From the NCBI RefSeq assembly GCF_910596095.1, contig NC_056534.1, positions 15,203,490 to 15,267,489 of the forward strand: 64,000 bases of DNA, written 5' to 3'. A program made the position numbers and the translations under genes. Of the stretch, positions 1 through 64,000 are shown piece by piece. Numbering within the stretch: the first letter of the stretch is position 1; every line of letters begins with the position of its first letter. The notes below the pieces were generated by a model that was not told the origin of the DNA, did no database searches, and was given only the letters and a program-made list of their open reading frames with translations. The DNA comes from Thunnus maccoyii. Taxonomy: Eukaryota; Chordata; Actinopteri; Scombriformes; Scombridae.

Positions 1-537
1 AATCATGGCTCGCTGGTTGCACAGCTGCTATAGCAATAATTTTATTGGGAAAAAATAAGAAAAAAAAAAAAAAAAAAAAAAAAAAATAAAGACAAAAAAT
101 GAGAAATAATAAACCCAACAACAAAAAATAATTCATTCAACAAAATATTAAAAGCACAGACCCAAAACTAGATACCAGTCCCAAAGTCCTCACACAGGAA
201 TACATAAAGAGGGGTCGACAGTGAAATTGTGGAATGCTGAGTGGTGGGCTGCCTGAGAACCTCGGGGCCGTGGGTCGGGTGAGGTGGAGGGTGTTGGGTG
301 GCTCTCAGTTCCATGGGGGGCAGGGGGAGAAGAAAAAAAAAAATAATAAGGGGGCGCAGCTCCACTCGGCCCACCCATCCGGTACAGTCTTGCCCCGTAA
401 AAGAGCTCAGAGCTGGGGGGGTAGACGTGGATTACAACGGCGGTGCGAGTTGTAGGAGGGCGGACGTTCGGGTTTGTGGGGGGGGGGGGGGGGGGGAGGA
501 AGGGTAACTCGGTAGGCTCTCGTTTTCAGTTTTGCTC
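1..537 (-). other. anp32b: anp32b 3' UTR
   Basis: This is the 3' untranslated region of the minus-strand anp32b gene, downstream of its stop codon at 538-540. A minus-strand AATAAA (plus-strand TTTATT) at 41-46 is a plausible cleavage signal near the window edge. The stretch also holds a long plus-strand A run at 61-86 and a G run at about 479-496. Short open frames on both strands here look like chance and match nothing I recognise. Confidence 0.6.
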
Positions 538-6532
<5,995 letters not shown>

Positions 6533-6699
6533 CTTGCCCTATGAAAGTTAAACTTTTCTCTCTTGGGTTTTGGTGGGATCTTCAGTCCAAAGGCAGAGAT
6601 GCCCTAATGGAGGGAGAATATAGGACTGTATAATGAACTGAGCCAAACGCTAAGTTAGTCGGAGAGAGGAGAAACCATGGAGGGAAACGGGACTGAAAC

Positions 6700-8408
6700 A
6701 AAATATATGCTCAACAGCGCCATCTGCGTCCAGAAACGCCCATCGCCTCTAAAATGGCATTGCAGTCACAAAACATGACGCTGCCTCCACACAGTGCTAT
6801 GGTGCAATTTATTTCTGCAAAGGAAAGTATTGTGTTATGTTTATGAAGACAAGAAGCTTTTCTTCTTTTTTTTGTATTTAAAGTCAGTTTTTTTTTTTAA
6901 ATAAAATAAAGAAATGCCGTGTATATACATGTGCACAGTCGACGCATAATAGCATTCAACCAATTTAGGCGTTAAAGTAGGTCATATGGTGAACTTTGTT
7001 TATCTGCTTAATAATGTTAAATAGCTTGAAAACATGCCCAGATTTTTCATATTTAACGTAAAATTGTTATTGTGTCGCTTTCAATGTGTAAGTAGGGCAA
7101 ATATGTAACATAAAGACATCTTGTTTTGAACAGCTATTACTATTAAAACCTGTTGCAAGTGAAAGCAGAAATTACTCTAAATAATGTTATTTTTTTGTAA
7201 ATGCATCATTTTAATTGCAGTCCAATCATTGCTGTATTTGTTTTCCTTTTGACAGTTTTGATCAATAAACTGTGTAATTGATAAAACTGTGTTCTAGTCT
7301 TCTTCTATCCATGAAACCTCAGATTGTTTTTCAGCGTTTGCACACATGGACAGAGAGGAGGGGTGTGTTCAGTTAGCAGTAAAGAGAGCATTGTATATGC
7401 ATATGGTGGGAAGGGTATTCCCAACCCCACCCCCACCCCCCCCTTTTTACTTCCTGAGACACCAGAGCCCTCAAGTAGAAGTCCACAGAGTATGTTGTTG
7501 ATCTTTGTAAATAAAAATATGAAACAGAAACATGTTGAAAAGACATTCTGGGTGTTTGTAAAAATATTTGATTCATTTTTAAGGTTAGTCAGTGAAACCT
7601 AAAAATAAAAAAGACAACATAAGACCCAAAATATTAGACAGTAAATCTGCTGTTTAAGGCACATTATCCAGTTGGCCATGTGCGATTTATATGTACAGTA
7701 TATACAGTAAAAAAAAGTGTTTTTAAATCAGTGTTTGGTAGTTTAGAAAGTGCACCAGAAGATGGCACTGTCATATCTACTTTGACATGCTTCAAAATTG
7801 AGTTTCATTGTGCAACAGTAGGGATGTGTGTGTGTATATGTGTGGACGACAGCTTTTTCTGCTTTTGCAGATAATAATCAGTCATTTTTGGAAAAGATGT
7901 AACTACATACTTGGAAGGAGTCCATTCATGTGTCTGGTGGGAGTTTTATCAGCTGAAGAGTTAACTGTATGCAGACAGGAACTCAACTCTTGATACTGGA
8001 GGTGCTGGTGAGTGTTTGAAAAATGTCAAGTAGTTTTGAGAGTCTGTGTGAATCAGCTTTTTCCTTTAAATTTAACAGTGGAAATGTTCATCTCAGTGTC
8101 TGTTTATGCAAGATTAAGTATTTTGAATTTAAATTTAAGCCTGAACCAAATGAGTTAAGGTGCAGATTTTCTCCTGTAAGTTGTTTGCACACATGAAGTA
8201 TTAACTACATGAAACTTGTAGTAAATACTTCCCCTGTAAAACTGCTACTAACAGTTTTTGAAAGTGTATACGCATTAAAAGAAACTCCTTTAATACAGAA
8301 GTGAGAGACTTTAACAAATGGACTCTCAACATTTCTAGTATAGAGCTGGAGGCAATTGGCAGTTGAGTGTTATTTACTCTGCTGGACAGTTTCTCTCTTT
8401 GAGTGGCT

Positions 8409-8411
<3 letters not shown>
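6700..8411. other. intergenic DNA between anp32b and hemgn
   Basis: AT-rich sequence between two divergent genes. I see no gene, no RNA gene and no clear transposon end. There is a C-rich run at about 7420-7443 and a short TG run at about 7825. Confidence 0.5.

Positions 8412-8472
<61 letters not shown>
8412..8472. repeat. (CA)n microsatellite
   Basis: Uninterrupted CA dinucleotide run of about 61 bases, upstream of hemgn. Confidence 0.97.
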
Positions 8473-8473
<1 letters not shown>

Positions 8474-8537
8474 CAGGGCTCAATGTGCTGCGAGAAGATT
8501 GAGAACACACCCCAACCGAGCAGCCCCTCCATCTGTG

Positions 8538-9155
8538 AGATAAGAGGGGTATGCCCCTACTCTAGTCAAAGACAGGATTTCTCTCTTGGGCTCAGGCTAT
8601 CTAATGGTTTTTGCAACATAATTTTTGCTGTAGTACTGCAGAAAAAGATGCATTTTTTTAGACAATGAATAAAAACTGTGTTTATCACATATAACAATGT
8701 ATATGTAGGCCTTTAAAATGTAGCTGTCCATCATTTAGACCATACTGAGACTTAAATTAAACACCCTCTAATATATTATTCAGTAAATTTAGACTACTTT
8801 TCCTGTTGCAAAGCTTTAATATCAGCTGCTGTCTTGCACAAACATGCATGCAAAACAGAAAACCCCCTCTTGGTTTCCAGTTTGTTTACTAGTTTAGTTT
8901 CAGTTAGCGTTTCACAAACAAGCCTTTTGCCTTATAAGCAGCAGTTTAGAAAGCATAGAAAGGTTTATATGTATTTCCCCTATTTCTACATTCTGTACAT
9001 ATTTTATCCCTATCTCACACTGCCCGCACACAACTTTCCGCAGACTTTTTTTTTTTTTGCTGTCAGTGCTGTGCCAACTCCTCCAGCTTTACAAATATGA
9101 TAAGACTAACACTGTAAGAACTCTCCCAGCACTTTGGTAATGGTTAACCAGATAA
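8538..9155 (+). promoter_or_regulatory. cluster of GATA motifs upstream of hemgn
   Basis: Three WGATAR-type motifs lie in the 750 bp upstream of the hemogen start codon: AGATAAG at 8538-8544, TGATAAG at 9098-9104 and AGATAA at 9150-9155. Mammalian hemogen is a known GATA1 target, so the cluster is plausible as erythroid control, but such six-base motifs also arise often by chance in AT-rich DNA. Confidence 0.35.
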
Positions 9156-9271
9156 TTCATTTAGGGGTGGGAATAGAAAACAGTCAGAAGTTATTTTGTC
9201 TCCTTTTTTTTTTTTTTTTTTGGTGCTTGCCCGCCTTCGATGAGTTGAATTCATTCATACCAGGACTTAGA

Positions 9272-11014
9272 ATGGAGGAGACGTTGCAACAAGGGAAACC
9301 AGAGTCAGAATATAAAAATCAAAATGAAGAAGAAGGTAACATCTAAAATTCTTCTTTAATTCCACACCAGAAATTTAAATGAGCCAGTTATTTATTTGCA
9401 TGCTGTGTGGTGTCTTTTGATCAACTGAGAAATCTTCTCATCAGCCTCTAAGCTGTTTCACTATAAACGACAGACAAGTTTATCTCATTTGTGTTATGTG
9501 TTATATTGTGCTGAACAGGATGTGGTTTCTCCTGGTTTCTGTGTTTTGTAGGTGGTATCCGTCGCCGGTTACGGGACAGGGACCTACTCAGGAAGAGAAA
9601 GGCTGAAGCAGAAGAGAAGGAGACTAACCAGTGGGTTTTTGGGTAAATTTATGGAAAAGCACAGTCAATGTCAGTGCACTGACCTACATTTACAGCTGTG
9701 TTCATGAGCAGTAACCATCACTGGTTCAGCAGTGTAGTATGTACCCCCACAAATTCAAGTTCTTATACTAGAGTAATGATACTGTAAATAATTGTTCTGA
9801 TGCAATGGAGAGAAGAAATAGAAGTTTTAGAAGGTTTAACAAGGCTTTTTAACACATATTGCATTATAACACACTGTACGTTACATCGCGCGGTGAAAAC
9901 ATTATCAGCGCTCTAGTTGCTTATCACTCCTTTGGTTTATATTGAATGGAGCAAGAGCAGCCAAAGGTTGCTCTGTTGTTTCTATTGACACCCCAGATCC
10001 AGATCCAGGTCAAGGACTTTGTACTATTAGCTTTGCAAAAAAAAAAAAATCACAAAGAGCTGTATCAATGTCCACTGTTGTTGAAGTTGATTACAATTGT
10101 TCTACTCTTTCAGGGTTGAGAGCCAGAGGAAAAGACCAAGAGCTGAGCAGAGGAGCGGCTCAAGGAAGAGAGGGAGGCCCAGGAAGAGTGAACCCACGCC
10201 GGAGATCCCTTTCACTCAGGAGGAAACAGCACCAGCTCAGGAAGCTCCTGCTGTAGTGGTGGTGCCTGAACCTGCGGCGGTGATCCCTGCTCAAACATCA
10301 GGCTCTCTAACCCCTTTACTTTCTGTGGGCAGTGACACGTGTGATTTACCACCAGTACCTGTCCCTGCCGTTCCTGCTCCTATGCCATTGTTTGGGTCTC
10401 TGCAAAGCCCTTTCTTTTTTGCTCCCACTCTGACTTCTCCCCCTGCTCCAGCTCCAGTTAACCCGACTCCAGCCCTTGTTTCACCCTCAGTTCTTCCTCC
10501 TTCTCCCGCCAAAGTTCCTGCCCAAGATTCGTCTCCAGCTCCAGATGCTGCTCCAGTCCCAGCTCTGTCACGAGCCCCTGTTCCATCTGTAGCTCCCGCT
10601 CCTCCCATAGCGCAAGTGGAGACCCTTTATACAGAGTCACAAGGCAGGGAGGCCCTTGACCAGGTCCTGATCGAAGACTTGGGTCCAGATGAGGAGGAAG
10701 ACATCCCTCCAGCTGAAGACAAAAGAGCTGATGAAGGTATTAATTAAGAGGGAGTTTAGACTGTTGGATGTGAATAATGTGGAAATACATCACCAGAGGC
10801 AAAACTTTTAAACATCGCTTGATTGAAGAGTTTCTGACAATGAATGCTTTGCCCAAATCTGCATATTGTTTAATATTAAATATATACTGTCTGTCTTTTT
10901 TTTTTAGATCTGAGTGAGACACCGCTGATCAATGTGCCAGAGCAAAATAAAATGTTCTCAATTCCAACCATGCCCTCGCCGCTTCCGCCACAAGAATATC
11001 TCCCAGGAAATTGA
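9272..11014 (+). CDS. hemgn: hemogen (Hemgn), complete
   Basis: Four coding exons: 9272-9335, 9552-9642, 10114-10736 and 10908-11014, about 294 aa, phases closing. Exon 2 gives RRRLRDRDLLRKRKAEAEEK followed by ETNQWVFG, which lines up with the conserved human hemogen segment RNRELLRKRKAEVHEKETSQWLFG. Exon 3 continues with a very basic stretch (SQRKRPRAEQRSGSRKRGRPRK), an AT-hook-like GRPRK and probable nuclear signal. A long Pro/Ala/Val-rich low-complexity region follows, then an acidic segment (IEDLGPDEEEDI) that could be an activation domain. Hemogen is a nuclear regulator in haematopoietic cells. The fish protein is shorter than the human one (about 484 aa) and lacks its long repeat region, so only the N-terminal core identifies it. 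The anp32b and trmo neighbours match human 9q22. The ATG at 9272 is followed in-frame by an acidic N-terminus; an upstream non-coding exon may exist, since a possible acceptor (CCAG) lies at about 9260. Confidence 0.88.
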
Positions 11015-11367
11015 TTGTAATTTTCTAAAGCACACTTTCCAGATACTGCCTCAGTTCAGACTACTTGTCTTTATGGTCACAGTTTGTATCTGTTAGTGTA
11101 CAGCTTGTCGGCCTAAGAGAACAAACATGATGAGTGTATGCATTGCTTATTTGAAAAAAAAAAGAATGAATTCAAACCAAGCCTGTATGCTTATTTATTC
11201 TTGGTTTGTGCTTCGCTGCAACGCTTGTGAATTTTGTATTTTGAAGTTAATACACAGCAAAATTTCACCTGCTTTTATTTAAAAGAAAATGGTATTAATC
11301 ACTGGTAACAAAATGTTTGTAATTGTAGATTTATTTGGATGAATTTTGTAAAAGTTGTTTTTCACCT

Positions 11368-11373
11368 AATAAA
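11368..11373 (+). terminator. hemgn: hemgn polyadenylation signal
   Basis: AATAAA about 354 bases after the hemgn stop codon. It is the first canonical signal on this strand in a 3' UTR free of other features. Confidence 0.7.
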
Positions 11374-11409
11374 ATACACTGCTTACATCATCTAACTGTG
11401 GTCATTATT

Positions 11410-11768
11410 AGAGTTGCAACGATTAGTCAATTCATTAATTAGTTGAAAATCAATCACCAACTATTTTGATAAAAGATTAAACTTTTTTTTAAAGAAGAAA
11501 ATGTCGAAGTTTTCTGGTTCCAGCTTCTAAAAGGAATATTTTCTGGTTTCTTTAGTCTCGATTAAAGTAAACTTATTATCTTTGGGTTGTTGACTGTTGA
11601 GAAACAGAACAAAACAGGACATGTGATGATGTCTGCTTGTACTTTGGGAAACAATGATCGACATTTTTCACCATTTTCTGACATTTTATAGAGCAAGTGA
11701 CTAATTGATTAATCAAGAAAATAATCAACAGATTAATCGATAATGAGAATAATCATTAATTACAGCCT
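11410..11768. mobile_element. palindromic 'ATTAATCG' dispersed repeat, copy 2 (near full length)
   Basis: Begins GAGTTGCAACGATTAGTC and ends in ATTACAGCCTTT, with the same internal blocks as the other copies (TTCTGGTTCCAGCTTCTAAA, TTTTCTGACATTTTATAG). The ends are inverted relative to each other. It lies just after the hemgn polyadenylation signal. Confidence 0.72.
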
Positions 11769-12469
11769 TTGTCATTATTACATAATACAACATATGACCA
11801 AGAACAAATAAAAGATGTTATGTAAATTCTTTCATAGATTTCACCCCTTTAGTCACTGTTTTACAAAAACTGTTGAGACCACTGATTATATTTTAGTTTT
11901 TGTAAGTAGATTGTCATTTGGTTATTTTGGAGCAGTGTGAGTTATTTTAAAAGGATCTTTCTGCTTTTGCAAAATACAGAATTTATCATGTTTTTTTGTT
12001 AGATGAGAAAATGTGTTGTTGGGTGACGAGGACGAATTCTGTCTAATAAATTACATACTCTAACAATAAATAAACCTTTTTTCCTGCTCTGATTAATGAA
12101 ATTAAAAACTATATTTCTATTATTGCTCACAGAATTAACAGAAATGTAAAAAAAACACAATATAGTACTTTTAATATGGTTTTTGGTGGTTTATTTATTT
12201 GTTTATGGCTCTATTTTATCTGTTTGCTTGTATAATTGTACATTTCCTGGTATTTTATGTTCTTAACTTTACAGCTTTTTAAAAAAACAAAACAACTTTT
12301 TTAAAAATTAAAGATGATTCATTTACAAACATTAAGGCAATAAATGACAGTAAATACTTCACAACATTCAAGGCACATTAGATAAAGAAAATAACTTAAA
12401 TTATATAAAATAATAATACAATCACATAACATAAATAATAATAAATAATTAAGAACAATAAAGTAATAA

Positions 12470-12835
12470 TAATAATGATAAGTCTGCACTCTTCCATAGT
12501 TTTTCTAGAGGTCATCAAGTATTTTCAGTTCTTCATAAGACTTTCTTTTCATTAGTCTCAAAGCAATGAGATGATTGTCCACAAGTTTCCTATTAAAAAC
12601 AGAAGAGTATCAGATTGTTCAATATCAAGTCACTCTTACTGTCTTTCATGTTAACACAAAACACGATATTTTCTCTTGTGAGAGGAGCAGTGGTTGGATT
12701 TTGTTCAACAGCCAGTCCTGTAAATCCTCCCAGAGAGTCACAGAAAGGAAAAACAGCTGATCAGTAGTTTCATTTTCAGTATCACATAAGCTGCAGTTAC
12801 TGTGATCAACATTAAATCTCTTGACTTTATACTAC
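12470..12835 (-). mobile_element. decayed L1-like LINE 3' end
   Basis: Read on the minus strand with two or three breaks, this encodes a segment with CSLCDTENETTDQLFF followed by LWEDLQDWL. It resembles the Cys-rich C-terminal region of L1-type ORF2 proteins (Cys-x2-Cys then a Leu-Phe-Phe helix). Stop codons interrupt it and it is short. AT-rich DNA with AAT/ATA repeats at 12400-12475 follows it, where the LINE tail would be. The rest of the 11.8-13.1 kb intergenic stretch shows nothing I recognise. Confidence 0.45.
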
Positions 12836-13121
12836 ATGTACACGTTTATGTACTTGCTGTATTTATAAATAAAGCTTGTTTTAAAAGGAAATGGTAAACG
12901 TAAAACTCATGTCTGCCCTCTGCTGATGTCAAACATGCAGCGGCTGTAGTGTAAATTTATCAATGACTTTTGCAACATACATGCCTTATTTATGTATCAT
13001 TTTTACAATGTGCTACCTACGTTTATACTTTAATACACAATAGAGGAATATGATGAATTGACAGAAAGCTCCGCCACTCAGATGAGCTGTCGGTCATCAG
13101 CTGGTCACATGAAAGACTCCT

Positions 13122-13258
13122 GATTGGCCAACAAGAAACCCGGCGAGTGCTTCCGCGTTGAGAAACTCCCACGTGTTTCCCGTGGTTTGTTTCTGCGTAG
13201 CAGATAACCAAAAAGCTGACTTATCTAGAGGTGTTTGTTCTTTTTTTGTCAATAAAAG
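13122..13258 (+). promoter_or_regulatory. trmo: trmo proximal promoter
   Basis: An inverted CCAAT box (GATTGGCC, 13122-13129) and an E-box CACGTG (13170-13175) lie 85-140 bp upstream of the trmo start codon, in a locally CpG-containing stretch. There is no TATA box. This is a typical housekeeping arrangement. Confidence 0.5.
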
Positions 13259-16200
13259 ATGAGTCCTCTGTGCGAGTGCTGCGGCGAACACCTAAATAAA
13301 CTGAATCAGCAGGTTTCTGTGATGCGGAAAGAAATCAAAAACCTGAGGTAAGCTCTGGAGATATGACTCTACTAATGACAGTTACAGCAGTTGTAGCTGT
13401 GTATTTTCCTCTTTAGGTATGGCGTTAATAAATCTTTGTTTAGATGTGATGAGTTGAATTGCTCTTGTTCTTCTGTAGAGATGCCATTCATACCACTTTA
13501 TCAGTCCTTGGTATTCACTTTTTTCTGTCCCCTTTTCCAACAGGCAGATGTTGGACACTGCAGTTAGAGCTAATCGTAAACATATGATATCCCTTCAGTC
13601 TTCTGTGTCAAAGATTGGACTCTGTGAACCTGACAAACACCAGCCGCCGCCACCACCATCACCAGCATCACCACAGGCTGCGCTGGAGAAAGGTAATTAC
13701 AATTAGTGCAGCCACAGCAGCCACAGTTTTTTTTTTAAAAAAAGGAAAAGATGTTTTGTGAGACCGTCCAAAGAAAATCCTCTTTATTCTATATCAACAG
13801 TGTTGTTGCTATTCATTTAAATGCAACACTAAAGATAAAATTGAACTTTTGAATTGTTATTTTTTCTCAATTAATCCATTAATCATTTGGTCTGACATGT
13901 TAGAAAAGAGTGTCAAAAATGCCATTCATAATGTCTTGCAGCCCAAGTGATGATTATTTTAATTATTGAACCTACAGATCATTTCCTTGATTCATCGTTT
14001 TGTCTGTAAAATGTCAGAAAGTAGTGAAAAATGCTTGGTATAATTTGAATATCTTTTGTCAACAGTCCCAAATCCAAAGATATTCAATATACTATCATGT
14101 ATGATAAAGAAAATCTTTAAATCCTCAAATCTGAGAAGCTGCAGCATTTTTTTTATCTTTCTTGTTTAAAAAAATTATTGAAGTGATTAATTGATTATCA
14201 AAATAGTTGCTGATGAATTTTCCCTCCATCGACTAATTGATTAATCGACTAATCTTTGCAGCATTACCTCAATTTCTTGGTTTTGTGTGACCATCAGCCA
14301 AAACTTACAGCTGTTCAACTGACTGTTTTATACGTCACAGAAAAACTGTGAATCCTCACATTTAAGAAGCTGGAAACAGAGAATGTTTGGCATTTTTGCT
14401 TAAAAAAATTAAGAAAAAAAAATACAATTAACAAAATAGCTGCTGATGAATTTTCTGTTTACCAACTAATTGATTAATCATTTAGTCGTTCCAGCTCTAC
14501 TTTACTCATTATACAGGATTTGATGTGCCAAATGTGAAGTAAAAGTAGAAAAAATGGGACATGTTGAAATGAGGGAGGTGTAAAGTACACCTGGTGCAAC
14601 ACATGAATGAATGTGCAGGTCACTGGTTACTAAGTTATTCATTGCAAGCAATGAAAACACTGTAACACAATGATGCATCAGTGCTACTATGTTACAAATT
14701 GAAACAATACTGTTAACTGTGTAATGTTACAGGAAACATTCAGACAGTCCCGATTGGTTACATCAGTTCCTGTTTCTCGGTGAAGAATGGGACACCCAGA
14801 CAGCCCACCATTTGTGGCCCATCAAGAGCAGAACTGCGCATCCAGCAGAGCGTCTTCAATAACCCCGAACATGCTCTGGTGGGGCTGGAGCAATACTCCC
14901 ATGTCTGGTAAGAAACATACACTAAATTTAATCTCTGCATGTCTTATTTACAGTTTATGGTTTGATGCTGCTTTTCCAAGAATATTAGCAAAGATTACTA
15001 CTGTTGGCTGTCTTAGTTAAAATTAAATATTTTTTAGTATACTGTGACTCATAATTTAGAGATAATCAGCCTGTTGAAGTGCTGTGGGTTTGAGTGGATG
15101 TGTGTTTTTGAGATTTGCCACTAACTTCATTTCAATTTAATGGAGTCGTATATACAGTGGATCCCAAAAGCTTGCACAAAACCTTTTCAGTTATGTAGTT
15201 TATTTATGTTAAAACATTAAATCAAACCTATTAAATAAGGCTTTTTCACTTTCATGGAAACGTTTGTGTCTAATGTTGACTTTTTCTTGCTTGAATGATG
15301 TGTACTTGTTTCCTGTGGGTGTATGAAGTCTTTTGAGACAGGTAAAGGTGATATAAATGAAGTTGATTTGACACTTTTAAAAGTAAACCTTACACTTCGG
15401 CTTCTGATGGGGCGGCTGTGGCTCAGAGAGTGGGTTGTCCACCAGTTAGAAGGTCGGTGGTTCGATCCCCGGCTCCTCCAGTCCACATGTTGTCCAAGAT
15501 ACTGAACCCCAAATTGCTCCCTGTATGCTCATCAGTGTGTGTGTGTGTGTGTGTGTGTGAATGGGTGAGCATAGAAACACTGTGGCACGTTGCTTTGGAC
15601 AGGAAGCCCTGTATCACTCCTGGTGAGCAGGTTGGCACCTTGCATGGCAGTCTCCGCCATCAGTGTATGAATGTATGTGTGAATAGGTGAATGTTGGCGT
15701 GTAGTGTAAAGTGCTTTGAGTGGTTGATAAAACTAGAAAAGCGCTATATAAATGCAGTCTATTTACTATGATGATAGCAGTAAATGTCTTAGGATAAGAT
15801 CTATCTAGAACTTGTGGACCGAAGATTTATGAATTCTCTCTCATTTTCTTTACATAAACACAATCCTTATCAAGAAAACCAACTCTACACACATTCAGAT
15901 ATAATGTTTGCAGTATGTCTTCAGTGCTTGTTTTCACCGTTTGGTCTCTGCAGGATTATCTTTCTCTTTCACAAAAATGGGCACCTGAATTACAAAGCCA
16001 AAGTGAAGCCTCCCAGACTGAACGGTCAAAGAGTTGGTGTGTACTCGACTCGCAGTCCGCACCGACCAAATGTCTTAGGCCTCACTTTGGCCAAGCTGGA
16101 TAAAATTGTAGGTAAGTATCATTAATGAAATGTGTCTTAAAAGTAGAAGCTAATTGTGTGTGTGTTTGTGTGTGTAGATATGTACATTTTCTGTGTTTAT

Positions 16201-17817
16201 GTTTGTGACAGGTTTCAACATTTCAACATCTTTATATTAAACTCTGCTTGCCTATAGAGATTTTTTTTGCAGCTTGTAGTTAATTAAATTAAATGCAACT
16301 CTAAATGTTAAGCTGTCAAATTTAACTCCAGTCACAAAACACAAATAATTTACTCTGCTTGATGAAAATCAATACATTCCTGTCTTTAATTTCTAGGTGA
16401 TACAATACATCTGTCAGACATTGACATGATTGCTGGCACCCCAGTCCTGGATATCAAACCCTACATCCCAGAGTACGACTCCCCCAACACCAGGGTGGGC
16501 ATGGACTCTGAGCCTTATGAATCAAACACAGACCAATCGAAGGCATCAACTGTGTCACTAAATGGAACAACAGATATGATGAACCTCGATTACGACTCTG
16601 AAACAGATGCTCCGTCAAACCTAAAACCTGAAAGAACTGATGACGACTTTGGGAGTCAACTCTCAGAGGATTCATCCAAAATCCAAACTCAGTTTTTCCT
16701 GCCTGAAGACCTTCACAATGTGCTGGATGAGGTGAAGGGCTATGTGAGCCAAAGTGACCAGATAGATTGTGAGAGCAAGCCAGTTTCGGATGTGCCAAAA
16801 ATCAAGCCACCAGAGTCGACAGTGGACCGGCCTTGCTATGGCGAGGAAACCTACAGCACCATTGCTGGCTGGATCAGAGAGCCTCCTGTTGCCAGTCTGG
16901 AGGTGCGCTTCACCCCTCATGCTGAGAGGGAGTTAGCAGAATTCCTTCCCACACACCTGTCAGGTAAGTCATTTTGAAGCAAGTACTTCAGTTCAAATTT
17001 TCATTGTCCCAGAAGAGGAAATTCTTTTTGCAGCATAAAAACACAACAACATGAAACATAAACACAATAAAATCCCAATAAGGCAAGTGAAGACATTATA
17101 AATGCTGGTACTATGCACACTTTTCAGAATAAAATAAAGGATAAATGTTAAAAGCAAGAAATAAAGTGCTAAGCTGTGTGAGGAAATAAGAGGCAGTTTA
17201 TAATTTGTTAGAAATGAGAGCACTTCTTGCACACATGGGATAAATGAAAACTTGAACCTATTGCACCTACTTTTTGGAAACCTGCATGTCTGACTAGAGG
17301 GAAGGGTGGTAAATACCTTAAAGAAAGGATTGTCTGGATTTGATATGATGGATTTAGCTTTCCATGTGATTTGTTTGCTATAAATGTGTGACAGTAGGCT
17401 TCTGCTTACTGATGATTTTACTGTAATTTTGTGTTTCTAGAAGCTTGTTGTCATTTTGAAAAAAGCACCCTCTTGTGTCACCACAAGAGGGTGCTGTTGT
17501 GACAGAGATGAATATGAAAGCAGCAATTCATTGCAGAACAGTGTGCCATCACTACATAAATCAAACTTGAATGCCTCACAGGTCCCCCTGAAAGTGACAG
17601 ACCCAGGTTTAAGTTTCTGAGCAGTTCAGACGAGGCCACTGCCGCCATCAGAGGGGTGCTGTCAGCAGACCCACGGTCAGTATACAGGAGGACTCGCTGT
17701 AAAGACCGACTCTTCTTCTTCACCCTGGACACAGCTGACATCACTTGCTGGTTTGGACAAGGCTTTGCTGAGGTACTGCAGGTCCGACCTGTTGAGTGCC
17801 ACATTGCTTCGATGTGA
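13259..17817 (+). CDS. trmo: tRNA (adenine(37)-N6)-methyltransferase (Trmo / YaeB-TsaA family), complete
   Basis: Six exons: 13259-13347, 13544-13692, 14733-14907, 15954-16111, 16397-16963 and 17582-17817, about 457 aa (human 441), all phases closing. Residues 1-55 are a predicted coiled coil (LNKLNQQVSVMRKEIKNLR). Residues about 83-218 are the TsaA/YaeB methyltransferase domain: VPIGYISSCFSVKNGTPRQP, FNNPEHALVGLEQYSHVW, FLFHKNGHL, STRSPHRPNVLGLTLAKL and GTPVLDIKPYIPEYDSP. This is the SAM- and tRNA-binding fold in which the RSPxRPN and DIKPY segments are hallmarks. A poorly conserved acidic linker follows, then a C-terminal module (VASLEVRFTPHAE, SADPRSVYRR, FFFTLDTADITCWFGQGFAE). The enzyme N6-methylates t6A37 in ANN-decoding tRNAs to m6t6A. 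Intron 3 carries a SINE, intron 2 carries palindromic repeats, and intron 5 carries a perfect hairpin. Nothing appears broken. Confidence 0.97.
13858..14500. mobile_element. two adjoining copies of the palindromic 'ATTAATCG' repeat in trmo intron 2
   Basis: One copy runs roughly 13858-14267, ending TTAATCGACTAATCTTTGCAGC. A second partial copy runs from about 14270 to 14500, ending TCATTTAGTCGTTCCAGCTC. Both share the AAAATGTCAGAAAGTAGTGA and AATCCTCAAATCTGAGAAGCTG type blocks with the other copies. Exact ends are uncertain because the copies are diverged. Confidence 0.6.
15409..15767 (+). mobile_element. tRNA-derived SINE in trmo intron 3
   Basis: The 5' part is tRNA-like: GGGGCGGCTGTGGCTCAGAG (A-box region) and GGTTCGATCCC (B box, 15459-15469), followed by an embedded (GT)n run at 15535-15559. 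The 3' tail ends AAAGCGCTATATAAATGCAG, the LINE-shared tail of many fish SINEs. It carries the features of a complete SINE in the sense orientation of trmo. Confidence 0.88.
16993..17300. mobile_element. possible LINE 3'-tail fragment in trmo intron 5
   Basis: The start (TTCATTGTCCCAGAAGAGGAAATTC) resembles the TTTATTGTCCCTGAGGGGAAATT tail motif of fish LINE fragments; a similar motif is at about 45680. Beyond the motif it is AT-rich and featureless. Confidence 0.35.
17464..17495. repeat. perfect 14-bp inverted repeat, two opposed CTCF-like half sites
   Basis: AGCACCCTCTTGTG (17464-17477), loop TCAC, then its exact complement CACAAGAGGGTGCT (17482-17495), inside trmo intron 5. Each arm resembles the CTCF core CCAC-AG-GGG-GCT with about three mismatches. 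Confidence 0.8.
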
Positions 17818-17889
17818 GAGTCTTGGTTTCTGTGTGTAGAGAAACAAACACACAATGTCACTAAACATTTTCCTTCTTATAAGTAGATA

Positions 17890-17895
17890 AATAAA
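17890..17895 (+). terminator. trmo: trmo polyadenylation signal
   Basis: AATAAA 73 bases after the trmo stop codon at 17815-17817. The following 1.1 kb is AT-rich without a recognisable gene. Confidence 0.65.
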
Positions 17896-19064
17896 AGTTC
17901 TATGAAAAAACAAAGCTTTTTCATTTTTTTGTCCTCTTGCACAAACACCATTACTGACAGGATGCTTTAATTGTGTAGAAAAGTTATATGATCAAATTTA
18001 ATTTTAAAAAATCAAATTTGATCATATTTTTTTTGATCAAAAAATCAAGAATGTCACTTATTGCATAGATGTAGTAAATTATTTAAAAAATATTAAAGTT
18101 CTTCTGACGTAAAATTAAAGGCTTTTCCACTCACTCTGCAATATTTTTTGTGGGACAACTGTGCACACTTAAAACCATTCATATTAAAGTTATTGTTAAA
18201 TTGAAGAATTCTGTTTTGTCAAGACTTCCTCTCTACTGTTGGTACCCAGGGAGCAATTTACAGACTTTATTGTTGATGTGTGTATCATGTTTTTTTTCTT
18301 TTCTCAATTTGCAAGGAGTAATTGGCCCTTTATCCTTTGTGAAAAATGAACTGGATGATCATGAATGAATGGACCTTTTTGTTTCTTATGATTTTACAAA
18401 AAACACCCTACAACAGCAGACAATAAATCAATCTCCAGCTACAGTTTACAATAATGTGTGTGTATGTCTGAAAGAAGGTGATGAAGACAAATTGAACATA
18501 CATAATTAAATTGTTATGAAATGCATGTATTAACATCTTCAAAACTGACCTTAAAGATCCCATCCAGACATGTATTAAGACATAAAAATACTCAGTACTA
18601 CAGTAATGTGTGTCTGATCTGGTTTTTCCACAAAAAAGTATCATGTTAAAATCCTTAAAATGACACCTACTTCTCCATAATTAAAAATTCTACAGTTTGT
18701 AAATATGCAAATATATATCATTTCAGACGTTTAACTGCTGGACACAAGACGTCTCCTACCTCACTGTAAAGTCCATTCTCAGTGTTTGTGCACTGGAGGC
18801 TTTAAGTTTCTACATCACATTTGTGTAAATTGAATATTGGACCAGAATTGGCTCCAAATTAGCTATGATGTCACAAATCATGCCCGTAGGCCCACCCTTT
18901 AAAATCAGATTTTCAATGAGCACAGAGACACTTTCCACTTCAAGAAGATGAAGGTGAAAACAACCTTCTAGTGTCAAACTCTGCATATACATCATTCTGC
19001 ACAGTGAAGCTCAAACATCCAACTGTACTGTTGTTAGGAGACCTTAATAAGGCCAAACTTAGCT

Positions 19065-20030
19065 TGCCCTAGATTCAGTCAGCATGTTACCTGCCCCACC
19101 AGAGAGCACAATACATTCGACCACTGCTACAAAACTATTCATATTGATATATGGATTCATATTGCTTTGCTCCCTGTGCAGCCCTTGGTCTTTCTGATCA
19201 CTGTTTAATTCAACTAATACTGACCCACAGGAAGAGAAGTTTAAATGTGTCGAGCCTGTAGTAAAAACTGTGAAAAGGTGGACAAAGGAGGACACTGAAA
19301 ACCCACAGTACTGCCTGGACTGCATTGACTGGGATGTTTCAGAGAGACATTAACTGATCTGGAAGAGTGTACAGACACAGTATCATCTTATATCAGTTTT
19401 TGTGAGGACAACTGCATCCTCACCAGGAACTAGGTCAAGTATGACAATGACAAGCCATAGTTTACTGCAGAACTCAGACAGCTCTGTCGACCCATGGACG
19501 GGGAGTGGAGATAAGGACCTCAACAAACAGGCCAAGTACAAGCTGAAGAGAGGAATTAGAGGAGAGGCAGACTGAGAAGCTGAAGGACCGGTTCACAGCC
19601 AACGATTCATCTTCAGTTTGGAAAGGCCTGCAAGAAATCACCAGCTGAACGAGTTTTACTGCTGGTTCCACAGACAAAAGCTTAACCTGGACGCCCCTCC
19701 CCCCCATTCCACATCCACTCCTCCCCACACCTCCTTGGCTCCCCCACCGCTCTATTCTACTCCCACACTCACCTCTTCACACTCCTCCTGACAAAGACCC
19801 CTCCGGGGCCAGGAGGCGTGCAAGCGAGATCATCTCTGACCCATCCCACCCTGGACACAGACTCTTTGAACTTCTTCCCTTAGGAAAAAGACGGAGATCC
19901 ATAAAAACCTCCACCAGCAGACACTTTCCAGAGGCTGTTGCTCTACCAAATAGCTGAACTGTCCTGTTACCAAACTGGACTTTACATTTCACATCCCTCA
20001 TTTAATCCCTGCACTGGTCACTTTCATATA
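19065..20030 (+). mobile_element. decayed non-LTR retrotransposon (CR1/L2/Rex1-type), endonuclease end and 3' end
   Basis: On the plus strand, with frameshifts and stops, the translation resembles the endonuclease C-terminal part of fish LINE ORF2: CPTREHNTFDHCYKT, then LGLSDHCLIQLILTHRKR with the SDH motif, TVKRWTKED, and a later NKQAKYKLKRGIRGEAD and LNEFYCWF. The reverse transcriptase is missing. From about 19790 the DNA jumps to a 3'-end type sequence (SEIISDPSHPGHRLFELLPL) typical of the ORF2 C-terminus, followed by a stop and an AT-rich tail. It is a dead copy with a large internal deletion. Confidence 0.7.
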
Positions 20031-20168
20031 TTTCATTGAACTGGACTTAACATGGTACATTGCATTCAGCCTCCACTGTTAGTAATTAGTAATAATTTAA
20101 TTATTTATTGCACATGACATTAGATTTTTGCTCTTGTCACCTTCATATATTTAACCTTAAAATGAATC

Positions 20169-20565
20169 CTAAACTTGGTGGGAAGCCAGTGTAAAGAAAA
20201 TAAGATGGGTGTGATGTGAGTTGCTCTGCACCATTTGTAGATGGTCCAGGGATGACTTACGGGTCAATGATTTAATATGTTGATTAAAGTACATAACCTG
20301 ATCAAATATAATGCCAAGTTTTCTAAGATCAGACCGTACAGCTGAAGAAAGGGACCCAGTACCCTGAGCAACCTTGGAAACTATACTGTCTGAAGTGATG
20401 ATAAAGACCTCAGTCTTATCTGCGTTTAGCTGTAAAAGATTGTTAGCCATCCAGTCCTTAATGGCAGTCAGATAATTGTGCAAAATAGATAGTTTTATCA
20501 GTCTTATCAGGCTATTAATATGAGCTGTGAGAGGATCTGTAAGAGCAGTTACATTGACGTCCTGT
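20169..20565 (-). mobile_element. L2-like LINE reverse transcriptase relic
   Basis: The minus-strand frame reads YLTAIKDWMANNLLQLNADK, TEVFIITSDSIVSKVAQ, SSAVRSDLRKLGIIFDQVM and KSSLDHLQMVQSN. These are landmark segments of the C-terminal half of fish L2/CR1 reverse transcriptases. About 30-40 residues are deleted between the SLTRK and SSLDHLQMV parts. The frame stays open by chance or because the copy is young, but the protein lacks the polymerase core. It ends next to the spag5 promoter. Confidence 0.75.
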
Positions 20566-20586
20566 GGGGGCAGCAGTATGTTGTTG

Positions 20587-20756
20587 TACGTCATGACGTC
20601 ACACAGCGTCGCACAAACGGACGAAGAAGAGAAACTGACCAATAGCAGCGCTGACGTGTGTGTTTTGAATGATAGGCGGTTGATGGACGCTGAATAGCAG
20701 ATATATTTGTTTCATTCTCGTCACAATTCGGATAAAGGTGGACAAACAGTTTAAAG
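20587..20756 (+). promoter_or_regulatory. spag5: spag5 promoter and non-coding first exon
   Basis: A perfect CRE TGACGTCA (20594-20601) overlaps a half site TACGTCA (20587-20593). A third half site TGACGTG is at 20652-20658. A CCAAT box is at 20639-20643 and a CHR element TTTGAA at 20664-20669. CCAAT plus CHR is the usual signature of G2/M genes controlled by NF-Y and the DREAM/MMB complexes. The 5' UTR exon ends at 20756 (AAAG then GTAACA) and joins the second exon at 21607. The transcription start is inferred at about 20680-20710. Confidence 0.5.
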
Positions 20757-20920
20757 GTAACATGATTTTTCATTATTTCACGGGCTACGGTGAATGTAGT
20801 TCACAGTCTGATTTTAGGAAAGACTCGTTAGCTGCGGCCGTAACATGTGTTCAAACTAACTTGAGTTAACGTTAGCATTAGTTAACGTAGCTAACGCCTA
20901 GTAGTTTATAGTCAAGCAGC

Positions 20921-21545
20921 TTAAAGGACCAGTTCGTAATTTTTTAATTCTGTATTAAAATAACAGTCAGGTGCCCAAATGGTCATTGGAATATTTTATT
21001 TTTTTTTTTTTTTGTTGCCATAATCATTCCTCCTGTTCATACTGACCATTAGAAGATCCCTTCATAATGCATTTACAATGTAAGTGATGGGGGACAAAAT
21101 ACACAAGCCTCCTTCTGTGTAAAATTGTATTTAAACGTTTATCTGTAGCTAATGTGAAGCTTCAGTCCTCCAAATTAGTCAAATCAAGTAGATATCTTTC
21201 ATTGTTACAGTCTTTTTATTGCCAAAGCCCCTATTTTTGTTACTATACTTCCACCGCAGCTCAACAGGGAAACACAACGAAATAATTTGGTGCTAAAAAG
21301 ACCGTAAATGTGGCAGATATCCACTTAATATGACTAACTCTGACCGCTGAAACCTCATATAAGCTTCAGATAAAATTTAAAATGTATTTTTGCACAAAAT
21401 CCCCCATCACTTACATTGTAAGTGCATTTGAAGGGGATCTTTTAATAGCCAGCATGAACAGGAAGAATGATTACAGTGAGGAAAACCTCTTTCTGTGTTC
21501 ATATGGGCACCTGACTGTTGTTTTGAGACAGACTTGATAGTTGAA
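20921..21545. mobile_element. MITE with long terminal inverted repeats in spag5 intron 1
   Basis: The left end contains AACAGTCAGGTGCCCAAATG and the right end its inverse, CATATGGGCACCTGACTGTT. Further in, CATTTACAATGTAAGTGATGG on the left mirrors CCATCACTTACATTGTAAGT on the right. The element is about 620 bp, non-coding, and almost fills the intron. Confidence 0.75.
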
Positions 21546-21630
21546 GTTTGAAGTTTTTTTTAAAATACTTAGATTAACAGGAAAGATTTTTTCTCCTCAA
21601 TTGCAGTGTACAGGTTGTTTCCCAGCAGTC

Positions 21631-24600
21631 ATGTCCTCCAGGAAGTCAAGTTCCAGTAGGCAAGACTCGGTAAGACTTTTGTGCTTTTTAATGCATAATG
21701 CACAGTGTTAAATAATGACTGAGCAAGCTATTAAAATTTAGTTTGACTTCTGTTGATGTTAGCCTTCAAGCAGATCTGGACAGCGTACCCCTATGAGAAG
21801 TCTGGAGAATGAATGGTTGCATCTGTCAACTCCATCATCAAGGTTCAAATCAAAATCACGGCTCAGTACGGATTTTGTGAAAACATCAAAGGTGCGTTGA
21901 TACTAATACCTGAAAATGCTCCATTAACGTTTTCCATGTCTCTGTAACTTTCTAACCCTCCAGTCATTTTCATCAACAGGGTGATGTTCCTCCATGTGAC
22001 CCAGAGCCCCATTTGCCCTCTCCTCCAACCAAAGTGATACAAACCAATGCTCCCAGTACTGATAATACAGCCTGTGGACTTGGAGATGTAACATTTAAAT
22101 CTTTTATCTGTGCTGGTGGTGAGGTTGAGATTTCATGCTCTTCAGAATGTGCAGGAGAGAGCATTGTTTTGCTTAAGGACCAGACTATGAATAACACCTG
22201 TGAATCAGAGGATACAGCCATATTTGACAGTATGATTGTGCAGTCATGCAGTGACCACATAGAACATCCGTACCACAATCCTGAGAGGAGAGATGCTTCT
22301 TCGGTCGACATTGACGCAGAACGTCCCTGTGAAATCCAAAACATTTCACTGGCCTCTGGAGACTTGGATGGTAAACAGACCACACAAGAATTCAAAGTTT
22401 TTCAGGAGGACTGCAGCAGAGAGAACGATGTCACTTGGAAATCCTTCGTCTGTGATGGAGGTGAGGTGGTAGTTTCAGATGTCACCAGACTACAAGATGA
22501 GACCATTCCTCTGCCCAAAGGAGAGCTTGGAGAGCTTTTACAAGACAACAGTGTAAATTCAAGCATCGTCTTTGACTGCGGCCAGTTGTGTCAAGCAGAA
22601 CATGCTGATCATCCCTACTCCAGCAGTGAAAAGTGTGTTGTTCCTGTCATCACTCACCTCACCACCTTTTCTGAGACCCAAAGTGATTCTGAAAAGCCTG
22701 GATTGAGTGATGTAACCTTCAAATCATTTAACTGCACCGGGGGTGAGATCGAAATTTCAGATGGCACCAAAATGGCAGATGAGACGGTTCCTCTACCAGC
22801 TGACCAAACTGCGACAAGCAGTGAGTCATGCAATCATGGTATAGATCCAAGCGCTTTAGCTGGTGATGATGATGATAATGATCACTTAGATCACCCATAC
22901 TGTAATACTGAAAAATATCCTGCAACTTTAAGTGGCGACCTCCCCAAAGCCCAGGAACCATGCAGCCCTCATGCGCTGGAAGAGGTAGAACCGAGTAGCT
23001 TGGTGGTACCTGAAGAGCAGACTGGCAGGCAAGATGGTGTCACATTTGGCTCTTTCATCAGCACACAAGGTGAGGGTGAACTATCAGGAGGCATCCAGTT
23101 GACTGAGAAGACTTCCCCTTTACTTAAGGACCAGGCTGTGATCTGCCAACTCCAGGATGACAACAATGTACCTACTCACATCACACAGGATCACATCCAA
23201 GACAACTATGAACAATCTAACAGCCATGTGGAAAATGATGAAGCTGTCTTAGATGCTGACCCACCAGCTGTCAGTGCATCTTCACTGATAAACACATCTT
23301 TAAAGGCTTTAGATAACGAACCTGTTCAATTAGAAGTCCAACAAACACCACAAAAACACTCCATGCATGCTGATGACAGTGCGTTGCCGTCTTTGCTACA
23401 TAAAACAGAGTCCGCTGACTGCAGCAATCTTGTGGCTTCAGCAGAGACTCCCACACCTGGGGAAGTGCAGCAGCATCCAGAACGTGATTCTCAAATGCAT
23501 TCTAGCAGAGGACCCTCTGAATCCAGTGAGGCGAAAGACAGTGCTCTTGGTTCATCTGGAAATGGACCACTTCCATGTAACGCTGCAGAAATACCTCGTA
23601 CAGAGACCCTCCCTGATGTTTTGAAAGTGCTGTCTGAATGTCCCTCAGTAGCATCAGTTTTGCAGTTGGGAATCCTCAGTCCTGTTATAAGGAGAGCTTC
23701 TCTATCTGTATTTAAGGCTCAAAGAGATCTGGAGAAAGATCAAAGAGCTCTGGACCAGTTTTTGATGGATGATTCTGCTCTCGACGGTGAGAAGAGCTTT
23801 TTGGCCCCTGCTAACGTTGACCCCCGAGGGTTATGGGCAGAACACTTGGAGAGCCCCATGCCTCGTCCTCTCTTCAACTCTACTGCTTTAGGTTTCAAGT
23901 CCCAGCCAGGCGCAGTCACAGAGTCAGCTGACAATTTGGATGTGAAGCCCTGTGCAGCGCTTCAGTCAGAAGCGGTGAAGCCGGTCCTGGATATCCCTAT
24001 GATTCTAGATGGTCCTCTGCAGCAGCAGCTGCGGCAGATGGCAGAGTTCCTCATCCTTGCATCAGGAAAGATGGACCCTACTGCTGTCTCTGCTCCCTTC
24101 TCTGGTCCTGTCCCACCTCCTGCTGCCCCTGCGGTCACATCAGCAAGAGCTACTCCTGCAGAATCCCACAGCATCTGTGTGGGCACCAGTCCTGTGAAAC
24201 TGGTAGACCATAGCCTCAATACATCTGGCCAGTTTGAAAGAAAGAGGGAGTTCTCTGTGGATGATGCCTGCACTCTTACCGATCCTCTCCTGTGGAAGTA
24301 AGTGTTGGCTTGGAATTTGTTATTAAATAAAACTTACCGTTCATTTCCAGTGATAATTTATTATTCAGGCATGAGTGAGACTGCTTTCTGTAATTTCTCT
24401 GTCTGCCTCTCACTGTTTCTTGTGTCCTCTCAGTGTACCTGCAGGCAGCCTGGAGTGTCTCCCCCGAGAAGAGCTGGAGCAGAGATTAAGGTCTAGCATG
24501 ATCATGGTGGAAGCCTTGGTGCAGCAGTTGGCTGTAGCCAGAGCAAATGGAAGTCCTTCTGTCGGCCCAGCGCCTTCAGAGCTCAGGGAGAAGCTAGTGC

Positions 24601-27600
24601 AGACAGACCACACTGAACTCAGCCAGGTAAGGACACATTTAGACAACTTTAACGAGCTGACAGACAGAGATGTCTAGCATTTTGAGTCGGCACTTGTGTA
24701 TATGTTTTCTTTTTTTTTCTCTAAAAGAAGCCTCTTTTAGTTCAGCCCTTGGATGATTTTCACAGAAGCCACAATTTCTGTTTTTAATGGGCTTTTTGTT
24801 TTGTATAGACCACAATGTACAGAGGTCTATATATGGAGGCTTTGAGTCAGATTGGTGATTTGGAGCTTGATGGAAGTTCACTACAGAACCTCATCCAGTG
24901 TATGCAGGACATGAGGGTCACCATGGTGAGACACGAACAATGACACAACACATGTTATTTAATATGGTGGTTTAAACTTCAGTGTTAAAAAAAAAAACAA
25001 CAACTCTTGTATCTGTCCCAACAGACTTCTTTGTCTTGTGACACGGATGCTGCTCTCTCTAACATGAAGGAAATGGGAGACATTGTCAGAGAAGACCATC
25101 AAAGCCTTGCTTCACATGTATGTAAACATGTCTTGTTAGTATTCTTATATGATATTATATTACAGTATAATATTTTGACTGTGTGTTCCTGTGTTGTTCA
25201 GTACGGTGAGATGAGGTCTTTATTTGAGAAGTCAAAGGAGACACAGACACGAATGATGCAGAAGGTCAAAGATGTTCTTCAGCAAAGAGATAACATGCAG
25301 ACACAGATGGAGGAGGCCTTCAATGTTAAGGAGGCGGTAAGCACACCGACTAATCTGTAGTTTTGTTTCTGGCTCCATGTCTATTCCAATCCTTGTTCCA
25401 GTTGCTCCTCTCTAGGATGCAACAAGAAAATGTTTTGTTGATATGTTGTATTAATGAAGCCAGAACTTCTAATCATAAGATTATAGTTTTTTTGCTGTTG
25501 TTGAAAGATAACTATATCATTTTAGTTAATCTTGAGATGATTAATGATGATGGTTTACCAATAAATTGGGGTATTTAAATGAATATAGTGAAAATTAGGC
25601 AAATTCACAGATCGCTAATGATTGAACAGTTTATTAATCAGGAGTCTCCTGCTCCGACGGACCTGAATACATGTATAAAATATTAAAGTGTTTATTATTA
25701 TTGATAATATTGCCTTCTCAAGTTGTGTAATGCGCCTTGTTTTTCATAGCAGTATTCATTCCTGGCGCATTAAGTGTGTGTCTGATTGTGTGTTTCCAGG
25801 CTTTAAGTACGATGGAACAGCTGAGGAGAAACTGTGCCACAGAAATCTCAGAGCTGCAGAAGAGTGTCGGGTCTCAGCAAGAACTCCTGGATGCCCTAAA
25901 GACAACCTACCCAGAACAGGTACAAAGAAACAAAAACAAACATCCCTATTGTAAAGCATTTAACGTCATCTAATACATCTCACATCAGTGTTGCTAATTT
26001 CTGTTTATTTTTCTTTTATTAATGCAGGTTGCGTTAAACAAGGCCTACACTGAAATAATGGACTCTACTTCTGGTCTTTTGTCCCAAACTGTGGAGGAGC
26101 AATCCAGATTGATGCAAGAAGTATGTTAAATCTACTCTGTTATCTTTTAGAAAAGGGACTTACTGTGCTGTATGTAGGGATGCAGTTTGATAACATTGTA
26201 TTGAATTTAAACCAATATCAAATATGATATGAGATGATATAATATGAATCAAAGTTTAACTGGGAGATTCTTAAATTGACGTGAGGTAATTGGCTGTTTT
26301 TTCTTCATTTTAATGGGTTACCATGATGGTCAGTGCTGGCTAACTGCTACTACTAATGTTTTGTACATTTCTATTTGCTGATAAAAATAAGGAAAGAGAG
26401 ATAAAAGGTTTGATAAGGGATGAGTTAGAGTCAGAGCTTAACTAATTTGGGTATTTTGTTGACTGGAGACTGTATCTGAAATGGAACTGTAAGCGTTGAA
26501 CAATACCTTCCCATCAGTATGTTGCAATTTGTTAAAAGTCAGGATCTGCCAGGTGCTGCAAAAGATAAGCTGGAACAACCAAAATCGGATATGACAGCGC
26601 ACTAACATTTATTACAGACCATTGTATCTGAATTGTATTTTGATATTTGACAGTTCAGTAGCATCATGACAGTAAGTTACTCAATTACAACTTCGTTCTA
26701 CTTGTAATAGTGCTCGCAGTGCTGATGTTTTTTGTTTTTTTTGCATGGTCATGTTTTCACAGCTCTGCACAGTTAGGGGCCTTCTGCGGAAGACTACTCC
26801 CATGCTCATGAAGCTGAATGAAAAAGCAGTGGCTGCTTTGAGAGAAAGAGATGAGTACATCGCCGAAAGAGACCAAGCTGTTGAAGAGAGAGAGCAGGTC
26901 AGACTTCTCTCGCACCTCTTTTCACTTGTCTAGTAAGAATAGTAATGGCTGCAAATCAAGAAGATGATGAATGTCACTTACATGAAATTTTACTCAACAG
27001 ATTGAGGAGGAGTTGAACCAAGCTAATTTGAATCTCCAAAATGCCAGAGAACAGATTGGTGATTTCAATCTGCAAGTGACAATTCTGACTTCAGGTAAAA
27101 TGGAAATAAACATGTTAAAATTGTTTGTTTATTCCAGACAGTTTTATACATGGTCAAATTATTTTTTTACCTGTGAAAATTCATTCTTGCCCTTGGAAAT
27201 GGTAGCTTGACAAAGTAGATCTCAAGCGAGTAAATGGACCTTGAGTTAAGGTTATTTTGCTGAAATATAAAAATGCTGACTTTTCTTTCTTTTTGTTATC
27301 TGTCAGAGATGGGAGTGCTGCGTCAGAAGCTAACAGAACGAGATGAAGAGCGGGCTCAGCTGGAGAGGAAGGTGACTGAGCTGTCTGCCACAGTTTCCTC
27401 CACATTGGCCTCGTACACCTTCCTGGAGCAGGCCCTCGGTGCTGAGACCACTAAGTATGATCCCCATAACAACATTAATATGTTCATGGCACAAATCAGC
27501 TCGGAAATAAATACTGTGCTGCATTTTTATCAAAGGAGAATTTAAAAAAAAAAAGCAAACGAAAATGCTCACTGAAATCCAGCATGCGAGTCCTTTAAAA

Positions 27601-30600
27601 AATGTTGTTGTTTTAGGTTGCAGGAGTCATGGAAGGACATCCAGCAATCCAAGGACAGGGCTGCTGTGTAAGTAATGATAATGGTTTTTTCCTTCTCATT
27701 GGGGATGAAACGGTAACTTCAGCAAATGTTTTAGGTTGCAGTGGGTTCATGGCTTGAAGAGAAATTTTGAACCGATTCACAAAACAAACAAAACGAGTGA
27801 AGAACATCTTGTCACTATTTAAAACTTCTTTATTAATAATTATTTGTTAAAACTGTCCACAAACTGTATATGAAGACAAATATCGCAAAAAGAGCATTAA
27901 CTATTTGAATGGGACAGATGAGCCTTAGTCTTTACAAATATTACAGGAAACACAGCAGCTACTTTACTTATAACTGTCTGTCTTGTGTATCCAGGTTGGA
28001 GACGTCACTGGACCAGTCGGAGCAGCGTGTGCGTGAGTTGAGTCAGGCTCTGGCTCAGAGCGAGGAGCAGCTCGGTCAGCTGCAGGAACTCTCACAATCT
28101 CAGAGCACGCAGATCCAGCAGCTTCAGGATGTTTGTACACAACTCAGCAACGTACAGGAAATGAACGAGGTTAGCTTGTTGAATGTACAGTATTTTTGTT
28201 ACAAAGACCCTCCAGTTTTTTCTTTATATGGTTTTCCATGTATGTTGTCTAAGTCTTCTGCCTACATTGCCTGAGAGGATTATTATATATTAATATTGAT
28301 ATTATATCAATATTGTGATATGAGACTAGATATTGTCTTAGATTTTGGATATCATGATTTTGGCATAAGTGTGTCTTTTCCTGGTTTTAAAGGCTGCATT
28401 ACACTAAAATGGTGTAATTTTCTGAACTTACCAGACTGTTGTAGTTGTTCTATTATTTGTCTTTACCCACTTAGTCATTATATCTACATTACTGATGATT
28501 ATTTATCAAAAATCTCAATGTGTAAATATTTTGTGAAGACACCAATAGTCATCCCAACTATATTGTCACAATATCAATATCGGAGTTATTTGGTCAAAAA
28601 TGTTGTGATATTTGATTTTGAGCATATGGCCCAGTAGCTTCATTAATGCATCCCTTTTAAAACAGTGTAGAGGCTGTTTAATCTTGTGATGCTTGCAATT
28701 AGGGTTTGATAGAATCTTATCCAATCAGCATCCAGTATTTAATCCGCTTACTGAATCAGATTTCAGTTTTGAACCTTCTCATCCTCAGCTGCTTGTCAAT
28801 CGCATATGCGAGCGAATAGAGCTCCGAGTGTGTTTGGGAAAGACTTGTTCATGCATACAGTAAGGGGCTGACATCATAGGAGTAGCACGTGACTTGTGTT
28901 TTATGGTGAATTTCTGGTTTCATTCCCTGTTTGTGTGTGTGTGTTCGTCAGTTCTTACAGATGGAGAACGAGTTGGTGAGGGAGCAGGTGGCTGATAGCG
29001 AACAAATGCTGAAGGCCAACCTGCAGAGCCTCCGGGAGAGGAACATCCAGTGTGAGGACCTAAAAGCAGAACTTGGTCAACTTCAGTAAGTCTTAACTCA
29101 AAACACTCCTTTGTTTGACCAGTGATCTTACTCCTTTTTTTTTAATTAATTTGAGTAAGGCATAATTACATGTATTTTAGTGGTACGGTGCATTTACTGT
29201 GGTTGAAGCTCTATTAATCAGATTTATTGCATGAGTTGCACCTGCCTGGTTGACAACACCAGTGCTGTTTACTTAAGTAAATAACATATTTGTCATCATC
29301 TACTGTTAAAGTTTTTGCTTCAACTACCAAGTTTTTGCACCATATTTAATATGCTATACATATACTGAATAAACCAAAATAGTTGTGCAGTTTGAATAAA
29401 TATCAGGAAAACATAAATAATTAATACCTGTGCAATTACTTTATTTGATCACAATCAGAATTGCTCAGTAAGTTGATAAGTCCTCAGTTTTCCTGTGTGA
29501 GTTCCCTGCTTGATGCCGTATGCAGTTTTATTTGAACATCAACACATCTGGTGCTAATCTTACTACCCATTTGCTAGCTTTTTCTAACAATGTGTATCGT
29601 GTAGTCTGTATACTCAGTGATAATTTATCTCTGTTTATGCGTGTGCAGGATTGAGAACAAGAGTTTGCAGGAAGAGCTGGAAACCACAAGAGTCAGAGCC
29701 AGCACAACCCAGCTGGAGCTCAGAGAGAAGCTCGCTCAAGCCGTCACCGAAATCACTTTGCTGCATCACACACTGCGAGGACTGACCAACCAGCTACATG
29801 CAGCTCTTAATGAGGAGGTAATACACAGGATCTGATGAACACGAACAGATTTCACCACCTTTTTTCTCACGTGTACTATACTTATGTGCAGCAAGCAAGA
29901 CCATATCTGGAGAATGTGTTACTAGTCGTGATTAAGACCCCTTGAGATTATTTTACCACTCATGTAGCAGTTGTCATTATGTGATATGAGATGCTTAAAT
30001 TCTCTGTACCTGTGGTCCCAACCTTCATCACAATTAACACTTAAAAAATGAACATTTTGTGACAGACCATATTATTGAAAGGAACAGCTAGTAAGTGGAC
30101 TACAATACTTTGGGGAAAATCTTATTTTTTCATGCTGGCTTTTATGTCTTACTTTTTTAGAAATCAGAACCACGGAGAGATAAAGAGTCTCAACCAGTTC
30201 ACAACGTGGAGCGTCGTCATCCCTCCAGCTCCTTTATAGACAGCATCATGGTTGCATTAACTGCAGAGAAGGAGGAAGACTTGAAAACAGAGACACCTGC
30301 TGAACCAGGTACCGTAGCTCACCCCAGATATGTGTTAAATTGACAAAATCTAATATCATTTGAGACTTTTTTTTTTTTGTTTTTTTTTTCATTTCAAAAT
30401 CTAAATCTTGACATGAGTAGTCATTTTTAGACTGACACAGTGATGCTGGTTAAACCCAGACAGGCGATCAGTCTGAAAGAGACGAGGTGTGTCATCCAAC
30501 CTTGCTTTATTTATGATCCTCCTTCCAAACTGGGTTAAACTCAGGTTGGACACTTTCATGACTTTGTTGTACAGCTATTTCTTTTTGTGATGGGAATTTA

Positions 30601-33600
30601 ATACAATGTTATGACCTTTAAACACCATAAAAAAACTGCAACATCAGCACTCTTAGACAGCTGAAATGGAAACCAGTGTCCTGAACAATGACACCCAGAG
30701 ATTCACCCAGAGATGTCTGTTTCATATTAATGACTCAATAACTCCTGTTGGCACCCATAAGTGGAGGCTATATATAAACAGATAATGAATGACAATATAG
30801 TAAAACACAGTTATAATGATATAAAGTCTGTCTTCATAGGATAAGAAATAATACATTACATTAACAAACACTGAAAATGTCCTTACTTGCTTATAACTAC
30901 ATTATAGTATGTTTTAAGAAAACATTAATTTTAAAAAGGGGGATTTAAAGTAAAGTGTTACTGCATCTCCTTCATGAAACAGGGTATAGATATCATTCTG
31001 TGAATTAAGGTTATGAGATAATTTCCCAAAGAACTCAAAACTCAAAATGCTCCTCTGTGAACTGGGGGTGACAGTGAGACGTGTTCTTGGGTTAAAATAA
31101 TCGTTGTGTTTTCTTCAATATTTCAGTCTGCTCTTGCAATTACCACATTTCCCCCGAGGAACATACACATGGCAGTCATTTTCTGCCTATCCTGGTTAAA
31201 TTAAACAGCTGAAATAGTCCACTGTATTTTGAATTAACACGTTTCAGAGTCATTTTAATCCCATCAGAATTTACGCGTGGTATTTGAAGCAATTATTGAT
31301 TTTTCACAGCTGGCATCTAGGTTACAAGGACCATAACTTTGTGAAACTGCAAATTGCAAAGTCTAATTACAACCTCTCCCTCCTAATGCACACCCATTCC
31401 AGAAAGGGATTAAATGTCATCAAATCTAATGACTTTGGGCAATAAAGGAAAAAAGTCTGAGTTTCAGTTCACTGTCTCTTCAGTTCCTTCAGACATGGCT
31501 GAGCCCCAGTGCGACACTTTGTTCAGTGAGACGAGCGCCTTCACCCGCATTGCAGCCGTCACCCCTAAAAAGAATTTGAACGCAGCAGAGTTTGAACCAG
31601 AAGAGGAGCAGAGCAATGCGGCAGAGCTGCTGGCTGACCTGGGCAGCACGGTCACAGAGCTCGTCAGCACCCTGAAGTTGTTGCAGCAACGCAAGAACGC
31701 TCAGCTGGAGGAGCTGCATAACACCATGTAAGTGATGGAAAATGTTCTTGTGCTGCTGAAATAAAAATAACCTTTTTTTTTTTTTAAATATGTGATTCTG
31801 TTCTGAGCTGTTGCCTGATACATGTAGAGCTGATTATTTTCAACATTGATTAATGATACATTGATAATTTTTGAGACTAACTGATTAACCATCTAGTCTA
31901 TAAAATATAAAAAAAAATAATAAATACAATCCATTGTATGATGTGACATTTCTTGTTTTTCCTGACCATTTATAGAAATGTAAAAAAAAGAGAACAGCAG
32001 CAAAGCCTCATATTTGATAAGCTGGAACCAGCAAATGTTTTGTTTTTATCTTATTAAATGACTGAAATTAATCTGATTGATAATATATTAATCTCCATCA
32101 ATATTGACAATTAAGCAAATGACTCAACTAACTATTTCAGTTGAATTTGTGTTATGTAGCAAGACTTTACAGCTGCTACCTTCGCTGTTCAACTTGGTGC
32201 TCAAGTGATAACAAAACCAAATTTGAAAAACACTTTCAAACACCTACAGATTTACTGAAAGTCTTCACTTTTTGAAAAAATCAAAAACATACAACCTTGA
32301 TCAGAAAATATAAAATAAGTTTCTGGATTTATAAGCTTGTTTCTGAGCTGAATGAATTAGTGATGTTGCTGCATTTTCTTTCACATTTGTCAGATTAGTG
32401 TCATGTATAGAAAAACTGTACTGTTCACATAGGCGTAATGCAAAATTATTGGCAGCCTGTGCAGTCATTCCACTCCAATGTTGTTTAATCTTTGTTCCAG
32501 CTGTGGCCTGCAGGTGGAGCAGCAGGCTGCAAACACAAGACACGAGGCCGAGGTGTCGGATTTAAAGCATCAACTTAGCCGTTTTAACCGTCTGGTTGAG
32601 AAGGGCAATCAGGCACTGCAGCAGAAAACGCAGGTAATCTACATCTAAGGAGTGTTGACTTCATTTAAAATGCTTAACAAAGGTCCAACAGCTAGAGAAG
32701 AGCTCTGAAAAGGTCTTTTAAAAAATGTTTCTCTTTTCACAGGATGAGAAAACAATAATGAAGTTGATGGCAGACATAAATGAAGCCCAAGACCTTCTAA
32801 CTAAACACAAGACTGACAATAATGTAAGGCACAACATTTTAATTATTCTGATCAGAAATACTTTATGCAGCAAATATTATGTTCTGCTGGCAGAGTCAGA
32901 GCTTTTTTTCTGTGTTAATTTTTCACAGGAATTACGGAAAGATGTGGTTGAGCTCCGTCGATCTCTCCAGCAGTCACAGGTGGAGTCTCAATTCCTGCGG
33001 GAGGAGTTGAGGAAAGCTGGTGGCCAATCAGCTAAGCCAGCGCATTTCATGGAAGAGAAGATTCAGTTATTGAAAGAGGTATGATCCCATCACTCATGGT
33101 GTGAGAGATACTACAGTTCGTAGGAAATGTCAAATAATTCATCATTGATAATTTGCATCTATTTAGGTTTTATTATAATAGTTTTCTGCCTATTCCCTGT
33201 GCAAACACTTGAGGATTTAATGTCTTTTTTTTTTGTTTAATGAACATCTCTTTGATTTCATCTGTAGGTAGAGAGACTGAAGTTGAGCGTTCAGGAAGTG
33301 GAGCAGGCCAGAGGTAAACTCCTCGAAAGAGCAAAAAGACATGTAAGTACAGGCTATGTACACAAACTACTGATATTCCTGACAACATACCTGCAACTTT
33401 GTGTATCCTCTTAAAATAGGATTAGATTGACTTTATGGGTAAATAGTAAAGTATGTGTTCATCATGTTTCTACAGCAAATCATCTACCAGACCAACCAGC
33501 AGAAAAGTGAGAATGAGCTTCTCCTGTTAAACACCATGATCAATAAAGTCCGAGAGGTGAGAGCTGATATTGTTTTGGTGCTTTCTTCCACCTTTTGTTT

Positions 33601-33741
33601 ACTGTCAGAAGTATACATACAGTATACGGATGTTTTAATACAATCCATGTTTTCATTTTCTCCATGTAGACGTTGCTGTCTTTGCCAGACGCTGTGAAGA
33701 ATTGTGAGCAACTCCAACGACTTGTTGAATACATCGGCTGA
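21631..33741 (+). CDS. spag5: sperm-associated antigen 5 / astrin (Spag5), complete
   Basis: 24 coding exons: 21631-21669, 21763-21891, 21980-24297, 24434-24626, 24809-24925, 25025-25117, 25202-25336, 25800-25919, 26028-26120, 26763-26897, 27001-27094, 27307-27454, 27617-27667, 27995-28169, 28952-29085, 29649-29817, 30161-30308, 31484-31727, 32501-32633, 32743-32823, 32929-33078, 33268-33342, 33476-33556, 33670-33741; about 1708 aa (human 1193). Every phase closes. Identity rests on the end, TLLSLPDAVKNCEQLQRLVE against human TLLSIPEVVRGCKELQGLLE, on SAFTRIA against SAFTRVA, on SFIDSIMVALTAEKEED against FLGSILTAVADEE, and on LPREELEQRLRSSMIMVEAL against LSRHDLEDNLLSSLVILEVL. Residues about 57-828, one 2.3 kb exon, form a disordered acidic head with four tandem repeats. 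From about 830 onward it is mostly coiled coil. Astrin binds spindle microtubules and kinetochores with SKAP and stabilises end-on attachment. The ATG at 21631 follows a short 5' UTR in the second exon. Confidence 0.95.
22085..23215 (+). repeat. spag5: four tandem protein repeats in the Spag5 head
   Basis: Units start at 22085 (residue about 92), 22427 (206), 22709 (300) and 23033 (408), so they are spaced 114, 94 and 108 residues. Each begins D-V/G-T-F/W-x-SF-x-C/S-x-GGE-x-E-I/V-S (DVTFKSFICAGGEVEIS, DVTWKSFVCDGGEVVVSD, DVTFKSFNCTGGEIEISD, GVTFGSFISTQGEGELSG). It continues with ET-I/V-PL-type sequence, and the first three carry an HPY motif 50-60 residues later. The fourth is the most eroded and lacks HPY. 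Confidence 0.9.
28270..28640. mobile_element. dispersed AT-rich repeat with ATATCA/TGATAT ends in spag5 intron
   Basis: Starts with ATATTGATATTATATCAATATTGTGATATGAG and ends with TTGTGATATTTGATTTTGAGCATATGGCCCAG. I recognise the internal stretch TTAGTCATTATATCTACATTACTGATGATTATTTATC as a common percomorph repeat. Probably a non-autonomous DNA element. Confidence 0.55.
31822..32140. mobile_element. palindromic 'ATTAATCG' dispersed repeat, copy in spag5 intron
   Basis: Begins TGTAGAGCTGATTATTTTCAAC, contains ACTGATTAACCATCTAGTC and GATAAGCTGGAACCAGCAAATG, and ends near ATGACTCAACTAACTATTTC. A diverged family member. Confidence 0.6.
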
Positions 33742-33804
33742 AATGTTCCAGTCTGTCTGTTGTATTTATATGTGCGTTAAATATTTTAGCTCGTTCTTTG
33801 TATC

Positions 33805-33810
33805 AATAAA
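33805..33810 (+). terminator. spag5: spag5 polyadenylation signal
   Basis: AATAAA 64 bases after the spag5 stop codon at 33739-33741, giving a very short 3' UTR. Confidence 0.7.
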
Positions 33811-35427
33811 CTGTTTATATGTATAGCATCACACTTTAGCACTCATGGTTTTGAATACATAAATGAGTGTTGCCCCATGCTAGATGATTTTTTTTTTTTA
33901 ATTATTAGAAGCTATACTTATGTCTTACTTTTTGTGTGTGTGTGTGTGTGTTACGGTTTAAGTAATTTCTCATCTTGATCCAATACTGAGTTTTGTAGTA
34001 TATATTTTAATATCAGCACATTGATCTTAAGGCATCTGTTAATGATGCAGTTTAATTGGAAAAAAAAGTGGTAGAAAGTATTTTGATACTTGCACCACAC
34101 ACACTCTTTAGATTTTAACTGGGACATTAAAAAAAATGCATGATATAAAACATCTAATTTAGAAAGTTTCTACCTGCTGTGTTTATATCTTCCTCTGAAA
34201 ATCAAAATAAATAAACATTTTTCACCCATGAATGCTTTGTGTTGTCACTGCACAGTTCAGCAATCATTAGTGAAAGTTGGGACAGGTGCTTTGTAAGTGA
34301 ATGTAGGGACAGCACCTGCACTGACTGCATGAAACAGTTTAATTTAGATTTTTTTCCCCTCATAAAGCTTATGTTTAATGTTGTACAGCGTAATATTCTG
34401 TAGCTGCGAACTGTTAAAGTCAATGATGTTTGCCACTATAAATATCTGACTTTATTCAAATCTCTGCCCTTTTTTGTTTTAGATGTTACTCGTCTAAGTT
34501 CATGATATTAAAATAATGTATTTCAAAAGAATGCCCACAAAAATAAGCCTAATTCTTTTTAATATAACCAACATAGACGCCAAACCAAGCTGGTGTTTAT
34601 CAAATCTTCACCTGTGTCTCTGTTATCTTGAATGTTGTGTTTATTATATCTCTCATAATTATGGTTTTTGGATTTTTACTATCTGTTCATTACTGTTATT
34701 CTTATTTAATCGATATAGATTTTACAATTCGATAGCACTCAAGGAAAACTAGGACCTCTTCGACTAAGTATACCAAGTTAAAAAAAAACAAACATCAAGC
34801 CGCATCTGTCACCAAAGCTTTTCTGATAGCAAAATCAAGTGTCTTCACTATAATGAAGCATTTCCTTACAAGTCTCATCTTGTCAGACCTGCAGACTTTG
34901 TGTGGAAAGAGGTTCTAGTGTTGAGATAAAGGACTCGCACTACTTAACTTTATAAGCTGAAATATCAAGTTACAAGTCAATTCATTTTCTTGATTAGTGG
35001 ATCTGTGTGGTAGATTAACTGTGTGTCTGTCTGAGTGCCGTGTTGATGTCTGGGCATGATAATTGAAGCTGGTCACGCTGACTGGTAATACTGTGGCTCC
35101 AGACAACACTTGAGATCAGCTGAGCTGTAACAGTGTAAAAAGCAACACAAACACAAGAGAAAAAGCAGTGATTGAGGGAATTTTTTCCTGGTAACATGTC
35201 TGGATATGTTTGTCCTTGTTATTTTATAATATCACAGTATCTTAGAAAAGTAGAATTATTACTATCACAAATATAACACATATAATTCTGATATTTAACT
35301 GATGTCACCTGGCTGCAAACCAAATTTCCCTCTTGAAGACAATGAAGATGCAAATAATATTTATGGTGTGATATTTTTGCGCATTATTCAAATTGTAATA
35401 CCAAATATACATTAATAATTTAAATAC
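33811..35427. other. intergenic DNA between convergent spag5 and foxe1
   Basis: AT-rich, with a short (GT)n run at about 33933-33951. I see no gene, RNA gene or transposon with identifiable ends. Open frames at 34202-34752 and 34915-35197 are low-complexity and unsupported. Confidence 0.5.
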
Positions 35428-36021
35428 TTTATTCTTGAAGAACAAAAAAAGCTATTTAATTCAGTTTATTTTCCAAAAAGGCAACCTAATATGCATTTTC
35501 ATTTGGCAACAAAATACATGCAAATGTACTAAAGCTGATGTTCTTCATACAAGCCACTTATTGCAAAGCCTATGACCATGAAGCACAATAATTTATACTA
35601 ACATTTCAAAGTCTGTCATTTAAACTCACCAGTAGTGTAAATATTAAACGTGCACATTCAATTCATGACAAAAAAAAGAAGCTTGCAACCACACACGACA
35701 TAGGATGAAATTTACACACTCACATGCTGCAAAGACACCTTGACATTCAAATTCAGATTTATAGTGTGTAGCTAGAAGTAAATTATCATCGATATGGAAG
35801 AACAGGTTTAAGGGTGAATCACAGTTGTGTCAGGAGAGGTGTTCTTAACAAATCTGTTCAGTTTTGTCCTTAATAAATGTCATGATCAAAGCAAAAAAAA
35901 TAAAATAAAATGACTGTTTGTGTGCAGAAATGTCTGGCTCACTTTGTGCCATCTCAAGTTTCTAATGTGGCAACACGATCATGAGATGCTCAAATGCAGT
36001 TCCCTCTACGTTCTCAGCACC
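35428..36021 (-). terminator. foxe1: foxe1 3' UTR with polyadenylation signals
   Basis: Minus-strand AATAAA hexamers lie at 35465-35470 and 35428-35433, about 550-590 bases after the foxe1 stop codon. Which is used cannot be told from sequence alone. Confidence 0.5.
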
Positions 36022-37113
36022 TCAGATAGCAGACACGAACCTGTCCATATTCCCTGGGTATGTGGGGTGTCTCAGGTAACCCCCAGTGTTGGCGATGGGA
36101 CCTGCAGCACTGTTATACTGGGAGAAAGAGCCCAGCTGCACAGGGGAGATCCTGCCGTAGTGGTCCAGGGTCTCTGCAGACCCGTGACCTGATGAATGGA
36201 GGCGACCTGTCGCCCCATACGCTTGGGTGTGGCCCTGTCCATATGAGCCCTGGGGGGTATGGTGGTGTGGGTGGCCATTTGGCCCGGAGTAGGTGAACCC
36301 TGGATGTGTGTTGGAGTGGGATGGCACGGCCCCTCCGCATGGTTGGCTCTGGAAACCTGCGGCTCCCAGGCTGCAGGGACTGGATCCATTTGGAAGCCCC
36401 TCCGGACTGAAGCTCCGGCTGTTCTGCTGCATCACCTCTGGCCCTTGGCCTCCAAGCATGCTGGCTGGAGTCGGGTGTCCTATGAGGTTATTGATACTGA
36501 ACATGCGGGTTTGACCAGGTCCGAACCCAGGAGGGGATGAGGAGGGGTAGTAGGCAGAGGGGAGCTGCTGCCCGTAGGGTGGACTAACTGTCATGTTAGG
36601 GTAGACTGAGTTGGTATATGCGGATCTGGCAATCTGGACAGGAGAGAAGACTGGCGTCTCATGCACATAGGAGGCGTAGGTGCTCAAGTCACAGCGCTTG
36701 AACCTCTTCCTGCGCCTCAGGAAACTGCCGCTCTCAAACATGTCCTCAGCGTTGGGGTCCAAGGCCCAGTAATTGCCCTTCCCTGGCCGCCCCGGCTCTC
36801 GAGGAATCTTGATAAAACAATCATTGAGAGTCAAGTTATGGCGGATGGAGTTCTGCCATTTCTTTGAATTGTCTCTGTAGAAGGGGAAGCGCTCTGTTAT
36901 GAATTTGTAGATGCCCCCCAGAGTCAGCTTGCGGTCAGGGGAGTTGGCTATGGCCATGGAGATGAGTGCGATGTAGCTATAGGGGGGCTTCCCTCTCTGA
37001 AGGGGTCTCTTCCTCCTCCGACCTCTTGGCTGCTCCTCTGTCTGCACCGAAGGGTTGGAGGCAGCCAAAGAGGTGTCTGCTGAAGAATCTTTCTCCACTT
37101 TGACTACTGGCAT
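36022..37113 (-). CDS. foxe1: forkhead box protein E1 (Foxe1), complete single coding exon
   Basis: 363 aa intronless coding sequence. Basic signals RRRKR (residues 32-36) and RRRKRFKR (133-140) bracket the forkhead DNA-binding domain at about 41-132 ([35 protein letters not shown], recognition helix [13 protein letters not shown], wing [16 protein letters not shown]). The C-terminus ends [13 protein letters not shown]...[10 protein letters not shown], matching the human FOXE1 end FYGRTSPGQFG...GGIDRFVSAM, which separates it from FOXE3. The poly-alanine tract of mammalian FOXE1 is absent, replaced by a Tyr/Ser/Pro/Gly-rich region with a His run (HPHHHTPQ). FOXE1 is a transcription factor in thyroid, pharyngeal and palate/craniofacial development. 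It is convergent with spag5 and has a long gene-poor upstream region that could hold its enhancers. Confidence 0.97.
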
Positions 37114-37136
37114 TGTTATGGACAGTTCAAAAACGT

Positions 37137-37270
37137 CTGCAAAAAGTAAGATTGCAAAGTGAACTTACTGTAGATACTAGTCCTTGCACAATCTTGAAGA
37201 AATTCCCACTGTCTGAGGACACAGATTAAATCCTGCTAGAAAGATCACATATGTTTTTTTAGCAACTCAC
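37137..37270 (-). other. foxe1: possible 5' UTR intron of foxe1
   Basis: On the minus strand, CAAAGACA|GTGAGT is a good donor (lower exon edge 37271) and CTTACTTTTTGCAG a good acceptor (exon resumes at 37136, 23 bases before the ATG). They define a 134-base intron. Mammalian FOXE1 is a single-exon gene, so this is only a prediction. Confidence 0.35.
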
Positions 37271-39439
37271 TGTCTTTGAGTCCAAATCCAGCAGATCTTC
37301 AAAAACAGTTGAAAAAAGGTGTTTTTTCCAAGAAATCCTGTTGCATTAAACACACTGCTTATTCAGCTTATTCCCACAGTATGTTGTCAGGTAAAGTTTA
37401 AGTGTTAAGGTGTGAGAGTGCCATGCGTGGTGTTTAAGGTGTGTGTTAGAATGAGTCAGTGTTACCTGTAGAGCGTATTACCTACACAGAGCACCTGAAG
37501 GGCCACACCTCCCCAAGCATCACATGCTCTTGACATACCTCTGCTTCATAAGGGTCTATTGTTCACGTTTTACAAAGTCTGCATACTTTGTGGTGGAAAT
37601 TTCTATTTCAAGTGTTTTGACATTTTTTAAGTGCATATGCAATAAAGTTTGATATATAAATATCAACTATCTGGATCAGTCCACTTTTCTAATTATAAGT
37701 TTTAACAATGTTTTCACCTGTTGTTACTCAAAACATGTTATTTACAGTGTATTTCCAGTGTACACCTTTTGTTACTTTTGTACTTGTAACTATCAGATTT
37801 ATTTCATGTAAAACCTTTTCAGTTTCAATGACAAGAAACTGTCAAAACAAACATTGTCTCCTCTTAATATTCAAATTCACCTCTGAAGTCGACCACAGTT
37901 TATTTAAAAAAGTCCAAAATGGTCCATGTTGTTTTGACGTTTAACACTAAAAGACCTCTTTAGTGGTAACTTAACCTACGTGTTGTTTTTCTACCTTGCT
38001 TCCTTGTTTGTTTTGTGCCAGTGGTTGGGCAAGCCAGCTGTGTTAAGAGATGTAAATGTTTTCCAGACAAAGGCCGTCCTGTGATTTCAGCATGCAAAAT
38101 ATAGGCTATTATCATAATCTCTGAACACAACTCGGGAGTCAAGAATAACCAACTCTCAACATGGAAATTGTTCATAGAAGTTGGTTCTGATTGTGAATGT
38201 CTTTGAGGAATTAGTGATAATACTTGTGGGATATGTTTTAAAGTACAATGTCAGATTTTTTTCCATTTCTGTAGTGCAGATTTGATTTTAAGTAACCCAA
38301 CTCTTACTTGGATTCACTAATGGGTGAAAGCTCGGCTTTTAAGCTGACTTCGACCACTATTAAATTTCACCGGCACAAGTGATGTAGACAATGCTGACGC
38401 TCTGAGGAGCTCCACTGGTATGAAGTCTGGGGACTCCACAGGGCCGGGGTTCACCACCTTAATCTCTTAAACAAACAGAGAGGAAAACACGGCTGCACAC
38501 CACCACCACTCAACACCAGGCTGGGTTAACACTGCGGGCATGTGTCAGAGCGAGAGCATGGTGAGAGAGCGCAGGTTTGCTCAGACAACAGCCTTGATGA
38601 AAGGTTTATTCGAGTGGGGAGGGCTGGGGCTGTGACTCTCCTGGGCTGGAACTGGAATCGCCCTGTTATATGACGGAGAGTCAGCGATGGTTAGGAGCTG
38701 CTCTGGGTCCACATACCTGCTAGCTGTTAGGTAAAACTCAGAGCTGTGTAGAGCTGTCCTCAGCTTTTTAGAATCTCTCAAAGCCTTCTTGGTGTGTGTT
38801 AGTATTTTGAAAAAGCCCCAGATGATGAGGGAAACATTCAACAGGAAACTTATTGGTGCAATATTGTGCCATTATTGATGTGACACAGATACTATTTTCA
38901 TTTATACACACTTCATTAAAACATTAAAACATGCACCACATAACAACACTCACAGTATGAAAACTCAAAGTAATAAAATACAATACACACAACTTAAAAA
39001 AAGCTCCAGTGGTTTGAAGTATACATTTGAAATAAGTCTATGTGACCTTTAAACCTGTGATTCATTTATATTTCATGCTTAAGCTGACTTTGGCATTTCT
39101 CTTTGGGGATAAACAGTTTGATCAGCTTGATGTTTGCAGCAAATATTTGCTGCTTGACTTAAAAATTGATATATAGATTTTTATCTGGTGGCAAATGTTT
39201 AATTGTTGTGATTTGCCTGAAGTTGTAAATGTGTTTACTGTAGTACTGTAGTTGGTTGTCTGGGAGAATTATTTGTCATTATGAGCATTTACAGCACAAA
39301 TGTAAATATATGTAAATTAGTTTATTGAGTATTCTTTTAGGTCATTTATCAGGCAAAACTGCCACAGATTCACTAGTTTCTGATGTAGGTAAGGATTTTA
39401 TATAATTGTAAATTAGATTTTTTGAACAAAACAAGCAAG

Positions 39440-39514
39440 TTGTCACTTTTTTGTGACAATATACCTACTAAACCATCAGAGCTGCAACTTACCTACTAAG
39501 TTGCAGCTCTGATG
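39440..39514. repeat. two adjacent hairpins, one a perfect 18-bp stem
   Basis: TTGTCAC (39440-39446), six T, then GTGACAA (39453-39459) forms a 7-bp stem. Fifteen bases on, CATCAGAGCTGCAACTTA (39474-39491), loop CCTAC, and the exact complement TAAGTTGCAGCTCTGATG (39497-39514) form a perfect 18-bp stem. Confidence 0.85.
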
Positions 39515-41319
39515 TAAATACTATTATAGACTTTTATTTAAAATAAACATCTACAAGTTTAAAGGCTATGTTTATGTGGCTGCTCTTATATAAATCATTA
39601 AGCAAATCATATTAACAGTTATAAAGCTGATATAAAAGTTTATATAAAAAATAAAATAGTTGCTACAGTGTGTAATTTTTGGATCTTTTCACCCATCCAT
39701 GTGCTTTATCTGTCGCTTAGTTCAGTTCAGATCTATGAAAAAATCCCCAACAAGGATTTTTTTTTGCAGCAAGTTGCATCAAAGCATTAAAACTCAATAA
39801 TAAAAGACATTAGAAAGTGTAAAATATACTATACAAACATTGTAGAAACTGTATGTGTAGTAAAAATAACTGGAATTAAAATGAGAACCCGTTGGCGTAA
39901 ATGTTTTTTTAAACAGTAAATTCGGGTGGTCTGTTTAAGACACAGTGTCAATGGAATATTGCATTAGGTTAATTCACTCTTATCCACATGACTGTAATAA
40001 TGTGTATTTGATTGTGTAGTTACTTCAACTTTTGACAGATGTGATGGACATGCAATGTAGTTTGCATTGGACCTCACCCTTCGCCTAAAACAGCTTCTTA
40101 TGCTTTATGGCGGTGAACAATTAGTGATGAGTAATTTCTCAGGTACCCGTTGTTACTGGATCTCAGGCTCATAGCTGCCATAGTTTGCTTATGCATCATG
40201 ATCTGGCCCTGGTTCAGCATTTACTGTTAATATTTGTTCATGAGCCTTTTATCTAGGTGTTTGTGCTAGTGGATTAAAAATATGAGTTATGCGGCTGAGA
40301 GGTGACTCTACTGTCAACATTTGTGATCAAGAGCATTTTACAACATGTTGATGTGCTTCAGTGACTTAAAGGATTCTGAGCTCATGCCAAATGGACGGTG
40401 TGAAACTTGAAAAGAGGGTTCTCATTTAGAAAGAAAACAAACTTTCACTCTTTTCAAAAACAATATTTGAATGAGTGACAATGAATGCAAATTGTTAAGA
40501 TTATTCTTTGATTGCTTGTTTTTTTTTGTTAAAGCTGCTTAATCATTGTTTTTATCTAACAATGGATGAAATGACTCTGGTGACAAACCCACAGAGAATT
40601 GTCACCCAAACTGCTCTTATCAGTGTGGTTTCAGCCAACCCCCCCCCCCCCCCTCCGAAAAACTCTGATAAACACATTGTAAATGACCTGCTCAGCACCA
40701 ATTGAGAGACAGACAAAGTTAGCGACTAGCTCGAGAGCACATTAAAGTATTTAGCAGTGTAAGATATTTAGGATTTGGTGAAGACCAAAATAGAGCTAAA
40801 AGTACAGTGAATGTAGGATACATTCACCCACTGGCCAGGAACACAACTTCAATTGAATGCTGATCTTGCTGTATCTGCTCACTGTGTAAATAAGTGACTG
40901 CTAACATATTTACCACATCAACTTTATACAGTAAACAATGTGTTTACAGCTTATTGTACTGTTTCCAAGTAGCTGAAGAATCAACTTTAAGCCATAGGAG
41001 TTTGACAAAATAACAGAACCACTTCATGAAAACCTATTTCAGCTTTGATGTGAATAAATCACAAGTGCAAAAACCTCTGAAATTTGAGTTTGTTACATCA
41101 AGTGCCAATTAGCTACAGTGTAAAAGTACTCTGGAAATCATTTTGATATGACAGACAACTAAATATACCAAAAAAGAGAGATGAAAAGAAAAAAACTGAA
41201 AAACTGCACTGATGCATGAATATAACCCATTTTATTTGCAGTTCTTCAAACTGTGATTTAGTGACCTTGAAGTTAAAGTGCATTTTTTCATGAATTTTGT
41301 GTTATTTTGTCTACGCTTG

Positions 41320-41700
41320 GAACTCTCCTGCAGCATGCATTTTCAAGTCCTGAATTCGTATGTTTTGGATTTTTAAATGTAGTGAAGCTTTAGCTGCAAA
41401 CGGAGCCCCCAAGTCTTCCTGTTGAAGTGTACTTGGGTTTAGCATCGCTGAGTATATGTTAGGGCCTCCAAGGTTAAGAGCCCTGGAGCCATGCATTGAT
41501 GCCACTATGAGAGGCCTCCACCTGTCAATCACAGCGCCGTGTGGAGACGCAAATGACGACTGGAGGCCGGGACAGCTGCGCGGGAGAGCAGGGCTGCAGC
41601 CAAGGCAAATGAAGAGCTCTTCACTTTGTGTCTCACGTACTCCACTTTTGGCTGTGCCAGGGAGAAACGGCTCTTTCCAAACAAAGACAAACAAATTAGT
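41320..41700. promoter_or_regulatory. candidate conserved non-coding element with PBX/PREP-MEIS site
   Basis: A GC-richer island in AT-rich DNA with unusually long overlapping open frames on both strands, as seen in slowly evolving non-coding elements. It contains CTGTCAATCA (41524-41533), the reverse complement of TGATTGACAG, the known composite PBX-PREP/MEIS site. No protein in any frame is recognisable. It lies 4.2 kb upstream of foxe1. Confidence 0.35.
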
Positions 41701-42398
41701 CATTTGAATTTGAACACTTCACTTTAACCATTTGATGGCTCTACGTATACAGCTGGCGGATGACTTTTGTACTCATGAAATCAGGGCACATGTGGCGATG
41801 TTCAAAGAGCAGATAATACAAGGTGTTGAACAGTAGCTGAGGTAGACAGATGGGCAAAGATTTGATTTGATTTAATAATTTTGGTGTTGATACAAGTACA
41901 GATGGTTAAAAGTAGAAAACACTTTTACCTTAATGAATTTGACAAATGTGAAATACACAAAAAACAAAAGTATATTTGTGGTTTTTAATTATTTAGTCAT
42001 GAACACATGCAAATGAAGGAACATCTTGGTTGAAATTGATTAGTTAAAAAATATGGTTTAACAAGTTCTGGATCAATACATTGCTATTTATTAGTATTAT
42101 TACTAATATCTCATGGCTCAAAATCATGGCACGTGCTTAGAAATGGTTTTTTATTTGGTACTATATGTTTAAATGAGTCATGCATTTTGTTTTTCAAAAG
42201 TCTGATTCGAAGAAATTTATCATTAAATTTAGGATTTTTTTCTGCAATCTCTTAAAATATTACTTAAAAAGCACCATCATTTATTTTTGATTGTATGCTT
42301 ATGATTATTTTATTAGAGAAAGTTTGACTCTTTTGAAGCAGTGGATATCGTGTTGTAGGATCAAGCTTTTCATTCCTATTTGAATTTGAGTCTACAGA

Positions 42399-42644
42399 TG
42401 TGTGTGTGTGTGTGTGTGTGTGTATGCATGCGTGCGTGCATGTGTGTGTGTGTGCTGACCCGGTCGGGCCTCTGTGCAGCGAGTGAGGGCTTCTTGTTTG
42501 CATTAGCAGCTGCAGGGGCTTGGTGAGGATGCAAAGTCCTGACGGTTGACTTGCTCCAAACCTGGGCCAGTTTACATAACTGAAGCACTACACTGCACGG
42601 GGAGCCTGCCGTTAAATCAATGTGTGTGTGTGTGAGTGTGTGTG
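42399..42644. repeat. paired (TG)n microsatellites
   Basis: TG-rich run 42399-42454, interrupted by TGCATGCG, and a second run 42621-42644, flanking a GC-richer 165-bp stretch. Confidence 0.9.
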
Positions 42645-44934
42645 CCTCTCGTATACACACCGACACAGAAGAATAACCGTGGATATATGCAGTTTAGTAG
42701 ATCTCTTTATATTTATCCAGTTAGTACAAAATTGAGTCGAACAAAACCTTTGTACTGAACTGAAAATGTTTCACAACTCATCCAAGAGTTTTCATCCGTG
42801 CTACAGAACTGCGGCAACTGTGGTATTCTGTGGGTCACATGACCATCTTTGGCGAGTAATTAAAGTGAACTGGTGTAAAACTGTCTGATACGGGGTGTAA
42901 GGGTGGCGCTTTGAGTAACTGATAGTCTGAAAGATTTTTGCAGTGAAGCGCAGTGAGGAGTACATGTGTGTAGACTGTTGAAAGAAACAATCCCTCAACA
43001 AATGTCTGACACAGCATGGCAGAGCAAACAGCACTTACTGGTGTTTATTAATTTACTGCAGAACATAAAGCAAACATCGAACACGAACATAAATCCTAAA
43101 TGGAGAGGACAGATAGTTTGGGTGATGTTTAAAAGAGGAAATATGTGTCAAACTGGACAACAACGAGGGTCCTGTCTGCTGCTTACGATGCTGCCATAAT
43201 ATCACCGCCTCAACGTTTCTCCACCAAATGAGAGAAGGGGCATCACTTTCAGGTCACTTCAGGTGACTTTTGAACAAGTAGCCTAAACCTTTACTGGGAG
43301 TGGTATCCTGACATCCATTCCCACGTAATTCCACACTAATTTACACAATAATTCATGTGAGTCAGTCACACGCATGCTCGTGTTACATCATGTTGTAAAC
43401 AACCCACAGATGCTGAAATACCTGGACTCCCCACGAGTATGTGGAACTGATGGAGCCTGGTGTGTTGCCAGTGAAATGTCTACAATCCAGTGGTAACATA
43501 AATTTTTACTTGACATTAAAATGAAGCTTGCATTGTACATCTTGCTCAAGATACGTCTCTGCAGAGTGATAAGACTGACATTAGGATTTGGTTTGTTTGG
43601 TTTATAGGCTACAATGACTTTCCTTTATTGCTTGGGGGACCCCTCAAAGAAGTATGGACATAGTTACACATAGAAACAAATGAACCTGAAGTAAAGTAAG
43701 TCAATAGTAAATAAATAAATAGATAAACATATATAAATGAGCAAACAAGCACACTCTGGTAAATATTCGATAGTTACTTAAATGTAGCCATTATTATTTT
43801 TTACCAAACTTCGCAAGATTGATTCCTGCTTTGATGTTTTTAGTGTTGATTAATTCGGCAGTAATTCAAATTTAACAGTGCTTTGGTTAATCCTACAGTT
43901 ACTTTTAACTCACTCTTATTTTAATTGTTATCGTCAAAACCAGGTCAAACGAAAATGTAATGATACTCATCACCTTGATCTACTGATCTACTTTTATTAT
44001 GACAAAAAAATACATTTTTTCCATAACAAAGTCAGTCTTGAGGAGTCACTGAGGGTCATCATGGACCGATCCTGAGCCTCAAAAGACAAAAATCATTTGA
44101 CACTTTCATGCACCAAACAACATTTAGAAATGGTTGAATAATAATTTTATTCGCCAAATCAGAGCCAGACCAGCTACATGTGTCAACAAATGACTCTCCA
44201 ATCAGTGACTCAAATTAATTTTCACTGGAAAATCGACTTTTGGACAGTTATGGTTGACGTTTTCTTTGCACAACAGTCACACACAGTCTGACTCACCCCT
44301 TACCTGATAGAAACAGTATCTCTCTCCTGTAACAGAGCACACAATTATAGTCATGCCTGGTTGCAAATGTCAGTGCATCATGCCAGTTGGGTTCTGTTAG
44401 GATCTATGTGTCAACACCTCATAGATGTCTCAGCCTGCCAGAGCCCAGGCAGCCGCACATGAGCATTTTTACCCGTGCCTGCACCTGAAAAGGAACCCCA
44501 GTTGCACAATAGGATCTCACGTTAGGATGGTTATAGAAGTCAAGCACTATCCACCTTATTTTGTTCTACTTCATTAACACGGGATTCATTTCTTTCTCTC
44601 TGTGTGTCTGCTGCCTGACAGGGAGGCAGATGTGGAAGACGGAGGGGAGGGAGAGTCAGAGGAGATGTGTTGTTACCACACAGAGCTCTTGTGGCTTTGG
44701 CAAAGTATTTCCCATGAAGCAAAGCTTTAGCTGTCTTTTCTCATGAGATGTGCGGTACAGTGCGTTCTGTGTGCGGGCACGTAATGGCACGCAATTCAGT
44801 CTGCAAAAAGCTCAAAAGTGATGTCATTAAAAAGCAGGTTATTTTGAGCTCAGTTCTTAAAAAATGCTTTTAAAGGAAAAGTTTGACAAGAGATTATCGA
44901 TTTTAGAAAACAAGTTATAACATGTTTATTACTG

Positions 44935-45085
44935 AGTTTAAAGGTGCTGGTAGGCAGATTTTGTTACCTTTAGACATAACAAAGCCAGCTGTTTCCCTTC
45001 AGTCTTTGTGCTAAGCTAAGCTAAGCTAACTGTCTTCTGGTGGTGGTTTTATATCTACCGTACAGACATGAGGAAGCACAGCCAT
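44935..45085. mobile_element. fragment of the 'AGTTTGACATTTTGGG' MITE family
   Basis: Contains AAAGGTGCTGGTAGGCAGATTTTGTTACC and CTAAGCTAAGCTAAGCTAAC, internal parts of the element seen complete at 46127 and 61379. The terminal inverted repeats are absent. Confidence 0.6.
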
Positions 45086-45619
45086 GATGCACCAATGTTA
45101 CTAGTGGGTGTAGGGTTTATCTTGATTGATCTATTACATGTTCTCTCTTATCTTGCTTATCTGTGTGAACTAGGCTCCCTGCCAGTAACATATCTGAATT
45201 ATTGCCAGCATTAATGAACGATCCATTTTTTAAATCATCAGTCTTAACTTGATCATAATTGCCGCTTTAGTTGAAGGTATTGCAATTGTTCAGTGGTGCA
45301 CAACAAGGCTTTTGTGTGTCATCTCTGACAAGCTTTCACCGCCACCTAAATCCTCTGATTCCTAAGCAGGAAGATACAGGTATTCATCCAGCTTCCACTG
45401 ATATCCTTGAGCACAGTGTTGTGTTTTCTCAGCTGTCAAACGCCTGACATGTCTTTTTAAGCTTGGCAGATAAAGCACTTGTGGAAAGGGCCTTGGCTCT
45501 GAAAATGCGTGTTTGCCATTATACCATGTTGAACCTGTTCAATTTTTTTTATATACCAAGGGATGATTGATTTTTCTATAAATCAATCGTGAACAGTGAG
45601 TAGATTTTGTAAAGTTTTG

Positions 45620-45800
45620 AAGTTCCACAGTCCTCTAGTTCCCCTCCTTTTTGGCTTGTGACCCTTCAACTTCAACTTAACTTTTTTGTCCCTGAGGGGA
45701 AATTTGTTAAACACCATATGATACATAATAAAATACATACAACATATTGTAAAGATACTGTACATAAAACAAATGCTAAAACCCAAGGTCACATAAAACA
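45620..45800. mobile_element. possible LINE 3'-tail fragment
   Basis: Contains TTTTTTGTCCCTGAGGGGAAATTTG, a motif shared with 3' tails of fish LINE copies, followed by AT-rich sequence. No coding part is present. Confidence 0.35.
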
Positions 45801-46126
45801 ATGTACATCAAGACACAACATAACATAAAACTTGGCGTGCATCCAGCCATCATCATCGACGCCACCCACCTGATTTAACATAAAAGACACAAGGATCTAT
45901 GAACCAGAACATCTAAAGTTCTCTTAACAATACCAGAGTTAATGTTAATCTTCCAGCTATACCTGTTTGCGATTTATTATCATAGGTGGCATGTGTCTGA
46001 GCTGTGATCATTCCAGACTGATGTTCCTGTCTCAGATCGTTGGATTTTAATAGTTAGAAAAAAAACAAAAAAAATACATGTCATTTTTTGTTGCAAAAAT
46101 ATTTTTCATCTTCTTTCCTATCTTGT

Positions 46127-46656
46127 TAAGGGAATAGTCCAACACTTTGCTAAATACACCTGCTGGGAATTAAATGAGAAGGTAGATACTACTGTCATGT
46201 TTGTGTGCTAAATATAGAGCTGGAGCCAGTGGCCGCTTAGCTTAGCTTAACATAAAGACTGAAAACACGGGGAGATGGCTAGCCTGGCTGGGACCAGTTG
46301 CCAGGAAACTGACAGAAACTCCAGGAATTTACTGGCCAGGAAACAGTCCTGCACATAACCCTCCCATATAATGTTGAATTGTTGTTTTCACACTTTGGTT
46401 TTTCTACCAATTACTCAAACAAGAAAAAATGTTAATTAGTGAGCTTTAGAGGTGCCGATGTGCAGATTTTGTAACATTTGGACAGGGCCAGTCCAACTGT
46501 TTCCCTGTTTCCAGTCTTTGTGCTGAGCTAAGCTAACCAGCTGCTAGCTCCAGCTACATATTAACCGCACAAACATGAGAGCGGTATCGACTTACTCACC
46601 TGACTCTGCAGGAAAGTGAATAAGAATATTTCCCATAATGTCAAACTATTCCCATA
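46127..46656. mobile_element. 'AGTTTGACATTTTGGG' MITE, near full length
   Basis: The left end is TAAGGGAATAGTCCAACACTTTG and the right end ATTTCCCATAATGTCAAACTATTC, an imperfect terminal inverted repeat. The interior has the GCTTAGCTTAGCTTAACATAAAG block shared with the copy at 61379. Confidence 0.75.
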
Positions 46657-47166
46657 ACAATCTGCCGACCCTTCAGATGTATCTTGCGACTCCTTGAGGG
46701 GTCACAACCTCCAGGTTGGGAACCTTAATCTACTTGGTAAAGTGTTGAAAATAAAGTTTCCTTGTTACTTTTTAGTTGGCAGAGCTTAACAACAAGTCTG
46801 CCTCTGCTCTTTGAGGGTTAAAATATATTTAGATACTGCCAATATGTATCTTTGTTAGTCATTTGACTATAAATCATTGGTTAGTTGCTTTAGTTTCAAC
46901 AGTTACAGTTCCTGCCAGGATAATTAACACTCTTTCCGCTTGAGAGATAGTACACATGCAACGGCAGTAATGGCACACACCTCAATTCATTACTTGACTG
47001 AGACATTGTCACTCAAACAGGATGTGGTGTATGTTGGAAAGAGTTGGATACAAGAGAGGTAGCTGTGTGTTGGGTGTTGCAGGTCTCACGCATACCTGTA
47101 TCTGAGCCGTGCAGAGGGAGGTTGCCCTTCTGACTCAGCCTTGCATGGTAATTGACCAAGTAAGTC

Positions 47167-47208
47167 AGAGAGAGAGAGAGAGACAGAGAGAGAGAGGGAA
47201 AGAGAGAA
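47167..47208. repeat. (GA)n purine tract
   Basis: GA dinucleotide run with minor interruptions. Confidence 0.9.
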
Positions 47209-47682
47209 ATCTAGACTGGTATGCCGTTTCTTTCCAGTGCCACCTGTGTGTCTGTTACTGTGGGATTTGTACCTCCTCAATCACTGACACATGTGGATTA
47301 TCTGTTCTTAAGGCAAAAAGCCAATACAAGCCACATCTTGTGTGCAAGCAATCAGGCACTCAAACACAGCATATCTTTCCCTTTGTGGATAGAATCTTCT
47401 AAAGATCTGCTACCAGTATAATTGTGGTAATTAGACCCAGAAAAGAATGTTATTGCAGTGTAACGCTACCCTTAATTGTAAATTTAATAGATTTTTAAAA
47501 ACACACATAGACACCCTGAGGCAGTATTGTCTTAAAAGCCGTGTTAGATTGATGCTGTATGTGGCATAATTGTGGATTTATTCTCCTGGAGCTTGGCGGG
47601 TGATAAGTGGTCTTTGTGGTTTTGTCACAAGGTGCCCTGGGCTTGTGCTTGGCAAAGATAGCCAAAACTCAGGTGCAAACAC

Positions 47683-47699
47683 GGGTCAAAGGTAGGTCA
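47683..47699 (+). promoter_or_regulatory. DR5-type retinoic acid response element-like motif
   Basis: GGGTCA, five-base spacer AAGGT, then AGGTCA: two nuclear-receptor half sites as a direct repeat with spacing five, the arrangement preferred by RAR/RXR. It lies 10.6 kb upstream of foxe1. A 17-base motif alone is weak evidence of use. Confidence 0.35.
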
Positions 47700-49289
47700 A
47701 ATGTTGAGGAAACATTAAGAGTAAGAGAGTGAGGTAGACAGAAAGAGAGAATAAAAAACACTGTTTAACAATGCTGATAATCTCCCTCATCAGAAACATA
47801 ACTCACATGGATTTTTTTCCGTGCAGGTGCAGGAGGAAGTCTGCCCCAAAGCAGATAATGTCCTTTTCTTTGTTTAGCTTTCTTGGGTGTTGTCATGGTC
47901 TATTCATAGTCTGTGCTGTCAAGGGGTTTATATTAGCTTACATGATATATATCTGTTATCATTCACATATAGTATACAGTAACGAAGAGTCAAGGAGGTC
48001 GTTGAAAAGGTTCATCCATGGCTTTGTTTCCACAGCGATTAAAAGCCTGATCAGTGATCCGAGTATCAACAAATCAAATTAATTTAAAGCTCAACTGTTA
48101 CAAACTGCTGTGCATTTAAAGAGGAATTCTGTTTTTTTAAAACTTGAGTCTTATTCTCATAGTTTGCTATCATTCCTTTTGATAATAACATTGTACTCAA
48201 CAAGTTATAATAGTTATTATTATTATTATTGGGAAAGTGGCAACATCGATGTAAAGATGTTTAACAGTCTGTAAAACTGTTTTCCAAACATCCATTTGAC
48301 ATAATTGTGTGTGCACAGTTTTCTTGTGCAACGAGGAATTATTACCAACATTTCAAGTGTCCTTTCAGTTTTACCTCCAAATAAAGTGGTTTAGATAATT
48401 TGGCTAAACTGTTGGCTTGTTTACAGCCTGTCTGATGCTGTGACTGCTTGTTTCTTTCCCCGTCAGACTCTGTTGTAGCGAGATCTCAGCAATTACTGTG
48501 GTGAGTACGATATTATCGTAACTGATAGAAATGATGGCCAAAACTACAAAAACAAGTCCCACATTGTAATAAAGCTATAAAAGCAGGCACAGTACTGAAG
48601 CTGATGGAGGGATGACAGAGGCAGCAGACACTGAAGATGTACAGGGAAAGATGGAACAAAGGCGGAAAACTTATTGCGTGATCAAACCTGAAAGATCAAG
48701 ACTTAGTCTGGTTTAATATTGCTTTAGAGTGTTTAATCTGTCTATGTTGACTTTTCTAAAAGGTGTTGCTCAATTGGATGAAACTTTGCTGTTAGACAAG
48801 TTATTCTGGATTCTGTCAGAAAATAAAAAAGACTTTATTCTTATGTGTGGGTGTCTTAAATACCCAACTAAACCCCAGTCAGAGATAGACTGTCCTGTCA
48901 GTGCACTTCCAACACCTTGATGCAGGTCTGGGCCCTGAAGCTGCATTTATACAGAAAAACATATATAAACGGAATAACTAAATAACAAAGACATCTAATT
49001 GCATATATGTGAGTGTCACTCAGTTTGCACGCTTGTGTGCATGTATGTGTCTGCATGATATTGGCTGTGCTCGTAGGCTAATAAACTCAGGCACCCGCAC
49101 TCTGTCATGCATAGAGAGACTTCAGCTGCACAATGGCAGTGTGATGGGTGTGACTGTCTCTGGGATTAAAGTAGGGGAATAGATCCAAAAACAGACAGGT
49201 TCTACCACCTGGCTCACTCCACAGCAGCTCAATGAAACTCCTCAACACCGAGCGGGAAAATCCTGACAGTCTTAAAGGGGAACTCCCTT

Positions 49290-49620
49290 TTACACCTCAA
49301 AGTCAGGTTTTGGGGACTTCATGCATGAAAAAAGTTTTATAAAACCTTTTGAAAATCTGCTTGAAATCTGATAAATTGCCTCAAGTGAGTCACTTGAGTC
49401 AGCGTTGGTTTGGTCTGAAGACTACAAGTTTGAAATTGAAAAAAGTCTGCAGGTGCGGAGTTAGAAAGACTTGTGGTTATCAGACCTCTGAAGCCCGCTC
49501 CTCATCTCTACTTGAGGCTAGTGTCTTGAGGCTACAGCCACTACTAGCACTGAATCTCCAACTGAACTGTCGGTGCTCAAGCTGCATTGTGGGTAATGTA
49601 GGCGCCAGGTTTTGACCAGG
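49290..49620. mobile_element. dispersed repeat (unclassified)
   Basis: Includes GCCACTACTAGCACTGAATC and GCATTGTGGGTAATGTAGGCGCCAGG, a tail I recognise as recurring in percomorph genomes. No coding capacity; the open frame through it is incidental. Confidence 0.4.
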
Positions 49621-51991
49621 AAGAAGAATGCGTGGAATAAAAAAGATGATATCTCCTGTTCTGCTGCGTCAATTCTTGATCTTATTTATCTTTATCTTTA
49701 ACTGTTATGAGTCTGAAAATGATACAGAAACATAAAGCAGAATCAGTCGAGTACTCTTTTAGTGTCACAGTATCTGCAGTGTTAGAAGATAATACATTTT
49801 ATTGTGTTTGAGTAATGTGAAATCATACTTTTGAAGGTGCCAAGTTTGTGTCTATCCCACCTTTGTAAATGTAAACTGATGAAACACCTTTTTTTATTAT
49901 TCTGATTTCTTTCCCCCTCAGGTTAATTGATTTGTTTGTGTATCAGCTTTTTGTTTGAGACACCATTTGAATGGACTGATGGATTTGCACACCAAATGTC
50001 CCATTGTACTGTTTTGCATGCTGTGCGGCTGGCCCTTAACCTGGCACCATTTGTCATGAGAGCCCTTCACTCTGCCTCACTGTTGGCTCACACTTAAAAA
50101 CCTTTTTACAAGCTAAATCGCTGAGGAGAATTTATGTCCAGGTAAAAGCTACACTGAAGTAAATGTGCCCAGTAGTGCCAAATAGTGTTGGCTCAAAGCC
50201 TAGTTTTTCATAAATAGCCTGGTGTGGAGGGTGAGCTCAGTGTTTTGTGTGACATAAGAAATAAATTCTCCATCACTGACTTTTTTTCTTGAGCAACTGA
50301 ATTACAGTATCCTCCAGCCTGCAAGTGTTATATCAAGTGTTTTCTGGGGATAATGCTATTATACACATTACATATCATGTTCTAATACACCTTCAAATTA
50401 TGTATTATTTTACATAAAATATTTTATTATCATTTATGTTGTATGCCAATTATTAGAGTCAATCTTGAGTATTGTTTTGTCTGAACCCTGTTTTGAGTAT
50501 TTCTAAGAAATCTTTATCTATTTTTTATACCTTATCTTTTTTAACCAATTTAGTCAGCGGTTTTATAATGTTTAATGCTGCTTTGTTGTTTCTTTTTCAT
50601 TATTTCCAATGAAACGTATGTATTTTAAACATTTAACACACTTCATGTTATGTTATTGTGTACTCTTGCATTTACTGTGCATCTTCACATTGTTTATCTG
50701 ATGCTTTTGTCCAGAGTGACAGACAATGAACCACCAGGAGAGCCACCAAGTCTTTAGAGTAGATGTAACAGATTGTTCCTGTCACCTGTAAATCATTATG
50801 CAAGAGTAAAAAAAAAAGTATAAATGTCTCCAGAAAGGGACAGAGGTGTGGTAAAGGTAAAGGGATTTCTTTTGTTGTTGTTTTACTATCAAATTGTATC
50901 AAGGTGATTTGAGTTGCACATTATGTAGCAAATAATTGCCTCATTTGTATTAGAGACAAGCTGAGAAAACCAGTTGAAAGTGCTGATGTGGTGAGTTTCA
51001 CGCATGTCTGTAGACTTTCAATGAAAAGGGCACAAAAACAAGTGGGGATAAAATAATTTGACATGTAAATATACTGTGTAATAGTTTTATTTTTTACATT
51101 TGTCTGCTGTATTTCTGTGTATGAATAGCGACACAACATTTTCTACAACCTTGACCTGTCCTATAAAATTATCTTGAGTGATTATCACTTAAGATTTGTA
51201 CATTTTTATAAGTGTCTCTGTCATTTTGCTTGTAGTTGGGGTTCCTGCTGGCTTTATACTTAGATAAATGGACATGGACAAAGTTAGGCTTTGTTTGTGC
51301 TGAAAAAAAGGATGGAAGGACCCATGCATGTGGGGTGATTATAGTTATAAAGGTGCTAAACAAAGACAAAAATGAACATATAGAAAGTTGTCATAAATCA
51401 ACCAAAATGAACCTGGACCCCAGAGAGTTAATGGACACCTTTAATATCTTGAAGTTTTCTTAAACCTTAAACCAATCTTAATAGTTTTACCAGTGAAATT
51501 GGCTCATGAGAAGAAATTATTCATTGGCACAAACTATTTACTATTAGCAGTTTTGGCCAAAAGAAAGAAACAGCAGAATGTGGACTTCCCCAATGAAATG
51601 ACAATAATTTATACTATATGTGGATGTGAGAAACACATGAAATGATGAGTGTAAATGAGGCCTACAATAAATGTTTTACATGTACTTTGTGATGTGCTGA
51701 AATATTTTGGTGAAAGGTCTTTTTCACTGAAGACATGTCACAGCAGGAAAAGCACAGATGTTTATAATAAAATTAATGATGGCTGAATTCCATTTAGCCT
51801 CATGCTGACTCGCTGTCACACCGTCACTGTGACACTTGAATAGAACGGAGGCGTCGTTAATGTTATTAGTAACACCTGTTATGATGTGTCAAAATGTCTG
51901 CTGTGAAAAAGCGGTATGCTGGTTCTAAAGCTAACTGAGCTGACCCTGAACTGAATCAAACTGCCAAAAATGTACCGTGATGTTGTCATCA

Positions 51992-52600
51992 GGGCCGCCT
52001 GTCCTCGTGGAGCCCCCTCATACCTTCACCTCAGCCTACAATCCTTTTTAATTCAACCTCCACCCTTCGAGGACTGATTGATACCAACACCCAGGCCTAC
52101 AGTATGAACAGAGGTGAGTCCTGACACACACTCATCACTGCCATGGTTTAGTTGAGGAATGATGCTGATTGTCACAATATCCTTTAGATTACTTGGGGTT
52201 AAAAATGGATTTAGTGGATGTATTTTCATACACACATACACAACCACACAAACAGAGATGTTTTCTGTCCTCTGGATTCCAGTGTGTAAGCCTGAGTGAC
52301 AGAGCTGGTGTTGGAAGTGAATCCAGAGCCGGAAACAAACTTCACCCTCCTGTAGACCTGACAGACAAGTGTGGCGTCAGACCCCCAGAGACCCCTCATG
52401 GTATGATTAACAAATTTGCAAACACACACACACACACACACACACTTAAAATATGTCTCCCCTGTTGGCAATGTACACGCATCTTACAGTCCCTGCCTCC
52501 TCTCTTTTTGCTCCCTCACTGCCGCCGCTGCTGCCGTAGAGCTGCCTGACCTGTCTTACTGCCTCGTTTGTCATCTCCAATCACTTGCTCTTTGAGAAGC
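51992..52600 (+). other. candidate spliced non-coding transcript
   Basis: Plausible splice signals line up on the plus strand: acceptor TTGTCATCAG before 51992 and strong donor AG|GTGAGT after 52113; acceptor CTCTGGATTCCAG before 52283 and donor CATG|GTATGA after 52400; acceptor ATCTTACAG before 52490. Segments 51992-52113 and 52283-52400 are each open in one frame, but joined they do not continue (a stop follows within seven codons). If transcribed, it is more likely a lncRNA than a protein gene. Confidence 0.2.
52422..52445. repeat. (CA)n microsatellite
   Basis: Short CA dinucleotide run. Confidence 0.9.
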
Positions 52601-52917
52601 TCTGACAGACAGGGGTATTAGCTGCCTCTGTCTGGTGTTGAGAGCTGGGCTTTCCTGCTGAATAGAGAAACTATGTATGAACGCCACAGGAAAACATGTA
52701 ATGACACACACTGGCACACTCCCACCAACAGCTGCTCCTCAGAGTGTGTATGTATGTGAATGTGTATGTGTATGTGTGCGTGTGTGAACTCTTTTCTTGG
52801 TTTGGCTTTAATTTCTGTTTCCATTGCACTATATATATGTATTTTGATGTACTTTCTAAACCTTACTTCTCTGGTATGTGTTGTTAAGTGTGTGTAAGAG
52901 GAGGAGAGAAGTGTAGA

Positions 52918-53400
52918 AACCAGGAGTGTAAGAAGTACTCAGATCCTTTATGTAGCGACACCACTATGTAAAAATACTCATTACAAGTAAAGGTCCTACA
53001 TTGAAACTGTTCCTGAAAGACATGAAAGTATGTTATTATTATTAGAAAAATGTACAAAAAGAACTAAATCAATGCAGAAAAATGCCCCCTGTCAGTATGA
53101 TAGTATATTATTGAATGATGAATACTGATGCATTAATGTGTAAGTAGCACTTTAAAGTTGCAGTCGGTCAAAGTTGAGCTAATCTGAGCTTTTTCACATA
53201 CTTTTGGGCAGTTTCTTCTATAACAATGCATCATATTTTATGAGCTCACATGTTTTGTATGTAAAATATGATTTTTTTTAAAGTAAATAGCAACTATAAC
53301 TGACAATAGATGTGGTAGAGTACAAGTATGAAGTTTAATAAAATGCCAACACTCAAGTTAAATACTGTACATGTATCTCATCACATTTAAAATATAGTAA
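52918..53400. mobile_element. dispersed percomorph repeat of the 'AGTACTCAGATCCTTTA' family
   Basis: Starts GTGTAAGAAGTACTCAGATCC and contains TAAAAATACTCATTACAAGTAAAGG, TAACAATGCATCATATTTTATGAG and GTAGAGTACAAGTATGAAG. These are the ordered blocks of a very common percomorph non-coding repeat. Ends are eroded. Confidence 0.65.
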
Positions 53401-54492
53401 CAACTGACGGGAGCCGTTCGGCTGCATAATGAGTTATACTTTTGAAATGTTTACGTACGTTTAGTTGATGCAGTGCAGGACTTTTTACTTATTTATTGTG
53501 GGTTTACTACTTTTACTTAAGTAAAAACCATAAAGTCGAATCAACAATTTTAACAAAAACTCAACATTATAACCATCATGAAGGATTTATTGTAAGCTGT
53601 TGTATTAGCTTTAGCTAGGTGTAGCAAAACTAGCAACTGAGTGTATTATGTATGTTTGGAAACCTTGAAATGTTGAGTTTAAACTAATTTTCAGTGCTTG
53701 GTCATGCAACATGTATTTTTATAATGGAGTCAATTGAGTTGAAAGTTTGTCTAATGCTAGTTTTGAAGTAATTTGTTGTGGAGTTTGTAGAGTTTAACAA
53801 GTGCTTTTCTTCAAATGTCTTTTTTAAAGAATACATACAGTAGTATATACATTATATACATTATCTTTTACATACTGTGTGAATGGGCAGTAGAGCCGGT
53901 TTTAATGCACTGTAGGTCGTGTGAGGTATATACTTTGTTCCCTCTGCTCCAGTGAGAAAGTGAAACATGTCTGTAACTGGTGTGGGTGTCTTGTGGTCTG
54001 TTGCGGTTTGGGGTTGGCCAGAAAACAGATGCAGTCCGCCATTCATGCATTCAGAGCGGCGGCTGATTCAAGTGTCAAATATGATGGAGTGGCTGACTAA
54101 CTTGCCAGTTTAAACTAGCTGAACGGCTCACTGAGTGTGCAGCATCGCGCCTCTTTACACGCAAACTAAGTGAATTGTGGAGTCCAAAATCCTGCAGACG
54201 TTTCGGTTCAGCTTGATTTCCTGTCTGAATTTAGATCAAAAATGGCAGCGACAAGAAGTGTTTCATAACACCTGTTGAAATGAGCTCAGTCGTGGTTAGG
54301 GATCGTCTGCCATCAGTTGTTAGAAATGTTCAGTGTGTGAGTGTCTGTAACGCAGTACGGCGTGGGCAGACACAATGGCTGTGAAGGATTTTTGGAAAAA
54401 GGAGCTGCTGTCTCGGTGGTGCTGCGTCCAAGCAGGCCACCCACCAGGAGAGAGGGTCTGAGGAATGCTTTTTACTGGATTGCCTGTCTTGT

Positions 54493-54519
54493 CCCCCCCC
54501 CCCCCCCCCCCCCCCCCCC
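54493..54519. repeat. 27-base poly-C tract
   Basis: Uninterrupted C run, so the minus strand has 27 G and could form a G-quadruplex. The length in this assembly may be inexact. Smaller runs are at 40639-40653 (C) and about 479-496 (G). Confidence 0.95.
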
Positions 54520-54796
54520 TCACCACCACACTTCCACCTCCACAGACCTACAGTGTGTGTGTGGGCATGTGTCAGGAGTGCTATTATATACATTACCTGG
54601 AAAAGAGGAGAGTGTGTGTCCATGTGAGGAGTATTTGTGGCGTGTAGTCATGCTGTGTTTGTTTTGCTTGGACATGGATTGCACTGTGACCACCAGTGTT
54701 GTGGTTTTCAGTCACTTGTTTCTTTTTTTATCCGCCTCGCTGACAGACTATTCAAGTAAAGAGTGAACAAGAAAGCTTTTTGTTTTTCTCATAAGT

Positions 54797-55035
54797 TAGA
54801 GTTGAAATGATCGACAGAAAATAAATGGCAATAATTCTGATGATCCATTAATCATTTTGGGTGATCAAATGTTATTATTTGCTAGTTTTCTTTGTCTTCT
54901 GTGATGGTAAACTTAAGACCTTTGGACTGTTGCACAAAACAAGCATTTTGCACATGTCAAATTGGGTTTTTGTAAGTTATGATGAGCATTTTTCACACCA
55001 AAAGATTAATCAATGATAATCTAGTTGCAGCCCTA
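54797..55035. mobile_element. palindromic 'ATTAATCG' dispersed repeat, copy with both ends
   Basis: Begins TAGAGTTGAAATGATCGAC and ends AATGATAATCTAGTTGCAGCCCTA, so both inverted termini are present. The middle has GCATTTTTCACACCAAAAG. Confidence 0.75.
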
Positions 55036-55509
55036 CACACAGTAGCTTTGATGGTGAGCCTAGATCAGACATCACGTAAGTCTGAATCAATAGAGTGTTG
55101 TTGTCATTGTGTCCGTCAAACAAATTACAGCAGCAAATAAACTGAAGTGCCAAGTAAGATCAAAGACAAGATACCAAAATATGGAAAACACAGAGGTTTT
55201 TATACAAACAACAATCAAGTGGAAAACAGTGGATCTTTGGCAGCCTCTGATTAATCACTTCCCCAGTAATCTAAGTACCTAATACAAAAAAAGGGTCAAG
55301 TTGGACAGGAGGGCTCCTGACATTTCTATGTAGTACATATGATGAGTGAATTTGCTTATACAAATTGAGGGACAGTGAATATATGTCTGTAAAATATGTT
55401 TTATATTTCTGCATAAAGGATCAATTATCCCCCGTTTTTCTTGCTGTTCGCCAACCTTTTATGGCTCAGAACTATGATGTTTGATATTGTTGTGTTGAGC
55501 ACTGTTCAG

Positions 55510-56110
55510 AATCTGAAACAGGTTTATTGCCAAGTAGGTTTGCACAGGGCCGGGGCGAGATTTTAGATTGAAGCCCCAAAAGATTTAGATTGAAGCCCCC
55601 AAAAATGAACAGCAAGACCAAATTTTCCATATCGGGCCTCTCATCCACAGCCACTCCAGCACCATTATAGACCCATCCAGGCCACGCTCTGTTTTGCATA
55701 CATATACTTAATATGATTATAAAGCACAAAAGGATAAGTCAGTTATTTCTAAACAAAGAAAAAAATATTTCAAATTAGACTGTGACAAGAAGGCAGGTGG
55801 AGGTCAGTGAGTGTTTGGTGGCGTTGCCTGAGGTAGCACAGGAAGTTTGGTGGCTGTTAAACAGTAAAGCTTTGAACATCAAACCAGATGAAAACTCATG
55901 TGAGTTAATGGGGAAAAAGACAGAAGGGAGAACATGTACGCATTTCCAAAAGCTGTATACAATCACACCTGTTGGTACGAAAAAAACAAACAAAAAAAAC
56001 CCTCCACTTATTTGGCACCCTAGGCGACGCCTACGTGCCCCATGCCACAGGCTGGCCCTACGTCTGCACATACAATAGAAGGAATTTGCCTTGGTGTTGT
56101 GGTGCATAAA
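55510..56110. mobile_element. LINE 3'-tail fragment interrupted by a hAT MITE
   Basis: Left of the MITE: GAATCTGAAACAGGTTTATTGCCAAGTAGGTTTGCAC. Right of it: GTCTGCACATACAATAGAAGGAATTTGCCTTGGTG. Joined, these read as the GCTTTATTGGCCAAGTATGTTTGCAC...GGAATTTG tail of fish LINEs, so the host element was continuous before the insertion. Confidence 0.6.
55546..56061. mobile_element. hAT-like MITE with 8-bp target site duplication
   Basis: 516 bp, starting AGGGCCGGGGCGAG and ending GGCTGGCCCTAC, so the ends are inverted (AGGGCCGG against CTGGCCCT). It is flanked by GTTTGCAC (55538-55545) and GTCTGCAC (56062-56069), an 8-bp direct repeat with one mismatch, the size typical of hAT insertions. Internal CACCCTAGGCGACGCCTACG sequence is typical of this family. 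No transposase. Confidence 0.8.
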
Positions 56111-56706
56111 AAAATAGAAAGTGAAATGTAATTAGACATTTAAAAAAAAGATCAAACATAACTGAGAGAGAAAGCAAGTAAAAAAAAAAAAGGAAGCATA
56201 ATTACCAGTAAAGATAAACATATCAGTTACCATCAACAATCATGTGAACCTAACTGCAAAACAACACTTCCATGTGAGAGCTTGCATGCTGAGCACTGTG
56301 AGTTTACCACCACTAGAGGATGCTTTACTTCTATTTTCAGTTTTAGAGTGAGTGAGAGTCAGTCAGAGAGCTGGCGTGGTTTCATAAACATTAAATAGGA
56401 GACGCCCTTTATCCACAATATCCAACTGTACACATGTGACAATGCCAGTTACTGTATCTTGTGGTTGGCCTAAGCGCTTGTGGATTTATCTCACCTGAAC
56501 CATGTCAAACAAAGTGCAAACTGTGTCTATATTTGCAGTGATCAGCAGAGCGACAGGCCACAGGGCGTGTGACTAGGAGGGCGACATGCTCTGATGAGAC
56601 TCAAAAGATGTAGTTGATTAAGTCTGATGCAGGATGTTACAGTAGTCCCCGCTTTACTAGACCAGTGTCAGTAAAGCAGATGAGTGTGTGAATGTGTGCA
56701 TACATA

Positions 56707-56730
56707 TGTGTGTGTGTGTGTGTGTGTGTG
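56707..56730. repeat. (TG)n microsatellite
   Basis: Short TG dinucleotide run. Confidence 0.9.
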
Positions 56731-58436
56731 CAGCAGGACAGTGGAAGTTAAACTGTATGCACGAAGAGAGGGTGTAGCTTGATTGACTGGTGGTGACAGA
56801 TAATGGGTGGGGAGGCAAAAGGTAGAAATGATATCACCTCACACCTGATGTTAACTGTCACACAGTTATAACCTGACCTGGCTTATCAGATCGTCATGGA
56901 TGCTGAAGTTCCTCCTATCTAATGCACAAACACCAGTATATATCGCACTATTTTACAATGGCATTGGCTTGCTTTAACTACAGTTTCAAAGTGGAAAAAC
57001 ACAAAATTATGCTTCTAATTCTGGGCTCAAATTCTCAGAAAAAGCACACAAAATGAAAACAACCATCAAAACAATTATTGAGTTTATCAGAGCATCACAA
57101 CACTGTATTTTTTCATCACTGAATTTTCTTTTTTTTTTTTTAATTTTATATATAGTATCAAATTATGTTGTCAAACAAGAAACAATCTCATCAAAGCAGA
57201 TCACAATGGTCACTTCTAACAAAACTTGTGCTGTTATGAGGTGGCTTTATTCTGAAGGGTGAGCATATGAATTTAGTGTATGTAAGAACACGTTAATAAT
57301 TTAGTTTAGATTGAGCAAGTCAGTTTCCCTTTTAGCTTTTAGACTTTTCTACACTGAAATTCTGTGAAGATTAAGCCAAAGCAATCATAAAATGCTGTAA
57401 TACATTCAAACATTTTGAGTAAACAAACAAAAAACAATATTGCAGCAGAGATGAAATGATTAGCAATAATGCTCATCTGGGTGATGTTCAAATAGAGAGA
57501 CATGTTTGCAAATACACTGAATTGATTCAGTCATCTGTACATCTAGTGATAAGAATGAATTCAGTGCTAATATGAGGTGTTTGTTTTCTGCAGTCTGAGT
57601 GTGTGAATTCAGTGTTTTGCACTCTGTGTGTAAAGAAAGCTTTTTGTGTTAAAAGGTAAGAATTTAGTAAGTCAGTTTGACTCTATGCATCAGAGGTTTA
57701 ATACATAGAAATGTTGTGAAAATTGAGCCAAAGCAATTGTAAAATACTGAAAATCAACCACAAAAGATAATTTCCTGAACAAAATATAATTTTGCTCTGA
57801 GATATTCCCAAAATCCTGCAGAGATTGACTGTCTGCGGCTCCCAATTTGTGATTATTGTTACAATTTTACTTCCAGTCGTACTATTGCTGCATATTTGTC
57901 AGTGGCTTCATTTCTGTTGATTTATAGCGCACACTAGAACTCTACTATAATTCTTCATTTGTGCAGGATGTACAATATTTACAGGTTAGACATGCATATG
58001 ATGCATATTCTTTGGAGCCTTTAAGATGCTTGAAGCTGTAGTCATGACTTCGATAATGTCACACTAACAGGATTATTAAGACATTTCAGCTGTCTTGGAG
58101 ATTTTCTGTCTTACCTGACCTATTTTTTTCCGTTTGGATTCTTGCGAGAGGACATGAAAGAATCCACCAGGCAAATGAATAATGCATCTATCTTCATCTA
58201 TTTGCTGAGCCAAGTCCCTGCTGTGTGCTCTCCATGTTCTGAGAAAACAACAGCTAGAGAAGCTCAATGTAAAATAGCTGCATAGAGAGACATCAAATGA
58301 TTTCACGTTCAGCTTCGGTCTTAAATTAAATTTGAAAAGTCATTGTTTCTCATAACAGATTTCCACCTGCGACATATTTCCAAGGTGTGAGTGTCTATAA
58401 ACAGAAGGTCATTGGGGCAATAACCATTTGTCGGTA

Positions 58437-60915
58437 TTTATTTGAATAAATTACACTGACTTATCACATTTTTTTCTTTACATCAAGCATACAGTCTTAG
58501 AATCCAGTGCAAGAATAAAATAAAACAGAAAACAAAGAAAAAAAAAACCCAATCCAAAGACAATCATGTGCAGCACAGAGAATCCCTCCTTTCACATTGC
58601 TTCTGGATAATATACTGTATATATACATCTATATGTGTATACTTTTGTCACAGTTACAAAAATAAGATACGTTACTGTTGATGAGCGACTATACACACAA
58701 GGTGAAAACAAAACACAGAAAAGCTGTACAGTCCTCATTGAGGGCAAAGATACACACGATTGTTTAAAAAAAAATTGAAAGAAAAATCAGGGAAGGAATT
58801 TTTATCGCCTTTAAAAAAAATAAATACGTGACCTCTTCCAACTGTAACGTTATTCATAGCCAGCCAACAATGTATACTGTCAGTTTAAAGTTGTGCGTCC
58901 CTTAAAAAGAAACACTTGATATGGGTTATCAGTCGATTTAGTATCATTTACTGTAATTTCTACTTAATATATATATATGTATATGAATTGGTCCTTTGAT
59001 CAAAGAGACATCCATGTTTGTTTTAATGTTGAACACTGTCAGAAACAGTATATATCTGAAATACCTCAACATCAGAGGTCCTCTGCAAACCTGTCCCTGT
59101 GCATAACACGAACAGTATGCAAACCCTAATACCCCGCCCCAAATACACGCACAACATCATTACAAGATGGGTGAAAAGAAATAAGTGTTACTGCTGCACA
59201 GATTATTTTGCAGAAGGGTAATACGTTGTCGACATTGCAGAGAGTAAAACCTCAGGGAGACCGTGTGCACTACAGCTCCAAACTGCTCAGCTGACTAAAA
59301 CATGTTTTGGTTTGATTTCTAGATTATCAGTACATCATTAACAGAAGGGAGAAAAAAAAAAACAATCTCACACAATACTCCATACAAGCATGTAGCTAGT
59401 TAGAGAAAATGAAACATAATAATAGAATATCTAACACTTTTTCTGAGGTCTGACATGACACGGAAAAAGAAAACCAGTGGCTTTTTGTTTGTATTATGAT
59501 GGCGAAAGGTTTTTTTTTTTTAGTGTATGTTGCATCATTTCAATTAAGAAAACATTTCCATCAAGACAAAAAAAGAAAGAGCTCTCATTCCATTCAGCCA
59601 TTTGTGCACTCCTTTGTCCTCCTTAGAAAGCATTTCAAAGAGAGGATTGTTGGCTATGTCTAGTTTCATATTAATGGCTTATAGACAGCTAACTAAAGGA
59701 TACTAATTGGACTACAGTAGTAGGAATGCAGCAAAAAGAGCTACACCTTCTGCTGCAGAAAGAAACAGGTGCCTCAATGAGCATTAAAGTCCTACAAGTT
59801 ATTATTTCACAATACTTCAACCATTTGTCACACAAGTTGTTGATAAAATACACGTCAGAGGATTGGAACTTATTTCATACTGAGCAAATGCACCATAGTT
59901 TTCTTACATCACTTCAAACGGTTTAAACTGCACAACTTGTGTTTTTTTTGCAAATCATGTCATCACTTCACTAATCACTGGCTCAGACATGTAATGTCAC
60001 ATACTGAAGAATACAATTTTGCTCCCCCAATAAAAATACCAAAGAACTAGAACTTCACCCTGTTGCATCAGATTTGTTGACACCTTGCTGTCTTGTTGAT
60101 TCAGGTTTCTGCAGGTAACTTTGGTATCTAAATCACATATAACCAATCACACGCACATGTAGATATGTTCAAAAATAACTATAGGTAATCTTAAGTTGTT
60201 AGCAACTAGATGAATCAGTCTACAACTTTTTTTTTTAAAAATGTGATGACATCCTTTGGACTGATCTTTTAGAGCATGACAGGGACCTGGTTTCTCTAGA
60301 CACTGCCCGAGCATGCCAAGAGACGACTAGCATTAAAAAGAGGAAGATTTAAAATGAAACTAATCAGCTCAATGTATTTTGTATAAGATAAGTCAACACT
60401 TGAAACCATGCTTGATCAAGAGTCTCTAACAAACATGAAGCACGTGGATTTTTTTTTCTAGTATGTGAGAAAAAATTTCTATCTACTGTAGAGGTTTGCC
60501 ACAAAGTACAGTGAATGGGATAAAGTGTGATTATTTTGCAAAGATGTTCTGATAAACTCATGAGAGACTGACAGCCAACCTAAACTGAGACAAAAGCCAG
60601 GACAGAAATGGGTAAAATGGCTACGGAAGCCTGAAGGCAGCTCCTTTTAGAGGTGTGGAGGGGAAGGAACGACATCAATGCTGATTTTTCTTCTTTTTCT
60701 TTTAAAGTTTTTATGCTCAATTGGTGCATACTTGCTTTTATTCATCTTCGTCAATCTCGTTTTATCTTTATTGTGTTGCTGTTGTTTTGACCCCTTTAAA
60801 GCGGAGTACAGGTGGTCGGTGGGAATGTTTAGGAACGGTAACTGGGAATACACAAGAAGGAACTGGAGGCCAGGATTTGTTGCAAACTCAGCTGGTGGCT
60901 GGACAACCTGCCGTC
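58437..60915 (-). other. sh3gl2: long 3' UTR of sh3gl2
   Basis: About 2.5 kb of transposon-free AT-rich DNA follows the sh3gl2 stop codon (60916-60918) on the minus strand. A minus-strand AATAAA at 58437-58442 is a plausible end. Neuronal genes such as endophilin A1 often have long 3' UTRs. Intermediate signals may also be used. Confidence 0.5.
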
Positions 60916-63900
60916 CTAGTGGGGCAGCGGCACCAGGATATCCACGTAGTTGATGGGGAAGAAGCCGGAGTTGCCGTGCAACATCCCTTCGTACCAGTTG
61001 TCATCGATCTTGTTGGTCAAGGTGATGATATCGCCTTCCTTAAAGCCTAGCTCACCTTCATTCTCGGGGTCAAAATCGTACAGTGCGCGACAGCAAGGCT
61101 GGTCCATGGGAGCTGGAGGAAAGGAGGACGGTTGGAGAGATAAGAGAAGAAAAGGCGAGTTAGAGGAGAAGCTAGATGTGGGGATAAGATGCTGCATATA
61201 GATTAGAGGCATAATGATCATAAGAAAACTCGTAAATGGCTGAAAAAGTGAGAGGCTCACCTGGAGACCTTGCTGAAAGGTGTAAAAAGAAGAGAAAACA
61301 GTAGAGAGGAGGAGACAAAACAAAAGACACAAAACTTATTTATCAGTGACCATAAAACAATAATTAGGCATACAGTGTTTAAAGGAATAGTTCAACATTT
61401 TGGGAAATATGCTTGTTTGCTTCCTGGCAGATAGTTAAAGGAGAAGATCGACCACTTTCATGTCTGTATGCTATATATGAAGCTACCGCCAGCAGCCAGT
61501 TAGCTTTGCATAAAGCCTGGAAACAGCTAGTCTGTTTTTGTCTAAAGGTTTCAAAATTCACCTAACAGCACCTAAAAAACTCACTTATTATCATGTTAGA
61601 TCTCATTTGTTTAATCTGTACAAAACCGTGCAGTTATGGTTTTACAGGAGGTTATTTGTTGGACTATTTCTTGGCTCTGAGCAGTTGCTGAAACTCAAGG
61701 AAGTTACTGCTTCTGGCCAAGTAGTAGCCTGGCACATAATGTCCTGTAAAATGGCACATCGTCTTTTTTATGCTTAATTTTTTTAATAAAAATGAAAACA
61801 AACTAAATCGTGTGTTAATTAGTAAGCTTTAGAGGTGCTGATGGGAGGATCTTTGTGCTAACCAAACCAGCTGCTGGACAAACATGAGCGTAGTGTCAAA
61901 CTTGTCATCTAACTCTCCGCCAGAAAGCGAATAAGCGTATTTCCAAAAATGTCAAACTACACCTTTAACAGTAAAAGAAACATGAGCAATTTCATAAAAT
62001 ACAGGAACAAAAGAGAAACCAGGGGTTAGACAGAAACAGCACTGCAGACGAGCTGCACTGCAGACAAAAATGCAGACAAAAAAATACAGTCTATTTAAAA
62101 AAAAAGATAAATAAATAAAGAGTGATAAAGAGATTTCACATCTCTTCCCAAGTCACTCTTGCTCACCTGGAGATCTTGCTGCAAAGGGGAAAGGAGAAAA
62201 CACAGGTGAAACAAGAGTACTTTAGCAATAGTATTATTTTAAATGGATAAATTGGAGGATGGATAAATGATGAATTAATATTAAATTGAATTAATAAGTA
62301 TTGTAGGCGCAGCAACAAAGAGGTCAATAAACAACAAGGCAAGAAGAAACAAGTAGGACAACAAATTGAAAGAGAGGCAGGGAGACAGACAGACAAAGAA
62401 ACAGGAGGATAAGACCGATCAGAGGATTGACAAGAGAACAAAACAGAAATAGCAAATGCTCGTCCGCTGCCAGTCTTTTCATTGTTATTGTAGATCTGCT
62501 ATTCTTTTATACTGTGAGCGGGCTGCAATTGTTTTTTCTGCTGTTCGTTGGTATCAATTGAATGCAACAATTTTTCATACCAAAGAGACAAACAGAAAAA
62601 AGAGATGGACAAAAAACAAAACAAGAATGATGAAGTGATTAAAGAGATATTGTTGTATCCAGGATTCACTTTTGTCTCACCTGGAGACCTCGCTGCAAAG
62701 AGGAAAAGACACGAGGGGGAGGGGGGGGGGAAGCAATGGAGGTAGTTTTGAGTTTTTTGCAAAAGATTGCAGTGTAAATGAAAAGGATGTAGTTGAAGAA
62801 ACTAATTTATGAGCGCACAGATGGAGAAACATATTGACAAGTGTGACCTAGGCTCACCTGGAGACCTCGCACCTAGAAGAACAAAAAAAAATCATAAAAG
62901 AGGGGAAAGAGAAGAGTGCAGAGTTGAATCTATTTATTCTGGACCGAAGGACATTCTGTACAGGTAAAAACTGAAATGTTGGGAAAAAGAAAGATAAAAT
63001 TAGCAAACACAACAAATGTACCATAAATTCTCAAATTGCAGCCTTTATCTCAACTGAGGAGAGAACCCATACTTTAATTTAAAAGCCTCCCTGTTTTCTT
63101 ATCTACTTCCTTTGCTGTATTAAAGGCAGGGAGGAAAAAAGAAGATGTAATCCAGGATTTAAAATCAGCTTTGGAAATATTTTATGTGAAAAGATAAGCA
63201 TTAATTCTGTTTGTTAGGCCTTAAACATACACTGAATGCATTTTGGGAGGAAACATTGAATGTAAACATACTGTAATTTTGTTTGTTTACAAGAAAACCC
63301 CACATGGTACCTTTAATTATCTTAAAACCCCTGAAAGGCTTTTATTTCAAAACATCTGCAGAAATGGGACTTTCAACAAATCAAAATAAAAATGGCCATA
63401 ATTAAAGCGAGCGAGTGGTAAATATGGTATGGGTGTGCAGTTTTACTAATTACATATGCTGTAGAAATGATTGAGACTAAATTAAATTTACCCCTGAAAG
63501 CATTTTTGAACATCTATTGGATATTGGATTTCCTTTTTTTAATGGTCTGTATTTGTTTGAGACTTGACTATCACATCTTTACAGGCTTTTATTTGAGAAT
63601 TTACAGTAGAAATAAAAACATAGAGAGGGTTAAAGCAAAGAAAATCATGAATAAATAGAAACTAGCCCAGAAACCTGTACAGTTGAATTCTAATCTACAT
63701 TAGACACAAACTTGTGAGATTCCCCAATGACAGACTAAAGTGTGTCCACCCAGGCTGGTTTCTGGATATATTTCTGAACGATGAGGTTTCTGTTACTGGA
63801 CTCACCTGGAGAGCGAGCACTGTGGATGCCTCCATTGTGGTTCTCACTGATGGAGAAGTCCAGAGATGTACGCGGTTTAGGCATGTACTCTTTCCTTGGT

Positions 63901-63921
63901 TTGTTAGAACAATCCCTTATC
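60916..63921 (-). CDS. sh3gl2: endophilin-A1 (SH3 domain GRB2-like 2), C-terminal part, gene continues beyond the window
   Basis: Minus-strand exons in order: 63806-63921, 62858-62872, 62681-62692, 62167-62178, 61261-61272 and 60916-61112 (stop TAG at 60916-60918). The first encodes the end of the BAR domain and the linker ([20 protein letters not shown], then SARSPG), against human [20 protein letters not shown]. The last encodes the whole SH3 domain ([57 protein letters not shown]), closest to SH3GL2. All junctions have the same phase, so the four microexons can be used or skipped in any combination. The SH3 domain binds Pro-rich dynamin and synaptojanin, and the BAR domain bends membrane in synaptic vesicle endocytosis. 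The N-terminal BAR exons lie to the right of the window. I cannot tell the teleost a from b duplicate. Confidence 0.93.
61261..61272 (-). CDS. sh3gl2: sh3gl2 microexon 4 (12 nt, Ala-Arg-Ser-Pro)
   Basis: CTTTCAG|CAAGGTCTCCAG|GTGAGC on the minus strand. Joined to the preceding G it reads GCA AGG TCT CCA. The intron to the SH3 exon is only 148 bases. Confidence 0.75.
61379..61969. mobile_element. 'AGTTTGACATTTTGGG' MITE, full length, between sh3gl2 microexons
   Basis: The left end is AAAGGAATAGTTCAACATTTTGGGAAATATGC and the right end, on the other strand, AAAGGTGTAGTTTGACATTTTTGGAAATACGC: a terminal inverted repeat of about 40 bp with few mismatches. About 590 bp, non-coding. The copies at 44935 and 46127 belong to the same family. 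Confidence 0.82.
62167..62178 (-). CDS. sh3gl2: sh3gl2 microexon 3 (12 nt, Ala-Arg-Ser-Pro)
   Basis: CTTTGCAG|CAAGATCTCCAG|GTGAGC on the minus strand, reading GCA AGA TCT CCA after the preceding G. A UGC motif sits directly at the acceptor, as in neural microexons controlled by SRRM4. Confidence 0.78.
62681..62692 (-). CDS. sh3gl2: sh3gl2 microexon 2 (12 nt, Ala-Arg-Ser-Pro)
   Basis: CTCTTTGCAG|CGAGGTCTCCAG|GTGAGA on the minus strand, reading GCG AGG TCT CCA. A UGC motif is at the acceptor and a pyrimidine tract precedes it. Confidence 0.78.
62858..62872 (-). CDS. sh3gl2: sh3gl2 microexon 1 (15 nt, Gly-Ala-Arg-Ser-Pro)
   Basis: TTCTTCTAG|GTGCGAGGTCTCCAG|GTGAGC on the minus strand, reading GGT GCG AGG TCT CCA after the preceding G. 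It is the longest of the four and closest to the end of the full-size exon at 63806. Confidence 0.72.
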
Positions 63922-64000
63922 CTGCAGTGGAAGTGGAAAACAGAATTCATCAAAGCTTCGCTGCAGAAACGTATGAATGCTAGCATTTTGTTGCACTAGT

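Follow-up and report, generated by a model that had tools for sequence, protein, structure and literature searches.

Four homologous cassette microexons, lying in tandem in the intron before the SH3 exon, are very probably part of a teleost endophilin A1 gene (sh3gl2a), as judged from the DNA and from annotated fish proteins. The array was located in a window of 64,000 nucleotides of Thunnus maccoyii (the whole stretch of DNA that was analyzed), in which the host gene occupies the minus strand with its 3' end within the last 3.4 kb. The original prediction had assigned this gene to endophilin A1, and the assignment was borne out. The best PDB match of the SH3 exon is the Endophilin-A1 SH3 domain (2knb, 3iql; E 8.2e-38), and the nearest full-length proteins (best 120 of 921, with 8000 candidates scored) are percomorph proteins named sh3gl2a or endophilin A1, the top relative among these being 93% identical across the whole linker-SH3 query. 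This agrees with a percomorph source of the DNA. The genome (782 Mb, 54 contigs) was also searched with the protein of Eleginops maclovinus, P0001. Besides the SH3 exon it yielded seven matches on the same strand and in order, covering residues 15-287, one of which is the linker exon in the window; for residues 1-14 no match was found in the genome. The SH3 match, the ordered P0001 matches and the sh3gl2a names correspond to the architecture of endophilin A1, with N-BAR domain, linker and C-terminal SH3 domain. The most upstream of the P0001 matches is interrupted by one TAG.

Table 1. Features of the sh3gl2a array in the window.
Feature	Position in window	Strand	Observation
Linker exon	63806..63921	-	38 residues plus first base of next codon; matches P0001 linker residues 242-287
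Linker exon 3' end	...GCTCGCTCTCCAG then GTGAGT at 63806	-	Donor CAG/GTGAGT
Array-bearing stretch between full-size exons, 2693 bases	61113..63805	-	
Microexon 1 (ME1), 15 nt, GTGCGAGGTCTCCAG, adds GARSP	62858..62872	-	25.8 bits, top candidate of the intron
Microexon 2 (ME2), 12 nt, CGAGGTCTCCAG, adds ARSP	62681..62692	-	22.7 bits
Microexon 3 (ME3), 12 nt, CAAGATCTCCAG, adds ARSP	62167..62178	-	25.3 bits
Microexon 4 (ME4), 12 nt, CAAGGTCTCCAG, adds ARSP	61261..61272	-	23.0 bits
Last coding exon: AP-MDQPCC..., SH3 domain to stop codon	60916..61112	-	Translation

The four segments were recovered at the positions predicted for them, with agreement of sequence and translation (Table 1). Each is preceded by a pyrimidine tract and the expected AG acceptor and followed by the expected GTGAG donor, and splicing of all four would leave introns of 933, 165, 502, 894 and 148 nt. 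The common phase 1 that had been claimed holds for all junctions. A script run over all subsets found an intact frame and only one stop, at the end, in 16 of 16 combinations, because each exon ends with a G and each following segment opens with the two bases needed to finish a Gly or Ala codon. The predicted maximum of 16 isoforms is thus correct for mRNAs, but these encode only eight distinct proteins, since the peptides of ME2, ME3 and ME4 are identical. Likewise, the proposed four-residue length steps apply to ME2, ME3 and ME4, whereas ME1 adds five residues. The full array would add 17 residues from a coding length of 51 nt. Between the residues IHS and DQP the number of Ser-Pro motifs rises from one without any microexon to five with all four, which agrees with the predicted gain of such motifs beside the SH3 domain. 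The number of S-P-x-R motifs, the basic variant that kinases of the CDK type favour, varies from zero to three depending on the subset; ME1 alone creates none because of its additional Gly.

The splice sites of the segments were compared with those of other candidates using simple acceptor and donor matrices. The four microexons are the four best candidates of the intron (22.7-25.8 bits), and the remaining five listed candidates reach at most 17.5 bits and overlap the same four segments. At a threshold of 22.7 bits, which is the lowest score of the four and was chosen post hoc, only one further segment of 6-18 nt passes on either strand of the window, a 6-nt segment at position 46605. Among 1000 dinucleotide shuffles of the intron a mean of 0.002 candidates passed, with a maximum of one. 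The 12-mer TCTCCAGGTGAG has six matches in the window when at most one mismatch is allowed, against a mean of 0.23 and a maximum of two in shuffled sequence; five of these six are exact and correspond to the linker exon end and the four microexons. Chance or low complexity was therefore rejected as the source of the array. With 12-15 nt, top-ranked sites and an acceptor and donor of their own, the segments lie well within the size of microexons (up to about 27-30 nt), which supports the original prediction of cassette-like microexons. Given the shuffled introns, and since annotated proteins of other fishes contain such units in matching order, it is extremely improbable that the four represent chance matches or cryptic sites and never take part in splicing. 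Targets of SRRM3/4 are expected to have a TGC motif close upstream of the acceptor. Such a motif is located within 30 nt of the acceptor in ME2 and ME3 as well as in the full-size linker exon, but not in ME1 and ME4.

The microexons resemble both each other and the end of the exon that precedes them. The 15 nt at the 3' end of the linker exon share 12 of 15 bases with ME1, and the five ARSP-coding cores (linker exon end and ME1 to ME4) differ at three positions only, all of them synonymous; the neighbouring exons are thus homologous in the manner of tandem-duplicated exons. Of the 144 single changes that are possible, 45 leave the residue unaltered; for at least five changes, taken as independent, the probability that every one is synonymous is about 0.003. 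This restriction to synonymous differences suggests selection on the peptide, to which a constraint on splice signals could contribute. The flanking introns had been described as unlike, in accordance with 20 comparisons of 120-nt flanks (500 shuffles each), none of which was significant. The lowest value (p = 0.056) was obtained for the downstream flanks of ME2 and ME3, and the likeness of these two that is seen by eye is not claimed. A duplication that kept conserved intron blocks around the copies was rejected on the basis of the same 20 comparisons. The absence of significant similarity in the flanks indicates that the copies are either old or small. Copying of the exon end, as originally proposed, fits the 12/15 match and the synonymous cores, which support the likeness of the copies but neither direction nor timing. 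In the simplest reading the 3' end of the linker exon would have been copied, and then the copies themselves.

No comparable array was found in sh3gl2b or in four other endophilin-A-like genes of the same genome. The corresponding introns of these five paralogues, whose bounds were set by eye, contained no microexon candidate above 15.5 bits; for the C5 gene the linker exon was not located. The C22 gene, named sh3gl2b in this analysis, has no microexon candidate in its short intron, and its linker exon itself ends with AKSP-GRSP before the donor. The same spot thus gains units in more than one way.

Annotated proteins of other fishes were analyzed for the presence of additional units. The protein sets comprised the best 120 of 921, the best 120 of 1658 and the best 120 of 1292 matches, represented by 90% clusters. 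From 209 proteins 84 were left out (sh3gl2b-type, non-teleost or unclassified) and 125 entered, 18 of which could not be parsed. The assignment to sh3gl2a and to clades was based on names and linker sequences. The parser accepts only units ending with S-P or T-P, so that the constancy of these residues is outside its reach. Unit counts derive from gene models of cluster representatives, which may be only partly backed by transcripts, in which a count of zero neither proves nor excludes absence and a unit from a microexon is indistinguishable from one at an exon end.

Among the matches listed, 81 percomorph sh3gl2a proteins entered and 65 from 58 species were parsed. At least one extra unit occurs in the annotated models of 39 of these 58 species, the maximum per species being four units in two species, three in four, two in nine, one in 24 and none in 19. 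The two species with four units are Eleginops maclovinus (P0001, GARSP-AISP-ARSP-ARSP) and Nothobranchius furzeri (P0003, GARSP-AKSP-ARSP-ARSP). A unit of the GARSP, GPRSP or GAKSP type stands first in all 13 multi-unit percomorph proteins that have one (16 multi-unit proteins were parsed), as predicted by the order of the microexons in the window. The last unit is ARSP in P0001 and P0003, and ARTP in Etheostoma, Perca and Sander. Variant units in fishes include AISP, AKSP, ARTP, VRSP, GPRSP, GSRSP and AARSP. Two, three or four units occur in one chain, which does not correspond to mutually exclusive exon use. In species of Etheostoma, Sander and Perca the sets GARSP-ARSP-ARTP, ARSP-ARTP, GARSP-ARTP and ARTP alone were all found, as would be expected if the cassettes were skipped independently. 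For 16 of the 81 percomorph proteins parsing failed. The annotation of this intron is noisy, as several of these models read through introns or use alternative acceptors.

The percomorph models also bear on the improbable alternative that splicing is fixed, or almost so, within each species, in which case the array would alter linker length between species rather than between isoforms. A single unit set was indeed observed in 52 of 58 percomorph species, but 51 of these 52 are represented by one parsed protein. In the seven species with two parsed proteins each, however, the annotated unit sets differ in six: Nothobranchius furzeri has models with four and no units, Etheostoma cragini with three and two, Gouania with two and none, and Parambassis, Archocentrus and Cyprinodon tularosa with one and none. 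In one species, labels such as isoform X5 and isoform X12 likewise indicate that many isoforms are annotated.

Outside the percomorphs, 44 sh3gl2a-type teleost proteins among the matches listed entered the analysis and 42 were parsed, with 36 species labels. Annotated models of pike contain three units, those of cod two, and those of Aplochiton and four osteoglossomorph labels one. The remaining 29 labels among the matches listed, including all parsed otophysans, clupeiforms and elopomorphs, showed no unit. In 23 non-teleost proteins (bichirs, sturgeon, coelacanth, sharks, amphibians and reptiles, with the broken model P0008 excluded) no more than one R/K-S-P motif was found before the SH3 exon; there is one in four of the 23 and none in 19. 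Five shark proteins contain two T-P motifs (KTPGTP). The linker of bichir and sturgeon ends with AAKSP or TAKSP before APM, from which it follows that a single ARSP-like unit probably stood at the exon end before the array arose.

For the array of cassette microexons, the following mode of action is proposed. The choice between inclusion and skipping would be made for each microexon separately, and the control of splicing would most likely be neuronal. Such control is to be expected because human EndoA1 is mainly a brain protein (PMC12457278) and endophilin B has an Srrm3/4-regulated exon, located identically in fly and mouse (PMC8797185); the TGC motifs of the array give mixed evidence on this point. 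Inclusion would lengthen the disordered linker between the BAR and SH3 domains by four to five residues per step, up to 17 residues, and Ser-Pro motifs would increase from one to five, those of the form S-P-x-R from zero to three. The endophilin linker is described in a 2025 review as flexible, disordered, 37-58 residues long and less conserved; its exchange alters endocytic function, it bears modification sites, and endocytosis is optimal only if DYRK1 phosphorylates Ser263 of Ciona EndoA (PMC12457278). With these reported properties, a linker extended beside the SH3 domain by as many as 17 residues and four Ser-Pro motifs could plausibly set the reach of that domain and the phosphorylation of the linker. 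It is thus quite possible, if short of probable, that splicing tunes the reach of the SH3 domain and its switching by proline-directed phosphorylation through steps in the linker. The stricter version, in which independent neuronal cassettes act as a rheostat of phosphorylation and length that sets S-P-x-R number (zero to three) and SH3 reach by cell type, appears rather unlikely. If it were true, synaptic vesicle endocytosis would be tuned by cell type in percomorphs, and this would be an instance of microexons that multiply through serial copies of an exon end, in lineages outside the microexon catalogues of zebrafish and mammals.

The main rival to a functional reading is near-neutral tolerance of extra linker residues. 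The microexons would be spliced, but a disordered linker would tolerate anything from 0 to 17 residues, and copies would be gained and lost by drift. The wide range of unit number across species (zero to four) and the variation of the unit peptide, with seven variants listed above, are consistent with this explanation, as is the description of the linker as disordered and less conserved (PMC12457278). It is nevertheless opposed by three observations: the five copies in the window differ synonymously only (p about 0.003 if the changes are independent), strong splice sites are kept in four of four copies, and the G-containing unit stands first in 13 of 13 percomorph multi-unit proteins having one. 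Near-neutrality may therefore be considered a serious but on the whole doubtful explanation. According to one proposal, endophilin A1 inhibits itself intramolecularly by means of H0 and SH3 (PMC12457278), and the units directly adjoin the SH3 domain. This would suit a role mainly in docking, in which the repeated basic R-S-P would be bound in cis by the SH3 domain of endophilin, or by some other partner, and inclusion would set an autoinhibited state. The common consensus of SH3 ligands is P-x-x-P, whereas the repeat has a spacing of P-x-x-x-P, and a docking function is regarded as distinctly improbable.

As originally suggested, the array appears not to have been described before: no description was found in the literature searched, although a bare listing in supplementary microexon tables is possible. 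The main texts of the MicroExonator paper and of two papers on zebrafish microexons contain neither 'sh3gl' nor 'endophilin'; one published list comprises 1882 zebrafish microexons (PMC7821500). In literature on microexons, the endophilin passages that were examined concern endophilin B and, as a binding partner, endophilin A3. The absence of extra units in the sampled otophysans (relatives of zebrafish), amphibians and reptiles may explain why the array was missed. Elsewhere in the literature searched, no exon was found whose own end recurs as a row of near-identical cassettes, the number of units depending on the species. To our knowledge, the origin of new microexons is poorly known. Here near-identical copies lie beside the exon end that they resemble and vary across fishes, which would make the birth, duplication and loss of microexons traceable. 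The peptide that is added hardly varies, and for this reason the array is also a natural experiment on the effects of linker length and of the number of Ser-Pro motifs in a protein central to synaptic endocytosis.

Several known systems share single features with the array. The microexon of endophilin B (EndoB, SH3GLB1), for which splicing by SRRM4 has been reported (PMC5891588), is also an endophilin exon but, as described, belongs to endophilin B instead of A and is one exon instead of a series of copies. Neighbouring microexons are known from the 9- and 6-nt pair of Dctn2 (PMC7821500). RPS24 contains three microexons between two larger exons and forms several isoforms (PMC11162997); it is a ribosomal protein, and a repeat of one peptide unit is absent from the abstract. 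Tandem duplicated exon substitution events involve homologous adjacent exons that arose by duplication (PMC9741552), but these are described as mutually exclusive, whereas the copies of the array can be added together. In sh3gl2b two units also precede the donor, but the repeat is inside the exon. Products of schistosome MEGs are reported to be secreted or gland-associated and their coding region consists mostly of symmetrical microexons; the array, in contrast, belongs to one intron of an intracellular protein and contributes only 51 nt, the rest of the gene matching in longer stretches. With the neuronal microexon programme under SRRM3/SRRM4 the array has in common that it consists of in-frame cassettes of 12-15 nt, in a synaptic gene and beside an SH3 domain, but here four copies of one unit stand in series. 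In troponin T and NCAM1 several tiny cassettes between two constant exons also give many combinations. Their combinatorial mini-exons encode different peptides, whereas the cassettes of the sh3gl2a array are near-identical copies of the end of the preceding exon.

The duplicate gene sh3gl2b also carries repeated units. In T. maccoyii its linker exon (L017, a stretch of contig C22 at 23018000-23027999, near 8652-8800) encodes an AKSP-GRSP two-unit repeat at the exon end adjoining the donor. The sh3gl2b-like proteins of pike, salmon and clupeoids (P0091, P0121, P0122, P0157 and P0158) harbor repeated units of their own at the matching spot, such as KSP-GPARSP-VPARTP-GRAP in P0091. This suggests that the duplicate gene gained units in parallel.

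In the annotated endophilin-type fish protein models P0005, P0016 and P0031, an ARSP unit is followed by GEP or GEH. These residues read as if a microexon donor lying further downstream were used.

Open frames elsewhere in the window
Feature	Position	Strand	Basis
Frame with end of TrmO_N domain (tRNA methyltransferase O)	16390-16977	plus	Pfam domain search
Very long frame, 781 aa	21956-24301	plus	open-frame length
Frame with forkhead domain	36022-37164	minus	Pfam match, E 7.6e-38

The very long frame may be the start of a multi-exon coiled-coil gene extending to about 33 kb; the three stretches of this candidate tested in Pfam (21956-24298, 24375-24674 and 32722-33081) gave no match. A leucine-rich frame at 2763-3095, with an LRR_4 match below the Pfam cut-off, is presumably ANP32-like, and the forkhead frame is taken to be FoxE1-like. 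Together, the forkhead gene, the TrmO_N frame and the leucine-rich frame are, in our reading, reminiscent of human 9q22.
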